In this document: piece after piece, positions 1 through 64,000 of the stretch
Layout: the number at the start of each line of letters is the position of its first letter
Numbering within the stretch: the stretch's first letter is position 1
Assembly (NCBI RefSeq): GCF_030159055.1
Contig: NZ_BQXQ01000021.1
Location: 1-64,000 of the forward strand
DNA from: Acidovorax sp. SUPP3334
Lineage (GTDB): Bacteria; Pseudomonadota; Gammaproteobacteria; Burkholderiales; Burkholderiaceae_C
Length of the DNA: 64,000 bases
Reading direction: 5' to 3'
The notes under the pieces: generated by a model
Seen by the model: only the letters and a program-made list of their open reading frames with translations
Told to the model about the DNA's origin: nothing
Databases searched by the model: none
Program-made: the position numbers and the translations under genes

Positions 1-1
1 A

Positions 2-124
2 TTGCGAAAGGGGGAGAAGCTCAAGGAGCGTGTGGATGCGCAGTTGCAGTCGGTGGCTGAAGATCCTGCACTCATCAGGTCATTCTTCAGACACCCATCT
101 GTCGCCTATATTTCTGACTTGTGA
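2..124 (+). CDS. C-terminal end of an unidentified protein (truncated by window edge)
   Basis: An open frame enters from the left edge and stops at TGA 122-124. The 40 visible residues are rich in charged and hydrophobic residues (ending HPSVAYISDL) and are not a tail I recognise. The codons fit a GC-rich gene only moderately, so this may be the end of a real gene or chance. The next gene starts about 50 nt downstream; since that unit lacks a substrate-binding protein, one might expect it here, but the visible tail does not identify it as such. No function is assigned. Confidence 0.4.
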   Translation: MRKGEKLKERVDAQLQSVAEDPALIRSFFRHPSVAYISDL

Positions 125-173
125 GTATTTCTTCGAAGACGCCCACACCGCGGGCGGCAGCTGACGCCACGCC

Positions 174-1184
174 ATGCGGTTCCGATCCCTGAACCCCGCG
201 CTCATGGAGCGCCTGGACCCCGAAACCGGCGCGGCCGGGGGCGGCGATTCCGCGCTGCCGGCACCTTCTGCAAGCCCGCTGGGGGCTGAGGCCGTGCCCC
301 CTGCGCTGCTGCGGGTGGAAGGCGTGAGCATCGACTACCGCACGCGCGACACCGCCGTGCGCGCCACGCACCGGGTCGATTTCAGCGTGCACGCGGCCGA
401 CCGTTTCGTGCTGCTGGGCGCGTCGGGCTGCGGCAAATCGACCTTGCTCAAGGCCATCGCGGGCTTCATCGCGCCGAGCGAGGGCCGCATCGTGCTCGAC
501 GGCCAGCCCGTCACGCGGCCGGGCCCTGACCGCGTGGTGGTGTTTCAGGAGTTCGACCAATTGCCGCCCTGGAAGACCGTGCGCGAGAACGTGATGTTTC
601 CGCTGCTGGCCGCGCGCCGTGCCAGCCGGGCGGAAGCCGCGGAGCGCGCGGCGCTGTACCTGGACAAGGTCGGGCTCACGAAGTTCGCCGACGCCCATCC
701 GCACCAGCTGTCGGGCGGCATGAAGCAGCGCGTGGCCATCGCCCGTGCCCTGGCCATGCAGCCGCGCGTGCTGCTGATGGACGAGCCCTTCGCGGCGCTG
801 GATGCGCTCACGCGCCGCCGCATGCAGGAAGAGCTGCTGGGCCTGTGGGACGAGTTCCGCTTCACGCTGATCTTCGTCACCCATTCGATCGAAGAGGCGC
901 TGGTGGTGGGCAACCGCATCGCCATCCTGTCCCCGCACCCGGGCCGGCTGCGTGCCGAGGTCAATTGCCACCAGTTCGGGCTGCACAGCCTGGGCGGCGC
1001 CGCGTTCCAGGCCACGGCCCAGCGCATCCACCGGCTGCTGTTCGACGAGGCCGCACCCGGTGAAGGCGGCGGTGCCGCCGGCTCGGCCGGGCCCGTGCAA
1101 GCAAAGGTGCAGGCGCACGAACGGGCCGTGGCTTCGCCGTCCCTGCGCCCGGCCGGGGCCTTGCCGTTTCAGATATCCGTATGA
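174..1184 (+). CDS. ABC transporter ATP-binding protein (nitrate/sulfonate/taurine-type)
   Basis: This is the cytoplasmic ATPase of an importer of the SsuB/TauB/ThiZ class. Visible motifs are Walker A GASGCGKST (about residues 80-88), the signature LSGGMKQR (about 179-186), Walker B VLLMDEP (about 198-204) and the switch His in IFVTHS. The first 45 residues are a Gly/Ala/Pro-rich extension, so a start at the in-frame ATG at 204 is also possible; neither has a strong ribosome site. About 60 residues after the ATPase core are also low-complexity. The gene overlaps the permease gene by ATGA, so the two are translationally coupled. Substrate cannot be read from the sequence. Confidence 0.88.
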   Translation: MRFRSLNPALMERLDPETGAAGGGDSALPAPSASPLGAEAVPPALLRVEGVSIDYRTRDTAVRATHRVDFSVHAADRFVLLGASGCGKSTLLKAIAGFIAPSEGRIVLDGQPVTRPGPDRVVVFQEFDQLPPWKTVRENVMFPLLAARRASRAEAAERAALYLDKVGLTKFADAHPHQLSGGMKQRVAIARALAMQPRVLLMDEPFAALDALTRRRMQEELLGLWDEFRFTLIFVTHSIEEALVVGNRIAILSPHPGRLRAEVNCHQFGLHSLGGAAFQATAQRIHRLLFDEAAPGEGGGAAGSAGPVQAKVQAHERAVASPSLRPAGALPFQISV

Positions 1185-2089
1185 CCGCTGCCCTGACCCC
1201 TCCCGTGGACACGGTGCTGCGCGCGCGGCCCGAGCCGCCCGTGCGCCCCGAATTCGAAGGCCCGCTCGCGCCCCTGGCCGGCATCGCGCCGGAGCAGCCG
1301 CTGCCTCCCTTTGCGAGATTCTGGCAGCACAGTGCCGTGCGGCGCCTGGCCATCCTGGCGGTGCTCGCGGTGCTGTGGGAAGCGCTGGCGCGCTGGCAGA
1401 ACAACGATCTGCTGCTGCCCACGTTCCTGCAGACTGCACGGGCGCTGGGCGAAGGGCTGGCGTCGGGCGAGCTGCTTGCTAAGGCGGCCATCTCGCTGTC
1501 GGTGCTGCTCAAGGGCTATCTGGCCGGCATCGCGGGGGCCTTCGTGCTCACCACGCTGGCCGTGTCCACGCAGTTCGGGCGCGATCTGCTGTCCACGCTC
1601 ACGTCCATGTTCAACCCGTTGCCCGCGATCGCGCTGCTGCCGCTGGCGCTGCTGTGGTTCGGCCTGGGGCAGGGCAGCCTGGTGTTCGTGCTGGTTCACT
1701 CGGTGCTGTGGCCGCTGTCGCTGGCCACCTACGCCGGGTTTCAGGGCGTGCCGGAAACCCTGCGCATGGCCGGGCGCAACTACGGGCTCACGGGAATCCG
1801 CTACGTGCTGCAGATCCTCGTGCCTGCGGCGCTGCCGTCCATTCTTTCCGGGCTGAAGATCGGCTGGGCCTTTGCCTGGCGCACGCTGATCGCGGCCGAA
1901 CTGGTGTTCGGCGCCTCGTCGGGCAAGGGCGGGCTCGGCTGGTACATCTTTCAAAACCGCAACGAGCTCTACACCGACAAGGTGTTCGCGGGGCTTGCGC
2001 TCGTGATCCTCATCGGGCTCTTGGTGGAGACGCTGGGCTTTCACACGCTGGAGCGGCTGACCGTGCGGCGCTGGGGCGTGCAGCGCTGA
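1181..2089 (+). CDS. ABC transporter permease (SsuC/TauC-like)
   Basis: Inner-membrane permease of the binding-protein-dependent family, partner of the ATPase directly upstream (4-nt overlap). After a Pro-rich N-terminal tail of about 45 residues there are about six hydrophobic segments. The coupling-loop region (EAA loop) lies around the segment with PETLRMAGRNYG and is followed by a helix containing LPSILSGLKIGWAFAW, typical of the nitrate/sulfonate/bicarbonate subgroup. The length of 302 residues is slightly above the usual 250-280 because of the N-terminal tail. No binding protein of this class follows: the binding protein at 2475 belongs to another family. Confidence 0.88.
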   Translation: MTAALTPPVDTVLRARPEPPVRPEFEGPLAPLAGIAPEQPLPPFARFWQHSAVRRLAILAVLAVLWEALARWQNNDLLLPTFLQTARALGEGLASGELLAKAAISLSVLLKGYLAGIAGAFVLTTLAVSTQFGRDLLSTLTSMFNPLPAIALLPLALLWFGLGQGSLVFVLVHSVLWPLSLATYAGFQGVPETLRMAGRNYGLTGIRYVLQILVPAALPSILSGLKIGWAFAWRTLIAAELVFGASSGKGGLGWYIFQNRNELYTDKVFAGLALVILIGLLVETLGFHTLERLTVRRWGVQR

Positions 2090-2187
2090 AAAATGGGCCG
2101 GGGCAGGCCGCGCTCGCGGCGCACCCATCCGCCGGCCAGGGCCAATCGCGGGGCTGCGATCCGCGGCAAGCCCTAAACTCCCAGCCC

Positions 2188-2382
2188 ATGTTTCGCTGGC
2201 TGATCGTCGTTTTTCTCGCGCTGGTGCTGATCAATGGCCTCACGCCGTTGCTGCAGCGCCTGGGAATGGGCCGGTTGCCGGGAGACTTCCGGTTCAGGCT
2301 GTTCGGCCGGGAGTGGTTCATTCCGCTCACCAGCACCCTGTTGCTCAGCGCCCTGGCCAGCCTGATCGCCAAATGGGTGTGA
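2188..2382 (+). CDS. DUF2905 family small membrane protein
   Basis: A 64-residue protein with two hydrophobic segments (about residues 3-20 and 45-62) flanking a polar stretch with the family hallmark GRLPGDFRF. DUF2905 proteins are short inner-membrane proteins of unknown role found widely in bacteria. The ATG at 2188 is the only sensible start, because a frame extending further upstream loses the compact family length. It stands alone between the permease gene and the binding-protein gene. Confidence 0.8.
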   Translation: MFRWLIVVFLALVLINGLTPLLQRLGMGRLPGDFRFRLFGREWFIPLTSTLLLSALASLIAKWV

Positions 2383-2474
2383 GGCCTCCACGCGCCTGTC
2401 ACCAAACCTCCATCTGCCCTTGCCACACTGGGCGCGCCCGATGTCCCGGCCGCCCCTTTGAAAGTCGTTTTTCC

Positions 2475-3377
2475 ATGTTCCGCTCCATCGCCCGGCTGCT
2501 GCCGCTGCTCGCCTGCGCCCTCGTGCCGTTGTCCGCCTCCGCCCAGGTGCCTGCCAACACGCTGCAACGCATTCAGGAAACCCATTCCATCACCCTGGGC
2601 GTGCGCGAAGCGGCTTGGCCGTTTTCGTTCCTGGACGACAAGAAGGCCCCCGCCGGTTATTCCGTCGACCTGTGCCTGGCGGCCGTGGAAGAGATCAAGC
2701 ACACGCTCAAGCTCAAGGAGCTGGACGTGAAATACAAGGTGGTGAGCGGCACGGAACGCATTCCCAAGCTGGAAGCCGGCGAGATCGACCTCGAATGCGG
2801 CTCCACCACCAACACCAAGGCGCGCCAGGACCGTGTGGCGTTCAGCAACACCGTCTTCGTGGCGGGCATCCGCGTTCTCGTGCCCAAGGGCGTCAAGATG
2901 GATGCGCTGCAGGACCTGGCCGGGCTGCCCGTGGCGGTGAGCAAGGGCACGACGTCCGAGAAGCTCCTGACCCAGCTCGCCGTCAATGAGGTGAAGATGC
3001 AGCTCAAGGTGTTCGCCTCCGACACCGAGGCCTACAAGGCCTTCCAGGACGGCACCGTGCGCGCCTATGCCAACGACGATTCGCTGCTGCTCGGCATGGC
3101 CGCCAAGAACAAGGCCGCGGACAAGGTGGATCTCAGCAAGTTCGTGCTGTCGGTGGAGCCCTACGCCATCATGATGCGCAAGGGCGACACCGAGCTGGGC
3201 GCCGTGGTGGACCGCACGCTGAACCGCCTGTTTTCCAGCCGCGAGATCGATCCGCTGTACAAGAAGTGGTTCGCCAACGACCAGTTCAACCTGCCCATGG
3301 CCCGCCTGAGCCGCGAGAGCTTCAGCCGCCCGAACAAGGAACCCGGCGTGGCGATGGTCCTGGGCTACTCCATCTGA
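2475..3377 (+). CDS. Periplasmic amino-acid-type ABC substrate-binding protein (SBP family 3)
   Basis: 300 residues. A Sec signal peptide (about residues 1-23, hydrophobic core LLPLLACALVPL, cleavage after SAQ or ASA) precedes a family-3 solute-binding fold. Typical features are the early strand ITLGVREAAWPFSF, the PAGYSVDLC segment, and the lobe containing EAGEIDLECGSTTNTKARQDRVAFSN, which resembles glutamate/aspartate-binding GltI. ATG 2475 was chosen because it starts the signal peptide. No matching permease or ATPase lies nearby, so it is an orphan receptor or uses a transporter encoded elsewhere. Acidic amino acids are a likely ligand class, by inference only. Confidence 0.85.
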   Translation: MFRSIARLLPLLACALVPLSASAQVPANTLQRIQETHSITLGVREAAWPFSFLDDKKAPAGYSVDLCLAAVEEIKHTLKLKELDVKYKVVSGTERIPKLEAGEIDLECGSTTNTKARQDRVAFSNTVFVAGIRVLVPKGVKMDALQDLAGLPVAVSKGTTSEKLLTQLAVNEVKMQLKVFASDTEAYKAFQDGTVRAYANDDSLLLGMAAKNKAADKVDLSKFVLSVEPYAIMMRKGDTELGAVVDRTLNRLFSSREIDPLYKKWFANDQFNLPMARLSRESFSRPNKEPGVAMVLGYSI

Positions 3378-3547
3378 CCCTGCAGCCCGCAGCGCCGGTG
3401 GGCGGCACTGGCCTACATCGCCGTGCGGCCTTGGCGCCGATACTGCCGGGCATCGCCCCCGCCGCTGACGCCGCCCCAGCCGCACTGGCGCGGCGGTTGG
3501 CCGGCGCAGGCCCCGCACACGACAGATACCAGATAAGCGAGGTGGAG

Positions 3548-4483
3548 ATGAGAGCATGCATTGACATCGGCGGCACCAAGATCGCCGTCGCCCTGGCCCC
3601 CGCGGGCACCGGACTGGCCGAACTGGTGGCCCGCCGCACCGAGCCCACGGCAAAGACCGGTGCCCCCGATGCCCTCGCGCGGCAGGCCCTGCGCATGGTG
3701 GACGAAGCCTGCGCCGAGGTCGGCATCACCCGCGCGCAGCTGCAGTCCACCGGCGTTTCCGCCTGCGGCCCCTTCGCGCTGCGCGACGGCCAGGTGGAGC
3801 TGGCCACCCCCAACATCTGCGGCGGTCTGGCCGGCCCCGGGCGCGAGGCAACCAACGACTGGACGCAGATTCCCATCCAGGCACCGCTTGCGGCTGCCCT
3901 GGGCGTGGTGCACGCGCAAAACGATGCCGTGGCCGCCTTGCTGGCCGAGCGCCGCTGGGGCGCGCTGCAGGGCCTGGACCACTGCGCCTATGTGACCTGG
4001 AGCACCGGCGTGGGCGTGGGCCTGTGCGTGGATGGCCGGGTGCTGCGCGGCAAGAGCGGCAACGCCGGCCACGCGGGCCACAGCTTTTCCAGCGACGGGC
4101 CGGGCGATGCGATGTGCGGCTGCGGCAACGTGGGCGATGTGGAGTCGCTCGTGGCCGGTAACTCGATGCCGCGCCGGTTCGGCCGCGATGCCGAGCAACT
4201 GGTGGACGCCGCCAAGCGGGGCGATGCCGCCGCGCACGCCGCCGTCGCGGGCATGTGCCGGGTGCTGGGCCGCATGCTCTACAACCTGGTGGCCACGCTG
4301 GACCTGCAGCGCATCAGCATCGGTGGCAGCGTGTTCCTTCACCACCAGGACTACCTGCTCCCGCCCCTGCAGGCCGAGGTGTCGGCGCACCTGCCGGCGC
4401 TCACGGCCGGCGTGCAGCTGGTGCCGGCCGGGCTGGGGCTGCGGGTGGGCGACTACGCGGCGCTGGCCGTGGCCAGCGGCTGA
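3548..4483 (+). CDS. ROK family sugar kinase
   Basis: 311-residue cytoplasmic kinase of the ROK family (glucokinase, fructokinase or N-acetylmannosamine kinase type). The N-terminal phosphate-binding loop CIDIGGTKIAVAL starts at residue 4 and TWSTGVGVGL is the second ATP motif. The substrate histidine region GHAGH is followed by C190-G-C192-G. In the family zinc motif CxCGxxGCxE the third cysteine is replaced by Asp197 while Glu199 is kept. The start at 3548 follows a GGTGGAG ribosome site. The gene is 43 nt upstream of dapF, but no sugar-uptake genes are adjacent, so the substrate is unknown. Confidence 0.85.
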   Translation: MRACIDIGGTKIAVALAPAGTGLAELVARRTEPTAKTGAPDALARQALRMVDEACAEVGITRAQLQSTGVSACGPFALRDGQVELATPNICGGLAGPGREATNDWTQIPIQAPLAAALGVVHAQNDAVAALLAERRWGALQGLDHCAYVTWSTGVGVGLCVDGRVLRGKSGNAGHAGHSFSSDGPGDAMCGCGNVGDVESLVAGNSMPRRFGRDAEQLVDAAKRGDAAAHAAVAGMCRVLGRMLYNLVATLDLQRISIGGSVFLHHQDYLLPPLQAEVSAHLPALTAGVQLVPAGLGLRVGDYAALAVASG

Positions 4484-4526
4484 ACCGTTACATCGCGGGC
4501 CGGCATGGCGACGATAATCCGGCCCC

Positions 4527-5405
4527 ATGCACATCCGCTTCACCAAGATGCAGGGCGCGGGCAACGATTTCGTCGTGATCGATGAAACGCAGGGCCGCCT
4601 CGGCCTGACCGCCGCGCAATACCGTTTCCTGGGCGACCGCCACTTCGGCGTGGGCGCCGACCAGATCCTCACCGTCCGTCCCTCGCCCGCCGAGGGCATC
4701 GACTTCGAATACCTGATCCACAACGCCGACGGCGGCGAGGTGGAGCAGTGCGGCAACGGCGCCCGCTGCTTCGCCCGCTTCGTGCGCGACAAGGGGCTCA
4801 CCGACAAAGACCGCATCCGCGTGCGCACGCGGTCCGGCGACATCGCCCCCGAACTCACGCCCGACGGGCGCGTGACGGTGGACATGGGCTGCCCCGTGTT
4901 CGACCCCGTGCGCGTGCCGTTCGACACGGCCGGCCTCGTGCCGGTCCCGCAGGGTTCAGGGCAAAAATGGCCTCTGGCGCATGATCCAGTAGGGGGTATT
5001 GCTATTACTTTGGTAGCGGTCGCCTCCATGGGCAATCCGCATGCGGTGCAGCTGGTGGACGACGTGGACACCGCGCCCGTCGCCCAGGCCGGCCCCCTCA
5101 TCGAGCGCCACGCGCGCTTTGCACAGCGCGTGAACGCCGGCTTCCTTCAAATCGTGGACCGCACCCATGTGCGCCTGCGCGTGTACGAGCGCGGTGCCGG
5201 CGAGACGCTGGCCTGCGGCACGGGGGCCTGCGCCGCCGTGGCCAGCGGCATCCGCCTGGGGCTGCTCGACGCGCGCGTGGACGTGCAGGCGCGCGGCGGC
5301 CTCCTCACCATCGCCTGGAACGGCGGCGACACGGACCCGGTCTTCATGACCGGCCCCGCCACGACCGTTTTCGAAGGCCAGATCGACATTCCCGACGCAC
5401 CATGA
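4527..5405 (+). CDS. dapF: Diaminopimelate epimerase
   Basis: Converts LL- to meso-diaminopimelate, the last step before lysine and the peptidoglycan cross-linking residue. Both catalytic cysteines are present: C75 in [10 protein letters not shown] and C230 in [11 protein letters not shown]. At 292 residues it is about 18 longer than a typical enzyme of roughly 274. The extra length falls at residues 146-164, which are encoded by a copy of the dispersed repeat (4961-5017) just before the conserved SMGNPHAV motif. It starts the dapF-DUF484-xerC unit, overlapping the next gene by ATGA. Confidence 0.97.
4961..5017 (-). repeat. Dispersed AT-hairpin repeat, copy A (inside dapF)
   Basis: Copy of the 55-60 bp repeat family of this window. 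Read on the minus strand it starts with the AT-rich arm pair GCTAC...ATAGC, continues with a CCCCCTAC...TGCGC block, and ends with AGAGGCC plus a short T run. It is 57 nt long, exactly 19 codons, and keeps the dapF frame open. It lies antisense to the gene. Confidence 0.75.
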
Positions 5406-6100
5406 CCATGTCCCCAAGCAGCACCCAGGTTCCTCCCATCACCGAAGACGACATCGCCGAGTTCCTGGCGCAGACGCCGGGCTTTTTCGAGCGCCACGCC
5501 GAAGTGCTGGCCAGCGTGCAGATCACCAGCCCCCATGGCCAGCGCGCCGTGAGCCTGCAGGAGCGCCAGGCCGAGATGCTGCGCGAGAAGATCAAGGGCC
5601 TGGAGCAGCGCATCATGGAAATGGTGCGCAACAGCAATGAAAACGCCGCCATCGCCCAGAAGATCCACCGCTGGACGCGCGAACTGGCCGAGGCCCGCAA
5701 CCCATCCAGCCTGCCTTTCGTGGTCGAGGAGGGCATTCGCCGCCTGTTCGACGTGCCGCAGGCCGCGCTGCGGCTGTGGGACGTGGCCCCCACCTATGCC
5801 GGCGCCGACTACGCGCAGGGCGCCAGCGCCGATGCGCGCGCCTTCGCCTCGTCGCTCACCATGCCGTTCTGCGGCCCCAACCTGGGCTTCGAGCCCACGG
5901 CCTGGCTGCCCGATGCCGGGCAGGTGCAGTCGCTGGCCCTGCTGCCGCTGCGAGAAGGCGCCATCGACAGCACGGCGCCCGCTTTCGGCCTGCTCGTGCT
6001 CGGCTCGCCCGACCCGCTGCGCTTCGATGCGTCCATGGGCACCGACTTTCTGGCGCGCATGGCCGAACTGGCCAGCGGCGCACTCTCGCGGCTGCGCTGA
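5402..6100 (+). CDS. DUF484 family protein
   Basis: 232-residue cytoplasmic protein. The N-terminal part (residues 12-50) carries the family pattern [20 protein letters not shown], followed by a coiled-coil stretch (about 50-85, with [18 protein letters not shown]) and a GAF-like C-terminal half. The biochemical role is unknown. Conserved placement between dapF and xerC in many proteobacteria suggests co-expression with them rather than a direct enzymatic link. The start overlaps the dapF stop by ATGA; the ATG six nt later is an equally possible initiator. Confidence 0.88.
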
Positions 6101-6166
6101 AACCGGGGCCTATGCCGCCCCTGCCGCCATCGCCACCGCCGGCACTTTGCGACGATTTTCGACGAC

Positions 6167-7258
6167 TTGCCCGCCATGACTGACGACACGGTGCCCGCCG
6201 ACCCGGCCGCAACGCCACAGGCCGGCCATCCGGCCGATGCGACGCAGGCGGCCGGTGCTGCCGATACTGCGGCCAGCCCGCCCGACGGTGCTCCCGCCCC
6301 GCCGCCCCCCGACCCGATGGTGCTGCGCTATCTGGAACATGTGCGGGTCGAAAAGCGCCTGGCCGCGCGCACCCTTGCGCTTTACACGCTGGACCTGGAA
6401 AAGCTCGCCCGCTTTGCCGAGGGTGCGGGCGTGCCGCTGCTGCGCCTCACGACTGGGCACATCCGCCGCTTCGTCGCGCTGATGCACAGCGGCGGGCGCA
6501 GCGGGCGCGGCATCGCACTCATCCTCTCGGGCTGGCGCGGCTTTTTCACCTGGGCCGGGCAGCAGGGCCTCGTGCCGCACAACCCCGTGCAGGGCGTGCG
6601 TGCGCCGCGCGCGCCCAAGCCGCTGCCCAAGGCCCTTGCCGTGGACGATGCCGTGCGCCTGGCCGAGTTCGAGCACGCCGGCGGAGACCCCTGGCTGGAG
6701 GCGCGCGACGCTGCCATGGTGGAACTGCTCTATGGCTGCGGGTTGCGCGTGGGTGAACTGGCGGGGCTGGATGCCGTGGCCGGGCCCGACACCCAGCGCC
6801 AGGGCCGCGGCTGGATCGATCTGGAGGGCGGCGACGCCCATGTGTTCGGCAAAGGCGCAAAGCGCCGCAGCGTGCCCGTGGGGCCTGCGGCGCTGGCCGC
6901 GCTGCAGACCTGGCTGGCCCAGCGCCCGCAACCCTTCGGCGGTGCGGCGTCGGCCCGGCTGGACGCTGCGCTGTTCGTGGGCCAGCGCGGCCGGCGGCTC
7001 ACCGCGCAATCGATCTGGCTGCGCCTGCGCCAGCGCAGCCAGCAGGCGGGGCTGACCACGCCGGTGCACCCGCACATGCTGCGCCACTCGTTCGCCAGCC
7101 ACCTGCTGCAATCGAGCGGCGACCTGCGGGCCGTGCAGGAGCTGCTCGGCCACGCCAACATCACCACCACGCAGGTCTATACGCGGCTCGACTTCCAGCA
7201 CCTGGCCAAGGTGTACGACGCGGCCCACCCCCGGGCGCGCAAGAAATCCACGGATTGA
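6167..7258 (+). CDS. xerC: Tyrosine recombinase XerC
   Basis: Cytoplasmic site-specific recombinase that, with XerD, resolves chromosome dimers at dif. The core-binding N-domain starts near residue 47 (MVLRYLEHVRVEKRLAARTL). Catalytic residues are visible: R194 in CGLRVGEL, H303 and R306 in HPHMLRH, H329 in LLGHANI and the nucleophile Y338 in QVYTRL. About 45 residues of Ala/Pro-rich sequence precede the domain and lengthen the protein to 363 residues against about 300 usual. The ATG at 6176 is an alternative start. It is the last gene of the dapF unit and converges on the chemoreceptor gene. Confidence 0.95.
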   Translation: MPAMTDDTVPADPAATPQAGHPADATQAAGAADTAASPPDGAPAPPPPDPMVLRYLEHVRVEKRLAARTLALYTLDLEKLARFAEGAGVPLLRLTTGHIRRFVALMHSGGRSGRGIALILSGWRGFFTWAGQQGLVPHNPVQGVRAPRAPKPLPKALAVDDAVRLAEFEHAGGDPWLEARDAAMVELLYGCGLRVGELAGLDAVAGPDTQRQGRGWIDLEGGDAHVFGKGAKRRSVPVGPAALAALQTWLAQRPQPFGGAASARLDAALFVGQRGRRLTAQSIWLRLRQRSQQAGLTTPVHPHMLRHSFASHLLQSSGDLRAVQELLGHANITTTQVYTRLDFQHLAKVYDAAHPRARKKSTD

Positions 7259-7320
7259 CCGGATCGGGCGGCCTAGGGGCGAGTCCTGAACGGGGCTTGA
7301 CCGAAGCCTGAACCGGTCGT

Positions 7321-8925
7321 TTAACCCTGCAGCAGCCGCAGCGAGACGTGCGGGTGGGCCAGGGCGGGGCGGTGCGGCAGCTTGAAGGCGGCGACCGCCC
7401 CGAGCAGGTCGCGTGCGCGGCTGCTCAGGGCCGACGCGGCGGCGGCCATCTCTTCCACCATGGCGGCGTTGTGCTGGGTGGTCTGGTCCATCTGCGTCAC
7501 GGCCCCGTTGATCTGGTCCACGCCTTCGCTCTGCTCGCGGCTGGCGGCGGTGATCTCTCCCACCAGCCCCGTCAGGCCGCCGATGCTGCTCACCACGCTG
7601 CCCATGGTCTGGCCCGCGCGGTCCACCAACGCCGTGCCCGCGTTCACCCGTTCCACGCTGGCGGTGATGAGGCCCTTGATCTCGCCGGCGGCCTGTGCGG
7701 CGCGCTGCGCCAGGTGCCGCACTTCTCCCGCCACCACCGCGAAGCCGCGGCCTTCGGAACCGGCGCGCGCCGCTTCCACCGCGGCATTGAGCGCGAGGAT
7801 GTTGGTCTGGAAGGCGATGGCGTCGATCACCCCGGTGATGTCCGCGATCTTGCGGCTGCTGTCGTTGATGCCGCGCATGGTCTGTATCACGTCGGTTACC
7901 ACCGCGCCGCCTTCGCGCGCCACGGCGCAGGCGTTCTGTGCGAGCTGGTCTGCCTGCCGTGCGCTGTCGGCGTTGTGGCGCACGGTGGCGCTCAGCTGCT
8001 CCATGGACGCCGCGGTCTGCTGCAGTGCGCCGGCCTGGCCTTCGGTGCGCGCCGAGAGGTCGCCATTGCCCTGGGCGATCTGCGATGCGGCGGCCGAGAC
8101 GCTTTCGGCGCTTTCGTGGATGGCGGACACCACGGCGGCCAGGTGGTCGCGCATGTGGCGCAACTGCGCCATCAGGCTGGTGTCGTCACCCGGGGCGAGT
8201 GCGATGGCCACCGTCAGGTCGCCCTGCGCCACGCTGCGCGCCAGGGCTGCGGCCACGGCGGGTTCGGCGCCCAGCTCGCGCAGGATGCTGCGCGCCACCA
8301 GGTAGCCCAGGCCCAGCGCAGCCAGCACGCCCGCGGCCACCGCCGCCACGATGCCCAGGCGCGTTTTAGCGAAGGCCTCTTCCGCGTTTTCGTAGTCGGC
8401 GTACGCCGTGTCCAGCTGCACTTGCGTGAGCGACGACAGCACGGTCTGCAGCGGGTCGAGCGCCGGGTACATCTCGCGCGCGGCGAATGCGGTCAGGCCC
8501 GCGATGTCGCCGGCCTGAAGCAGGCTTTCCAGCCGCGCCACGGCGGCGTCGGCCGCCACCTGCAGCGGGCGGAATTGCGCGACCAGCCGGCGCTCCTCGC
8601 CGATCAGCCGGGTGGACAGGTAGGCCGACCATTGCGCATCGATGTCCTTGCGCGCGCTGGCGATCGACTCCAGCCCCTGCTGCGGCGTCATGGCGCCGTC
8701 GCGCACCTTGTGGGCGGTGTCGACCACGTTCACGGCGTACGCGTCGGCCACGATCTTGATCTGCTTGAGCGGCACGACCCGGTCGTGATAGACCGAGACG
8801 AGCGCTGCGTTGGAGCCCGCCATGCCCAGCAGGCCGGCCGTGCCGGCCCCCGCGGCGAGCAGGCACAAAAGCGCGAGAAGAAGGGCCAGGCGGGTGGCGA
8901 CCTTGAGAGGACCGAAGTGCAGCAT
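7321..8925 (-). CDS. Methyl-accepting chemotaxis protein
   Basis: 534-residue inner-membrane chemoreceptor. TM1 (about residues 9-32) and TM2 (about 190-210) enclose a periplasmic four-helix-bundle sensor. A HAMP linker follows, then a long cytoplasmic coiled coil whose hairpin tip is [23 protein letters not shown]. It has no C-terminal NWETF-type pentapeptide for docking CheR. The start at 8925 follows a GGGAGAAA ribosome site; the frame extends upstream but has no such site. It converges with xerC and is transcribed away from rlmI. The ligand is not predictable. Confidence 0.93.
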
Positions 8926-9162
8926 GTGGATGTTTCTCCCGAAATTATTGAAATGGATCTGGTGCGAACGCTGGCAGCAGCGCTCCAACAGCGGCTCCGG
9001 CAGGGGTGCTGGAGGCTGAACGGATCGTATAAAGATGTGAGCGGATGTTTCTCAACAATGCTCAAATGTTGCTTGGCGTCCTCGCCTGCGGCCTGGGTTT
9101 CACCTGCGGGCCGATGGCCGATTTCGCCGGGAAGGGCCTTGGGGCATCGCACAATCGCGGGC

Positions 9163-10350
9163 ATGAAAACCCTTCGCCTTCGCCCTGGCAAGGAGCGCTC
9201 GCTCCTGCGCCGCCACCCCTGGATCTTCGAATCGGCCATCGCCAAAGGCGGGGGCGACAGCGGCGAGACGGTGCGGGTCGAGTCGCACGAAGGCCAGTTC
9301 CTTGCCTGGGCGGCCTTCAGCCCCACCTCCCGCATCCGCGCCCGGGTGTGGAGCTTCGACGAAGCCCAGCGCATCGATGCTCCTTTTTTAATAGCTAAGG
9401 TCCGGCGTTCCATATGCGCCAGAGGCCGATTCGGCATTGAAAGCGACGGCGTGCGCCTGGTGCATGGCGAGTCCGACGGCCTGCCCGGCCTGATCGTGGA
9501 CCGCTACGGCGACACGCTGGTGGCGCAATTCACCAGCGCCGGCACCGAGCGCTGGAAGGCCGAGATCGCCGATGCATTGCTCCAGGAAACCGGCCTGGCC
9601 CGCCTGTATGAACGCTCCGACGCCAGCGTGCGCGGCCTGGAGGGCCTGGAGCCCGCCACCGGCTGGCTGCGCGGCGAGGGCGAGACGGGCCTGGAAATCC
9701 GCGAGCACGAATGGCGCCTGACGCTGGACATCGCCGAGGGGCACAAGACCGGCTTCTATCTCGACCAGCGCGACAGCCGCAAGCGTTTTGCGGATGCCAC
9801 GCGGCGCCTGGGCTTTCAGCGCGTGCTCAATTGCTACTGCTACACGGGCGGCTTCACCGTGGCGGCGCTGGCGGGCGGGGCCGGGCAGGTGACCTCGATC
9901 GATTCCTCGGGCCCCGCGCTGGAGCGCGCCCGGGCGCACGTGGCCCTCAACGGGTTCGACGCCGGCCGCGCGGACTTTCTCGATGCCGACGTGAACGCCT
10001 CGCTGCGGCAATTCCTGAAGGACGGCCGCACCTTCGACGCCATCGTGCTCGATCCGCCCAAGTTCGCCCCCACCGCTGCGCACGCCGACCGCGCCGCGCG
10101 GGCCTACAAGGACATCAACCGCCTGGCGCTGCAACTGCTGGAGCCGGGCGGCATGCTCTACACGTTCTCGTGCTCGGGGGGCATCAGCGCCGATCTGTTC
10201 CACAAGATCGTCGCCTCGGCCGGTGCCGATGCGGGGGTGGACGGCTTCATCCTGGAGCGCCTGGGCGGCGCACCCGACCATCCGATGACGCTGGAGTTTC
10301 CCGAGGGCGAATACCTCAAGGGCCTGGCCGTGATGCGCAAGCCGGCCTGA
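9163..10350 (+). CDS. rlmI: 23S rRNA m5C1962 methyltransferase RlmI family
   Basis: 395-residue SAM-dependent methyltransferase with an N-terminal PUA domain (about residues 1-75) and a Rossmann catalytic domain. RVLNCYCYTGGFTVAAL is the SAM-binding loop and VLDPPKFAP is motif IV. YTFSCSGG near residue 330 carries the Cys expected in the family. Residues 72-91 are encoded by a copy of the dispersed repeat, yet the total length is normal, so the repeat replaces rather than adds sequence. The gene is divergent from the chemoreceptor gene with 237 nt between them. Confidence 0.93.
   Translation: MKTLRLRPGKERSLLRRHPWIFESAIAKGGGDSGETVRVESHEGQFLAWAAFSPTSRIRARVWSFDEAQRIDAPFLIAKVRRSICARGRFGIESDGVRLVHGESDGLPGLIVDRYGDTLVAQFTSAGTERWKAEIADALLQETGLARLYERSDASVRGLEGLEPATGWLRGEGETGLEIREHEWRLTLDIAEGHKTGFYLDQRDSRKRFADATRRLGFQRVLNCYCYTGGFTVAALAGGAGQVTSIDSSGPALERARAHVALNGFDAGRADFLDADVNASLRQFLKDGRTFDAIVLDPPKFAPTAAHADRAARAYKDINRLALQLLEPGGMLYTFSCSGGISADLFHKIVASAGADAGVDGFILERLGGAPDHPMTLEFPEGEYLKGLAVMRKPA
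9378..9433 (+). repeat. Dispersed AT-hairpin repeat, copy B (inside rlmI)
   Basis: Plus-oriented copy. An AT-rich segment ending TTAATAGCTAAGG is followed by TTCCATATGCGCCAGAGGCC and a short GATTCGG end. It is read in frame and encodes residues 72-91 of RlmI, in the linker between the PUA and methyltransferase parts. Confidence 0.7.
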
Positions 10351-10519
10351 AGCCCTCCCTTGCGCCAGGGTGGAGCGGCGGCACCGGGTGTGGGGCTTGA
10401 CAGCTTCGCTAAACTTCTTTCATGCCCATGGAGCGGCCGCTCCGCCCGCTCCCCGATCCCCAAATTCCGCCGCGCTCCGCCACACCTCGGCCCCGGCGGC
10501 CTTTCCCTGAAAGCCTTCC

Positions 10520-11602
10520 ATGTCCCTCATTCCCGCCACCATCCTCACCGGCTTCCTGGGCTCGGGCAAGACCACGCTGCTCAAGCGCCTGCTGTCCGAG
10601 GCCCACGGCCAGAAGATCGCCGTGATCGAAAACGAATTCGGCGAAGAGAACATCGACAACGACATCCTGGTGACCGAATCCAAGGAGCAGATCGTGCAGA
10701 TGAGCAACGGCTGCATCTGCTGCACCATCCGCGAAGACCTGCGCGAGACGCTGCAATTGCTGGCCGCCAAGAAGCGCCAGGGCCTGCTCGAATTCGACCG
10801 CATCGTGATCGAAACCACCGGCCTGGCCGACCCCGGCCCCGTGGCGCAGACCTTCTTCATGGACGAAGAGATCGCAGAGACGTACCTCATCGATTCCATC
10901 ATCACCCTGGTGGACGCCAAGCACGCGCCCCAGCAGCTCAACGACCGCCAGGAGGCGCGCCGCCAGGTGGGGTTCGCCGACCAGATATTCCTGTCCAAGA
11001 CCGATCTGGTGGGCAAGGAAGAGACCGACGCCCTGATCCACCGCCTCAAGCACATGAACCCGCGCGCGCCCATCAAGGCCGTGCATTTCGGCGAAGTGCC
11101 GCTGGCCGAGGTGCTGGACCTGCGCGGCTTCAACCTGAACGCCAAGCTGGACATCGACCCCGAGTTCCTCAAGGAAGACGACCACGGCCACGGGCATGAC
11201 CACGACCATGGCCACCAGGACCACGACCATGAACACGGCGAGCACTGCGACCATCCCTCGCACCAGCACGGCGAGAACCACGGGCGCCACCATCACCACG
11301 ACGACGATGTGAAGAGCTTCGTCTACCGTGCCGAGCGGCCCTTCGATCCCGCCAAGCTGGAGGACTTCCTGGGCGCCATCGTCAACATCTACGGCCCGCG
11401 CATGCTGCGCTACAAGGGCGTGCTGAACATGAAGGGCACCGAGCGCAAGGTGATCTTCCAGGGCGTGCACCAGTTGATGGGCAGCGACCTGGGGCCGCAG
11501 TGGGCCGAGGACGAGCCGCGTTTGAGCAAGATGGTTTTCATCGGCCTGGACCTGCCCAAGGACATCTTCCTGCAGGGCCTCGAACAATGTCTGGCCGAGT
11601 AG
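10520..11602 (+). CDS. CobW/COG0523 family GTPase, putative metallochaperone
   Basis: 360-residue G3E GTPase of the COG0523 group (YjiA, ZigA and CobW relatives), thought to deliver zinc or other metals. P-loop GFLGSGKTT spans residues 11-19, the metal-binding CxCC motif is C65-I-C67-C68, and SKTD is the base-recognition motif. Between the GTPase and the C-terminal CobW domain (from about residue 265) is a loop of roughly 45 residues (about 220-265) made almost entirely of His, Asp and Gly, a likely metal reservoir. It lies 175 nt upstream of dksA on the same strand. No clear Zur box was found upstream. Confidence 0.9.
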   Translation: MSLIPATILTGFLGSGKTTLLKRLLSEAHGQKIAVIENEFGEENIDNDILVTESKEQIVQMSNGCICCTIREDLRETLQLLAAKKRQGLLEFDRIVIETTGLADPGPVAQTFFMDEEIAETYLIDSIITLVDAKHAPQQLNDRQEARRQVGFADQIFLSKTDLVGKEETDALIHRLKHMNPRAPIKAVHFGEVPLAEVLDLRGFNLNAKLDIDPEFLKEDDHGHGHDHDHGHQDHDHEHGEHCDHPSHQHGENHGRHHHHDDDVKSFVYRAERPFDPAKLEDFLGAIVNIYGPRMLRYKGVLNMKGTERKVIFQGVHQLMGSDLGPQWAEDEPRLSKMVFIGLDLPKDIFLQGLEQCLAE

Positions 11603-11724
11603 GACGAAGCCCCTTTCGGCGCTTGCCGCGCGGGCTTGTGTGATATCTGCCACTTTCCAGTGCGCGACGCCCCTGGATCGATACAATCGCGCCCCGGTAA
11701 AACGCCGGAAGGCCTGCTACTGCC

Positions 11725-11750
11725 CCCGGAGCCGCGTCGCGTGCTCCGGG
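11725..11750 (+). promoter_or_regulatory. Hairpin in the dksA 5' leader
   Basis: Perfect 8-bp inverted repeat CCCGGAGC / GCTCCGGG with a 10-nt loop, 28 nt before the dksA start codon. It has no T tract, so it is not a typical intrinsic terminator. It could be a leader structure affecting dksA mRNA stability or translation, or the stem that ends the transcript of the upstream GTPase gene. A possible -10 hexamer TACAAT lies at 11682-11687, without a convincing -35. Confidence 0.4.
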
Positions 11751-11777
11751 CCCGCCCCTACTGCGAGGAGACAGGAA

Positions 11778-12509
11778 GTGAAAGCCGATACCAGCAAACC
11801 CGAGGCGGATGCCAAGGCACCCCTCAGCGGCACCGTCCGCGCAGCCGCTAAAGCGGTTGCCAAACCCAAGCCCGAGGCGGCATCGCCTGTTTCCGCGGAG
11901 CCTTCGGACGAACCCGCGCGCAGCGCCCGGCCTTCTTCCCGTTTGGCCCAATTGACCGTACCATCCATGGCACCCGCGGTGGCTTCCACCGCCGCCAAAG
12001 CCAGCTACACACACACCATGCCTACGACCCTGCAAAATTCCGGCGCGGCCGCCAAGAAAGATCCGAAGCTGGCCGGCAACTGGAAAACCAAGTCCGCCGA
12101 GGAGCTGACCGACGCCGAAGTGCTCGCCATGCCCGACACCGAGTACATGAATGAAAAACAGCTGGCGTTCTTCCGCCACAAGCTGGTGCAGTTGAAGCAA
12201 GACATGCACAACAACGCCGGTGAAACCACCGAGCACCTGCGCGAAGACACCGTGGTCGTTCCCGACCCCGCCGACCGCGCCACCATCGAAGAAGAGCACG
12301 CCCTCGAACTGCGCACCCGCGACCGCGAGCGCAAATTGCTCAAGAAGATCGAGCAATCCATCGGCCGCATCGACGCGGGCGACTACGGCTACTGCGACGA
12401 GACGGGCGAGCCCATCGGCGTCGGCCGCCTGCTGGCACGCCCCACGGCCACGCTGTCGCTGGAAGCGCAGCAGCGCCGCGAACTCAAGCAAAAGATGTTC
12501 GGGGACTGA
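11778..12509 (+). CDS. dksA: RNA polymerase-binding transcription factor DksA (single-cysteine type)
   Basis: Enters the RNA polymerase secondary channel and cooperates with ppGpp. The coiled-coil tip motif DPADRA provides D163, D166 and A168. The C-terminal globule reads YCDETGEPIGVGRLLARPTA: only C206 remains of the four cysteines that bind zinc in the E. coli protein, so this form is probably zinc-independent. The GTG start at 11778 was chosen for its GAGGAGACAGGA ribosome site. It gives an 80-residue Ala/Lys/Pro-rich extension before M81, where the family homology begins. A start at M81 has no ribosome site. Confidence 0.92.
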   Translation: MKADTSKPEADAKAPLSGTVRAAAKAVAKPKPEAASPVSAEPSDEPARSARPSSRLAQLTVPSMAPAVASTAAKASYTHTMPTTLQNSGAAAKKDPKLAGNWKTKSAEELTDAEVLAMPDTEYMNEKQLAFFRHKLVQLKQDMHNNAGETTEHLREDTVVVPDPADRATIEEEHALELRTRDRERKLLKKIEQSIGRIDAGDYGYCDETGEPIGVGRLLARPTATLSLEAQQRRELKQKMFGD

Positions 12510-12554
12510 TCTTCCCGAGGTGTTTTGCGCGGCGAGCGACCTGAACCACGATCC

Positions 12555-14276
12555 ATGAGCAAGGAAGAGTCTTCCCCCGGCCTGTTGACCAAGATGGTTC
12601 GGTTCGTCCGCAACCCCACGGTCAACTGGACCGATCTTGATTCCATCGATGCCGACCGCGAAAGCCAGTACAGCAAGCAGATGCTCAAGGAGATGATCGA
12701 GCGCAAGCGCCGCAACGATTTCGTGCGCCGCCGCGAGTTCGATCAACTGCGCAAGCTGCGCAAGCGCGAGGCCCTGCAGGGCCAGCGCACCGAAGACCCG
12801 ACCGCACGCCCCTCGTTCTTTCAAAGCAGCATGGCATCGCCCGATGACCGGGCCGTCACGCTCAAGAAGATCGACGAGATCGAGGCGCAGATGTCCCAGC
12901 AGTGGTGGAAAAGCAAGAACACCGCCGTGCCCAGCGAACTCGGCGACATGGGTTCGCCGGAGTCCAGGTCCGCGGCCGATGCCCGGGCCTTCGCGCCCAC
13001 GGCGCCGGCCAGCCTGTCCGGCGCACTGTCCGCCGCCCCGACTGCGGTGCAGCCGCTGTTCACGGGCGAGAGCCTGCTGCCGGGCGCTTCGTCCGAAGGC
13101 GGCGCGATCGTGCCGCCAGCGCAGCGGCCGGTGCCATCGGCCCTGGCCAGCGCGCCGCCAGCGGTCCCCGCCGTGGTTCTAGAACCGGAGGAATTCGTGC
13201 ACGAACCCGACCTCGAGGAAGCCGCCATCCGTTTTGCCAATGGCGACCATGCCGGCGCGGAGTCCGGCCTGCTCGAAGTGCTGGCGCAGCACGAGCAGGA
13301 CGATCCCCGGCAGCAGCTGGAAATCTGGATGACGCTGTTCGATCTGTACCGCGCCATCGGAGAGCACGAGCGTTTCGATGCGCTGGCGATCGACTACGCC
13401 GCGCGGTTCAGCCGTTCGGCCCCGCTGTGGTTTTCCATGCCCGAGCTGCTCGGCCTGCAGGTGCAGGCGGCGCCGGCCGCCTCGGGGCTGCCCCAGCGCG
13501 AGTTCAGCTGGAACGCCCCGGCTTCCCTGGCAGCGCAATCGGTGGTGGCGCTGCAGGCCTCGCTGGCCCGTGCCGCACCGCCCTGGACCCTGACGTGGTC
13601 GCGCCTGGCGGCCATCGACGAGGCCGCGGTGCCGCTGCTGGCCAATCTGTTCACGCAGTGGGCCGAGCAAGAGGTGCAACTGTCCTTCTTCGGGGTGGAT
13701 GCGCTCAATACGGTGCTGGAGTCGCGCACGCAGTCGGGCGACCGCGACACGTCTCCGGAATGGTGGCGCCTGCGCATGGCGGCCCTGCGCCTCATGGGCC
13801 GGCCCGACGAATTCGAACTCGTGGCCCTCGACTACTGCGTGACCTACGAGGTTTCGCCCCCCTCGTGGGTCTCGCCGCGATGCAGCTATTCCAGTGATGA
13901 CGGCTCGGCGCCCGTGCCCGAAGCGGCGTCCCTGGCCGATCTGCACGCCTCGGGCTACGGCGACCCGTCGTCCATGCCCGCGGGGCTGGAGAGCGGCGAT
14001 CTGCCGGCCTCGCTGTCCGGCCACATCGAAGGCGATGCAGCGCCCCTGCTGGAGCCGTTCGAAGAGCGGCTGAAGCCCGGTGCGCCGCTGATCATCGCGT
14101 GCGACCGGCTGATCCGCGTGGATTTCACGGCGGCTGGCTCGGTGCTCAACTGGGCGGCCGAGCAGCAGGCCCAGGGCCATGCGGTGCACTTCATCAACCT
14201 GCAGCGGCTGGTGGCGGTGTTCTTCAACGTGATCGGCGTGAACGAACACGCCTGGGTCGTTCCGCGCAAGAACTGA
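12555..14276 (+). CDS. STAS-domain protein of unknown function
   Basis: 573-residue protein with no signal peptide. The N-terminal part contains a basic helical stretch (residues 45-80, rich in Arg/Lys), then a disordered Ala/Pro-rich linker (about 120-210), then a helical middle part that looks TPR-like. There are two STAS-like segments: one around residues 320-400 (AQSVVALQASLARA, WSRLAAIDEAAVPLLANLF) and one at the C-terminus (LIIACDRLIRVDFTAAGSVL, then HFINLQRLVAVFFNVIGV). STAS domains mediate protein contacts in anti-sigma and lipid-transport systems. The gene lies between dksA and hslV; its function is not known to me. Confidence 0.82.
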   Translation: MSKEESSPGLLTKMVRFVRNPTVNWTDLDSIDADRESQYSKQMLKEMIERKRRNDFVRRREFDQLRKLRKREALQGQRTEDPTARPSFFQSSMASPDDRAVTLKKIDEIEAQMSQQWWKSKNTAVPSELGDMGSPESRSAADARAFAPTAPASLSGALSAAPTAVQPLFTGESLLPGASSEGGAIVPPAQRPVPSALASAPPAVPAVVLEPEEFVHEPDLEEAAIRFANGDHAGAESGLLEVLAQHEQDDPRQQLEIWMTLFDLYRAIGEHERFDALAIDYAARFSRSAPLWFSMPELLGLQVQAAPAASGLPQREFSWNAPASLAAQSVVALQASLARAAPPWTLTWSRLAAIDEAAVPLLANLFTQWAEQEVQLSFFGVDALNTVLESRTQSGDRDTSPEWWRLRMAALRLMGRPDEFELVALDYCVTYEVSPPSWVSPRCSYSSDDGSAPVPEAASLADLHASGYGDPSSMPAGLESGDLPASLSGHIEGDAAPLLEPFEERLKPGAPLIIACDRLIRVDFTAAGSVLNWAAEQQAQGHAVHFINLQRLVAVFFNVIGVNEHAWVVPRKN

Positions 14277-14399
14277 CACCCTTCCGTCCGGTCTCCCAGC
14301 CGCGCCATTCGGGCTTGGCGGTGGATGCGGGCGGTGCCTTCCGGTGCCCTTGCGAAGGGCCGGTTGCAAACCGTGAGGGCATCCCCACATGCCAACGCT

Positions 14400-14945
14400 A
14401 TGGAACAGTTTCACGGCACCACCATCCTCAGCGTCCGCCGCCAGACGGCGGACGGCATTCAGGTCGCCATCGGCGGCGACGGCCAGGTCACCCTGGGCAA
14501 CATCGTGGTCAAGGGCACCGCGCGCAAGGTGCGCAAGCTCTACCACGGCAAGGTCCTCGCCGGCTTCGCCGGGGCGACGGCCGATGCGTTCACGCTCTTC
14601 GAGCGGTTCGAGGCCAAGCTGGAAAAGCACCAGGGCCACCTGACGCGCGCGGCCATCGAACTCACCAAGGACTGGCGCACCGACCGCGTGCTGCGCCGCC
14701 TGGAGGCCATGCTGGCGGTGGCCGATGCGAGCGCCTCGCTCATCATCACCGGCAACGGCGACGTGCTGGAGCCCGAGCAGGGCATCGTGGCCATCGGATC
14801 GGGTGGCGCCTATGCGCATTCGGCCGCCAAGGCGCTGTTGAACCACACGGAGCTCAGCGCGCAGGAGGTGGTCAAGAAGTCGCTGGAGATCGCCGGCGAA
14901 CTGTGCATCTACACCAACATGAACCACACCATCGAGACGCTCTGA
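14400..14945 (+). CDS. hslV: ATP-dependent protease subunit HslV
   Basis: Proteolytic core of the HslUV (ClpQY) cytoplasmic protease. The catalytic N-terminal threonine is T7, preceded by MEQFHG, a short propeptide of a form I recall from betaproteobacterial Hsl[11 protein letters not shown] and the GSGGAYA segment are characteristic. It is 181 residues, normal size. The ribosome site is not strong. hslU follows after 82 nt, but that gap is filled by a copy of the dispersed repeat. Confidence 0.96.
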
Positions 14946-14957
14946 GCGTTCTGGTGT

Positions 14958-15015
14958 TTACTATTAATTTGATAGCTGCCTGCCCTAGAGGAATATGCGC
15001 TGGCAGCTCATTTGA
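14958..15015 (+). repeat. Dispersed AT-hairpin repeat, copy C (hslV-hslU gap)
   Basis: The best full copy in the window: an AT-rich inverted arm CTATTAATTTGATAG, then CTGCCTGCCCTAGAGG, AATATGCGCTGGCAGC and a short TCATTTGA tail. GCTGCC and GGCAGC in this copy can also pair. It ends 13 nt before the hslU start, so it occupies the place where a ribosome site would normally evolve. Confidence 0.8.
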
Positions 15016-15027
15016 TTGCAGGTCTCC

Positions 15028-16356
15028 ATGTCGTCCATGACCCCCCAGGAAATCGTCTCCGAACTCGACCACCACATCGTCGGCCAGGCCAGCGCCAAGC
15101 GCGCCGTCGCCATCGCGCTGCGCAACCGCTGGCGCCGCCAGCAGGTGGAGGGCGCGCTGCGCCACGAGATCACGCCCAAGAACATCCTCATGATCGGCCC
15201 CACCGGCGTGGGCAAGACCGAGATCGCCCGCCGCCTTGCGCGCCTGGCGGATGCGCCCTTCATCAAAGTCGAGGCCACCAAGTTCACCGAAGTGGGCTAT
15301 GTGGGCAAGGACGTGGATTCCATCATCCGCGACCTGGTCGAGATGGCCGTCAAGCAAGCCCGCGAGAGCGACATGAAGAAGGGCCGCGCCCGTGCCGAGG
15401 ACGCCGCCGAGGAGCGCATCCTCGACGTGCTGGTGCCGCCCGCGCGAAGCGCCGCGCAGGACGCATCCGCACCCGCCGACAACACCGCCCGGCAGGTGTT
15501 TCGCAAGAAGCTGCGCGAGGGCCAGCTGGACGACAAGGAAATCGAAATCGATGTGGCCGACGCCCGGCCCCAGCTGGAAATCATGGGTCCGCAGGGCATG
15601 GAAGAGATGGCCGAGCAGCTGCGCGGCATGTTCAGCCAGATGGGCCAGGAAAAGCGCCACACGCGCAAGCTCAAGATCGCCGAGGCGCTGAAGCTGCTCA
15701 CCGACGAAGAAGCCGCCAAGCTCGTGAACGAGGACGAGGTGAAGACCCGCGCGGTGCAGAACGCCGAGCAAAATGGCATCGTCTTCATCGACGAGATCGA
15801 CAAGGTCGCCACGCGGCAGGAATCCAGCGGCTCGGACATTTCCCGCCAGGGCGTGCAGCGCGACCTGCTGCCGCTGGTGGAGGGCACCACGGTGTCCACC
15901 AAGTACGGCATGGTCAAGACGGACCACATCCTCTTCATCGCTTCGGGCGCGTTCCACCTGAGCAAACCGAGCGACCTGATCCCCGAACTGCAGGGGCGCT
16001 TTCCGATCCGGGTGGAGCTGGAGTCGCTGTCGGTGCAGGACTTCGAGGCCATCCTCACGCAGACCCATGCCTCGCTGGTCAAGCAGTACCAGGCCTTGCT
16101 GGCCACCGAAGGGGTGACGCTGGAATTCGCTCCCGAAGGCATCACGCGGCTGGCGCACATCGCGTTCGACGTGAACGAGCGCACCGAGAACATCGGCGCC
16201 CGCCGGCTCTCCACGGTGATGGAGCGCTTGCTCGACGAAGTGAGCTTCGATGCGGCCCGGCTTTCGGGCCAGACGGTGGTCGTGGACGCCGCTTACGTGA
16301 GTGGCCGGCTCGAGTCCTTGAGCCAGGACGAAGATTTATCGCGCTATATCTTGTAA
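15028..16356 (+). CDS. hslU: HslU, ATPase subunit of the HslUV protease
   Basis: AAA+ unfoldase that feeds substrates to HslV. N-terminal sequence [16 protein letters not shown], Walker [10 protein letters not shown] (about residues 57-65), the intermediate I-domain (about 110-240) and Walker B IVFIDEID (about 250-257). The C-terminus SRYIL matches the peptide that inserts into HslV. It is 442 residues. The start could be 15028 or 15037, and the frame continues 12 nt upstream. No good Shine-Dalgarno is visible because the upstream DNA is repeat copy C. Confidence 0.96.
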
Positions 16357-16654
16357 AAAGATTCCGGGCCGGCGCGGCCCCTGGTTCGTTGGCGGGATTC
16401 CAGGTTGGGTGAAACCCTTCAGGTATCACTTGCACAGGCTGCCCTAAGTGCTTATTCAGTAACGCATTTTGGGTATTCCTCACTGGCACTGTCGGTGCTA
16501 AGTCGTTGATTTCATTGCAAAACTTTGTTGCACCTGGCGGGGCCCGGTATTTTTTTCCTGCTACAGTGCAAAAAAGTGCAATTAAGTGGTGAAAAGTGCC
16601 CTCGTGCGCCCATTCCGGGCGTTCAGGCGCGACAACGAGTTAGGGTTCGATTCC
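16357..16654. other. Intergenic region hslU-mraZ
   Basis: 298 nt without a gene, and visibly more AT-rich than its surroundings. It should hold the promoter of the dcw cluster. TTGCAC at 16430-16435 is followed 17 nt later by TATTCA (16453-16458); a second TTGCAC lies at 16528-16533. Neither pair is strong. The last 90 nt hold the MraZ-type box array. No terminator with a T tract was found for hslU. Confidence 0.5.
16565..16598 (+). promoter_or_regulatory. MraZ-type operator: four AGTG boxes at exact 10-bp spacing
   Basis: AGTG occurs at 16565, 16575, 16585 and 16595, each one helical turn apart; three of the boxes are preceded by AA. MraZ is a ring-shaped autoregulator of dcw clusters that binds short direct repeats spaced about 10 bp (TGGG-type in E. 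coli, AAAGTG-type in Mycoplasma). The array ends 57 nt before the mraZ start, where an autoregulatory operator would be expected. Confidence 0.75.
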
Positions 16655-17083
16655 GTGTTTCAAGGGGCGTCATCGCTGAGTCTGGATGCAAAGGGAAGGC
16701 TTTCCGTGCCTACCCGGCATCGTGACGTCCTCGCCGCCACGGCGAACAGCCAACTCACCATCACCAAGCACCCGCACGGCTGCCTCATGGTGTTCCCTCG
16801 CCCCGAATGGGAAAAATTCCGCGAACGCATTGCCGAGCTGCCCATGTCCGCCCAGTGGTGGAAGCGCATCTTCCTGGGCAATGCGATGGACGTGGACATG
16901 GACGGCACCGGCCGGGTGCTGGTTTCGCCCGAACTGCGCCAGGCCGCGGGCATCACCAAGGACACCATGCTGCTCGGCATGGGCAACCACTTCGAACTGT
17001 GGGACAAGGCAACGTACGAGGCGCAGGAAGCCGTCGCCATGCAAGCCGAAATGCCGGCCGCTTTCCAGGATTTTTCTTTCTGA
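16655..17083 (+). CDS. mraZ: Transcriptional regulator MraZ
   Basis: 142-residue DNA-binding protein with two AbrB-like SpoVT folds, and autoregulator of the division and cell-wall cluster. [20 protein letters not shown] at residues 2-21 is the first DNA-binding half and [18 protein letters not shown] the second. I use the GTG at 16655 because the family begins with FQGAS; an upstream ATG at 16586 would add 23 unrelated residues overlapping the operator region. First gene of the dcw cluster; rsmH begins 4 nt after its stop codon. Confidence 0.93.
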
Positions 17084-17087
17084 GGCC

Positions 17088-18020
17088 ATGGTGAACGCAC
17101 CGCTGCAACACACCACGGTCTTGCTGGGCGAGGCGGTCGACGCCTTGCTGGGCGCCGCCGGCCCTGCGCCCGCAGGCACCTGGATCGACGCTACCTTCGG
17201 GCGCGGAGGGCATTCGCGAAGAATCCTGGACCGATTGGGGCCGAGCGGAGGCCTCGTGGCGTTCGACAAGGACCCCGAGGCCATCGCAGAAGCAGCGCGC
17301 ATCACCGATGCGCGTTTTTCCATTCGGCACGAGGGATTTCGCCATCTGGCGGACCTGCCCGAGCGCAGCGCCGCCGGCATCCTCATGGACCTGGGCGTGA
17401 GTTCGCCCCAGATCGACAGCCCCGACCGGGGCTTCAGCTTTCGTTTCGATGGCCCGCTGGACATGCGCATGGACACCACGCGCGGGGAAAGCGTGGCCGA
17501 TTGGCTGGCCACGGCCGAGGTCGGCCAGATTGCGGAGGTGATACGTGACTACGGCGAAGAACGGTTTGCTGGCCCCATTGCAAAGGCGATTGTTGCTCGT
17601 CGCGAGGAGCGGGGCCCTCTTGCCACCACCGCTGAACTGGCCCAACTCGTGGCTGGCTCGGTCAAGACCCGCGAAGCAGGCCAGAACCCTGCAACGCGCA
17701 CCTTTCAGGCTCTTCGGATTTTCATCAACGCCGAGCTTGAAGAACTCCAGCAGGCGCTAGAGGCCAGCCTGAGCGTGCTCGCGCCCGGTGGCCGGCTGGT
17801 GGTGATCAGCTTCCATTCGCTGGAAGACCGCATCGTCAAGCAGTTCATCGCCCAGCATTCCAAAGAGGTGTTCGACCGCCGCGCGCCGTTCGCGCAGCCG
17901 CAGCCCATGCGCCTGAAAGCGCTGGACCGCATCAAGCCCACCGCGGCCGAGATCGAGGCCAACCCCCGCTCCCGCAGCGCCGTGATGCGTGTGGCCGAGC
18001 GCACGGAGGTGCCGGCATGA
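17088..18020 (+). CDS. rsmH: 16S rRNA m4C1402 methyltransferase RsmH (MraW)
   Basis: 310-residue SAM-dependent methyltransferase acting on N4 of cytosine 1402. Motifs are the N-terminal [13 protein letters not shown], the SAM-binding [14 protein letters not shown], then [20 protein letters not shown] and the C-terminal [13 protein letters not shown], all diagnostic. It starts 4 nt after mraZ and overlaps ftsL by ATGA. Confidence 0.97.
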
Positions 18021-18352
18021 CGCGCCTGAGCCTGGTGTTGCTGCTCGGTGTGATGGTCAGCGCGCTGTACCTCGTGCACATGCAGTACGAATCCCGCCGC
18101 CTGTTCACCGAGCTGGACCGTGCGGTGGCCGAGTCGCGCCGGCTCGAGACCGAGCAGCAGCGCCTGCAGGTGGAAAAACGCGCCCAGGCGACGCCGCTGC
18201 GCGTGGAAAAACTCGCCCGCGACCGCCTGCAGATGCGCACGGCGACGCCGGCCATCACCCAGTACGTCGCCGACGACGGCACGCCGGTCGTGACGGCCGC
18301 CACGGCAGCGCCGGTTCCGGCGACGCCTGCTTCCCGGAGCGTGCGCCGATGA
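18017..18352 (+). CDS. ftsL: Cell division protein FtsL
   Basis: 111-residue bitopic membrane protein of the FtsQLB subcomplex. One transmembrane helix (about residues 3-20, [20 protein letters not shown]) is followed by a periplasmic leucine-zipper-like coiled coil (about 25-70, with [21 protein letters not shown]) and an Ala/Pro/Thr-rich tail. Identity rests on position between rsmH and ftsI plus this architecture. It overlaps both neighbours by ATGA. Confidence 0.93.
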
Positions 18353-20094
18353 GCCGCAGCGTCAACTACACCTCCAGCCCGCTGCTGGCCAGCAAGACGC
18401 CGGTCTGGCGCAGCAAGTTCATCGTCGCCATGGTGGCGCTGGGCTTCGTGGGACTGGGCGCCCGTGCGGCCTACGTGCAGGTGTTCGGCAATGCGTTCTT
18501 TCAAAAGCAGGGCGAGGTGCGCTTCGCCCGCACGCTGGAGTTGCCGGCGAACCGGGGCCGCATCGTCGATCGCAACGGCCTGATCCTCGCCTCCAGCGTT
18601 CCGGCCGCGAGCATCTGGGCCATTCCGGAAGACGTCGAGCAGGACAATCCCGAGGTGCGCGAAAAGCTCCAGCAACTGGCCAAGCTGCTGGAGATGCCGC
18701 TGCCCGCGCTCAAGACCAAGCTCGCTGACGAAGACAAGACCTTCGTCTGGATCAAGCGCCAGCTCGATTGGGAGGTCGGCCAGCAGATCGCCGCCCTCGA
18801 CATCAAGGGCATCTACCAGCGCAAGGAATACAAGCGCCAATACCCCGAGGGCGAATCGGCCGCGCACGTGGTGGGCTTCACCAACGTGGAAGACCATGGG
18901 CAGGAGGGCATGGAGCTGGCCTTCGACCAGCAGCTGGCGGGCAAGGCCGGCTCGCGCCGGGTCATCAAGGACCGGCTGGGCCGTGTGGTGGAAGGCATCG
19001 GCGCCGAGGTGCCGCCGGTGGACGGGCAGGACATGCAGCTGTCCATCGACAGCAAGGTGCAGTTCTTCGCCTACCAGAAGCTGCGCGACCAGGTGGCGCT
19101 GCACAAGGCCAAGGCCGGCAGCGTGGTAGTGCTGGATGCGCACACCGGCGAGCTGCTGGCGCTGGCCAACTACCCGAGCTACGTGCCCGACAAGCGGCAA
19201 AACCTGACGGGCGAGCAATTGCGCAACCGCGCGCTCACCGACGTGTTCGAGCCCGGCTCGACGATGAAGCCGTTCACCATTGGGCTGGCGCTGGAAACCG
19301 GCCGCGTGCGGCCTGACACCATCATCGACACCAACCCGGGCCGTGTCACCATCACCGGCTCCACGATCTCCGATACGAGCAACCACGGCGTGCTGACGGT
19401 CGAGGGCGTGATCCAGAAGTCCAGCAACGTGGGCACCACCAAGATCGCCATGCAGATGCCCGCCAAGGAGATGTGGGAGACGTTCTCTGCGGCCGGCTTC
19501 GGGCAGAAGCCGCAGATCCACTTCCCTGGCGTAGTCACTGGCCGGCTGCGGCCCTACAAGACTTGGCGCCCTGTGGAGCAGGCCACCATGTCGTACGGCT
19601 ATGGGCTCTCGGCCAGCCTGTTCCAGATGGCGCGCTCCTACACCGTGTTCTCCAACGGCGGCAAGATCATTCCGGCCACCATGCTCAAGAGCCACGAGCC
19701 GGCGGTCGGCGTGCCCGTGTTCTCCGAGCGCACGGCCGACCAGGTGCGCAAGATGCTGCAGATGGCCGCAGGCCCCGGTGGCACGGGCCAGCAGGCGCAG
19801 ACCGTGGGCTACTCGGTGGGCGGCAAATCCGGCACCGCGCGCAAGCAGGTGGGCAAGAGCTACGCCTCGGGCAAGTACCGTGCGTGGTTCACCGGCATGG
19901 CCCCCATCGACAAGCCGCGCATCATCGTCGCCGTGATGATCGACGAGCCCAGCAACGGGGTGTTCTACGGCGGTGCGGTGGCCGCGCCGGTGTTCAGCGC
20001 CGTCGTGCAGCAGACCCTTCGCATGATGGGCGTGCAGCCCGACATGGCCGTCAAGCCGCAGATCGTGGCCAATACCGTGGAGGAATCGCTATGA
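18349..20094 (+). CDS. ftsI: Peptidoglycan transpeptidase FtsI (PBP3)
   Basis: 581-residue septal class B penicillin-binding protein. A single membrane anchor lies at about residues 24-44, then a pedestal domain and the transpeptidase domain. The active-site motifs are all present: S304-T-M-K307 (nucleophile Ser304), S358-S-N360 and K493-S-G-T496. It acts with FtsW encoded downstream. It overlaps ftsL and murE by ATGA. Confidence 0.97.
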   Translation: MSRSVNYTSSPLLASKTPVWRSKFIVAMVALGFVGLGARAAYVQVFGNAFFQKQGEVRFARTLELPANRGRIVDRNGLILASSVPAASIWAIPEDVEQDNPEVREKLQQLAKLLEMPLPALKTKLADEDKTFVWIKRQLDWEVGQQIAALDIKGIYQRKEYKRQYPEGESAAHVVGFTNVEDHGQEGMELAFDQQLAGKAGSRRVIKDRLGRVVEGIGAEVPPVDGQDMQLSIDSKVQFFAYQKLRDQVALHKAKAGSVVVLDAHTGELLALANYPSYVPDKRQNLTGEQLRNRALTDVFEPGSTMKPFTIGLALETGRVRPDTIIDTNPGRVTITGSTISDTSNHGVLTVEGVIQKSSNVGTTKIAMQMPAKEMWETFSAAGFGQKPQIHFPGVVTGRLRPYKTWRPVEQATMSYGYGLSASLFQMARSYTVFSNGGKIIPATMLKSHEPAVGVPVFSERTADQVRKMLQMAAGPGGTGQQAQTVGYSVGGKSGTARKQVGKSYASGKYRAWFTGMAPIDKPRIIVAVMIDEPSNGVFYGGAVAAPVFSAVVQQTLRMMGVQPDMAVKPQIVANTVEESL

Positions 20095-21608
20095 CGACAA
20101 CGACGACCCCGTTGCTCACCTCCGTGCACGACGCCGTGCAATGGCTGGCTGCCCGCGTGACCGGTACGCTGCAGACCGACAGCCGGCTGGTCCAGGCCGG
20201 CGACGGTTTCATCGCCTGGCCCGGCGCCGCCACCGATGGCCGCGCCCACGTGGGCAACGCGCTGGCCCGTGGCGCCGTGGCCTGCCTGGTCGAGCACGAG
20301 GGCATCGATGCCTTCCACTTCGGCGATGCGCCGGTGGCTGCGCTGCGCGGCCTGAAAGCGGTCACCGGCAGCCTGGCGGCCGAATGGTTCGGGCATCCCA
20401 CGCACTCGCTGGACGTGCTGGCAGTGACCGGCACCAATGGCAAGACGAGCGTCAGCTGGTGGCTGGCGGACGCGCTCAACCTGTTGTCGCGCAACGAACT
20501 GCTCGCGCGAGGCGGCTGTGCGCTCATCGGCACCCTGGGCGCTGGAGTGCCGCCCGCGCTCGAATCCACCGGCCTCACCACGCCGGACCCGGTGCGCCTG
20601 CAGCGCGCCTTCGCGCACTTCGCCAAGGAAGGCCGTGTGGCCTGCGCGATCGAGGCGTCGTCCATCGGCCTGGCCGAGCACCGCCTGACGGGCACGCGGG
20701 TGCGTGCGGCGCTGTTCACCAATTTCACACAGGACCATCTCGACTACCACCCCAGCATGGCGGCGTACTGGCAGGCCAAGAGCACGCTGTTCGAATGGCC
20801 CGGGCTGCAGATCGCGGTGGTGAACACCGACGACCTGCGCGGCGCCGAGCTGCACGAGGCACTGTCCCAGCAACCGCTGGACCTGTGGAGCGTTTCCCTG
20901 AAGGGGCCGGCCCGCCTGCAGGCGCGGGACATCGCCTGGGGCGATGGCGGCCTGTCGTTCACCGTGGCTGAAGGCTCGCAGACCCATGTGCTGCAGACCC
21001 GGCTGGTCGGGCATTACAACGTGAGCAATCTGCTGCTGGTGCTGGCCACCCTGCGCGCGCTTGGCGTACCGCTGGAGCATGCGATGTATGCCTGCGCGCA
21101 GCTCTCTCCGGTACCGGGCCGCATGGAACAGATCCATCTGCCGCACCAACCCCTGGTGGCCGTGGACTATGCCCACACGCCCGATGCGCTCGATCAGGCG
21201 CTGCAGGCGCTGCGCCCCATTGCGGCCGACCGCGGCGGTCGGCTGTGGTGCGTGTTCGGCTGCGGCGGAAGCCGCGACCGCGCCAAACGGCCGCTGATGG
21301 GCGCGATCGCGCAGCAGCGTGCCGACGCGGTCATCGTCACCAGCGACAACCCGCGCGGCGAAGTGCCGGCGGACATCATTCATGAGGTGCTCCAGGGCAC
21401 CGTGGCCGGACGCACCGTGCGCGCCGAGGTCGATCGCGCCGCCGCCATCGCGATGGCATTGTCGGAAGCGGGCCCCCGCGACGTGGTGCTGATCGCCGGC
21501 AAGGGCCATGAGGACTACCAGGAGGTGGCGGGCGAGCGCCGGCCGTTCTCCGACATGGGCCACGCACAGGCGGCACTGGCCGCCCGCGGAGGCCGCGCAT
21601 GGGCATGA
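20091..21608 (+). CDS. murE: UDP-MurNAc-tripeptide synthetase MurE (meso-DAP adding)
   Basis: 505-residue ATP-dependent Mur ligase that adds meso-diaminopimelate to UDP-MurNAc-L-Ala-D-Glu. The P-loop GTNGKTS begins at residue 114, and the specificity motif D419-N-P-R422 marks a DAP enzyme rather than a lysine enzyme, consistent with dapF in this window. Its C-terminus ARGGRAWA is read through the GGAGGCCGC module that serves as ribosome site for murF, which it overlaps by 10 nt. Confidence 0.97.
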
Positions 21609-23026
21609 TGACGCTGCAGCAGGCGCTGGCCTTCATCCAGCCGCGCGTGCCGGGTGCCCGGCTGGTGGGCGAGGGCGGCATGCCGCTGTCCCGCGTGCAC
21701 ACCGACACGCGCACGCTGCAGGCCGGCGACCTGTTCATCGCGCTCAAGGGCGATCGCTACGACGCCAATGCCTTTCTGGCCGATGCGCGCGCGGCCGGCG
21801 CGGCCGCCGCCGTGGCGCATGGCGGCGTCGAAGCGGCGGGGCTGCCCGGCATCGAGGTGCCCGATACGCTGCAGGCGCTGGGCGCCCTCGCCGCTGGCTG
21901 GCGCGCGCAGTTCCGTCTGCCGCTCATCGGGGTGACGGGCAGCAACGGCAAGACCACGGTGACGCAGATGATCGCGGCGGTGCTGCAGGCCTGGAAGGGT
22001 CCGGCCGCCTTTGCCACGCAAGGCAACTTCAACAACGACATCGGCGTGCCGTTGATGCTGCTGCGCCTGAACGCAGCGCACGAGGCGGCCGTGATCGAAC
22101 TGGGCATGAACCACCCGGGCGAGATCGCCTACCTGGCCGATTTGGCAGGCCCCACGGTGGCGCTGGTCAACAACGCGCAGCGCGAGCACCTGGAATTCAT
22201 GCACACGGTGCAGGCCGTGGCCGAAGAAAACGGCGCGTCCATCGCAGCGTTGCCCGCCGACGGCGTGGCCGTGTTCCCGGCAGGCGATACCTACACCGCG
22301 CTGTGGCGGCAACTCGCCGCAGGGCGCCGTTGCGTCACGTTCGGTGCGGATGGCGCAGCGAGCGCCGACGTGCGCTGCGCCGCCGCGCAGTGGGAAGGCA
22401 GCGCCTGGCGCGCCCGCATCGAAACGCCGCAGGGCGGCTTCGACGTCACGCTGCGCATCGCCGGCATGCACAACGTGACCAATGCGCTGGCCGCCACGGC
22501 CTGTGCTTTGGCGGCCGGGGTGCCCCTGGATGCCGTGGCGCGGGGGTTGTCCGCCTTCGTGCCGGTCAAGGGCCGGTCGCGCGCCTTCAGCGTGCCCCAG
22601 GAAGGACGCGTGGTCACGGCCGTGGACGACACCTACAACGCCAATCCCGATTCCATGCGCGCTGCCATCGACGTGCTGGCCGGCTTGCCCGGCCCGCAAC
22701 TGCTGGTGCTGGGCGACATGGGCGAGGTGGGCGAGCAGGGGCCGCAGTTTCACGCCGAGGCGGGTGCCCAGGCGCGCGCCAGCGGCATCGGCGGGCTCTT
22801 CGCGCTGGGCGCGCTCAGCACTCACACCGCGCAGGCCTACGGGCCGGATGCGCGGCATTTCGACGACATGGCATCGCTGCTCGCAGCGGTGCAGCAAGCC
22901 CTTCCCCAGGTGGGCAGCGTGCTGGTGAAGGGATCTCGGTTCATGAAGATGGAGCAGGTGGTGCAGGCGCTCGAAGCCCGTGCGGACGCGATGAAGAACG
23001 CACGCGGGGGCGCTACATGCTGCTGA
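21599..23026 (+). CDS. murF: UDP-MurNAc-pentapeptide synthetase MurF
   Basis: 475-residue Mur ligase that adds D-Ala-D-Ala to the UDP-MurNAc-tripeptide. P-loop GSNGKTT starts at residue 114; [13 protein letters not shown] and [10 protein letters not shown] are diagnostic of MurF. The start ATG 21599 sits behind GCGGAGGCCGCGC; a second ATG six nt downstream is possible. It overlaps mraY, with both a 10-nt overlap start and a TGATG junction available. Confidence 0.97.
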
Positions 23027-24195
23027 TGCTGTCGCAGTGGCTGCAGGGCCTGTCGCCGGAATTCGGCTTCTTCCGGGTGTTCCAGTACCTCACCTTCCGT
23101 GCGGTGATGGCCGCGCTCACGGCGCTGGTGATCGGGTTGGTCGCCGGCCCCAAGGTGATCCGCATGCTCACCTCGCTCAAGATCGGCCAGCCCATCCGCG
23201 GCTATGCGATGGAGTCGCATCTGTCCAAGAGCGGCACGCCGACCATGGGCGGTGTTCTGATCCTGGGCGCCATCGCCATCTCGACGCTGCTGTGGTTCGA
23301 CCTGTCCAACCGCTTCGTGTGGATCGTGCTGGCCGTGACGCTGGGCTTCGGCGCCATCGGCTGGGTGGACGACTGGCGCAAGGTGGTGCGCAAGGATCCG
23401 GAGGGCATGCGTTCGCGCGAGAAGTATTTCTGGCAATCCGTCATCGGCCTGCTGGCTGCGCTGTACCTGGTGTTCAGCATTTCCGAGAACTCCAATTCGC
23501 GCGTGTTCGAGTTGTTCATCACCTGGGTGCAGTCCGGTTTCTCGCTGGACCTGCCGCCGCAGGCCGGGCTGCTGGTGCCGTTCTTCAAGGAAGTGAGCTA
23601 TCCGCTCGGCGTGCTGGGCTTCGTGATCCTGACTTATCTGGTGATCGTCGGATCGAGCAACGCCGTCAACCTGACCGACGGACTTGATGGCTTGGCGATC
23701 ATGCCGGTGGTGATGGTGGGCTCGGCGCTGGGGCTGTTCGCCTATGTGGCCGGGAGCACGGTGTATTCCAAGTACCTGTTGTTTCCGCACATCGCCGGCG
23801 CGGGCGAGCTGCTGATCTTCTGCTCGGCCATGGCCGGCGCGGGCCTGGCCTTCCTGTGGTTCAACACCCATCCGGCGCAGGTGTTCATGGGCGACGTGGG
23901 CGCGCTGGCGCTCGGCGGCGCTTTAGGCACCATCGCGGTGATCGTGCGCCAGGAGATCGTGCTCGCCATCATGGGCGGCATCTTCGTGGTCGAGGCGCTG
24001 TCGGTGATGCTGCAGGTGGCCTGGTTCAAGTACACCAAGAAGCGCTATGGCCAGGGCCGCAGGCTGCTCAAGATGGCCCCGCTGCACCACCATTTCGAAA
24101 AGAGCGGCTGGAAGGAAACGCAGGTGGTCGTGCGCTTCTGGATCATCACCATGCTGCTGTGCCTCATCGGTCTGACCACGCTGAAACTGCGATGA
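23017..24195 (+). CDS. mraY: Phospho-MurNAc-pentapeptide transferase MraY
   Basis: 392-residue integral membrane enzyme with about ten transmembrane helices that makes lipid I from UDP-MurNAc-pentapeptide and undecaprenyl phosphate. Catalytic Asp-rich segments are visible: WVDDWRK near residue 115 and [14 protein letters not shown] near residue 220, plus the histidine triad [11 protein letters not shown] near residue 350. ATG 23017 gives the usual family length; ATG 23026 would start three residues later at the murF stop. It overlaps murD by ATGA. Confidence 0.97.
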
Positions 24196-26354
24196 ACCCG
24201 CACGACCCCCTTCTTCCTGGCGAGGCGCCCGGCCTGCCGCAGGGCGCCACCGGCCCCGCCGAAAGCGTGGCTGCGCCTGCGCGCCTGGAGGACTCGTCGG
24301 GGGATGGCGTGCCAGGCACGCCGGATGGCTCGCCACCACAAGCCCAGCCCGCGCATGTGGTGACGCAGGCCCTCGCGAGGGTCGTTGCCGAAGAGGCCGG
24401 ACGGTCCGAGCCGCCTGAACTGCAGGCCCTTCCCGAAACGCCCGAGGTGCCGGAAACCTCGCTGCCGCAGGCGCCGGCGGCTGCCGACGCCGCTTTCGTG
24501 GCCCCGCCTGCGCCAGTGCCGGCGGACGACCGCATGGCGCAGGCGCTGGCCGGGATGACGGCCCCTGCCGTGTCCGCCGCCGCAGCCGCCGCCGCTTTCG
24601 TGGCGCAAATCTTCGCCGACGTGGCCACGCCCGATCCGCGCAAGGCGGCAGCGCCTGGCGGTGCGGGTGCCGATGCCGCCTCCACCGATACCGAGGCGTC
24701 CGTTGAGGGCGCTCCTGCCGCCGATGCTGCCGAAACGGAAGGCACGGGCGGCGGTGTGCCAACCCCTGCCGGGAGGCCTGGCGAAAACCTGGCGCCCCTG
24801 CAGGGCCAGAACATTCTCATCCTCGGCCTGGGCGCTTCGGGCCTGGCCATGGCGCGCTGGTGCGTGCGCTGTGGCGCCGCCGATGTGACCGTGGCCGACA
24901 CCCGGGACGCACCGCCGCAGCGCGGCACGCTGCACGCCGAGCTGCCCCAGGTGCGATTCGTGGCCGGTGCGTTCGATGAACGGCTGATCGAGGGCCGCGC
25001 GCCGCATGCGATCTACCGCTCGCCCGGCCTGTCTCCCGTCAACCTGGCCGCCTTGTCGGGTGCAGCGCAAACGCGCGGCATTCCGTTCGAGGGCGAGCTG
25101 GCCCTGTTTGCCATGGCGCTGCGCGATCTGCGCGCGTCGCACGGCTATGCGCCGGCGGTGCTGGCCATCAGCGGTACCAACGGCAAGACCACGGTAACGT
25201 CGCTCGCCGGAAAGCTGGTGGACTGCGCCGGCAAGACCGTGGCGGTGGCCGGAAACATCGGCCCGACCCTGCTGGACACGCTGGGCCAGCACATCGACGC
25301 CAACACGCTGCCCGAGGTCTGGGTGCTGGAGCTGTCGAGCTTCCAGCTGGACGGGGTCACGGGCTTCGAGCCCACGGCGGCGGCGGTGCTCAACATCACG
25401 CAGGACCACCTGGACTGGCATGGCAGCCTGGCCGCGTACGCCGCTGCCAAGGCGCGCATCTTCGGCCAGGGCGGACTGATGCTGCTCAACCGCGAAGACC
25501 CTGAGGTCATGGGCATGCTGGCCGGCGCCAGCGCTGGCGGCCCTGCTGCCGGCGGGGCCGTTGCCAAGCCGGCATCACGCCAGAAGCCGCCCAAGGTGCA
25601 GGTGCGCCCGCACGTCACGTTTGGCGGCGACATGCCCCAGCGCCCTGGCGATTTCGGCCTGGAGATCGTGAACGGCATGGCCTGGCTCGTTCGCGCCCAG
25701 GAGGCGGACGAAACCGCGCGGCGTTCGCGCGTGCAGGACGAAGAGCTGTACATCCAGCGCCTCATGCCAGCGGATGCGCTGCGCATCCGCGGCCGGCACA
25801 ACGCCGTGAACGCCCTGGCCGCGCTGGCGCTGGCCCAGGCGGCGGGCTGCGCGCTGGGCCCCATGCTGTACGGCCTGCGCGAGTACCGGGGTGAGCCGCA
25901 CCGGGTGGAGCCCATCGGGCTCATCGGCGACGTGGAGTATTTCGACGACAGCAAGGGCACGAACGTGGGCGCCACCGTGGCCGCGTTGACGGGCCTGGGG
26001 GCCGAGCGTCGGCTGGTCGTCATTCTGGGCGGAGACGGCAAGGGGCAGGACTTTTCGCCCCTGGCCGCGCCCGTGTCGCGCTATGCCCGCGCCGTGTTGC
26101 TGATCGGCCGCGATGCGCCGCAGATCCGCGCAGCGCTGCGCGATGCGGGCGTGGCGCTGCTGGACGCGCAGACCCTGCCCGAGGCCGTGGCCCTGGCCAC
26201 GCAGCGCGCCCACGCCGGCGATGCGGTGCTGATGTCGCCCGCCTGTGCCAGCTTCGACATGTTCAACGATTACGAGCACCGTGCGCGCGTGTTTTGCGAA
26301 GCGGTGCAGGCACTGGCGAACGACCGCGGCCAAGACCTGGAGGGCTCCGCATGA
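24192..26354 (+). CDS. murD: MurD, D-glutamate ligase, with a ~200-residue N-terminal extension
   Basis: Adds D-Glu to UDP-MurNAc-L-Ala. At 720 residues it is far longer than the usual ~450. Residues 1-202 form an Ala/Pro/Glu-rich extension that contains two amphipathic-looking helices (around [12 protein letters not shown] and [14 protein letters not shown]). The catalytic protein starts at about residue 203 with [16 protein letters not shown]-loop GTNGKTT spans 328-334. A further Gly/Ala/Pro and Lys/Arg-rich insert lies around residues 445-485. The start overlaps mraY by ATGA. A start inside the extension cannot be excluded, but the frame is intact and GC-typical throughout. Confidence 0.93.
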
Positions 26355-27637
26355 GCACCGTACCCGCATCGCCCAGCCTGGCGCAGCGCCTGTCCAGCCG
26401 ATTCGGCGGATGGTTCGGCGGCAAGCCGGCCCAGCCGGCCGATGTGCTGCCGGTGCGCGTGGGCGGCACCGAATACCGCCAGACCACGACCACGCCGGCC
26501 AGCGTGCTCGGCTTCGACCAGGCCCTGCTGTGGGTCGTGGTGGCGTTGCTCGCGTGGGGCCTGGTGATGGTGTATTCGGCCTCCATCGCCATGCCCGACA
26601 ACCCGCGTTTCGGCAAGATCGCCCCGACCCATTTCCTGGTGCGCCACATCATGGCGCTGGTGATCGCCTTCGTCGCGGCCTTGCTGGCGTTCCAGGTGTC
26701 CATGGCCACGTGGGAGCGCGTGGCCCCCTGGCTGTTCGTGCTGTCCATCGCCTTGCTGATCGCGGTGCTGATCCCCCATGTGGGCACGGTGGTCAACGGT
26801 GCGCGGCGGTGGCTGTCGCTGGGCGTGATGAATTTTCAGCCGTCCGAGCTGGCGAAATTCGCGGTGATCATCTATGCGTCCGACTACATGGTGCGCAAGA
26901 TGGATGTGAAGGAACGCTTCTTCCGCGCCGTGCTGCCCATGGGGGCCGCCGTGGCGGTGGTCGGCGCCCTGCTGCTGGCAGAGCCCGACATGGGGGCCTT
27001 CATGGTGATCGCCGTGATCGCCATGGGCATCCTCTTTCTGGGCGGCGTGAACGCCCGCATGTTCTTTCTGATCGCCGCCGTGCTCGTGGGCGCGTTCGCC
27101 CTCATGGTGATGATGAGCGACTGGCGGCGCGAGCGCATCTTCGCGTACCTGGACCCATGGAGCGAGAAGCACGCGCTGGGCAAGGGCTACCAGTTGTCGC
27201 ACTCGCTGATCGCCATCGGCCGTGGCGAGATCTTCGGCGTGGGGCTGGGCGGCAGCGTGGAAAAGCTGCACTGGCTGCCCGAGGCGCACACCGACTTCCT
27301 GCTCGCGGTCATCGGCGAAGAGTTCGGCCTGGTCGGCGTACTCGTCCTGATCGTGCTCTTCCTGTGGATGACCCGCCGCATCATGCACATCGGCCGCCAG
27401 GCCATTGCCCTGGACCGCGTGTTCGCGGGGCTGGTCGCGCAGGGCGTGGCGATCTGGATGGGTTTTCAGGCCTTCATCAACATGGGCGTGAACCTGGGCG
27501 CGCTGCCGACCAAGGGCCTGACGCTGCCGCTGATGAGCTTCGGCGGGTCGGCCATCCTGATGAACCTGGTGGCGATTGCGGTGGTTTTACGGGTGGATTA
27601 TGAAAACAAGCACCTCATGCGCGGAGGCCGCGTATGA
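26351..27637 (+). CDS. ftsW: Peptidoglycan polymerase FtsW
   Basis: 428-residue SEDS-family glycosyltransferase of the division septum with about ten transmembrane helices after a 55-residue cytoplasmic N-terminus. Conserved features include MVYSASIAM in the first helices, [18 protein letters not shown] and the C-terminal [12 protein letters not shown]. It works with FtsI. The last codons lie inside a 15-bp perfect hairpin that spans the stop codon. Confidence 0.96.
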
Positions 27638-27648
27638 GGTGCTTGTTT
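27604..27648 (+). promoter_or_regulatory. 15-bp perfect hairpin spanning the ftsW stop codon
   Basis: Left arm 27604-27618 and right arm 27634-27648 are perfectly complementary over 15 bp with a 15-nt loop containing GCGGAGGCCGCG. The right arm begins with an ATG that overlaps the ftsW TGA. There is no T tract beyond TTT, so it is not a standard terminator. It would hold a ribosome site in its loop and a start codon in its stem, and could act as an mRNA processing, stability or translation-control site between ftsW and murG. Confidence 0.65.
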
Positions 27649-27720
27649 CAACAAAACAGGCACCGCATGGCGTCAGCCATGCCGGGCGCGCAGCGCACGG
27701 TGCGCGGAGGCCGCGCATGA
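27634..27720 (+). CDS. Possible 28-residue coupling ORF between ftsW and murG
   Basis: ATG 27634 overlaps the ftsW stop by ATGA, follows GGAGGCCGCGT, and opens a 28-codon frame that ends by ATGA overlap with the murG start. The peptide has no recognisable domain (begins [12 protein letters not shown], ends VRGGRA). Both ends carry near-identical 20-nt modules (27617-27637 and 27701-27721), as though the junction had been duplicated. It may only keep ribosomes moving from ftsW to murG. I consider a functional peptide unlikely. Confidence 0.4.
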
Positions 27721-28784
27721 GCACGCAGAAGACCGCGCTGATCATGGCCGGCGGGACCGGCGGCCACATCTTTCCGGGCCTGGCCGTGGCCGAGGAACTG
27801 CGCGCGCGCGGCTGGCGTGTGCACTGGCTGGGCACGCCCGCCAGCATGGAGTCGCGCCTGGTGCCGCCGCGCGGGTTCGCGTTCGAGCCCATCGACTTCT
27901 CCGGCGTGCGCGGCAAGGGGCTGGTCACGCTGGCCTTGCTGCCGCTGCGCCTGCTGCGCGCTTTCTGGCAATCGCTGGCGGTGGTGCGGCGCGTGAAGCC
28001 CGATGTGGTCGTGGGCCTCGGTGGCTATGTGACCTTTCCGGGCGGCATGATGGCGGTGCTGCTGGGCAAGCCGCTGGTGCTGCATGAGCAGAACTCGGTG
28101 GCGGGCCTGGTGAACAAGGTGCTGGCCGGCGTGGCCGACCGGGTGTTCACCGCCTTTCCCGACGTGCTCAAGAAAGCCCAGTGGGTGGGCAATCCGCTGC
28201 GCACGGCGTTTACCCGGCAACCGGCGCCGGCCGATCGCTTCGCCGGCCGCACAGGGCCGCTGCGCCTGCTGGTCGTGGGCGGCAGCCTGGGCGCGCGGGC
28301 GCTCAATGAGATCGTTCCCCAGGCGCTGGCCCGCATTCCGGCGGATCACCGCCCGGTGGTCACCCACCAGAGCGGCGCGGCGCAGATCGATGCCCTGCGC
28401 GAGCACTACGCGAAGGCGGGCGTGCAGGCCACGCTCACGCCATTCATCGACGACACGGCGGCGGCGTTTGCCGACGCCGACCTCATCGTCTGCCGCGCAG
28501 GGGCCAGCACCGTGACCGAAATCGCCGCCGTGGGCGCGGCGGCGGTCTTCGTGCCGTTTCCCCATGCGGTGGACGACCACCAGACCGCCAACGCCCGCTT
28601 CCTCGTGGACACCGGCGGCGGGTGGCTCGTGCAGCAGCGCGACCTCACCCCCGAATGGCTGGCGGAGATGCTACAAAATTCAGAGCGCACTGCCCTAGTG
28701 GATATTGCGCGGAAGGCCAAAAACATGCAAAAGATCAACGCCACCCGCGAAGTGGTGACCGCCTGCCAGGAGCTTGCCGGATGA
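27717..28784 (+). CDS. murG: MurG, UDP-GlcNAc:lipid I transferase
   Basis: 355-residue peripheral membrane glycosyltransferase (GT-B fold) that converts lipid I to lipid II. The N-terminal loop [19 protein letters not shown], the [12 protein letters not shown] segment, [15 protein letters not shown] and [15 protein letters not shown] (UDP-GlcNAc site) are present. Residues 318-336 near the C-terminus are encoded by a repeat copy. The ATG follows GCGGAGGCCGCGC, the same module as in front of murF. It overlaps murC by ATGA. Confidence 0.97.
28668..28724 (+). repeat. Dispersed AT-hairpin repeat, copy D (inside murG)
   Basis: 57 nt, 19 codons, plus orientation. It starts GCTACAAAATTCAGAGC, continues CTGCCCTAGTGG, ATATTGCGC and GGAAGGCC, and ends in AAAAAC. 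It keeps the murG frame and encodes part of the C-terminal helices, a variable part of the family. Confidence 0.75.
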
Positions 28785-30241
28785 AACACGCCATTCGCCA
28801 CATCCACTTCGTCGGCCTGGGTGGCGCCGGCATGTGCGGCATCGCCGAGGTGCTGTTCAACCTGGGCTACGGCATTTCCGGCTCGGACCTGTCCGACAGC
28901 GCCACGCTGCGCCGCCTGCAGGCGCTGGGCATCCGCACCTGCGTGGGCCATGCGGCCGCGCACATCGAAGGCGCCGACGCCGTGGTCACCTCGACGGCCG
29001 TGCAAGCCGACAACCCCGAAGTGCTGGCCGCCCGCGAAAAGAAGATTCCCGTGGTGCCGCGCGCCCTCATGCTGGCCGAGTTGATGCGCCTCAAACGCGG
29101 CATCGCCATCGCCGGCACGCATGGTAAGACGACCACCACCAGCCTCGTCACCAGCGTGCTGGCCGAGGCCGGGCTCGACCCGACGTTCGTGATCGGCGGG
29201 CGGCTGAACAGCGCGGGCGCCAACGCCAAGCTGGGCAGCGGCGACTACATCGTCGTGGAGGCGGACGAATCCGACGCCTCGTTCCTCAACCTGCTGCCCG
29301 TGATGGCCGTGGTGACGAACATCGACGCCGACCACATGGAAACCTACGGGCACGACTTCGGCCGCCTCAAGGGCGCGTTCGTCGAGTTTTTGCACCGCAT
29401 GCCGTTCTACGGCACGGCGATCCTGTGCGTGGACAACCCGGCCATCCGCGACATCCTGGCCGACGTGACCTGTCCCATCACGAGCTACGGCTTTTCCGAA
29501 GACGCCCAGGTGCGCGCGGTGGACGTGCGGGCCGATGCGGGCCAGATGCGCTTTCGCGTGCAGCGGCGCAACGGCGTCACGCTGCCGGACATCGACGTGG
29601 TGCTGAACCTGGCGGGAGAGCACAACGTGCTGAACGCGCTGTCGGCCATCGCGGTGGCGGTCGAGCTGAACATTCCGGACGACGCGCTGCTGCGTGCCCT
29701 GGCCAGCTTCAAGGGCGTGGGCCGGCGCTTCCAGCGCTACGGCGACATCTCGGCGCCGGGCGGCGGCACGTTCGCGCTGATCGAAGACTATGGCCACCAC
29801 CCCGTGGAGATGACGGCGACGCTGGCGGCGGCGCGCGGCGCCTTTCCGGGCCGGCGCCTGGTGCTCGCGTTTCAGCCGCACCGCTACAGCCGCACGCGCG
29901 ACTGCTTCGAGGATTTCGTGAAGGTCATGGGCAGTGCCGATGCCGTGCTGCTGACCGAGGTGTATGCCGCGGGCGAAGCGCCCATCGTGGCCGCCGATGG
30001 CCGGTCGCTCACCCGCGCCCTGCGCGTGGCCGGCAAGGTCGAGCCCGTGTTCGTGGACGACGTGGGCACGCTCGCGCAGGCGATCGTGGACAACGCCCGC
30101 GACGGCGATGTGGTGCTGTGCATGGGTGCCGGCTCGATCGGCGCCGTGCCGGCCAAGGTGGTGGAGATGCTGCAAACAGAACCAACGCAAGAAGCGCGAC
30201 AAGCGCAGGAAGCGCCAGCCCTGGCGGAGGCCGCACGATGA
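28781..30241 (+). CDS. murC: MurC, UDP-MurNAc:L-alanine ligase
   Basis: 486-residue Mur ligase, the first amino-acid-adding step. N-terminal [19 protein letters not shown] binds UDP-MurNAc; P-loop GTHGKTTTT begins at residue 112; the [10 protein letters not shown] and DYGHHPVE motifs are characteristic of MurC. A 20-residue Glu/Ala/Gln tail extends past the family end and is read through CGGAGGCCGC, which serves as the ddl ribosome site. It overlaps murG and ddl by ATGA. Confidence 0.97.
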
Positions 30242-31263
30242 CGATCAACGAAGACACCACGCCGGCCATCGACGTGCGCTCCCTGGGCAAGGTCGCCGTG
30301 CTGATGGGCGGCTCGTCCGCCGAGCGCGAGGTATCGCTCATGTCCGGCGGCGGGGTGCTCCAGGCGCTGCGCGCCCGGGGCGTGGACGCGCACGCGTTCG
30401 ACCCTTCCCAGACCGACCTGTCCGAACTGCGCCACGGTGGCTATGCGCGGTGCTTCATCGCGCTGCACGGCCGCCATGGCGAAGACGGCACGGTGCAGGG
30501 CGCGCTGGAACTGCTCGGCATTCCGTACACCGGCCCGGGCGTGATGGCGTCCAGCATCGCGATGGACAAGATCATGACCAAGCGCATCTGGCGCTTCGAA
30601 GGGCTGCCCACGCCGGACTGGCGCCTGGTGTCGAGCGCCGCGGAAACCGCGCAGGCCCTGCAGGCGCTGGGCGCACCGATGATCGTCAAGCCCTCGCGCG
30701 AAGGCTCCACCATCGGGCTCACCAAGGTGACCTCGCCCGGTCAGTGCGAACAGGCCTACCTGCTGGCTTCCCGCTACGACCCCGAGGTGCTGTGCGAGGA
30801 GTTCATCGAGGGCGACGAGACCACCTGCCCGGTGCTGGGCCAGGGGGCGGGCGCCCGGGCGCTGCCGGTGATCCGCATCGTGGCGCCGGCCGGCAATTAC
30901 GACTACCAGAACAAGTACTTCACCGACGTCACCCAGTACCACTGCCCGAGCGGCCTTCCCGAAGCGCAAGAGCGCGAGATCCAGCGGCTCGTGGTCGAGG
31001 CTTTCCGCACGCTGCAGTGCCGGGGCTGGGCGCGCGCCGACATCATGATCCGCGCCAGCGACCGCAAGCCTTTCCTGCTGGAGATCAACACCTCGCCCGG
31101 CATGACCGGCCATTCGCTGGTGCCCATGTCGGCCCGCGCGAGCGGCGTGAGCTACGAGGCGCTGTGCCTGAGCATTCTCGCGAGCGCCTCGCTCGACGGG
31201 CTGCAGGGCAGCGCCGGCGCGGCAACCTTGGCCGCCGCCCCAGGAGCGCCGGGAGCCGCATGA
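30238..31263 (+). CDS. ddl: D-alanine--D-alanine ligase
   Basis: 341-residue ATP-grasp enzyme making D-Ala-D-Ala for MurF. Features: [19 protein letters not shown] at the N-terminus, [33 protein letters not shown] (ATP loop), NYDYQNKY and the metal site [10 protein letters not shown]. The Tyr of the omega loop (NYDY) suggests a normal D-Ala-D-Ala rather than D-Ala-D-lactate enzyme. It overlaps ftsQ by ATGA. Confidence 0.97.
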
Positions 31264-32114
31264 ACCCCTCGCTGCCCGCACCGCTTGACGTCAAGCTCAT
31301 GAACCTGACCGCCACGGTCCTGTTCGTGGGCTGCGCCGCGCTCGTGCTGGTGGCGGGCGGCTCGTGGCTGCTGCGCCACCCGGCGTTCGCCATCGGCCGC
31401 ATCGTGGTGCAGGGCGAGCTGGTGCACAACAACGCCGTCACGCTGCGCGCCAATGTCGGTCCGCACCTGGTGGGCAATTTCTTCACCGTGGACCTGCGTG
31501 CCGTGCGCGAGGCGTTCGAGCAGGTGCCCTGGGTGCGCCATGCCATGGTGCGGCGCGAGTTTCCCAACAGCCTGCGCGTTGAGCTGCAGGAGCACGACGC
31601 GGCCGCCTACTGGGGCGCCGAAGAAGGCTCCACCCTGGTCAACAGCCAGGGCGAAGTTTTCGAGGCCAACGGCGACGATCTGGATGCGGACGATTTGCCC
31701 CGCCTGCAAGGGCCGCAGGGCCACTCCCTGGAGGTGCTGCAGATGTACCACCGCCTGGGCCCCGTCTTTGAGCCGCTGGACGCGAAAGTCGATGCGCTCG
31801 AACTCACCGGCCGTGGCGGCTGGCGCGCCACGCTGGACGGCGGAGCCACGCTGGAGCTGGGCGGCGGCACGCCCGAAGAGGTGGTGCAACGCTCACAGCG
31901 CTTCGTGCGCACGCTGGCGCGCGTGGCCGGCCAGTACGGACGGCGCGCGGATGCGCTCGAATCGGCCGATCTGCGCCATGCCGACGGCTATGCGCTGCGG
32001 CTGCGCGGTGTGACCACGGTGAATGGCGACGTGCCCAAGGCCGCCGCCAGGGCCCCCGCGCGCAACGCGGCGCAGCGCGCACGCCCAGGCAGAACAACAG
32101 GGCAGAACCACTGA
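31260..32114 (+). CDS. ftsQ: Cell division protein FtsQ
   Basis: 284-residue bitopic protein that scaffolds FtsL/FtsB. A short cytoplasmic N-terminus, one transmembrane helix (about residues 16-38), a POTRA domain (about 45-115, [22 protein letters not shown]) and the FtsQ beta domain with [20 protein letters not shown] follow. The last ~30 residues are a basic Ala/Arg tail. It overlaps ddl by ATGA and ends 16 nt before ftsA. Confidence 0.96.
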
Positions 32115-32130
32115 GGGCAGGACACAGAAT

Positions 32131-33360
32131 ATGGCAAGAGAATACAAAGACGTGGTCGTGGGGCTGGACATCGGCACCGCCAAGGTGATGGCGGTGGTCG
32201 CCGAGGTGCTGCCCAACGGCGAACTCAAGCTCGCAGGGCTGGGCGTGGCGCCGAGCAACGGCTTGAAGCGCGGCGTGGTGGTGAACATCGACGCCACGGT
32301 GCAAAGCATCCAGCAGGCGCTGAAAGAGGCCGAGCTGATGGCCGACTGCAAGATCCAGCGCGTGTACACCGGCATCACCGGCAGCCACATCCGCGGGCTC
32401 AATTCGAGCGGCATGGTCGCGGTCAAGGACAAGGAAGTCACCCAGGCCGACGTGGCGCGCGTGGTGGAGACGGCCAAGGCCATCAACATCTCCAGCGACC
32501 AGCGGCTCCTGCTGGTCGAGCCGCAGGAATTCGTGATCGACGGGCAGGATGTCAAAGAGCCCATCGGCATGAGCGGCATCCGCCTGGAGGCCAAGATCCA
32601 CATCGTGACCGGCGCTCAGAGCGCGGCCGAGAACATCATCAAGTGCGTGCGCCGCTGCGGGCTCGAAGTGGAGCAGCTCATGCTGAACCCGCTCGCCTCC
32701 AGCCAGGCCGTGCTGACCGACGACGAGCGCGAACTGGGCGTGGCGGTGGTGGACATCGGCGCTGGCACCACCGACGTGGCGATCTTCACCGGCGGCGCCA
32801 TTCGCCACACGGCCGTGATCCCGATCGCGGGCGACCTCATCACCAGCGACATCGCCATGGCGCTGCGCACGCCCACCAAGGACGCCGAGGACATCAAGGT
32901 CGAAAGCGGCTACGCCAAGCAGCTGCTGGCCGATCCGGAGGCGCAGGTGGAAGTGCCCGGCCTGGGCGACCGCAGCCCCCGCATGCTCAGCAAGCAGGCG
33001 CTGGCCGGCGTGATCGAGCCGCGCGTGGAGGAAATCTTCTCGCTCGTGCAGCAGGTGATCCGCGAGTCCGGCTACGAAGAAGTGTTGTCCTCTGGCATCG
33101 TGCTCACGGGGGGCAGCGCCATCATGCCGGGCATGGTCGAGCTGGGCGAGGACATCTTCCTCAAGCCCGTGCGCCGGGGTATTCCGAAGTATTCGAGCGC
33201 GCTGGCGGACATGATCGCCCAGCCGCGCGCAGCCACCGTGATGGGCCTGCTCGAAGAGGCGCGCCTGGCGCGCCTGCGCGGCTTCAAGGTGGCGCAAAAG
33301 AGCGGCTCGGTCAAGACCGCGTTCGGCCGCTTCAAGGATTTCATCGTGGGGAACTTCTGA
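32131..33360 (+). CDS. ftsA: Cell division protein FtsA
   Basis: 409-residue actin-like ATPase that tethers FtsZ to the membrane. Phosphate loops GLDIGTAKVMAVVAE (N-terminus) and VVDIGAGTTDVAIF are intact, the 1C subdomain lies at about residues 85-160, and the C-terminal amphipathic membrane-targeting helix is visible as FGRFKDFIVGNF. The start lies 16 nt after ftsQ. Confidence 0.97.
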   Translation: MAREYKDVVVGLDIGTAKVMAVVAEVLPNGELKLAGLGVAPSNGLKRGVVVNIDATVQSIQQALKEAELMADCKIQRVYTGITGSHIRGLNSSGMVAVKDKEVTQADVARVVETAKAINISSDQRLLLVEPQEFVIDGQDVKEPIGMSGIRLEAKIHIVTGAQSAAENIIKCVRRCGLEVEQLMLNPLASSQAVLTDDERELGVAVVDIGAGTTDVAIFTGGAIRHTAVIPIAGDLITSDIAMALRTPTKDAEDIKVESGYAKQLLADPEAQVEVPGLGDRSPRMLSKQALAGVIEPRVEEIFSLVQQVIRESGYEEVLSSGIVLTGGSAIMPGMVELGEDIFLKPVRRGIPKYSSALADMIAQPRAATVMGLLEEARLARLRGFKVAQKSGSVKTAFGRFKDFIVGNF

Positions 33361-33531
33361 CATGTTCCTCCCTCTGCCCTGGCTTGCTCGCGCCGGCCCC
33401 CAAGCGCTTTCCTGGCTTCGATGGCGGGGCACCGGCCCGCCGTTCGTTCCCCGGACTGTCTCGCAACCCATTTCAACCATCCAGCCTTTTTGGCCCCATG
33501 CAATTCACGTGAAAGACTAGGAGCACCCACC

Positions 33532-34758
33532 ATGACCATCGAAATGATCGAAGCCGAAGAATTCAATCAGGGCACCCAGATCAAGGTGATCGGTGTCGGC
33601 GGCGGCGGCGGCAATGCCGTGGCCCACATGATCGCGCGCAATGTCCAGGGCGTGGAGTTCGTCTGCGCCAACACCGACGCTCAGGCCCTCACGCGCAGCC
33701 CCGCGCACCGCACCATCCAGCTGGGCGGCAGCGGCCTGGGCGCAGGCAGCAAGCCCGACAAGGGCCGCGACGCTGCCGAGGCGGCCGTCGAAGACATCCG
33801 CAGCGCCATCGCCGGCGCGCACATGCTGTTCATCACCGCCGGCATGGGTGGCGGCACGGGCACGGGCGCCGCGCCCGTGATCGCGCGCGTCGCCAAGGAA
33901 ATGGGCATTCTCACCGTGGGCGTGGTCACCAAGCCCTTCGACTGGGAAGGCGGCCGCCGCATGGCCAATGCCGACAACGGCCTGGCCGAGCTGGAAGCCA
34001 ACGTCGATTCGCTGATCGTCGTGCTCAACGAGAAGCTGCTGGAAGTGCTGGGCGACGACATCACCCAGGACGAAGCCTTCGCGCACGCCAACGACGTGCT
34101 GAAGAACGCCGTGGGCGGCATCGCTGAAATCATCAACGAATACGGCCACGTCAACGTCGACTTCGAAGACGTGCGCACCGTGATGGGCGAGCCCGGCAAG
34201 GCCATGATGGGCACCGCCACGGCAGCCGGCCCGGACCGCGCACGCATCGCCGCCGAACAGGCCGTGGCCTGCCCGCTGCTGGAAGGCATCGACCTGTCGG
34301 GCGCCAAGGGCGTGCTGGTGCTGGTGACGGCGGCCAAGGGGAGCCTCAAGCTGTCCGAGTCGCGCCTGGCGATGAGCACCATCAATGCCTACGCCTCGCC
34401 GGATGCGCACGTGATCTACGGCGCCGCCTACGACGACAGCCTGGGCGAGGAAATCCGCGTGACCGTGGTGGCCACCGGCCTGTCGCGCCAGAACGCACGC
34501 CGCCAGCCCATCTCGGTGGTGCAGGGCGGCCTGCGCACCGGCACGGACAACGTGGCCTACCAGATGCCCATCGCCGGCGCGACGCTGGGCGGTGGCCTGG
34601 TCGGCGCGGGCTCGGCGCAAGCGGACTACGGCAACATGTCGGTGCCCAGCGTGTGGCGCACCAACCGCACGCAGGCGGCAGCCCGTGTGGACGCGCTGTC
34701 TTCCGGCGGCATGGACGACCTGGAAATCCCCGCATTCCTGCGCAAGCAGGCCGACTGA
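33532..34758 (+). CDS. ftsZ: Cell division GTPase FtsZ
   Basis: 408-residue tubulin homologue that forms the Z ring. The GTP signature GGGTGTGAAP starts near residue 106, the T7 synergy region is NVDFEDVRTVM, and the C-terminal peptide DDLEIPAFLRKQAD, which binds FtsA and ZipA, is intact after an ~80-residue linker. The ribosome site is TAGGAGC, 8 nt before the ATG. The 171-nt gap after ftsA is the largest inside the cluster and may hold an ftsZ promoter; none is clear by eye. Confidence 0.98.
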   Translation: MTIEMIEAEEFNQGTQIKVIGVGGGGGNAVAHMIARNVQGVEFVCANTDAQALTRSPAHRTIQLGGSGLGAGSKPDKGRDAAEAAVEDIRSAIAGAHMLFITAGMGGGTGTGAAPVIARVAKEMGILTVGVVTKPFDWEGGRRMANADNGLAELEANVDSLIVVLNEKLLEVLGDDITQDEAFAHANDVLKNAVGGIAEIINEYGHVNVDFEDVRTVMGEPGKAMMGTATAAGPDRARIAAEQAVACPLLEGIDLSGAKGVLVLVTAAKGSLKLSESRLAMSTINAYASPDAHVIYGAAYDDSLGEEIRVTVVATGLSRQNARRQPISVVQGGLRTGTDNVAYQMPIAGATLGGGLVGAGSAQADYGNMSVPSVWRTNRTQAAARVDALSSGGMDDLEIPAFLRKQAD

Positions 34759-34793
34759 CCGGGAGGGCCGCCCGGCCTTTCTTGTTCACACAA

Positions 34794-34827
34794 CCGCCGC
34801 CCTTCGCAAGGGGCCGGCGGTTTTTTT
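34794..34827 (+). terminator. Intrinsic terminator after ftsZ
   Basis: GC-rich stem formed by CCGCCGCCCTT and AAGGGGCCGGCGG, with a one- or two-base bulge and a CGC loop, followed by seven T residues (34821-34827). It sits 36 nt after the ftsZ stop codon and separates the dcw cluster from lpxC. Confidence 0.88.
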
Positions 34828-34902
34828 ACACCCCGCCTGGCCTATCACCTTCATAGATGCGGGGATGCCCCACGATGGTGCCCACCCCTCTAAAATCGCC
34901 CG

Positions 34903-35826
34903 ATGCTCCAGCAACGCACGATCAAGACCCTGACCCGCGCCGTCGGCGTAGGCCTGCACAGCGGACAGCGCGTCGAATTGACGCTGCGCCCGGCACAGCC
35001 CGACACGGGCATCGTGTTCCGCCGGGTGGATCTGCCGGAGCCGGTGGACATTCCGATCACCGCCATGGCCGTGGTGGACACGCGCATGGCGTCCACCATC
35101 GGCGTGGGCAGTGCCAAGGTGCACACGGTGGAGCACCTCATGTCCGCGTGTGCCGGCCTGGGGCTGGACAATCTCTACATCGACATCACGGCCGAAGAGG
35201 TGCCCATCCTCGACGGGTCTTCGGCCTCGTTCGTGTTCCTGCTGCAGAGCGCGGGCGTGGAGCTGCAAAAGGCCCCCAAGCGTTTCATCCGCGTGATTCG
35301 GCCGGTCGAGGTGCGGGAAGGCACCGGTGCCAACACCAAGTGGGCGCGGCTCGATCCCTACCATGGCTACAAGCTGCGCTTCGAGATCGACTTCGCGCAC
35401 CCGGCGGTCGATTCGACCGGGCAGAGCGTGGAGTTCGACCTGGGGCAGGGCAACTACACCCGCGACATCGCGCGCGCACGCACCTTCGGTTTCACCAAGG
35501 ACGTGGAGATGATGCGGGCGAGCGGGCTGGCGCTGGGCGGCGGGCTCGACAACGCCATCGTCATGGATGACTACAAGGTGCTCAACAGCGATGGTCTTCG
35601 CTACGACGACGAGTTCGTCAAGCACAAGATTCTCGATGCCATCGGCGACCTGTACCTCGTGGGCAAGCCGCTGCTGGCCGCCTACAGCGCTTTCCGCTCG
35701 GGCCATGCGATGAACAACCTGCTGCTGCGCGAACTGCTCTCGCAAAAGGACGCCTGGGAAATCGCCACGTTCGAGAACGAGCGCCAGGCGCCGGCCGGCT
35801 TCGCGCAGCCGGTGGCTGCGTGGTAG
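34903..35826 (+). CDS. lpxC: LpxC, UDP-3-O-acyl-N-acetylglucosamine deacetylase
   Basis: 307-residue zinc enzyme catalysing the committed step of lipid A synthesis. Zinc ligands H78 (HTVEHLMSA), H241 and D245 ([12 protein letters not shown]) and the catalytic H268 (SGHAMNN) are all present. It lies in its classical place after ftsZ but beyond a terminator, so it has its own promoter; a TAAAAT -10-like hexamer lies at 34891-34896, only 7 nt before the ATG, so the real start site remains open. Confidence 0.97.
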
Positions 35827-35854
35827 GCCCGAGCAACGACGGTTCGGGTTCGGC

Positions 35855-36031
35855 ATGCTGATCTTTCGCTGGCTGGCGACCTTGCTGCTGCTCATGGCGG
35901 CCGTGTCGTTCGCGTTCTACGTGGGCACGGGGCAGGCGCGCTACAAGCGCTGGGGCCTCATCATCCTCAAGTGGACGGTGATCGCCGCGTTCGTGTTCTT
36001 CGCCGTGCTCATCCTGGGGCGCATCGCTTGA
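35855..36031 (+). CDS. Small two-helix membrane protein of unknown function
   Basis: 58 residues, start ATG 35855, stop TGA 36031. Two hydrophobic helices (about residues 2-22 and 35-56) are joined by a basic turn GQARYKRWG, giving an inner-membrane hairpin. It begins 28 nt after lpxC and ends about 40 nt before the TPP riboswitch. I do not recognise a characterised family. The coherent hydrophobic pattern and tight spacing support a real gene. Confidence 0.65.
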   Translation: MLIFRWLATLLLLMAAVSFAFYVGTGQARYKRWGLIILKWTVIAAFVFFAVLILGRIA

Positions 36032-36073
36032 ACGGACTGGAGCGCGCCGGGGTGCTGGCCTATACTGGCGCCT

Positions 36074-38167
<2,094 letters not shown>

Positions 38168-38215
38168 ACCGCCTTCGATCGGTCGCGCCGCCTGGCTGGG
38201 CGGCGCGCGAGCCGC

Positions 38216-38677
38216 TCAGGCGTGCGTCAGTCGCAATCGCATGGCGGGCGCTGGCGCCGACGGGTGAGCGGCCCGCGGCGTTGCTTCGCCGCTGCCGGCG
38301 GACTGCGGCAGCGCAAACTGGCTGATCACCGCCGACAGGTCATGCGCCTGGCCGCGCAGGCTTGCCGCGGCGGCGGCGGATTGCTCCACCAGGGCGGCGT
38401 TTTGCTGCGTCATCTCGTCGATGCGCGACATGGCGGCGTGGATGGCGGCGATGTCCTGGTTCTGCGACTGGGTGTGGCTGCGGATCTCGCCCATGGTCTG
38501 CGCGGTGTTCTGGATGGTGGAGACCACGCGTTCCATCGTGCGGCCCGCGTGCCCGGCCAGGCTGGCGCCCGAGGCCACCTGCTGCACCGACTCGGCGATC
38601 AGCGCCTTGATCTCGCGCGCGGCCTCGGCCGAGCGGTTGGCCAGGCTGCGCACTTCGCTGGCCACCACGGCGAAGCC
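38216..38677 (-). pseudogene. Chemoreceptor C-terminal remnant (minus strand)
   Basis: The frame encodes only the second half of a methyl-accepting chemotaxis protein. It opens abruptly inside the conserved GFAVVASEVRSLANRSAEAAREIKAL motif and continues through the descending coiled coil (MTQQNAALVEQSAAAAASL) to a Pro/Ala tail. The N-terminal sensor, both transmembrane helices, HAMP and the hairpin tip are absent. At its 5' end it collides with the matching remnant on the plus strand. A residual start at GTG/ATG 38668 would yield a soluble fragment of doubtful use. Confidence 0.8.
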
Positions 38678-39103
38678 GCCAAGGAGATCAAGGGCCTCAT
38701 CGGTTCATCGGTGGACCGTGTCGAAGACGGCTCGCGGCTGGTGACCGAAGCCGGCGCCACCATGAACGAGATCGTGGGCAGCGTGCGCCGCGTGTCGGAC
38801 ATCATTTCCGAGATCACCGCGGCGTCGTCCGAGCAGAGCGACAACATCGGGCAGATCAGCCAGTCCGTGAGCCAGCTCGACCAGATGACGCAGCAGAACG
38901 CGGCCCTGGTGGAGCAGTCCACGGCCGCCTCGGAATCGCTGCGCGACCAGGCCAATCAGCTCACGCAGGCGGTGAGCCAGTTCAAGCTGAGCGATGCGGA
39001 CGCGGTGCGGCCTCTCGCAACGGGCGAAGGCGTGAGCGCGAGCGTGGCCCGCACCCGTGCGGTGCCGGCCGTCAAGCAAGCCTCGGCGCTGCAATTGCGC
39101 TGA
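38672..39103 (+). pseudogene. Chemoreceptor C-terminal remnant (plus strand)
   Basis: The frame begins inside EAAKEIKGLIGSSVDRVEDG and runs through ISEITAASSEQSDNIGQISQ and MTQQNAALVEQSTAASESLR to a normal-looking C-terminus and stop. Everything upstream of this motif is missing and no plausible start codon or ribosome site precedes it in frame with receptor sequence. The junction with the minus-strand remnant is at 38668-38680, where both genes would share CGAAGCCGC. Confidence 0.8.
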
Positions 39104-39273
39104 GGCACCTGCGCGTGCGCCTGCGGGCGGATGCATCTGGTTGCGCGTGTGCGCCGCTTGCAAACCTGTGCCAACGCCGGGAAAACCTCTGGTAAAGCAA
39201 GGGTTGCCGAAGGAGAAAACCGCGCGAATTGCGGCACCATGCGGGCATGTTCAACCTTTTCGAAGGGCTTGAA

Positions 39274-39879
39274 ATGTCGCGAGACGCTTCGATCCTGAAT
39301 GACTCCCGCGGCCTGTCCGCCGCAGAGACCGCCTCGATGGCTTCCCCCTCCCGTCGTCTGCAGGGCCTGGCGGCGGCCTGCGTTGCCTTCCTCATGGGCG
39401 CCGCTTCGCTGGGCGCCGAGGCCCAGCCCCGCGACGACCGGCACGAGCAGCGCCATGGCCAGCGCCACGGCGACCACCGCGATCGCGACCGGGGCCGGGA
39501 CGACGGCCGCCATGGCGACCGCCGGTATGAAGGCCCCCGACACGACGACCGGCGCGGCCCGCCGGGCTACCGGCATCCCGGTCCGCCACCGCACGCCTAC
39601 CAGGGCGGCCCCGCCTATCGCCCCGGTCCGCCCATGGTGCATCCGGGCCACCGCCCGCCGCCGCCGATGTACGGGCACCGGGGCGTGGGGCCCCAGCACG
39701 ACTGGTACCGCGGCAGCCGCGTGCCGCCCATGTACCGCTCGCACCATTACGTGGTCAACAACTGGCGCCACCACCACCTCGCGGCGCCGCCGCGCGGCTA
39801 CCACTGGGTGCAGAACGGGCCGGACTATCTGCTGATCGCCATCGGTACCGGGGTGATCGCGCAGATCGTCTTCCAGTAG
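39274..39879 (+). CDS. RcnB-like periplasmic protein
   Basis: 201-residue secreted protein. The signal peptide core LAAACVAFLMGAASLGAEAQ lies at about residues 28-47. Then comes a His/Asp/Arg-rich stretch (about 50-95) and a Pro/Gly/Tyr-rich part. The C-terminus RGYHWVQNGPDYLLIAIGTG is typical of the RcnB family, linked in E. coli to nickel/cobalt homeostasis. ATG 39274 was chosen for its GAAGGG ribosome site; ATG 39337 would give a more usual signal peptide. The His-rich region suggests metal contact, but no efflux gene is adjacent. Confidence 0.75.
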   Translation: MSRDASILNDSRGLSAAETASMASPSRRLQGLAAACVAFLMGAASLGAEAQPRDDRHEQRHGQRHGDHRDRDRGRDDGRHGDRRYEGPRHDDRRGPPGYRHPGPPPHAYQGGPAYRPGPPMVHPGHRPPPPMYGHRGVGPQHDWYRGSRVPPMYRSHHYVVNNWRHHHLAAPPRGYHWVQNGPDYLLIAIGTGVIAQIVFQ

Positions 39880-39935
39880 GGCGAGAGGGCAGCGGCCCCG
39901 GAGCGGGCGGGGCGCCCTTCGCGCAGCGCTTGCGG

Positions 39936-40484
39936 TCAGTAGCTCCGGCCGCCCTTGTACATGGCGTGCTGGCGCCGGTTGAGCGTGGCCGCCTCGCCCA
40001 GGCGGGCCATGGCGGCTCCGGCGTGCGCGTGGGTGATGGCCATGCCCAGCGCGTCGGCCGCATCGGAGCCGGGCAGGCCGGGCAACTGCAGGAGGCGCCG
40101 CACCATCTCCTGCACCTGCGTCTTGGCCGCTCGGCCGTGGCCGACCACGGCTTTCTTCATCTGCAGCGCGGTGTACTCGGCCACCGGCAGATGGCTGGCC
40201 ACCAGCGCGGTGATGCACGCACCCCTGGCCTGTCCCAGCAGCAAGGTGGACTGGGGGTTCACGTTCACGAAGACGATCTCCACCGTGGCCACGTCGGGCT
40301 GGTAGCGCGCCGCGACTTCGGTGATGCCGTCGAACAGCACTTTCAACCGCCCAGGCAGATCGCCCAGCGCCAGCGCCGTGGTGCGGATCGTCCCGCTGGC
40401 GACGTAGCTCAGCGCGTGGCCGTCCATGTCCACCACGCCGAAGCCGGTGGTCTGCAGGCCGGGGTCGATTCCCAGGATTCTCAT
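39936..40484 (-). CDS. ruvC: Holliday junction endonuclease RuvC
   Basis: 182-residue resolvase that cuts Holliday junctions with RuvAB. Acidic catalytic residues are visible: D7 in [13 protein letters not shown], the Glu of VEIVFVN, and the Asp pair in [12 protein letters not shown], together with the basic segment [16 protein letters not shown]. Length is normal. No ruvA or ruvB follows on this strand within the window. The gene starts just downstream, in minus-strand sense, of repeat copy E. Confidence 0.96.
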
Positions 40485-40490
40485 GTGCTC

Positions 40491-40543
40491 ACTTATTGAT
40501 AGCTGTCACCGCAATGGATACGGCGGCAGTGGTCGATTCGACC
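40491..40543 (+). repeat. Dispersed AT-hairpin repeat, copy E (cdsA-ruvC gap)
   Basis: ACTTATTGATAGCTGTCACC, then GCAATGGATACGGCGGCAGT and a GATTCGACC end. The first half matches the AT-arm plus GATAGCTG of copy C; the middle carries GCAATGGATA in place of CCCTAGAGGAATA, as does copy J. It fills the gap between the two minus-strand genes and touches the stop codon of the CdsA-like gene. Confidence 0.6.
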
Positions 40544-41547
40544 TATAAACCGAAGTACCAGCGCACGGAGTGGAAAAACACCGGCGCCGCAAAGCACAGC
40601 GCGTCCACCCGGTCCAGCAGGCCGCCCGCGCCGGTGACCGACTGGCCCTGCATGCCCCAGCTCCTGATGCCGCGGTCGCGCTTGAGGGCTTTCATCACCA
40701 GATGCCCCAGGCTGCCCGCCAGGCAGGCCAGCAGCGCCATGCCCAGCGCCTGGCCCGGCTTGAACGGCGTGATGAACGACAGCATGACGCCCGCCACGCC
40801 GCCCACCGCGACGCCGCTGGCCCAGCTCAGCCATTGAAAGCTCTGGCTCACCTGCGGCGCCACGGGCCGGTGCGGAAATTTTCGACCCAGCAGATGCTGG
40901 GCGATCACGCCGGCCTGCACCACCACCACCAGGAAGAATACGAGGAACGCGCCCTTGCCCTCGTAGCCCGGAAAGTCGAGCAGCAGCAGCGCGGGCACAT
41001 GGCTCATGCCGTACACGCACACCATGATTCCCCACTGCAGCTTGGCGTTGCGCTCCAGGAAGCGCTCGGGATCGTTGGCCAGCGCGCTGGCCACCGGCAA
41101 CGCCAGAAACACATAGACGGGAATGAACACCGTGAACAGATCGAACTTGCGCGTGCCCACGATGATGAACTGCAGCGGCAGCACCACGAAGAAAGCCAGG
41201 ACCAGGCTGCGGTGGTCGCCCCGCCGCGTGGGCGATAGCGTGATGAACTCGCGCAGCGCGAAGAACGCCACGATGGCGAACAGCACCGTGGCCACTGCAT
41301 CGCCCAGCGCCCAGCCGATCCAGAACACCGTGGCCATGAACCACGAGGTTTTCAGCAAGCTCCAAAAACGCCGCCATTCCTGCTGGTGCGCTTCGTGTTC
41401 GGCCTGGTCGTGCTCGTCGGTGCTGCGCGCCTCGCGCAGCGTCTGGAAGAACGCATACAGCGTGACCAGCGACAGCAGGCCGAACATCGCGATGAACAGC
41501 GCGCCGATCTGCTGCGTGGTGGTGAGATTGCGAAGGAAGTCGTTCAT
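40543..41547 (-). CDS. CdsA-like phosphatidate cytidylyltransferase
   Basis: 334-residue polytopic membrane protein of the CTP:phosphatidate cytidylyltransferase family, which makes CDP-diacylglycerol. The C-terminal signature is recognisable as KRDRGIRSWGM, then GAGGLLDRVDAL, with D312-R-x-D315 intact. The usual Lys-Asp pair after KRxxG is replaced by Arg-Ser, and the HGG of the motif reads GAGG, so activity is not certain. It starts 2 nt after the PlsC-like gene and forms an operon with it. Confidence 0.82.
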   Translation of the reverse strand: MNDFLRNLTTTQQIGALFIAMFGLLSLVTLYAFFQTLREARSTDEHDQAEHEAHQQEWRRFWSLLKTSWFMATVFWIGWALGDAVATVLFAIVAFFALREFITLSPTRRGDHRSLVLAFFVVLPLQFIIVGTRKFDLFTVFIPVYVFLALPVASALANDPERFLERNAKLQWGIMVCVYGMSHVPALLLLDFPGYEGKGAFLVFFLVVVVQAGVIAQHLLGRKFPHRPVAPQVSQSFQWLSWASGVAVGGVAGVMLSFITPFKPGQALGMALLACLAGSLGHLVMKALKRDRGIRSWGMQGQSVTGAGGLLDRVDALCFAAPVFFHSVRWYFGL

Positions 41548-41549
41548 CC

Positions 41550-42446
41550 TCAGAGCTCCCGCAGCGCGATGACGGCGCGGCGTGCGCGGTCCAGGAACGG
41601 GCGGCGCTCTTCGCCGGGCTCGACCTGGATGGGCGCGCCGAAGGTCACCGAGCACAGGATGGGCACCGGCACCACTTCGCCCTTGGGCATGACGCGCTGC
41701 ACGTTGTGGATCCAGGCCGGCACCAGCACCGCCTGCGGGAACATCAGCGCCAGCTTGTACAGGCCCGACTTGAACGGTTGCGGCTCATCGCCTTGGCCGC
41801 GCGTGCCTTCGGGAAAGATCACGATCGAGTCGCCGCTCTCAAGGGCCCGTACCAGCGGGGCCAGCGGATCGTCGGGCGCCAGCGCATCGCGCAGGGCTTG
41901 CGCGTCGAGGACCGGAGCGTCTGAAGCCGCACCGGACGCGGGCGCCGGCTCGGCCGCATGCGTCATGTCGGGCAGCGCGGAGGGGGCGGCGGGCGCGGCA
42001 GGCATTTCGGCCGCCACAAATCCGGACAACGGAATCTGCTCGCCTTCCGCCGGGTTTGGGGTGCCCAAAGGCGCCGCGATCCCGGGCGAGTCGAGCGACG
42101 GCTCCACCCTGACGGCCTCGACCGGCGCCGCGGCCGCGGCTGCGGCCGGCGGGGTGCCCGACTGGCGATCGACATACACCGCGTTGAACACGGCCGTGGT
42201 GATCCATTGCCTAAACGGCGTCTTGGTCCAGTAGTCCTTGGCGGCGATGGGGCGCGTGATGCTGCGCAGCTCCTGCGGCAGGGCCGCCCAGATCATCACC
42301 AGGTCGGCGTGGCTCTGGTGGTTGGCGAAATAGATGCGTTGCTCCGCCTTGGGCGGGCAGCCGTACCAGCGGGCCTGGGAGCCGGTCAGAAAGCGCACCA
42401 GTCCCAGGAGGAAAAGGCTCATCAACTTGGAAAGCATGGCGGCCAT
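41550..42446 (-). CDS. PlsC-like 1-acyl-glycerol-3-phosphate acyltransferase
   Basis: 298-residue membrane-bound acyltransferase. The catalytic HX4D motif is NHQSHAD (residues 42-48) and the substrate motif FPEGTRG is at 211-217, with a hydrophobic N-terminal helix. Between the two motifs lies an insertion of about 85 residues (roughly 97-182) of almost pure Ala/Pro/Glu-rich sequence not seen in typical PlsC. The start is uncertain among ATGs at 42446 and 42437. It is paired with the CdsA-like gene, so it likely makes the phosphatidate that enzyme uses. Confidence 0.82.
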   Translation of the reverse strand: MAAMLSKLMSLFLLGLVRFLTGSQARWYGCPPKAEQRIYFANHQSHADLVMIWAALPQELRSITRPIAAKDYWTKTPFRQWITTAVFNAVYVDRQSGTPPAAAAAAAPVEAVRVEPSLDSPGIAAPLGTPNPAEGEQIPLSGFVAAEMPAAPAAPSALPDMTHAAEPAPASGAASDAPVLDAQALRDALAPDDPLAPLVRALESGDSIVIFPEGTRGQGDEPQPFKSGLYKLALMFPQAVLVPAWIHNVQRVMPKGEVVPVPILCSVTFGAPIQVEPGEERRPFLDRARRAVIALREL

Positions 42447-42664
42447 GATACGGGCGCAGAAAAGGGCCGCCGCAATGGCCGAGCCCGGGTGCGCGCTACG
42501 GCTGAACAGACGCCGCCACGGTTTTTCCGCATCGGGCTGAAATTCCATTCTGCAAGGCGGAATTTTTCAAGTTCGCGCTTTTCTTTCATTAGGGCACTTC
42601 TAGACTATCCGTACCGTTCGAAAGCGGTTGGGTTTTCCATCTACAAGAAATAAGGGGGTTTTCC

Positions 42665-43660
42665 ATGAATTTTTCGACCACGCGCCGCAAGGCACTGGTT
42701 CTGGGCCTATCGGGCGCCTTGCCCTTCGGGGCGCAGGCGCAGGGAGCCCCTTCTTCGACGGCCGACTACCCCTCGCATCCCGTGCGCCTGATCGTGCCGT
42801 TCGCACCCGGCGGCTCGACCGACATCCTCGGCCGCCTGCTGTCGAAGCATTTGTTTCCAGCCAGCGGCCAGCCCATGGTGGTGGAAAACATGGCCGGTGC
42901 GGGCGGCAATCTGGGCGCGTCGCTGGTGGCCCGCTCTCCGGCCGACGGCTACACGCTGGAGATCGGCGCCATGTCCACGCATGCCATGAACGGCAGCCTG
43001 TACAAGCAATTGCCCTTCGACCCGATGAACGATTTCGATACCGTGGCCATGCTGGCCTACGCGATCAACGTCATCGCCGTTGCGCCCAGCGTGCCCGCGC
43101 GCAACTTCGCCGAACTGCTGGACTACATCCGCGCCAATCCGGGCAAGCTCAACTACGCCTCGGGCGGCATCGGCACGCACAACCATCTCACGCTCGCGCT
43201 GCTGGCGAAGACCGCGCAACTGGACATCGTTCACGTGCCCTACAAAGGGGGTGGCCCCGCCGTCGCCGCGCTGTTGCAGGGTGAATGCCAGATGTTCGCG
43301 GGCGGCGCCTCGCTGCTGCTGCCGCATGCGCAGGCCGGCAAGGTACGCCTGATCGCCGTGACCGAAAAGACCCGCTCCGACCTGCTGCCCGATGTGCCCA
43401 GCGCGTCCGAAACGCTCAAGGGTTTCGAGGTCACCAACTGGTATGGCGTGTTCGCGCCCAAGGGGCTCGATCCGGCGCGCCGTGCCGTGATCAATCACGA
43501 AATCAACCGGGTGACGGGCCTGCCCGAAGTGGCCGAACGGCTCAAGGGTCTGGGCATGGTGCGCGCGCCCGTCGATCCGGTTCAGTTGCGCGAGATCCTG
43601 CAGGCTGACTACCGGCTGTGGTCCTCCACCGTCAAGTCGCTGGGAATCGCCTCCGAATGA
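42665..43660 (+). CDS. Bug/TctC family tripartite-transporter substrate-binding protein
   Basis: 331-residue periplasmic receptor. A signal peptide with a twin-arginine-like start TTRRKALVLGLSGAL ends near residue 26 (AQAQG). YPSHPVRLIVPFAPGGSTDILGR is the hallmark of Bug proteins, and NMAGAGGNLGASLVARSPADGYTL follows. Bug receptors bind carboxylates or aromatic acids. No TctA/TctB membrane genes are nearby. The ribosome site is AAGGGGG. It overlaps the cupin gene by ATGA, so it heads a three-gene unit. Confidence 0.93.
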   Translation: MNFSTTRRKALVLGLSGALPFGAQAQGAPSSTADYPSHPVRLIVPFAPGGSTDILGRLLSKHLFPASGQPMVVENMAGAGGNLGASLVARSPADGYTLEIGAMSTHAMNGSLYKQLPFDPMNDFDTVAMLAYAINVIAVAPSVPARNFAELLDYIRANPGKLNYASGGIGTHNHLTLALLAKTAQLDIVHVPYKGGGPAVAALLQGECQMFAGGASLLLPHAQAGKVRLIAVTEKTRSDLLPDVPSASETLKGFEVTNWYGVFAPKGLDPARRAVINHEINRVTGLPEVAERLKGLGMVRAPVDPVQLREILQADYRLWSSTVKSLGIASE

Positions 43661-44016
43661 ATACCCCACACCCCCTGTCCGGGGCGCTGAACAGCGTCGA
43701 CTGGAGTGCCTTGGAATGGACGCCCGTGCGCCGCGGCATCGAGCGCAAGGCGTTCGGCAGCGAGCACGTCACGCTCGCGCTGCACCGGCTGATGCCGGGG
43801 CACGAGCCGCGTCCGCACTCCCATCCCCATGAGCAGGTGGTGTACATCCTTTCGGGCCAGATCGACTTTTTCATCGACCAGCAGGTCAAGCGCCTCGGCC
43901 CCGGGGGACTGCTGGTGATTCCGCCCAACGTCCAGCACTACGGGGTGGTCGTGGGCGACGAGCCGGTGCTCAATCTCGACGTTTTCACGCCCGCGCGCCC
44001 GGAATACCTGGCATGA
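43657..44016 (+). CDS. Small cupin-domain protein
   Basis: 119-residue single-domain cupin. Metal-binding motif 1 is PHSHPHEQVVYILSG, with H54, H56 or H58 and the Glu after it; motif 2 is PPNVQHYGVV. Such proteins act as small dioxygenases, isomerases or ligand sensors. Tight ATGA overlaps on both sides (Bug receptor upstream, aldolase downstream) indicate a role in the same pathway, whose substrate is unknown. Confidence 0.88.
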   Translation: MNTPHPLSGALNSVDWSALEWTPVRRGIERKAFGSEHVTLALHRLMPGHEPRPHSHPHEQVVYILSGQIDFFIDQQVKRLGPGGLLVIPPNVQHYGVVVGDEPVLNLDVFTPARPEYLA

Positions 44017-44804
44017 GCGGCGCCCCCCAAGGCGCTGGCGACGGCCGTTCCCTGCGCGAACGGCTTGTGGCGGGCGAGCCTTTGTTCTCGACCTTCGTCA
44101 AGACGACCTCGCACCAGACGGTGGAGGTGCTCGCCGCCACGGGCCTCGATACCCTGGTGCTCGACGCCGAGCACGCACCGTTCGGCCCCGAGAGCCTGGA
44201 CCGCAGCCTGCTCGCCGCGCGCGCCTGCGGCCTTCCCGTGCTCGTGCGCGTGCCGTACCCGCGCGGCGCGGCCATCCAGCAGGCGCTGGACATGGGGGCT
44301 GCCGGGGTGATGGTGCCGCACGTGGACTCCGCCGCCGTTGCACTCGACGTGGTGCGCGCGGCGCGGTATGGCGGCACCCGTGGTTATTCCGCTTCGCCGC
44401 GCGCCGGAGGCTATGGCCAGCGCGGCATGGCCGAGCATCTGCGCCTGAGCGACGCGCATACCGCCGTTCTCGTGCAGATCGAAAGCGGGCAGGCCGTGGC
44501 GCAGGCGCGAGAGATCGCGGCCGTGCCCGGTGTCGACTGCCTGTTCATCGGCCCTGCCGATCTCGCCGTATCGATCGGGGCCGACAGCCCGACCGATCCG
44601 CGCGTGACCGAGGCGGTGGCCCAGGTGTGCGAAGCGGGGCGCCAGGCACGTTGTGCCGTAGGCTGCTTCGTGTCCGATGTGCGTCAGGTGACTAGCCTGC
44701 GTGCGCTGGGCGTCGCGTTCTTCGTCGTCGGCTCCGACCAGGCGCTCTTGCGTGCCGCGGCACGGCAGGCGATGGCGGGAGCGCTTGAATCCATGGCGGC
44801 ATAG
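44013..44804 (+). CDS. HpcH/HpaI family class II aldolase
   Basis: 263-residue metal-dependent aldolase, which cleaves 2-oxo-4-hydroxy acids to pyruvate plus an aldehyde. Family residues are visible: H54 in LDAEHAPF, metal ligands E157 (VQIESGQAV) and D183 (FIGPADLAVSIG), and the substrate loop GTRGYSASPRAGGYG. Relatives act on 4-hydroxy-2-oxoheptanedioate or 2-dehydro-3-deoxyglucarate; the exact substrate is unclear. It is the last gene of the Bug-cupin-aldolase unit. Confidence 0.92.
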   Translation: MSGAPQGAGDGRSLRERLVAGEPLFSTFVKTTSHQTVEVLAATGLDTLVLDAEHAPFGPESLDRSLLAARACGLPVLVRVPYPRGAAIQQALDMGAAGVMVPHVDSAAVALDVVRAARYGGTRGYSASPRAGGYGQRGMAEHLRLSDAHTAVLVQIESGQAVAQAREIAAVPGVDCLFIGPADLAVSIGADSPTDPRVTEAVAQVCEAGRQARCAVGCFVSDVRQVTSLRALGVAFFVVGSDQALLRAAARQAMAGALESMAA

Positions 44805-44872
44805 GCTGCGTACCGCTGATTGCGTAGTGCGCACGTGCGCCATACTGCCCAACCCGAGACCGAGAGAGAAAC

Positions 44873-45670
44873 ATGAGTACCGAAGTCCGTTCCGTGCAGC
44901 GTGCGCTGCTCATCCTTCGCGTGATGAACGAGCGATCCACCTGGAGCCTGCAGGAACTGCACCAGCGCACCGGCCTGGCCAAGTCCACGCTGCACCGGCT
45001 GCTGAGCACGCTGGAGTCCGAGAAATACGTGCGCAGCGATCCGCACGCCTACGGCCAATACCAGCTCACGCTGGCCGTGGGCAACCTCAGCAGCGGCATC
45101 AACGAAAAGCTGCGCCTGGCCGAAGTGGCCGCGCCGCTCATGATCTCCACCACGCGCCAGATCAAGTGGCCGCTGTCGCTGGGCGTCATCGAGGGGCACC
45201 AGATCCGCGTGGTGTTCTGCACCATGCCTTACAGCCCCTACGCCATCCGGCCCTCCAGCCTGGGGCGCCGCTACGAGCTGATTCCCTCGGCGCTGGGCCG
45301 CACCTACCTGTCGTTCTGCAGCCGCGCCGAGCGCCGCATCCTGGTGGAGTCGGCCAACCTGCACGGCGACGAGAGCCAGAAGATCACCGACCTGTGGGGC
45401 ATGCGCAAGATCGTGCAGCAAACGCGGCGCCAGGGCTACGCCATTCGCCACGCCCGCAGCAACGCCGAGAGCACGGCGTTCGCCGTGCCGGTGTTCGGCG
45501 GCGGGGTGCTGCGCGGCGCCCTGGTGTATTCGACGTTCGCCAGCCAGATGGACGAGCGCATGCTCAAGCGCTTCCTGCCGCTGGTGCAGGCCACCGCGGA
45601 CCGCATCGGCGAAGAGGCAGCCGTCATGCCCGGCCCGGTGGGCGACATGCTCAACGGCCCGCACGTCTGA
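44873..45670 (+). CDS. IclR family transcriptional regulator
   Basis: 265-residue regulator with an N-terminal winged helix (residues 5-60; SLQELHQRTGLAKSTLHRLLSTLE is the HTH) and a C-terminal effector domain (about 80-250). The overall form resembles MhpR-like IclR proteins that control aromatic-acid catabolism. It lies 68 nt after the aldolase on the same strand, so it is the probable local regulator of the Bug-cupin-aldolase unit. No operator could be identified with confidence. Confidence 0.92.
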   Translation: MSTEVRSVQRALLILRVMNERSTWSLQELHQRTGLAKSTLHRLLSTLESEKYVRSDPHAYGQYQLTLAVGNLSSGINEKLRLAEVAAPLMISTTRQIKWPLSLGVIEGHQIRVVFCTMPYSPYAIRPSSLGRRYELIPSALGRTYLSFCSRAERRILVESANLHGDESQKITDLWGMRKIVQQTRRQGYAIRHARSNAESTAFAVPVFGGGVLRGALVYSTFASQMDERMLKRFLPLVQATADRIGEEAAVMPGPVGDMLNGPHV

Positions 45671-45688
45671 ATCCAGGCGCCTCGGCTC

Positions 45689-45704
45689 CGGGGCTTCTGC
45701 CCCG
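45689..45704. terminator. Possible bidirectional hairpin between iclR-type gene and mtgA
   Basis: Perfect 6-bp stem CGGGGC / GCCCCG with a TTCT loop in the 54-nt gap between two converging genes. There is no T tract on either side, so it is at best a weak or factor-assisted terminator. A short direct repeat CCTGACCTGACCTGG follows. Confidence 0.35.
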
Positions 45705-45724
45705 ACCTGACCTGACCTGGGTTT

Positions 45725-46459
45725 CTAGGGCAGTTCGGCGGCTCCCATGCGGCCCAGGATCACGCGCGTGCGGCCGGACAGGTAGGCCGACCCCGGCGCT
45801 TTTTCAAATCGCTTGGGCTGCGGCAGCATCACCGCCAGCCGGGCCGCTTCGGCCGCGCTGAGTTTGGCGGCGCTTTTGCGAAAGTAGTGCTGCGCGGCGG
45901 CCTCGGCCCCGAACACGCCGTCCCCCCATTCCACGCTGTTCAGGTAGATCTCCAGAATGCGCTGCTTGCTCAGCAGTTGCTCCAGCGCCAGCGTGAGCAC
46001 GAACTCCTGCCCCTTGCGCAGCAGCGTGCGCTCGCCCGACAACAGCAGGTTCTTGGCCAGTTGCTGCGTGATGGTGGAGCCGCCGCGGATCTTGGGGTTG
46101 CGCACGGGCCGGTCGGGCTGCGCCTCCTGGCGCTTGGCGGCCTGGGCCTCGGCGCGGGCGTTGCGCTCCCAGGCCTTTTCGATGGCGTTCCAGTCCACGC
46201 CGTCGTGGTTGACGAAACCGTCGTCCTCCGAGGCGATCACCGCGCGCTTGAGGGTGTCGGCGATCTGGCCATAGGGCACCCACTGCTGGCGCCACTGCAG
46301 CGGGCCGGGGCCGGCGATCTGAGCCCAGGCTTCGGAGCGCTGGAACGCGGTGGATTCCGGGTCGATCACCACCATGGCCGCGATGCGCCCGATGAAGAAG
46401 ACCTGCAGCGCCACGAAAGCCAGCAGCACCAGCCCGATCCATCGCAGCAAGGCTTTCAT
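45725..46459 (-). CDS. mtgA: Monofunctional peptidoglycan glycosyltransferase MtgA
   Basis: 244-residue GT51 enzyme that polymerises lipid II glycan strands. One N-terminal transmembrane anchor (about residues 7-27); catalytic Glu E78 in ASEDDGF; motif 2 GGSTITQQLAKNLLL; motif 3 KGQEFVLTLALEQLLSKQRILE, followed by YLNSVEWGDGVFGAE. No transpeptidase domain. It is the last gene of the RNB-tonB-aroE-mtgA run, 7 nt after aroE. Confidence 0.96.
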   Translation of the reverse strand: MKALLRWIGLVLLAFVALQVFFIGRIAAMVVIDPESTAFQRSEAWAQIAGPGPLQWRQQWVPYGQIADTLKRAVIASEDDGFVNHDGVDWNAIEKAWERNARAEAQAAKRQEAQPDRPVRNPKIRGGSTITQQLAKNLLLSGERTLLRKGQEFVLTLALEQLLSKQRILEIYLNSVEWGDGVFGAEAAAQHYFRKSAAKLSAAEAARLAVMLPQPKRFEKAPGSAYLSGRTRVILGRMGAAELP

Positions 46460-46466
46460 GGCGGGC

Positions 46467-47318
46467 TCAATGGCCTGCCGCCATGGCGGCGCGCAGTTCG
46501 TCCAGCACCTGGGCCGCCGGAGGGCGCACCCCGCGCCAGAGCGCGAAGGCTTGCGCCGCCTGCTCGACCAGCATGCCCAGGCCATCGCGCGGCACGGCGC
46601 CGTGCTGGCGGGCCCAGTCCAGGAACCCTTGCGCCGCGGGGCCGTACATCATGTCGTAGGCCAGGCTGCCGGCGCGCAGCACCTGGGCCGGCACCGGAAT
46701 GTCGCCACCGGCCAGGCTGCTGGCGGTGGCGTTGACGATCAGATCGAAATCGGCCTCCAGCGCATATATCTCTAGGGCATCTAGCTCTGTTTTTTGTAGC
46801 AAAGCCAGATCCGCATGCGCCTGCACCAGGGCCTGTGCTCGGGCGGCCGTGCGGTTGACCACCACGATGCGGCGCGGGCGCTCGTGCAGCAGCGGCCCCA
46901 GCACTCCGGCCGCCGCGCCGCCCGCACCCACCAGCAGCACGTCGCGGCCCGCCAGCGGCACGCCGGCGTTGCGAACGATGTCGGCCACCAGGCCCAGGCC
47001 ATCGGTGTTGTCGGCGGCCACGCTGCCATCGTCGTCGAAGGTGAGCGTATTGGCCGCGCCGGCAAGCCGCACCCGTTCGCTGGCGCGGTGGGCCAGCCGG
47101 GCGGCGTCGAGCTTGAAGGGCACCGTCACATTGCAGCCGCGCCCACCGGATGCGGCGAAGTCGGCCAGGGCCTGGCCGAAGCCCTCCAGCGGCACGAGGC
47201 GGCGGGCGTACGAAATGCGCTCGCCGGTGAGTTCGGCGAATCGCGCATGGATCCAGGGCGAGCGGCTGTGCTCGACCGGGTTTCCCATCACGCAGTAGGA
47301 GTCCACGGGTGAAGTCAT
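46467..47318 (-). CDS. aroE: Shikimate dehydrogenase
   Basis: 283-residue NADPH-dependent enzyme of the shikimate pathway. Substrate residues are SRS (18-20), catalytic K69 in NVTVPFK and D106 in DNTDG; the nucleotide-binding loop is GAGGAA at 131-136. Residues 171-190, between the NRTxxR motif and FDLIVNATASS, are encoded by a repeat copy; this stretch varies in the family, so activity is likely kept. Downstream of tonB, upstream of mtgA. Confidence 0.97.
   Translation of the reverse strand: MTSPVDSYCVMGNPVEHSRSPWIHARFAELTGERISYARRLVPLEGFGQALADFAASGGRGCNVTVPFKLDAARLAHRASERVRLAGAANTLTFDDDGSVAADNTDGLGLVADIVRNAGVPLAGRDVLLVGAGGAAAGVLGPLLHERPRRIVVVNRTAARAQALVQAHADLALLQKTELDALEIYALEADFDLIVNATASSLAGGDIPVPAQVLRAGSLAYDMMYGPAAQGFLDWARQHGAVPRDGLGMLVEQAAQAFALWRGVRPPAAQVLDELRAAMAAGH
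46751..46806 (-). repeat. Dispersed AT-hairpin repeat, copy F (inside aroE)
   Basis: In minus-strand sense it reads GCTACAAAAAACAGAGC, then TAGATGCCCTAGAG, ATATATGCGCTGGAGGCC. It is closely similar to copy D in murG, in the same orientation relative to the gene, and open in the aroE frame. Confidence 0.75.
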
Positions 47319-47383
47319 CGGGGTGCGTTGTGGATAAAAGGCGTTGAGTCGGCCGCAAGCGGCCCGGAGCGCGCGGACATCGA

Positions 47384-48244
47384 TCAGCGCACGCTGGTTT
47401 CGAGGGTCTGGTCGCGCGTGAACTTGAAGCGCGACACCACGGCGATCTGGTCGGCCTTGGCCCGCATGGCCGGGCCGAATGCGCCGAACGGGCCGGCCGA
47501 CCGGGCGATGGCCTGGGCGCGGTTATCGAGCAGCCGGTTGCCGGAGCCCTGCACGATCTCGGTCTCCAGCACCGTGCCGTCGTGGTTCACGGTCACGATC
47601 ATCGTGAGTTCGCCGTAGAGCTTTTTGCCGCCCTGCTCGGGGAAGTTGTCGGTGCCCTTGTCCTCGATCTTGCGGCGCAGCCCGTCGTAGTACACGGCGT
47701 ACACCTCCTCGCGCGTGGCGGGGCTGATGTAGCGCTTCTTGGGACGGGCGTTTTCTTCGTTGATGCGCTTTTCGATCTCGGCCAGCAGCTTGATGAGCTG
47801 GCGGCGCTTTTCTTCCTGCGCCAGGGCGTCGGCGCTCTGGCTGGGCTGGCGCGGATCGGGCACGGGCAGGGTCGCCAGTTGCTTGCGCAGCTGGGCCAGC
47901 AACTGGCTTTGCTGCTCCTGCATGGCATCGAGCTTGCGCTGGGCCTCTTCGAAGTCGTCGCCCACCGCGGTCAAAGCCGAATAGGGCAGGGGGCTGGTGG
48001 CGCGGCCCTTGGCCGCCTCGCCGCCGCCCGCCAGGGACGACTGCGCGATCGCCTGCGCCTTGTCAGGCCGCTCGTTGGACTTGGCATTCACCAGGATCAC
48101 CTCCAGCGGCGTGTCCTGGAAAACGCGGTTGAAGCCTTCCGGGTCGATGAACCGCACCGACAGCAGCACCGCATGCACGGCGACGGACACGCCGAGCGCC
48201 AGCTGCAGCGTGCTGAATCGTTGGAGGAAGGCGGGCGGTTTCAC
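47384..48244 (-). CDS. TonB-family energy transducer
   Basis: 286-residue protein anchored by one N-terminal helix (about residues 13-33, LALGVSVAVHAVLLSVRF) with a periplasmic linker that is coiled-coil-like (about 95-165, Gln/Leu/Glu-rich) rather than the usual Pro-rich spacer. The TonB C-terminal domain at about 185-270 contains GELTMIVTVNHDGTVLETEIVQGSG. No exbB or exbD is adjacent. It overlaps the RNB ribonuclease gene by ATGA. Confidence 0.88.
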   Translation of the reverse strand: MKPPAFLQRFSTLQLALGVSVAVHAVLLSVRFIDPEGFNRVFQDTPLEVILVNAKSNERPDKAQAIAQSSLAGGGEAAKGRATSPLPYSALTAVGDDFEEAQRKLDAMQEQQSQLLAQLRKQLATLPVPDPRQPSQSADALAQEEKRRQLIKLLAEIEKRINEENARPKKRYISPATREEVYAVYYDGLRRKIEDKGTDNFPEQGGKKLYGELTMIVTVNHDGTVLETEIVQGSGNRLLDNRAQAIARSAGPFGAFGPAMRAKADQIAVVSRFKFTRDQTLETSVR

Positions 48245-50331
48245 GGCGCCCGATTATCCGTGCCGGGGCTCGCGCCGGCCTCGGTTTCGTTCACGTCCAC
48301 CGCGATGGCGATGGGGCCCGCCACCGCTTCTTCGTCGTCCTCGCCCGCCTCGTCGCCCTGCGGCGCGGCATCGGCGCTGTCGGCCGGGCTGTCCAGGCGC
48401 TCCAGCACGGAGCCGTTCACATCGAGCGTGATCTCATCGATCTCGCCGAGCTTCACGCGCACCCGCGCTCCGCGCGGCAGGTTCTGCGCGCCCAGCACCG
48501 GCAGCACCAGCGGCAGCGCATCGGCCCGCACGAGGAAGCTGCCGCCGGGGCCTTCCTTGAACACGGTGGCCTCGATCTCGGTGATCTCGTTTTGCTGCAG
48601 GTATTGCAGCGTCCAGAAGCGCTCCATGCCGGCCTGGTAGCCGTTGTAGGCGCTGTAGGCTGCATCGAAGCTGCTGATGACCGAGAACAGGTCGGCATCC
48701 TTGGGCTTGAACGGTGCGGCCAGCGCGGCCGTGCGGCCATTGCGCACGCACGCGATGATCTGCCACTGGTTCACCAGATCGACGTAGCGGCGCAGCGGCG
48801 AGGTCGCCCAGGCGTAGCTTTTGACGCCGATGCCCGCGTGCGGCAGCGCCTTGGTGCCCATGCGCACCTTCACGCCGGGCGCCAGGCTGGCCTGACTGCG
48901 GTAGATGCCGGGCACGCCGTGGTCGGCCAGCAGGCCGCCCCAGGTGCTGTTGGCCACGATGGCGGCCTCGGCCACGATCAGGTCCAGCGGCGCGCCGCGG
49001 CGGCGCGTGGTGATCGAGACCGTCTCGCGGCCCTGCGGCTCGGCGCCGTCATTGCCGGTGAGGCGAAAGTTGTAGTCCGGCCGGTTGAAGGTCTCGGGCT
49101 TGCCCCGCACTACTTCGCGCTGGGCCTTGAGGCTCCTGGCCAGGCGATGCAAAAAAGATAGCTGCCCACGCAGGTCCAGCAAGCGCTGGGGGGCATCCGG
49201 AGCCTGAAACGACGGATCGGTCAGCCACTCTTCGGTCACGATGTGGTCGAGCTGATCGTGCCGCAGGTTCGCCACCACGGGCACGCGTTCGAGCTTCGTC
49301 TCGGTGCCGGAAATCTCCAGCGTGGCCTCGTCGATCGTGACGTACAGCGACACGGCCGGGTTGGCCCGGCCTTCGTCCAGCGTGTAGATCTTCACCACCT
49401 CGTCGGGCAGCATGGTGATCTTGTAGCCGGGCATGTACACCGTGGACAGGCGGTTGCGCCCCAGTTGGTCCAGCGGCGTGCCCGGCACGATGGCAAGGCC
49501 CGGCGCGGCGATGTGGATGCCCAGCACGACGGTGCCCGTGCCCAGGCCTTGTACCGACAGCGCATCGTCGATTTCGGTGGTCTGCGAATCGTCGATGGAA
49601 TAGGCCTGCACGGGGGCCAGCGGCAGGTCTTCGGGCGGCTGCGGCGCCGTGACGGCGGGAAAGCCGGTGCCCTTCGGGAAGTTGTCGAACAGGAAGCGCT
49701 TCCAGTGGAACTGGTAGGCCGAGTCGATGGCGCCGGCCCGTTGCAGCAGCTCCAGCGGCGGCAGGTGGGTCGCGCGGCTGGCCTCCACCACGGCCTTGTA
49801 CTCGGGCGCGTTCTTGTCGGGCCTGAACAGGATCTTGTACAGCTGCTCGCGGATCGGCTGCGGGCACTCGCCCCGGCCGAGTTGCTCGGCCCAGTCGGCG
49901 ATCTGCTGCAGCACGAGCTTCTTCTTCTCGATGGCGGCCAGCGCCTGCTGCAGGATCTCGGCCGGAGCCTTCTTGAACCGGCCCTTGCCCGCACGGCGGA
50001 AGTAGTGCGGCGCCTCGTACAGCGCGAACAGCGCGCCGGCCTGCTGGACCAGGGTGGCGTTCTCGGAGAAATAGTCCCGTGCGAGGTCGGCGAAGCCGAA
50101 TTCGTCCTCGGGGGCGAATTCCCAGGCCAGGTCGAGTTCGATCGACGCGGCCACGGCCTGCGCCTGGGCCAGCATCTCGGCTGGCGAGGGCTTTTCGAAC
50201 CGGATCAGCAGGTGGGCGGCCTTGACCTTCACCCGTTTGCCCGAGTCGAGTTCGATCTGGGCTGAGCTTTCGGCCTCGGAAAGGATGCGGCCGGCGAGGA
50301 ATTTGCCGGCCTCTTCAAACAGTGCATGCAT
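48241..50331 (-). CDS. RNB-domain ribonuclease (RNase II/R family)
   Basis: 696-residue exoribonuclease-like protein. The catalytic RNB domain begins near residue 240 with SIDDSQTTEIDDALSV, which supplies the metal-binding aspartates, and contains the segment YMPGYKITMLPDEV. A C-terminal S1-like part is followed by an acidic tail (about 660-696). The N-terminal 240 residues do not look like the usual cold-shock domains. A degenerate repeat copy lies in frame at 49146-49200. It is the first gene of the minus-strand unit with tonB, aroE and mtgA. Confidence 0.88.
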   Translation of the reverse strand: MHALFEEAGKFLAGRILSEAESSAQIELDSGKRVKVKAAHLLIRFEKPSPAEMLAQAQAVAASIELDLAWEFAPEDEFGFADLARDYFSENATLVQQAGALFALYEAPHYFRRAGKGRFKKAPAEILQQALAAIEKKKLVLQQIADWAEQLGRGECPQPIREQLYKILFRPDKNAPEYKAVVEASRATHLPPLELLQRAGAIDSAYQFHWKRFLFDNFPKGTGFPAVTAPQPPEDLPLAPVQAYSIDDSQTTEIDDALSVQGLGTGTVVLGIHIAAPGLAIVPGTPLDQLGRNRLSTVYMPGYKITMLPDEVVKIYTLDEGRANPAVSLYVTIDEATLEISGTETKLERVPVVANLRHDQLDHIVTEEWLTDPSFQAPDAPQRLLDLRGQLSFLHRLARSLKAQREVVRGKPETFNRPDYNFRLTGNDGAEPQGRETVSITTRRRGAPLDLIVAEAAIVANSTWGGLLADHGVPGIYRSQASLAPGVKVRMGTKALPHAGIGVKSYAWATSPLRRYVDLVNQWQIIACVRNGRTAALAAPFKPKDADLFSVISSFDAAYSAYNGYQAGMERFWTLQYLQQNEITEIEATVFKEGPGGSFLVRADALPLVLPVLGAQNLPRGARVRVKLGEIDEITLDVNGSVLERLDSPADSADAAPQGDEAGEDDEEAVAGPIAIAVDVNETEAGASPGTDNRAP
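49146..49200 (+). repeat. Degenerate dispersed repeat, copy G (inside RNB gene)
   Basis: GATGCAAAAAAGATAGCTGCC is followed by a diverged middle and AAGCGCTGGGGGGC. The AT arm with GATAGCTGCC and the GCGCTGG block agree with copy C, but the CCCTAGNGG core is lost. It is antisense to the gene and open in its frame. This is the least certain copy. Confidence 0.4.
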
Positions 50332-50468
50332 GGGCCGGATTGTCCCATGGGCGCCGAAGGCCCCGGCCGGCACCCCGGACCGCGCCGCCGGGTTTTCGCC
50401 AGTCCGCAGATCCAGGCCGTGCGCCCGCCTGCCTATGATCGGGTTCTTTGCCTGCGCCGCACCCGTTC

Positions 50469-52058
50469 ATGCCCCTGTTCAACGCCTTCGCCAGTGTGCT
50501 GGCTCTCGTGGCCGTGGCGCTGCCGTTCCTGTTCGCCCACACCCAGGCACCGCTGTCCAATTTCTGGCCCCAGATGGCATCGGCCGCCTGCGCCCTCGTG
50601 CTGGCCGGGATGGCGGTGGGTGCGGCGCAGGCGCAGCCGGCCCGGGGCGGGCTGCGCCGGTGGGCGGGCTGGGTGCTGGCCGGTGGCTTGCTGCTGGCGG
50701 CGGTGCTTGCGTCCGTGGTGGGGCTGGTGCAGTTCTTCTGGGGCGATGTGGGCGCGTCGCCCTTTATCTATCCGTCCACGCCGGGACTGGCGCTGGGAAA
50801 TCTGCGCCAGCGCAACCAGCAGGCTTCGCTGCTGGCCATGGGGGCCTGGTCGCTGGCCTGGACGATGGGCCGCCTGCAGGCCGCGCTGCCGGCCATCCGC
50901 CGGCCGGCCGTTGCGGTGGCCGCTGGCGTGCTGGCCGCCTGGGCGCTGGTGCTCATCAGCGCAGCGGACGCGGCCACCGCGTCGCGCACGGGCATCCTGG
51001 AATGGGGCGTGATGCTCGGGCTGCTGGTGCTCTGGCGCCGGTCGCTGGGCGTGTTCCCGCTGGCCTTCGCGGCCACCGGCGCGATGCTTTATGCGCTGGC
51101 GGCCTGGCTGCTGCCCTGGATGCTGGAGCACTGGATGGGCGTGCAGATGGACGGGTTGTTCCAGCGGCTGGCGGACGAAGGCCAGGGCTGCGTCAGCCGC
51201 AAGGTCCTCTGGAGCAACATGCTCCACCTGATCGCGCAAAAGCCTTTCACCGGATGGGGCTGGGGCGAAATGGCCTATGCCCATTACGCCACCCTGTTCC
51301 CCGGCGAGCGCTTTTGCGTGCTGCTGGACAACGCCCACAACCTGCCGCTGCATCTGGCCGTGGAGCTGGGCTTGCCGATCACGGCGCTCCTGTGCGCGTT
51401 GGCGCTGTGGGGCGTGTGGCGCCTCTCCCCCTGGCGGGAGACCGATCCGGTGCGCCAGCTGGCCTGGGGCGTGCTGGCCATCGTCGGCGTGCACAGCCTG
51501 CTGGAGTTTCCGCTGTGGTACGGGCCGTTCCAACTGGCCACGGTGTTCGCGCTGCTGCTTTTGGTGCGCCGCGAGCGCACGGGGCCCCCTCTGCGGCCAG
51601 GCCGTGTGGGGATGGGCGCCGCAGCCCTGGCGTGCGGCGCGGCGCTGGCGCTGGGCGGGCTGCTGGTGCGGGACTACGAGCGGGTGAGCCAGCTGTACCG
51701 CGCGGTGCCCGAGCGCGATCCGGACTACCGCGAGGACACCGCGCGCAAGGTGCTCGCCAGCATTGCGTTCTTTCGGGAGACGGCCCATTTCGCCACCGTG
51801 ACGACCACGCCGGTGACCGCCCAGAACGCGGCGGAGATCCATCCGCAGGCGACGCGGCTGCTGCACTATTCGCCGGAACCCCGCGTCATCGAAGCGGTGC
51901 TGGCCAGCGCGGCCCTGCTGGGGCGCCAAGCCGAGGTCGATTTCCACACCGTGCGCTATCGCGTCGCCTATCCGCAGGAATACGCGCGCTGGGCGGCCAG
52001 CCATCCGCAGGGAGGCAGTGCCGGCGCCGCGCCGCCCGCCTCGGCAGCGGCTCCTTGA
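50469..52058 (+). CDS. PglL/Wzy-type O-oligosaccharyltransferase or ligase
   Basis: 529-residue membrane protein with about ten to twelve helices. The Wzy_C core contains GWGEMAYAHYATLF, then DNAHNLPLHLAVELGLP, and SLLEFPLWYGPFQL, typical of PglL/PilO-like protein glycosyltransferases and O-antigen ligases. The last ~120 residues form a soluble tail. ATG 50469 was preferred over a TTG seven codons upstream. No pilin or glycan cluster is adjacent, so its acceptor is unknown. It is divergent from the RNB ribonuclease gene. Confidence 0.8.
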   Translation: MPLFNAFASVLALVAVALPFLFAHTQAPLSNFWPQMASAACALVLAGMAVGAAQAQPARGGLRRWAGWVLAGGLLLAAVLASVVGLVQFFWGDVGASPFIYPSTPGLALGNLRQRNQQASLLAMGAWSLAWTMGRLQAALPAIRRPAVAVAAGVLAAWALVLISAADAATASRTGILEWGVMLGLLVLWRRSLGVFPLAFAATGAMLYALAAWLLPWMLEHWMGVQMDGLFQRLADEGQGCVSRKVLWSNMLHLIAQKPFTGWGWGEMAYAHYATLFPGERFCVLLDNAHNLPLHLAVELGLPITALLCALALWGVWRLSPWRETDPVRQLAWGVLAIVGVHSLLEFPLWYGPFQLATVFALLLLVRRERTGPPLRPGRVGMGAAALACGAALALGGLLVRDYERVSQLYRAVPERDPDYREDTARKVLASIAFFRETAHFATVTTTPVTAQNAAEIHPQATRLLHYSPEPRVIEAVLASAALLGRQAEVDFHTVRYRVAYPQEYARWAASHPQGGSAGAAPPASAAAP

Positions 52059-52067
52059 GCCCGGCGC

Positions 52068-52655
52068 CTATGCCAGGCCGCAGAACCGCGCCACCGTGGC
52101 GATGTGCGCCGGGAAATCGCTCAGGGCATGGTCGCCGCCTTCCAGCAGCACCTGCTGCGCGGCGGGGTAGCGCCCCGACATTTCGCGCCAGTCCAGCAAT
52201 TCGTCGCCTTTGGCAATGATGGCCAGTTGCGGGCCGGCGGGCGGCAGGCCCCGCACATCCAGTGCACGCAGTTCCCCGATGTATTCGGGGAGGAAGAAAA
52301 AGCGCTCTGCCGGATCGTGCCACGCGGTCTGCTCGCCGATGTAGCGCTCCAGATCGCGGGCCGGGTCCACGGCCGGGTTGAGCAGAACGCTGGGGCAGCG
52401 CGCCTGCTGCGCCACCCAGCTGGCGTAGAACCCGCCCAGCGACGACCCCACCACGGCCATCGCGCCGCGGGGCCAGTCCGCGATGCCCTGCGCCACCTGC
52501 TGCATGGCTGCGCGCGGCGAAGGCGGCAATGGCGGGCACCAAAAGTGCACGGCGGGATGGTGGGCAGCCACGTAGGCCGCCATCTGCCGGGCCTTGGCCG
52601 ACTGGGGCGACGAACGGAAGCCGTGCAGATAGAGCAGATGGGTGGTGGCAGGCAT
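52068..52655 (-). CDS. YqiA/YcfP-like alpha/beta-hydrolase (esterase)
   Basis: 195-residue hydrolase. The nucleophile is S72 in VGSSLGGF, with LYLHGFRSSP at the oxyanion strand; the acid and base are probably in AKGDELLD and EGGDHALSDF. The length fits the YqiA family of small esterases. The true start is ATG 52655; longer frames upstream are not coding. It converges closely with the ligase gene (9-nt gap) and is divergent from rodA. Confidence 0.88.
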   Translation of the reverse strand: MPATTHLLYLHGFRSSPQSAKARQMAAYVAAHHPAVHFWCPPLPPSPRAAMQQVAQGIADWPRGAMAVVGSSLGGFYASWVAQQARCPSVLLNPAVDPARDLERYIGEQTAWHDPAERFFFLPEYIGELRALDVRGLPPAGPQLAIIAKGDELLDWREMSGRYPAAQQVLLEGGDHALSDFPAHIATVARFCGLA

Positions 52656-52754
52656 GCGGGACGGTGCGGGTGGCAGGCAATGGTGCGGCAGGGCCGGGGG
52701 CCTTCGATTGTGCCGGGGCGGCGGCGCCATCGGCCGGCCGGATAATCGCGCCCC

Positions 52755-53918
52755 ATGTCCGCCGTTTTCGACAAACCCTCCCTGCTGCAGCGCGTCCTGC
52801 CCCTGTTCCGTGGCTTCGACTGGCTGCTCATTCTGGTGCTGCTGATGCTGGCATCGACGGGGTTGGTGGCGATGTATTCCTCGGGCTACGACCACGGCAC
52901 GCGCTTTTACGACCATGGCCGCAACATGCTGCTGGCCGCCGGCATCCTTTTCGTGGTGGCCCAGGTGCCGCCCCAGCGGCTGATGGCCATGGCCGTGCCG
53001 CTTTATACGCTGGGGGTGGCCTTGCTGGTGGCGGTCGCGCTGTTCGGCATCACCAAGAAGGGCGCCCAGCGCTGGATCAACCTGGGGGTGGTGGTGCAGC
53101 CCAGCGAATTGCTCAAGATCGCCATGCCGCTCATGCTGGCGTGGTGGTTCCAGCGGCGCGAGGGCCAGTTGCGGCCGCTGGACTTCGTGGTCGCCTGCGC
53201 CTTGCTGGCGGTGCCGGTGGGCCTCATCATGAAGCAGCCCGACCTGGGTACCTCGCTGCTCGTGCTCGCGGCCGGGCTGTCGGTGATCTTCTTCGCGGGC
53301 CTGCCCTGGAAGCTGGTGCTGCCGCCCATGCTGATCGGGGGCATCTGCATCGCGCTCATCGTGTGGTTCGAGCCGCAGATTTGCGCCGACGGCGTTCGCT
53401 GGCCCGTGCTGCACGACTACCAGCAGCAGCGCATCTGCACGCTGCTGGACCCCACGCGCGATCCGCTGGGCAAGGGCTTTCACATCATCCAGGGCATGAT
53501 CGCCATTGGCTCGGGGGGCTTCTGGGGCAAGGGCTTCATGGCCGGCACGCAGACGCACCTGGAGTTCATTCCCGAGCGCACCACCGATTTCATCTTCGCT
53601 GCGTTTTCAGAAGAGTTCGGGCTGGCGGGCAACCTGTTTCTCATCGTCTGCTTCCTGATGCTGGTGTGGCGGGGCCTGGCCATCGCGGTCGGGGCCACCA
53701 CGCTGTTCTCGCGCCTCATGGCCGGCGCGGTGTCGATGATCTTCTTCACCTATGCCTTCGTGAACATGGGCATGGTAAGCGGCATCCTGCCCGTGGTGGG
53801 CGTGCCGCTGCCCTTCGTGAGCTATGGCGGCACCGCCATGGTCACGCTGGGGCTGGCGCTGGGCGTGCTGATGTCCATCGCGCGGGCGCAGCGCATTCCC
53901 ATGGCGGAACGCAGCTAG
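52755..53918 (+). CDS. rodA: Rod-shape peptidoglycan polymerase RodA
   Basis: 387-residue SEDS-family polymerase with about ten helices. Motifs: LVAMYSSGYD, INLGVVVQPSELLKIAMPL, MKQPDLGTSLLV, the long periplasmic loop with PTRDPLGKGFHIIQGMIAIGSGG, and PFVSYGGTAMVTL at the end. It normally pairs with PBP2 (mrdA), which is not in this window. It ends in a 4-nt tail-to-tail overlap with the amidase gene. Confidence 0.96.
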   Translation: MSAVFDKPSLLQRVLPLFRGFDWLLILVLLMLASTGLVAMYSSGYDHGTRFYDHGRNMLLAAGILFVVAQVPPQRLMAMAVPLYTLGVALLVAVALFGITKKGAQRWINLGVVVQPSELLKIAMPLMLAWWFQRREGQLRPLDFVVACALLAVPVGLIMKQPDLGTSLLVLAAGLSVIFFAGLPWKLVLPPMLIGGICIALIVWFEPQICADGVRWPVLHDYQQQRICTLLDPTRDPLGKGFHIIQGMIAIGSGGFWGKGFMAGTQTHLEFIPERTTDFIFAAFSEEFGLAGNLFLIVCFLMLVWRGLAIAVGATTLFSRLMAGAVSMIFFTYAFVNMGMVSGILPVVGVPLPFVSYGGTAMVTLGLALGVLMSIARAQRIPMAERS

Positions 53919-55285
53919 CCAGCCGCAAGGCACGCCTCGATCGCACGCCCCACCTGCAGCACGCGCGCATCGGCGCCGTGCACCCCGCCCACCGATAGGC
54001 CCACTGGCAATTCGCCGGGGCTCTGGCAGGGCAGCGACAGCGCGCAGCCGTCCAGGAAATTGAGTACCGTCGTGTTGCGCAGCACCAGCCCGTTGGTGGC
54101 AAGGAACTTGGCGTCGTCGCTGGCCAGGTCCGCCAGCAGCGGCGCGCGCACCGCCACGGTCGGCATCAGCCAGGCGTCGAAATCGCGCAGGCGCTCCCGG
54201 GCGGTGGCCTGCAAGCTCAGCCGGGCATCCTGCAGGTCGATGTAATCGGCGGCCGAGATCGCGGCGCCCCGGCGGGTGCGCTGGGCCACGCGGGGGTCGT
54301 AGCGCGCCGCCTGCGTGGGATCGTCCAGGCGGGCGCGGTGCACGTGCCAGGCTTCGGCTGCGATCAACCCGCCCGCTGCGTTCAGCGCGGGCAACCGGTG
54401 CAATTCCGCGAAGCCGAAGCGCACGATGCGGGTACCGCCCGCGGCCAGGCGCTGGAGCGCGGTTTCGAAGGCGGCCGCCACCGCCGGCTCGACGCCGTCC
54501 ATCACGTAATCGTCCGTCACGCCAAGGCGCAGGCCCGCCAGCGGCGCCGCGCGCGTGTCCAGCGTTTCGCCGCTCAGGATGGCATCGACGATGGCGCAGC
54601 AATCCACGCTGCGGGCCAGCGGGCCGACCGAATCCAGGCTGCGGGACAAGGGATATGCCCCTTGAAGCGGCACCCGCCGGGCCGTGGGCTTGAACCCCGT
54701 CAGCCCGCAAAACGCAGAGGGAATGCGGATCGAGCCGCCCGTGTCGGTGCCCAGCGCCACGGTGGCCATGCCGAGCGCCACGGTAGCGGCGGCGCCGGAG
54801 CTGGAGCCTCCGGTGATGCGGCCGCGATCTTGCGGATGGGCGGGCGTGCCGTAGTGCGGATTCAGCCCCAACCCTGAAAACGCGAACTCGCTCATGTTCG
54901 TGCGGCCCAGCAATACCGCGCCCGCGGCGCGCAGGCGCGCCACGGCCACGGCATCGGCTGTGGCGGGGGGGCGATCGGCCATCACGGTGGCGCCGGCACG
55001 AGTGACCTGGCCGCGCACGTCGAACAGGTCCTTGATCGACACCGGCAGGCCGGCCAGCGCAGAGGGGACGTTTCCGGCAGCACGGGCGGTATCGATGGCG
55101 CGGGCGGCCTGCAGCGCCCCCTGGGCGTCGATGTCGCCCACGTACGCATGCCCTGCGGCCGAGCGGTGCGCGTCGATGCGCTCCAGCGCCGCCTCGACCA
55201 GTGCCACGCTGGTGGTGGCCCCCCGGGCCAGGGCGTCGGCCTGCTCGCGGACGGTCGGGTGGTGGGTCGTGGCCAGGGCCTTCAT
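53915..55285 (-). CDS. Amidase-signature family protein
   Basis: 456-residue amidase-signature hydrolase. The Ser-cisSer-Lys triad is visible: K85 in LPVSIKDLF, the serine run S161-S163 in GGSSSGAA and nucleophile S185 in DTGGSIRIPS. It resembles GatA in layout, but no gatB or gatC is adjacent and the family also includes nicotinamidase-like and acylamide hydrolases, so the substrate is open. The start is ATG 55285; the frame stays open far upstream but without coding character. Confidence 0.9.
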   Translation of the reverse strand: MKALATTHHPTVREQADALARGATTSVALVEAALERIDAHRSAAGHAYVGDIDAQGALQAARAIDTARAAGNVPSALAGLPVSIKDLFDVRGQVTRAGATVMADRPPATADAVAVARLRAAGAVLLGRTNMSEFAFSGLGLNPHYGTPAHPQDRGRITGGSSSGAAATVALGMATVALGTDTGGSIRIPSAFCGLTGFKPTARRVPLQGAYPLSRSLDSVGPLARSVDCCAIVDAILSGETLDTRAAPLAGLRLGVTDDYVMDGVEPAVAAAFETALQRLAAGGTRIVRFGFAELHRLPALNAAGGLIAAEAWHVHRARLDDPTQAARYDPRVAQRTRRGAAISAADYIDLQDARLSLQATARERLRDFDAWLMPTVAVRAPLLADLASDDAKFLATNGLVLRNTTVLNFLDGCALSLPCQSPGELPVGLSVGGVHGADARVLQVGRAIEACLAAG

Positions 55286-55456
55286 TGCGCGATCTCCAGG
55301 GGCGTTGGGGGTGATGGGGGGCTTTGGATTGCCAGCAGGAGGTTTTACCCCAGTCGAGCGGCCCTGGCGCCCACGATTGCCGACATGGCCGTGCCGCCGG
55401 TCGGGATGCTCGCCAAGCGCCACGCCACCGGGCGACAAGGCTTCTAGAATCTGCCC

Positions 55457-56917
55457 ATGATCTCCCGCGAACCCACCATCGAACGCCTGTCCGTCGCCCG
55501 CCGCCTGCTCCTGGAGCCTTTCGGCCTCGACGAAACCCACCTGGCGCGCGCGCTGGCCGACATCCGCGCCCATCAGGTGGACGATGCCGACCTTTACTTT
55601 CAATACACGCGCAGCGAGGGCTGGAGCCTGGAGGAGGGCATCGTCAAGACGGGTTCCTTCAGCATCGACCAGGGCGTGGGCGTGCGGGCCGTGAGCGGCG
55701 AGAAAACGGCCTTCGCCTATTCCGACGACATCTCCGAAGCGTCTTTGCTCGACGCGGCACGCACCGTGCGCGCCATCTCTGCGGTCTCCCAGGAAAAGCG
55801 GGCAAAAATCTCGCTGAAGAAAATCTCCGCCAGCCGATCGCTCTATCCCGGCACCGACCCCATCGCCTCGCTGGACAGCACGGCCAAGGTGGCGCTGCTG
55901 GAGAAGGTGGAGCAGCAGGCCCGCGCCAAGGACCCGCGCGTGGCCCAGGTCATGGCCGGCCTGGCCAGCGAATACGACGTGGTGCTGGTAGCGCGCTCCG
56001 ATGGCACGCTGGCCGCCGATGTGCGGCCGCTGGTGCGCCTGTCGGTCACCGTGATCGCCGAGCAGGCCGGCCGCCGCGAGGTCGGCTCGGCCGGCGGGGG
56101 CGGACGCTTCGGGCTGGCTTATTTCGACGATGCGCAAATCACCAAATATGTCGATGAAGCGGTGAACGCCGCCCTCGTCAACCTGGAATCGCGCCCCGCA
56201 CCTGCCGGAGAAATGACCGTGGTGCTCGGCCCGGGCTGGCCTGGCGTGCTGCTGCACGAGGCCGTGGGCCACGGGCTGGAAGGCGATTTCAACCGCAAGG
56301 GCTCGAGTGCGTTCAGCGGCCGCATCGGCCAGCGCGTGGCGGCCAAGGGCGTGACGGTGCTGGACGATGGCACCCTGGCCGACCGCCGCGGCTCGCTCAA
56401 CGTGGACGACGAAGGGCATGCGAGCCAGCGCAACGTGCTCATCGAAGACGGCATCCTCAAGGGCTACATCCAGGATTCGATGAATGCGCGCCTGTCGGGC
56501 GTGGCGCCCACCGGCAACGGGCGGCGCGAAAGCTATGCGCACATCCCCATGCCGCGCATGACCAACACCTACATGCTGGGCGGCGACAAGGACCCGGCGG
56601 AGATCGTGGCGAGCATGAAGCGCGGCCTCTACGCCACCAACTTCGGCGGCGGCCAGGTCGACATCACCAGCGGCAAGTTCGTGTTCTCGGCCAGCGAAGC
56701 GTACTGGGTCGAAAACGGCAAGATCCTGTACCCGGTGAAGGGCGCCACCATCGTCGGCAGCGGCCCGGAGTCGCTCAAGAAGGTGACGCTGATCGGCAAC
56801 GACATGGCGCTCGACAGCGGCGTGGGCACATGCGGCAAGGAAGGCCAGAGCGTGCCGGTCGGCGTGGGCCAGCCCACGTTGCGCATCGACGGTCTCACGG
56901 TCGGCGGCACGGCCTGA
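55457..56917 (+). CDS. tldD: Metalloprotease TldD
   Basis: 486-residue cytosolic zinc peptidase subunit of TldD/TldE, which trims peptides and degrades unfolded proteins. The metal motif is H267-E-A-V-G-H272, followed by GLEGDFNRKGSSAFSGRIGQ; the C-terminal segment TYMLGGDKDPAEIVASMKRG and GGGQVDITSGKFVFS is typical. The partner gene tldE (pmbA) is not in this window. Confidence 0.96.
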   Translation: MISREPTIERLSVARRLLLEPFGLDETHLARALADIRAHQVDDADLYFQYTRSEGWSLEEGIVKTGSFSIDQGVGVRAVSGEKTAFAYSDDISEASLLDAARTVRAISAVSQEKRAKISLKKISASRSLYPGTDPIASLDSTAKVALLEKVEQQARAKDPRVAQVMAGLASEYDVVLVARSDGTLAADVRPLVRLSVTVIAEQAGRREVGSAGGGGRFGLAYFDDAQITKYVDEAVNAALVNLESRPAPAGEMTVVLGPGWPGVLLHEAVGHGLEGDFNRKGSSAFSGRIGQRVAAKGVTVLDDGTLADRRGSLNVDDEGHASQRNVLIEDGILKGYIQDSMNARLSGVAPTGNGRRESYAHIPMPRMTNTYMLGGDKDPAEIVASMKRGLYATNFGGGQVDITSGKFVFSASEAYWVENGKILYPVKGATIVGSGPESLKKVTLIGNDMALDSGVGTCGKEGQSVPVGVGQPTLRIDGLTVGGTA

Positions 56918-56948
56918 CGGCAGGCGGCGGGTCTTCCAGGCGTCCGCC

Positions 56949-57494
56949 ATGCCCGCCCCTCCGTCCAGCCAGCTGCTGAACACCGCCCAGTCGTTCGGTG
57001 ATGTCAGCCGTTTGCTGCGCGAGGGGGTTGCCGATGAAGAGTCCCGCCAATTCCGCGATGCGCTGACATCGCTCTCCGTGCTCATCGAAGACGCCGCGCA
57101 ACTTCGCCGCGCTTGCGCGGACCCCTCCGCCATTTTCTGGAGCCTGGAGCACCTGAGGCGCGCGGCGCGTGAGCACCAGTTCTTTCTCACGGGCCTCGGT
57201 TCGGCCTGGCATGCGCTGTACGAGCTGGGCGCCTATCAGCAGGCGCTCAAGGACATGCGCGATGCCATCGACCTGTGGCACCAGGCGCTCACCCGGCAGA
57301 GCCGCACCGAGCCGGCCTGCTTCGATGCGTTCGAGCGCCTGGCCTGGCGCACGCTGGGCGAGGCATTGCTCGTCATCGACATGTACGAGCAGGGCGGCGC
57401 GGCCTTCAGCGAGCCGCCCGCCAAACCCCCTGGCGCTACGCGCCTGCCGATGCTGGCGCGCCTGCGCGGCTGGCTGGCGGGGCGCAGGCGATGA
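56949..57494 (+). CDS. Uncharacterised helical protein
   Basis: 181-residue soluble protein with no signal or membrane segment, mostly helical, with one Leu/Ala-rich helix pair (around LGSAWHALYELGAYQQALKDM) and a basic C-terminus (RGWLAGRRR). I do not recognise the family. It starts 31 nt after tldD and ends 80 nt before the aromatic leader peptide, so it probably rides on the tldD transcript. Codon bias looks coding; an antisense frame over the same DNA is the weaker candidate. Confidence 0.6.
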   Translation: MPAPPSSQLLNTAQSFGDVSRLLREGVADEESRQFRDALTSLSVLIEDAAQLRRACADPSAIFWSLEHLRRAAREHQFFLTGLGSAWHALYELGAYQQALKDMRDAIDLWHQALTRQSRTEPACFDAFERLAWRTLGEALLVIDMYEQGGAAFSEPPAKPPGATRLPMLARLRGWLAGRRR

Positions 57495-57574
57495 ACGCTC
57501 GCCGCTCCCTTTGTGGCGACGCAGCAACGCGCCGGGGATGTTGCGGCGCAAAAATCGGTGTTACATTGCCACCG

Positions 57575-57631
57575 ATGCAAGTGCGTAGCGCGTTTTATTT
57601 TTGGTTTTACTTCTCTGTCCCTGGCGGATGA
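57575..57631 (+). CDS. Aromatic leader peptide of the DAHP synthase gene
   Basis: 18 residues (MQVRSAFYFWFYFSVPGG) with seven consecutive aromatic codons at 57593-57613: four Phe, two Tyr and one Trp. The stop TGA is 36 nt before an intrinsic terminator that in turn precedes the DAHP synthase gene. This is the layout of ribosome-mediated attenuation leaders such as trpL and pheL. No strong ribosome site precedes the ATG; a TACATT hexamer at 57562-57567 raises the possibility of a leaderless message, which is speculative. Confidence 0.88.
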   Translation: MQVRSAFYFWFYFSVPGG

Positions 57632-57666
57632 GAGGTCGCGCGCAACCACCCGAGCCCTTCTCCTAG

Positions 57667-57700
57667 AAACCGCCGAAGCTGAAAAGCCCGGCGGTTTTTT
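57667..57700 (+). terminator. Attenuator terminator in the DAHP synthase leader
   Basis: Arms AAACCGCCG (57667-57675) and CGGCGGTTT (57689-57697) pair perfectly over 9 bp and the T run continues to 57700. A competing antiterminator is possible: GGCGG at 57623-57627, the end of the leader ORF, with CCGCC at 57670-57674, helped by GAGA at 57630-57633 with TCTC at 57660-57663. A ribosome at the leader stop codon would cover the upstream arm and allow termination; one stalled on the aromatic codons would not. Confidence 0.85.
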
Positions 57701-57747
57701 GTTTTCCGCTCCCCCTTTTTTCCGATCCACCCCACGAGGACGCAACC

Positions 57748-58869
57748 ATGACGGCCACTGCCAACCCCACCAGCGATGCCTGGTACCGCGACGTCGAGAA
57801 GACCAGCCAGACCGACGACGAACGTATCAAGGACATCACCGTGCTGCCTCCCCCGGAACATCTGATCCGCTTTTTCCCCATCCGGGGAACGGCGGTGGAA
57901 TCCCTGATCACGCGAACGCGGCGTGGCATTCAGGACATCATGGCGGGCCGGGACGACCGGCTGCTGGTGGTGATCGGCCCGTGCTCCATCCACGACCCTG
58001 CGGCAGCGCTGGAATACGCGCGGCGCCTGAAGGCCGTGCGCGAGCAGTACGCCGACACGCTGGAAATCGTGATGCGCGTGTACTTTGAAAAGCCCCGCAC
58101 CACGGTCGGCTGGAAGGGGCTGATCAACGACCCGTACCTGGACGAAAGCTATCGCATCGACGAGGGCCTGCGCATCGCGCGCCAGCTGCTCATCGACATC
58201 AACCGCATGGGCGTGCCGGCGGGCAGCGAGTTCCTGGACGTGATCTCGCCCCAGTACATCGGCGACCTCATCAGCTGGGGTGCCATCGGGGCGCGCACTA
58301 CCGAAAGCCAGGTGCACCGCGAGCTGGCGTCGGGCCTCTCGGCGCCCATCGGCTTCAAGAACGGCACCGACGGCAACATTCGCATCGCGACCGACGCGAT
58401 CCAGTCCGCCAGTCGCGGGCACCATTTCCTGTCGGTGCACAAGAACGGCCAGGTGGCGATCGTCAGCACCCAGGGCAACCCGGACTGCCACGTGATCCTG
58501 CGCGGCGGCAAGGCGCCCAACTACGATGCCGCCAGCGTCGCCGCTGCCTGCCAGAACCTGGAGGCCGCCAAGCTTCCCGCCACCCTGATGGTGGATTGCA
58601 GCCACGCCAACAGCAGCAAGCAGCACGAAAAGCAGCGCGACGTGGCGCGCGACATCGGCGCGCAGATCGCCGGGGGCTCGCGCAGTGTGTTCGGCCTGAT
58701 GATCGAAAGCCACCTGACCGCAGGCGCCCAGAAATTCACGCCAGGCAAGGACCAGCCGGGCGCCCTGGAATACGGCAAGAGCATCACCGATGCTTGCCTG
58801 GGCTGGGACGATTCGCTGTCGGCACTGGCCGATCTGTCGGCCGCCGTGGTGGCGCGCCGCGCCCTCTGA
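57748..58869 (+). CDS. aroG: 3-deoxy-D-arabino-heptulosonate 7-phosphate (DAHP) synthase, class I
   Basis: 373-residue AroFGH-type enzyme joining PEP and erythrose 4-phosphate, the entry to aromatic amino acid synthesis. Active-site segments are VVIGPCSIHDPAAALEYA, VMRVYFEKPRTTVGWKGLINDP, GARTTESQVHRELASGL and the metal site DCSHANSSKQ. The N-terminal ~50 residues form the effector-binding extension of class I-alpha enzymes. Expression appears to be controlled by the aromatic leader and attenuator upstream. Which amino acid gives feedback inhibition cannot be read reliably. Confidence 0.96.
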   Translation: MTATANPTSDAWYRDVEKTSQTDDERIKDITVLPPPEHLIRFFPIRGTAVESLITRTRRGIQDIMAGRDDRLLVVIGPCSIHDPAAALEYARRLKAVREQYADTLEIVMRVYFEKPRTTVGWKGLINDPYLDESYRIDEGLRIARQLLIDINRMGVPAGSEFLDVISPQYIGDLISWGAIGARTTESQVHRELASGLSAPIGFKNGTDGNIRIATDAIQSASRGHHFLSVHKNGQVAIVSTQGNPDCHVILRGGKAPNYDAASVAAACQNLEAAKLPATLMVDCSHANSSKQHEKQRDVARDIGAQIAGGSRSVFGLMIESHLTAGAQKFTPGKDQPGALEYGKSITDACLGWDDSLSALADLSAAVVARRAL

Positions 58870-58990
58870 AAGACGGACCGGGGCGGCGTTGCCAGCGGTG
58901 TAAGCTTTGACCGCCGCCACCGTGCGGCGCCAGCTTGCGCCCCATGCTGTCCGTCTCACTGTCCTGACCTCGATTTAAGGAAAGCAATCC

Positions 58991-59302
58991 ATGCGCAGAG
59001 AAGTCTCGATCACCCTGGCGCCGGGCCAGGAATTCCGTTTCGATCTGCAAGGATCGGAGCCGCTGGGCAACGAAGACGCCCGCCGCTGGCTGGACGAGGC
59101 GTTCATCAGCCTGGAGTGCGAGCCGCTGCGGGCCAGCGGCAAGGTGCTGCTTGCCGACAAGGTGCTGACGGTGGCGCAGGCCGCTGGCGCTCAGCTGCTG
59201 TCCGATCCGCAATGGGGCCGCCAGTTCGCCGAAGCGGCCAGCGCCGCCCTGGCCCGGCCGGTGGTCCGGGTGGATGTGGCCGCCATGGCCGTGACCTACT
59301 GA
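58991..59302 (+). CDS. Small uncharacterised protein
   Basis: 103-residue soluble protein, start ATG 58991 behind a good AAGGAAAG ribosome site. Alternating strands and helices are suggested (VSITLAPGQEFRFDL, then a helix around DARRWLDEAFISLE). No motif I can name. It lies 121 nt after the DAHP synthase gene on the same strand and converges on mpl. Confidence 0.7.
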   Translation: MRREVSITLAPGQEFRFDLQGSEPLGNEDARRWLDEAFISLECEPLRASGKVLLADKVLTVAQAAGAQLLSDPQWGRQFAEAASAALARPVVRVDVAAMAVTY

Positions 59303-59373
59303 ATGAAGCCCGGACGGCACGGCGGCGGCCGGCGATGGGGAATGGCGCCCCTTTCATGCGCTGAAATTCGATG

Positions 59374-59430
59374 CCGAAAAGGCCTCCGGCGCATATTCCA
59401 CTAGGGGGTGTTGCTATTATTTAGATAGCA
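59374..59430 (-). repeat. Dispersed AT-hairpin repeat, copy H (3' end of mpl)
   Basis: In minus-strand sense: GCTATCTAAATAATAGC, then ACCCCCTAGTGG, AATATGCGCCGGAGGCC and TTTTCGG. Perfect AT arms GCTAT/ATAGC. The mpl stop codon TAA (59417-59419) lies inside the AT hairpin, so the repeat supplies the last codons and stop of mpl. Confidence 0.8.
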
Positions 59431-60826
59431 AATCGATGAGCTTGCCGTGAATGCCGCCGAAGCTGCCGTTGCTCATGCAGACGATGTGATCGCCCGGCTG
59501 CGCTGCGTGTGCGATCTGCGAAGTCAGCGTGTCGATGTCCGGCGCCGTGACGGCTTTGGCGCCCATGGGTGCCAGCACCTGGGCGGCGTCCCAATCGAGC
59601 CCGGCGGTGTGGCAAAACGCCAGGTCGGCCGGCTCCAGGGCCCAGGGCAATTGGGATTTCATCGTGCCGAGCTTCATGGTGTTGCTGCGCGGCTCGAACG
59701 CCGCGAGGATTCGCACCCCGGGCCCGACGCGGCGTCGCAGGCCATCCAGCGTGGTGCGCAAGGCGGTGGGGTGGTGGGCGAAATCGTCATACACCGCGAT
59801 GCCTCGCACGGTGCCGCGCAATTCCATGCGCCGCTTCACGTTCTGGAACCGCCCCAGTGCCCGGCCGGCCTCTGCCGGTGAAACGCCCACATGGTGGGCT
59901 GCCGCGATGGCGGCCAGGGCGTTCAACTGGTTGTGCACGCCGGTCAACGCCCATTCCACGCGGGCCACCGCCTGGCCCCGGTGGAGCACATCGAAGGCTT
60001 GCGGGTCGCCCTGCGCCGTGAAGTCGCTCACCAGTGCGCCGAAGCTCGTCACCTCGCTCCAGCACCCCGCGTGCAGCACGCGCACCAGGCTTTCCTCCAG
60101 CCCGTTGAATACGACGCGGCCCGAGGGCGGCACCGTGCGCACCAGGTGGTGGAACTGCCGCTCGATCGCCGGCAGGTCGTCGAAAATGTCCGCGTGGTCG
60201 AATTCCAGGTTGTTCAGCACCGCGGTACGGGGCCGGTAATGGACGAATTTGCTGCGCTTGTCGAAAAACGCGGTGTCGTATTCGTCAGCCTCGATCACGA
60301 ACACGGGCGCCTCGCCCGCGATGCCCGCGCCTGGCGAAGGCCGGTGCGGCGCGCCCAGCCGGGCCGACACGCCGAAATCCAGTGGCACCCCGCCCACCAG
60401 GAAGCCGGGCTGCAGGCCCGCGCATTCCAGAATCCACGCGAGCATCGACGTGGTGGTGGTCTTGCCGTGGGTTCCCGCCACGGCCAGGACGTGCCGGCCC
60501 TGCAGCACGTGTTCGGCCAGCCACTGCGGTCCGCTGGCATAGGCTGCGCCTGCGTCGAGGATGGCTTCCATCAAGGGAAATTTCGGCGTGCCATCGGGCA
60601 GTCGCGCCCGGCTGACCACGTTGCCGATGACGAACAGATCGGGGGCGAACGCCATCTGGTCGGCGCCATAGTCTTCGATCAGTTCGATGCCCAGTGCGCG
60701 GAGCTGGTCGCTCATCGGGGGATACACGCCGGTGTCGCAGCCGGTGACCTTGTGGCCCGCTTCGCGTGCCAGGGCCGCCAGGCCGCCCATGAACGTGCCG
60801 CAGATGCCCAGAATGTGAATATGCAT
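59417..60826 (-). CDS. mpl: Mpl, UDP-MurNAc:L-Ala-gamma-D-Glu-meso-DAP ligase
   Basis: 469-residue Mur ligase that re-attaches recycled murein tripeptide to UDP-MurNAc. N-terminal HIHILGICGTFMGGLAALA is the Mpl signature, distinct from MurC; the P-loop GTHGKTTTT starts at residue 118; EADEYDTAFFDKRSKFVHYRP is also diagnostic. The C-terminal residues LLSK and the stop lie in repeat copy H. It is divergent from the next gene. Confidence 0.96.
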   Translation of the reverse strand: MHIHILGICGTFMGGLAALAREAGHKVTGCDTGVYPPMSDQLRALGIELIEDYGADQMAFAPDLFVIGNVVSRARLPDGTPKFPLMEAILDAGAAYASGPQWLAEHVLQGRHVLAVAGTHGKTTTTSMLAWILECAGLQPGFLVGGVPLDFGVSARLGAPHRPSPGAGIAGEAPVFVIEADEYDTAFFDKRSKFVHYRPRTAVLNNLEFDHADIFDDLPAIERQFHHLVRTVPPSGRVVFNGLEESLVRVLHAGCWSEVTSFGALVSDFTAQGDPQAFDVLHRGQAVARVEWALTGVHNQLNALAAIAAAHHVGVSPAEAGRALGRFQNVKRRMELRGTVRGIAVYDDFAHHPTALRTTLDGLRRRVGPGVRILAAFEPRSNTMKLGTMKSQLPWALEPADLAFCHTAGLDWDAAQVLAPMGAKAVTAPDIDTLTSQIAHAAQPGDHIVCMSNGSFGGIHGKLIDLLSK

Positions 60827-60849
60827 GGGCGCAGATTCTAAGGTTGCAG

Positions 60850-60910
60850 GCCCCTGAGTCCCTCCGTGCTTATCCCCATTGCCTCATCAGCTATGATTTT
60901 AATAGCATTT
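60850..60910 (-). repeat. Dispersed AT-hairpin repeat, copy J (upstream of mpl)
   Basis: In minus-strand sense: GCTATTAAAATCATAGCTG, then GCAATGGGGATAAGCACGG, AGGGACTCAGGGGCC. AT arms GCTAT/ATAGC are perfect; the middle carries GCAATGG like copy E. It lies in the 185-nt divergent gap between mpl and the next gene, so it may overlap one of their promoters. Confidence 0.65.
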
Positions 60911-61011
60911 GTCGATTCGGGGCCTCCCATGCCCCTGCCGGGCGCGGGCGCATTCGCGGGCCTGCAAGGGCCATTGCGGCCACAATGCAGCCTTATCCCC
61001 GAGCCGCCGCC

Positions 61012-61608
61012 ATGCAAAACGCCCTCGCCACCGAGATCGCCAACGCCGCAGCCCGTCTGGTCGTCGAAGAGGGCCTGGAATGGGGGCCTGCCAAACGCCG
61101 GGCCGTTCGCCAGCTGGGCCTGCCGACCCGCACTCCGCTGCCGGACAACGATCTGGTGGAAGACGCGGTGCGTGAATACATCGGCCTGTTCTGCGCCGAC
61201 ACCCAGCCGGACGAGCTGCGTGCCTTGCGCCAACTGGCGCTCGTCTGGATGGAGCGCATGGAGCCGTTTCGTCCCCACCTGGGTGGCGCGGTCTGGCATG
61301 GCACGGCGACCCGGCTGTCCGATATCTATTTGCAGTTGTTCTGCGACGACTGCAAGTCTGCCGAGATCGCCCTGATCGATCACCACGTGGACTATGAGCC
61401 GCGTACCGTCACCGGTTTCCATGGGGAGTCGGTGGAAGCCTTGAGCGTGTCCAGCCATTCGCGGCCTTTGGGCGAGATGATTGGCGTGCACCTGTTGATC
61501 TATGACCTGGACAACCTGCGCGGCGCGCTCCGCCCTGATGCGCGTGGCCGCACGCCGCGCGGCGATGCGCGCGCCGTGCGCAAGCTATTGGAGAACACCC
61601 CCGAATGA
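61012..61608 (+). CDS. Uncharacterised conserved protein
   Basis: 198-residue soluble protein, mostly helical in the first half (ANAAARLVVEEGLEWGPAKRRAV, DLVEDAVREYIGLF), then strands with ALIDHHVDYEPRTVTGFHGE. I do not recognise the fold. ATG 61012 gives a natural N-terminus; an in-frame ATG at 60985 is possible. It overlaps the TlpA-type gene by ATGA, so the two are co-translated. Confidence 0.75.
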   Translation: MQNALATEIANAAARLVVEEGLEWGPAKRRAVRQLGLPTRTPLPDNDLVEDAVREYIGLFCADTQPDELRALRQLALVWMERMEPFRPHLGGAVWHGTATRLSDIYLQLFCDDCKSAEIALIDHHVDYEPRTVTGFHGESVEALSVSSHSRPLGEMIGVHLLIYDLDNLRGALRPDARGRTPRGDARAVRKLLENTPE

Positions 61609-62213
61609 GTCTGTCGCCGCCCTCCGATCCGGGCACTTCCTTTTCCGCCGATGCCAGTTCGCCCAACCGCGTCCAAGGTGCCGCATCGGCCTCGCGCCGC
61701 AGTCTGCTCTACGGCGGGGTGGCTGCTGCCGCCGCGCTGGGCGGTGCGGGTCTGGCATGGTGGCGGTTTCAGCCGCATGCCGTGATGACGGGAGCCGAGG
61801 CCGCGCTGTGGGCCGAACGTTTCGACGCACCCGCAGGTGGTGAGCCCGTGGCGATGGAACGTTTTCGCGGCAAGCCGCTGCTGGTGAACTTCTGGGCGAC
61901 CTGGTGCCCGCCGTGCGTAGAGGAATTGCCGCTTTTGAATGCCTTCTACCGCGAAAACGCAGCAAAAGGCTGGCAGGTGGTGGGCTTGGCCATCGACCAG
62001 CCTTCGTCGGTGCGCAAATTTCTGGATCGCCTTCCCTTGGACTTTCCCATCGGCCTGGCAGGGTTGTCCGGCACCGAGCTGGGCCGTTCGCTGGGCAATC
62101 TCACAGGAGGATTGCCATTTAGCGTGCTGATGGGCGCAGATGGAACCGTGCTCCACCGTAAAATGGGGCAGGTGACCCCGCAAGATATCCAGCAGTGGGT
62201 CTTGCTGGGTTAG
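61605..62213 (+). CDS. TlpA-type thioredoxin-like protein, membrane-anchored or exported
   Basis: 202-residue thiol-disulfide reductase. The active site is C101-P-P-C104 in NFWATWCPPCVEELPLLNAFY. A hydrophobic segment (about residues 34-53) preceded by SRRSLLYGG looks like a Tat or uncleaved signal, placing the domain in the periplasm. A conserved cis-Pro lies in GGLPFSVLMG. Roles in cytochrome maturation or periplasmic thiol reduction are likely. It overlaps the upstream gene by 4 nt. Confidence 0.88.
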   Translation: MSLSPPSDPGTSFSADASSPNRVQGAASASRRSLLYGGVAAAAALGGAGLAWWRFQPHAVMTGAEAALWAERFDAPAGGEPVAMERFRGKPLLVNFWATWCPPCVEELPLLNAFYRENAAKGWQVVGLAIDQPSSVRKFLDRLPLDFPIGLAGLSGTELGRSLGNLTGGLPFSVLMGADGTVLHRKMGQVTPQDIQQWVLLG

Positions 62214-62272
62214 AGCGCCCTGGGATGCACTGGGGAGTTCAATGTATTTGCAACCAAATGCCGGTCGTAGGT

Positions 62273-62291
62273 CGAATTTAGGGTAAATTCG
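62273..62291. promoter_or_regulatory. Palindromic operator-like site upstream of accB
   Basis: Perfect inverted repeat CGAATTT-AGGGT-AAATTCG, 7 bp per arm with a 5-nt spacer, centred 42 nt before the accB ATG in an AT-rich promoter region. TAAATT (62284-62289) could be the -10 of the accBC promoter, so a protein bound here would block it. The regulator is unknown. Confidence 0.45.
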
Positions 62292-62323
62292 CGCCCTATT
62301 TTGTTTTTGGCGTTGGAGTTCCC

Positions 62324-62770
62324 ATGGATTTGCGAAAACTCAAGACCTTGATCGACCTCGTGTCAGAGTCGAATGTGTCAGAACTCGAGATCACCGAGGC
62401 AGAAGGCAAGGTCCGCATCGTCAAGAGCGGCGGTGCGGTCGTCCAGCAATATATGGCGGCCCCCGCCCAGGCCGCAGCGCCTGCCGCCGCAGCCGCCGCC
62501 CCTGTGGCCGAACTGCCGGCCCCCGCCGCCCCGACCGGCCACATCGTCAAGTCGCCCATGGTGGGCACGTTCTACCGTGCGTCCAGCCCGGGCGCCAAGT
62601 CGTTCGTCGAGGTGGGCAGCCAGGTCAAGGAAGGCGAGACCATCTGCATCATCGAGGCCATGAAGATCCTCAACGAAATCGAAGCCGACAAGTCCGGCAC
62701 CGTCACCCGCATCCTGGGTGAAAACGGCCAGGCCGTCGAATACGGGCAGCCTCTGTTCGTGATCGAATAA
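62324..62770 (+). CDS. accB: Biotin carboxyl carrier protein of acetyl-CoA carboxylase
   Basis: 148-residue BCCP. The biotinylated lysine is K114 in the canonical EAMKILNE, within the C-terminal biotinyl domain (about residues 72-148). The thumb segment [14 protein letters not shown] is present. An Ala/Pro linker (about 45-70) joins it to the N-terminal part that contacts AccC. It starts the accB-accC unit and works in malonyl-CoA synthesis. Confidence 0.97.
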
Positions 62771-62837
62771 ATTGCGCATGCCCCTTCCGGTCCTTGTCGC
62801 GCGCACCGGCCTTGTCGCCGGTCGCCAGGGAAAGTCC

Positions 62838-62930
62838 ATGTTTCAGAAAATCATCGTCGCCGGCTCCGGCGTCCTTGCCGCAGGCAAGGCGCGCCAGCCC
62901 ACCGCACTCGCGTGCGCAGCGCACGGGTGA
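62838..62930 (+). pseudogene. Vestigial accC-like start between accB and accC
   Basis: ATG 62838 opens a 30-codon frame whose first residues MFQKIIVA mirror the accC start MFKKILVA; the DNA over these codons is also very similar. The similarity then stops and the frame ends at TGA 62930. A ribosome site (CAGGGAAAG) precedes it. It looks like a partial duplication of the accC 5' end inside the 179-nt accB-accC gap. Whether it is translated is unknown. Confidence 0.45.
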
Positions 62931-62949
62931 TCGAGCCGCGAAGAAGCCT

Positions 62950-64000
62950 ATGTTTAAGAAAATCCTCGTTGCCAATCGCGGCGAAATCGCATTGCGCATC
63001 CAGCGCGCCTGCCGTGAGCTGGGCGTCAAGGCCGTCATGGTGTATTCCGAGGCCGACCGCGACGCCAAATATGTGAAGCTGGCCGAAGAAGCGGTCTGCA
63101 TCGGGCCCGCGCCCTCGCCGCTGTCCTATCTCAACATGCCCGCGATCATCTCGGCGGCCGAAGTGACCGATGCCGAAGCCATCCACCCCGGCTACGGCTT
63201 TCTGTCCGAGAACGCCGATTTCGCCGAGCGCGTGGAAAAGAGCGGGTTCCAGTTCATCGGCCCGACGCCCGAGTCGATCCGCACCATGGGAGACAAGGTC
63301 TCGGCCAAGCAGGCCATGATCCGCGCAGGCGTGCCCTGCGTGCCGGGCTCCGAAGGCGAACTGCCGGACGATCCGGTCCAGATCCGTCGCATCGGCAAGG
63401 CGGTCGGCTACCCCGTGATCATCAAGGCCGCCGGCGGCGGTGGCGGCCGGGGCATGCGCGTGGTGCACACCGAGGCGGCACTCATCAACGCCGTTCAGAT
63501 GACCAAGGCCGAGGCCGGTGCGGCGTTCGGCAATCCGGCCGTTTACATGGAGAAGTTTCTCCAGAACCCGCGCCATATCGAAATCCAGATCCTGGCGGAC
63601 AAGCACCGCAACGCGGTCTACCTGGGCGAGCGCGACTGCTCGATGCAGCGCCGCCATCAGAAGGTGATCGAAGAGGCGCCGGCGCCCGGCATTCCCCGCA
63701 AGCTGATCGAGAAGATCGGCGAGCGCTGCGTGGCTGCGTGCAAGAAGATCGGCTACCGCGGCGCGGGCACGTTCGAGTTCCTGTATGAAAACGGCGAGTT
63801 CTACTTCATCGAAATGAACACGCGCGTTCAGGTGGAGCACCCGGTGACCGAATGGATCACGGGCGTGGACATCGTGAAGACGCAGATCATGGTCGCCGCA
63901 GGCGAGAAGCTGCCGTTCACGCAGCGCCAGATCGAGATCCGCGGGCACGCCATCGAGTGCCGCGTGAACGCGGAAGACCCGTACAAGTTCATTCCCTCGC
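62950..64000 (+). CDS. accC: Biotin carboxylase AccC (runs off the window)
   Basis: 350 of about 450 residues are visible; the 3' end lies beyond the right edge. ATP-grasp enzyme that carboxylates biotin on AccB. Visible: [35 protein letters not shown], the glycine-rich ATP loop [33 protein letters not shown], and the metal/active-site segment [16 protein letters not shown]. The gene follows accB after a long 179-nt gap. Confidence 0.97.

Follow-up and report, generated by a model that had tools for sequence, protein, structure and literature searches.

The DAHP synthase gene in the window analysed here (64,000 nucleotides of contig NZ_BQXQ01000021.1 of Acidovorax sp. SUPP3334) is very probably controlled by a ribosome-mediated transcription attenuator, a reading supported by the conservation of the parts of the device, by covariation in the terminator and at specific antiterminator positions, and by a folding model in which the stall positions match the antiterminator. 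Upstream of this biosynthetic gene lies a rho-independent terminator, preceded by a short leader ORF, predicted to be translated, with a run of end-product codons and by an antiterminator strand whose pairing is mutually exclusive with the terminator (Table 1). DAHP synthase stands at the entry to the shikimate pathway. The gene of the window matches the type I aroFGH family with a score of 531.6 bits (cut-off 173.2); its nearest named relatives come from Simplicispira, Ramlibacter, Polaromonas and Variovorax, which would make the host a betaproteobacterium of Comamonadaceae type, and its best solved structural relatives include chains named Phe-sensitive or phenylalanine-regulated.

The original prediction had placed before DAHP synthase an 18-codon ORF with seven consecutive aromatic codons, a 9-bp hairpin with a T run and a competing GGCGG/CCGCC pairing; when the sequence was read again, all of these coordinates held. 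The aromatic leader is not a product of chance: among the 113,925 nine-codon stretches of the window, counted over all six frames, five contain at least six aromatic codons, and all five overlap the run of the leader. The leader RNA folds better than its shuffled versions (z of -2.5; 3 of 200 shuffles as good). Simple promoter and terminator scans of the region listed neither a sigma-70 promoter nor the terminator of the leader, the latter probably because the scan allows loops of 3-8 only; the terminator is shown by folding and by comparison of relatives.

Table 1. Features of the leader region and the downstream gene, in positions of the window
Feature	Position	Strand	Basis or remark
Possible weak -35, TTGCGG	57541..57546	+	15-nt spacer; sequence only
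Extended -10 element, TGT-TACATT	57559..57567	+	7 nt before leader ATG; predicted promoter function
Leader peptide ORF, MQVRSAFYFWFYFSVPGG	57575..57631	+	18 codons; ATG 57575, stop 57629-57631; predicted leaderless
Sensor, 7 consecutive aromatic codons F Y F W F Y F	57593..57613	+	TTT TAT TTT TGG TTT TAC TTC (4 Phe, 2 Tyr, 1 Trp); codons, conservation and folding model
Putative protector (1:2) hairpin, 5' arm UUCUC	57611..57615	+	last Phe codon and start of Ser codon
S2, GGCGG, antiterminator strand	57623..57627	+	inside protector hairpin
Putative protector hairpin, 3' arm GAGAG	57630..57634	+	
Rho-independent terminator	57667..57700	+	stem 57667-57675 / 57689-57697; arms AAACCGCCG / CGGCGGTTT
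S3, CCGCC	57670..57674	+	partner of S2 (antiterminator) or S4 (terminator)
S4, GGCGG, within second terminator arm	57690-57694	+	
T run of terminator	57695-57700	+	
DAHP synthase, type I aroFGH family	57748..58869	+	TIGR00034 match

Conservation of the leader at DAHP synthase loci

DAHP synthase was present in 149 of the 150 genomes of the host family that were searched. Upstream regions were read for 141 of these 149; one is cut by a contig end 98 nt upstream, leaving 140 complete regions. Of the other eight genomes with a DAHP synthase hit, G140 and G093 were partly read. In the alignment of orthologous upstream regions proposed with the original prediction, the aromatic leader, called at a threshold of at least four aromatic codons in nine, is kept in all 140 complete regions of the family and in 62 of 80 named loci. 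The densest nine codons of the family leaders hold four aromatic codons in two cases, five in six and at least six in 132 (138 reach at least five). The threshold of four is loose: 67 of the 80 named loci reach it, five of them (L034, L053, L049, L063 and L069) without a start codon or fitting leader, and these were removed by hand. The final set contains 203 leaders, namely 62 named leaders, 140 family leaders and L226; L224 (142 nt) was left out of the counts.

The 18 named loci without a leader comprise L019, which is cut by a contig end, and 17 others, from Polynucleobacter, Cupriavidus (two loci), Thauera, Azoarcus, Rhodocyclus, another member of the Rhodocyclaceae, Methylotenera, Chitinimonas, Thioalkalivibrio and MAG contigs. 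Orthologs with the hairpin and without the aromatic codons, which the original prediction had named as counting against it, did not turn up among them: none of the 18 has the CCGCC/GGCGG terminator. Upstream of the DAHP synthases of Polynucleobacter (L033-L035) and of a similar uncultured contig (L053), at 74-77% identity, we found no leader or terminator, an apparent loss as far as the sequences tell. Four MAG contigs labelled Planctomycetota, Verrucomicrobiia, Gemmataceae and Devosia (L046, L047, L049 and L080) carry betaproteobacteria-like DAHP synthases at 62-70% identity, and binning errors may lie behind these labels.

Paralogs of DAHP synthase are without the leader in all eight cases read (L002, L223, L225 and L227-L231). 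L002 is the second DAHP synthase of the Acidovorax genome, 56% identical to the first; its upstream region was read and has no aromatic run, which rules it out as a second carrier of the leader. Three further matches to the element in this genome are weak (E 0.03-0.4), have no DAHP synthase within 3 kb and were taken as chance. In genome G140 (contig 27), two DAHP synthase genes lie in tandem, the upstream one (L226) with the aromatic leader MLFRAYFFFWFYLCRPAVRG and the downstream one (L225) without a leader.

In the window, the leader is preceded on the same strand by tldD and a small gene; the small ORF between tldD and the leader (56949-57494) matched no NCBIfam family at E 0.001. The hairpin might accordingly be a mere terminator of an upstream tldD operon, with the aromatic ORF incidental, and one or both genes do lie upstream in 73 of 108 loci, but we hold this to be exceedingly improbable. 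Of 91 leaders checked, 24 have neither gene in the 1.1-1.5 kb upstream, which rules out termination of an upstream gene as the whole story; the leader is moreover not confined to this family or even to the class, and S2, which lies outside the hairpin, tracks changes in S3.

Alternative pairings and the position of the ribosome

For the comparison of pairings we used an alignment (A1) of 60 of the 203 leaders, chosen by hand with the Oxalobacteraceae-type leaders left out and with S3 variants included deliberately, which raises its counts of cells changed on both sides. The order of elements in A1 is fixed: ATG, an aromatic run mostly ending TTTTGGTTCTC, GGCGG, GAGAG, ACCGCC, GGCGGT and the T run. 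The residues that follow the aromatic run vary between leaders (PGG, LADRE, KAVE), and since GGCGG is read in different frames, what is kept downstream of the run is RNA rather than peptide. Pairing in A1 reaches 90.7% for the antiterminator, 96.7% for the terminator and 91.3% for the protector, with 10, 10 and 5 cells changed on both sides, respectively, and none of 500 shuffles reaches these cell counts. For the antiterminator, however many as 121 of the 500 shuffles equal or exceed the real alignment in pairs with changes in both strands, and 386 do so in pair types. RNAalifold alone predicts the terminator only.

The counts for each helix were repeated on 202 leaders (one longer than 190 nt was left out), with helices slid out of register as controls. 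The terminator pairs in 96.7% of 1806 cells versus 24-66% when slid, and its 27 cells changed on both sides versus 1-11 are a clear result. The antiterminator pairs in 88.4% of 1411 cells versus 16-62%; its 29 cells changed on both sides versus 3-33 (33 at +3, 26 at +2) are not specific as a helix-wide count, so that the case for this helix rests on matched S2/S3 variants and on the fraction paired. The protector UUCUC/GAGAG is conserved and fits the folding model, with pairing in 89.9% of 997 cells versus 49-90% when slid (90.1% of 706 at -2); its covariation is not above that of the slid controls (7 cells changed on both sides versus 2-16), and its covariation score in A1 (0.119) is exceeded by that of the +2 slide (0.135).

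Matched variants are as follows. Among the 203 leaders, S3 reads CCGUC in ten, and in eight of these, which may represent one event because the sequences are related, S2 carries the compensating A (seven GACGG, one GACGA). CCGCU in S3 goes with AGCGG in S2 in both leaders that have it, and GACGG is found in S2 of none of the 190 leaders with CCGCC. Since the terminator of CCGUC leaders keeps a G-U pair at this position, with its second arm remaining CCGGCGG, the change in S2 answers to the antiterminator. An S2-S3 complementarity score of at least 15 is reached by 71% of leaders versus 8.7% of shuffled regions. Both structural elements of the original prediction are thus borne out by compensatory changes, the hairpin in its helix-wide count and the competing pairing at specific positions. 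With 5-7 pairs the antiterminator is weaker than the terminator, and it would therefore need kinetic priority.

The effect of a ribosome was modelled by masking an assumed footprint that reaches from -15 to +13 nt relative to the A site, with the RNA made only up to the first arm of the terminator. For the window leader, the modelled probability of the antiterminator is 0.79-1.0 for a ribosome at each position of the aromatic run and 0.16-0.39 for one on the five preceding codons; it is 0 after the run, at the stop or without a ribosome. The mean over the 140 family leaders is 0.97, 0.95 and 0.94 at three, two and one codons before the last aromatic codon and 0.83 on it, then falls to 0.38, 0.07 and 0.01 past it and to 0 at the stop. 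The upstream edge is blurred in the family model, where the means are still 0.69-0.81 at a distance of at least eight codons ahead of the last aromatic one, and the family mean without a ribosome is 0.37, not 0. Alternative footprints (front of 10-17 nt, computed for the window and every third family leader) move the permissive stretch by one or two codons: at a front of 17, no more than 0.24 is left for the final two codons of the aromatic run in the window, and at a front of 10 the first aromatic codon is at 0.39 and the next Ser codon becomes permissive. In the model, the sensor thus covers those codons at which a stall is effective. A point against the attenuator is that only 13 of the 140 family leaders have their stop codon 9 nt or less from the start of GGCGG (median distance 21).

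TnaC arrests the ribosome by sensing free Trp, and the leader peptide could likewise stall its ribosome as a nascent chain that senses free aromatic amino acids. The conservation of the aromatic core would agree with this, but we consider it very improbable, for the order, length (4-9 aromatic codons) and composition of the run all vary, and stalling by a plentiful free ligand would have the wrong sign for a biosynthetic gene. Among the Phe codons of the leaders (L001 and L083-L222), 382 of 597 are TTT, versus 23 of 240 in 29 DAHP synthase genes (TTC in the other 217); the bias may be read either as a preference for a rare codon or as a need for unpaired, U-rich RNA.

Start of transcription and of the leader peptide

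In 124 of the 140 family leaders the motif TGnTAnnnT has its end 5-9 nt ahead of the ATG, versus 1 of 851 plus-strand ATGs of the window, and the shorter TAnnnT occurs at this distance in 129 of 140 versus 6 of 851, as well as in 36 of the 62 named leaders. The box is TACATT in 95 of the 140. Its gap to the ATG is 7 nt in 79 family leaders, 8 in 33, 6 in 11 and 9 in 6, and because gaps of 6, 7, 8 and 9 put the motif in all three frames, it is not coding. Just one of the 140 has a Shine-Dalgarno-like 4-mer in the stretch 4-18 nt ahead of the leader ATG; before DAHP synthase one is found in 94 of 140, a figure not strictly comparable with that of the leader because the start of DAHP synthase is not fixed and 40 nt were allowed. 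This arrangement points to transcription starting at about 57574-57575, and the leader is probably translated from leaderless RNA, with the ATG at the 5' end.

A leader with a normal 5' UTR, in which TGCTACATT would be a conserved RNA or DNA-binding element and translation would start by another route, is rather unlikely. It would suit the -35, which is poorly conserved across the family and whose candidate in the window the promoter scan does not list, and it would also suit the leaders of Oxalobacteraceae and Burkholderia type, in which a -10-like box is found farther upstream, about 22-37 nt from the ATG. It fits poorly, however, with the 139 family leaders that have no Shine-Dalgarno 4-mer and with a gap held at 6-9 nt over all three frames, as expected of a -10 element with the start at the ATG. 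In the Oxalobacteraceae- and Burkholderia-type leaders (L055, L061, L064, L075; L244, L249) the distant box reads TATAGT or TATAAA; these leaders would so have a short 5' UTR, leaderless and leadered versions of one attenuator would coexist, and leaderless translation would not be essential to the device. Leaderless attenuator RNAs are known in Streptomyces as well as in Sinorhizobium meliloti.

With a leaderless start, regulation may be pictured as follows. Transcription would begin at or within about 1 nt of the leader ATG, as the -10 box suggests, and the leader peptide would be translated once the 5' end emerges. When Phe-, Tyr- and, in the host family, Trp-tRNA are charged, the ribosome would pass the aromatic codons and reach the stop, where it would cover GGCGG or let the UUCUC/GAGAG hairpin, in its putative role of protector, close around it; CCGCC would then pair with the downstream GGCGG, and the terminator formed would release a transcript of about 125 nt. 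Shortage of any one charged tRNA would stall the ribosome on the matching codon, where it covers UUCUC; the freed GGCGG would pair with CCGCC before the second arm of the terminator is made, and the polymerase would read into DAHP synthase.

Amino acids sensed, known systems and spread

Among the 140 family leaders, Phe codons occur in 140, Tyr codons in 136 and Trp codons in 131. All 62 named leaders have Phe and Tyr, and 47 have Trp. In 59 readable leaders from 14 other families (L286, L302, L304 and L306, whose peptides were misread, were left out), Phe is found in 59, Tyr in 53 and Trp in 22; all six leaders of family f23 have Trp, and none of the five in each of f11, f20 and f44. In family f13 (L267, L268 and L280), Phe is the sole aromatic codon in three of three leaders, before the same device. 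By its codons, the amino acid set of the sensor changes between families, Phe being universal, Tyr common and Trp dependent on lineage. Of the attenuation by all three aromatic amino acids that the original prediction had proposed, the attenuator itself is supported by leader, terminator and antiterminator; three-way sensing stands as a statement about codon content, with all three kinds of codon in 127 of the 140 family leaders.

It is possible, though doubtful, that the attenuator senses Phe and Tyr, or Phe alone, and that the Trp codon is a passenger, kept by history or because TTTTGG helps to keep the region unpaired. The absence of Trp from 15 named leaders and from 37 of the 59 leaders of other families, of which 59 have Phe and six lack Tyr, would agree with this, but in 107 of the 140 family leaders Trp holds the penultimate position of the sensor, at which a stalled ribosome yields the antiterminator in the model. 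Also in favour of the passenger reading, the Phe-Tyr-Phe leader of Corynebacterium glutamicum aroF is reported (PMC11802643) to respond to Phe and not to Tyr, so that codon content by itself does not establish the amino acid to which a leader answers.

The mechanism is classical, and mixed-codon leaders are already known; the version on proteobacterial DAHP synthase seems uncatalogued. In the open literature we found no description of an FYW leader on a proteobacterial DAHP synthase, although older comparative surveys may mention one, and no match to the leader peptide strings. No Rfam family scored above threshold in the window region or in 12 relatives, and weak matches to ArcZ, a miRNA and RNAI, all below threshold, were taken as chance. 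Phe_leader (RF01859, cut-off 55 bits) has no match in the window region; its best score in the same genome is 28.0 bits, elsewhere, and the best of the 12 relatives (L205) reaches 36.6 bits, below the cut-off. Trp_leader (RF00513, cut-off 41 bits) likewise has no match in the window region, and its best score in the genome, again elsewhere, is 26.1 bits.

The nearest precedent is the aroR leader of aroF in Corynebacterium glutamicum, reportedly the subject of Neshat et al. 2014. As far as the accessible parts of the sources go, it has Phe-Tyr-Phe codons and raises expression upon ribosome stalling (PMC11802643), and it is also noted in PMC4046766. Compared by description only, it is similar to the window leader in placing mixed aromatic codons before a DAHP synthase gene and differs in coming from an actinobacterium and in having three aromatic codons and no Trp. 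The trpL and pheL leaders of E. coli share with the window the leader peptide, the alternative hairpins and the rho-independent terminator, whereas they are single-amino-acid sensors on trpE and pheA; they have a ribosome binding site. Multivalent attenuators are known in E. coli at ilvGMEDA (Ile, Val, Leu) and thrABC (Thr, Ile), where, as here, one leader carries codons for several amino acids of a branched pathway; the amino acids are others and the mRNAs are leadered. The trpL of Sinorhizobium meliloti is a Trp sensor. Its RNA, rnTrpL, is described in the accessible text as a leaderless attenuator RNA starting at the AUG of the leader peptide (PMC7298713, PMC10117765), and is thus a leaderless attenuator in a proteobacterium, but one that precedes trpE(G). 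The aroF gene of Shewanella has a predicted attenuator on a proteobacterial DAHP synthase, listed as sensing Tyr-tRNA, with no FYW run described in the part of the source available (PMC2659441). The Leu/phe leader RF01743 of Lactococcus (L. lactis), which a table of PMC2864571 names, is likewise listed under two amino acids, in another organism.

A covariance model of the element (R1) was used in large searches with strict filters, so that the following counts are probably lower bounds. Within the order, R1 matched 77 of 300 genomes, which span 15 families (one represented by a partial, weak match). It further matched 5 of 274 genomes of a class sample, two of them outside the host family and both in family f63, 15 of 60 genomes of f63 itself, and 36 of 299 genomes of a phylum sample that overlaps the others. 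Flanks were examined at 31 loci, 29 from the 77 order matches, with the window itself left uncounted, and the two from the class sample that fall outside the host family; DAHP synthase follows downstream at every one. In the phylum search, nine of ten further loci, in three families outside the class that we take to be rhizobial alphaproteobacteria, precede an ORF read as DAHP synthase by shared motifs; their leaders are such as NYFWYFSYDSSLAAGG, and CTATAT lies 7-8 nt before the ATG in six of the nine. By likeness to the named locus L078, f63 would be a Xanthomonas-type family. Judged by these matches, the attenuator is widespread, in other families of the order, in the Xanthomonas-type family and in three families outside the class.

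The DAHP synthase genes of E. coli are under TyrR and TrpR. The regulons of both repressors are described in gammaproteobacteria in the accessible part of PMC5343134. We would tentatively suggest, with less confidence than doubt, that the leaderless three-amino-acid attenuator is an old proteobacterial device and the main switch of DAHP synthase in Burkholderiales, Xanthomonas-type gammaproteobacteria and rhizobial-type alphaproteobacteria, where it would take the role that TyrR and TrpR have in enterics. Because the sensing ORF would start at the first nucleotide of the RNA, entry into the shikimate pathway would then read the capacity for leaderless (70S) initiation beside tRNA charging. If all three end products have codons in one conserved attenuator, it becomes understandable that a single isozyme can be tuned to the aromatic pool in its entirety. 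Such an attenuator would be a natural multi-input sensor, and its probable leaderless start would make it a clean system for the coupling of leaderless translation and transcription. R1 now provides a model for an element that went unrecognised by Rfam 15 in the regions searched.

The tenth further locus of the phylum search (L322; genome G801, contig 43) was left out of the count of DAHP synthase leaders. It has no DAHP synthase in the stretch read, and its Trp-rich leader MQSYVIDNFWWSFWWS is followed by a similar CCGCC/GGCGG terminator; it may be an attenuator of the trp type, belonging to a further family of the class.
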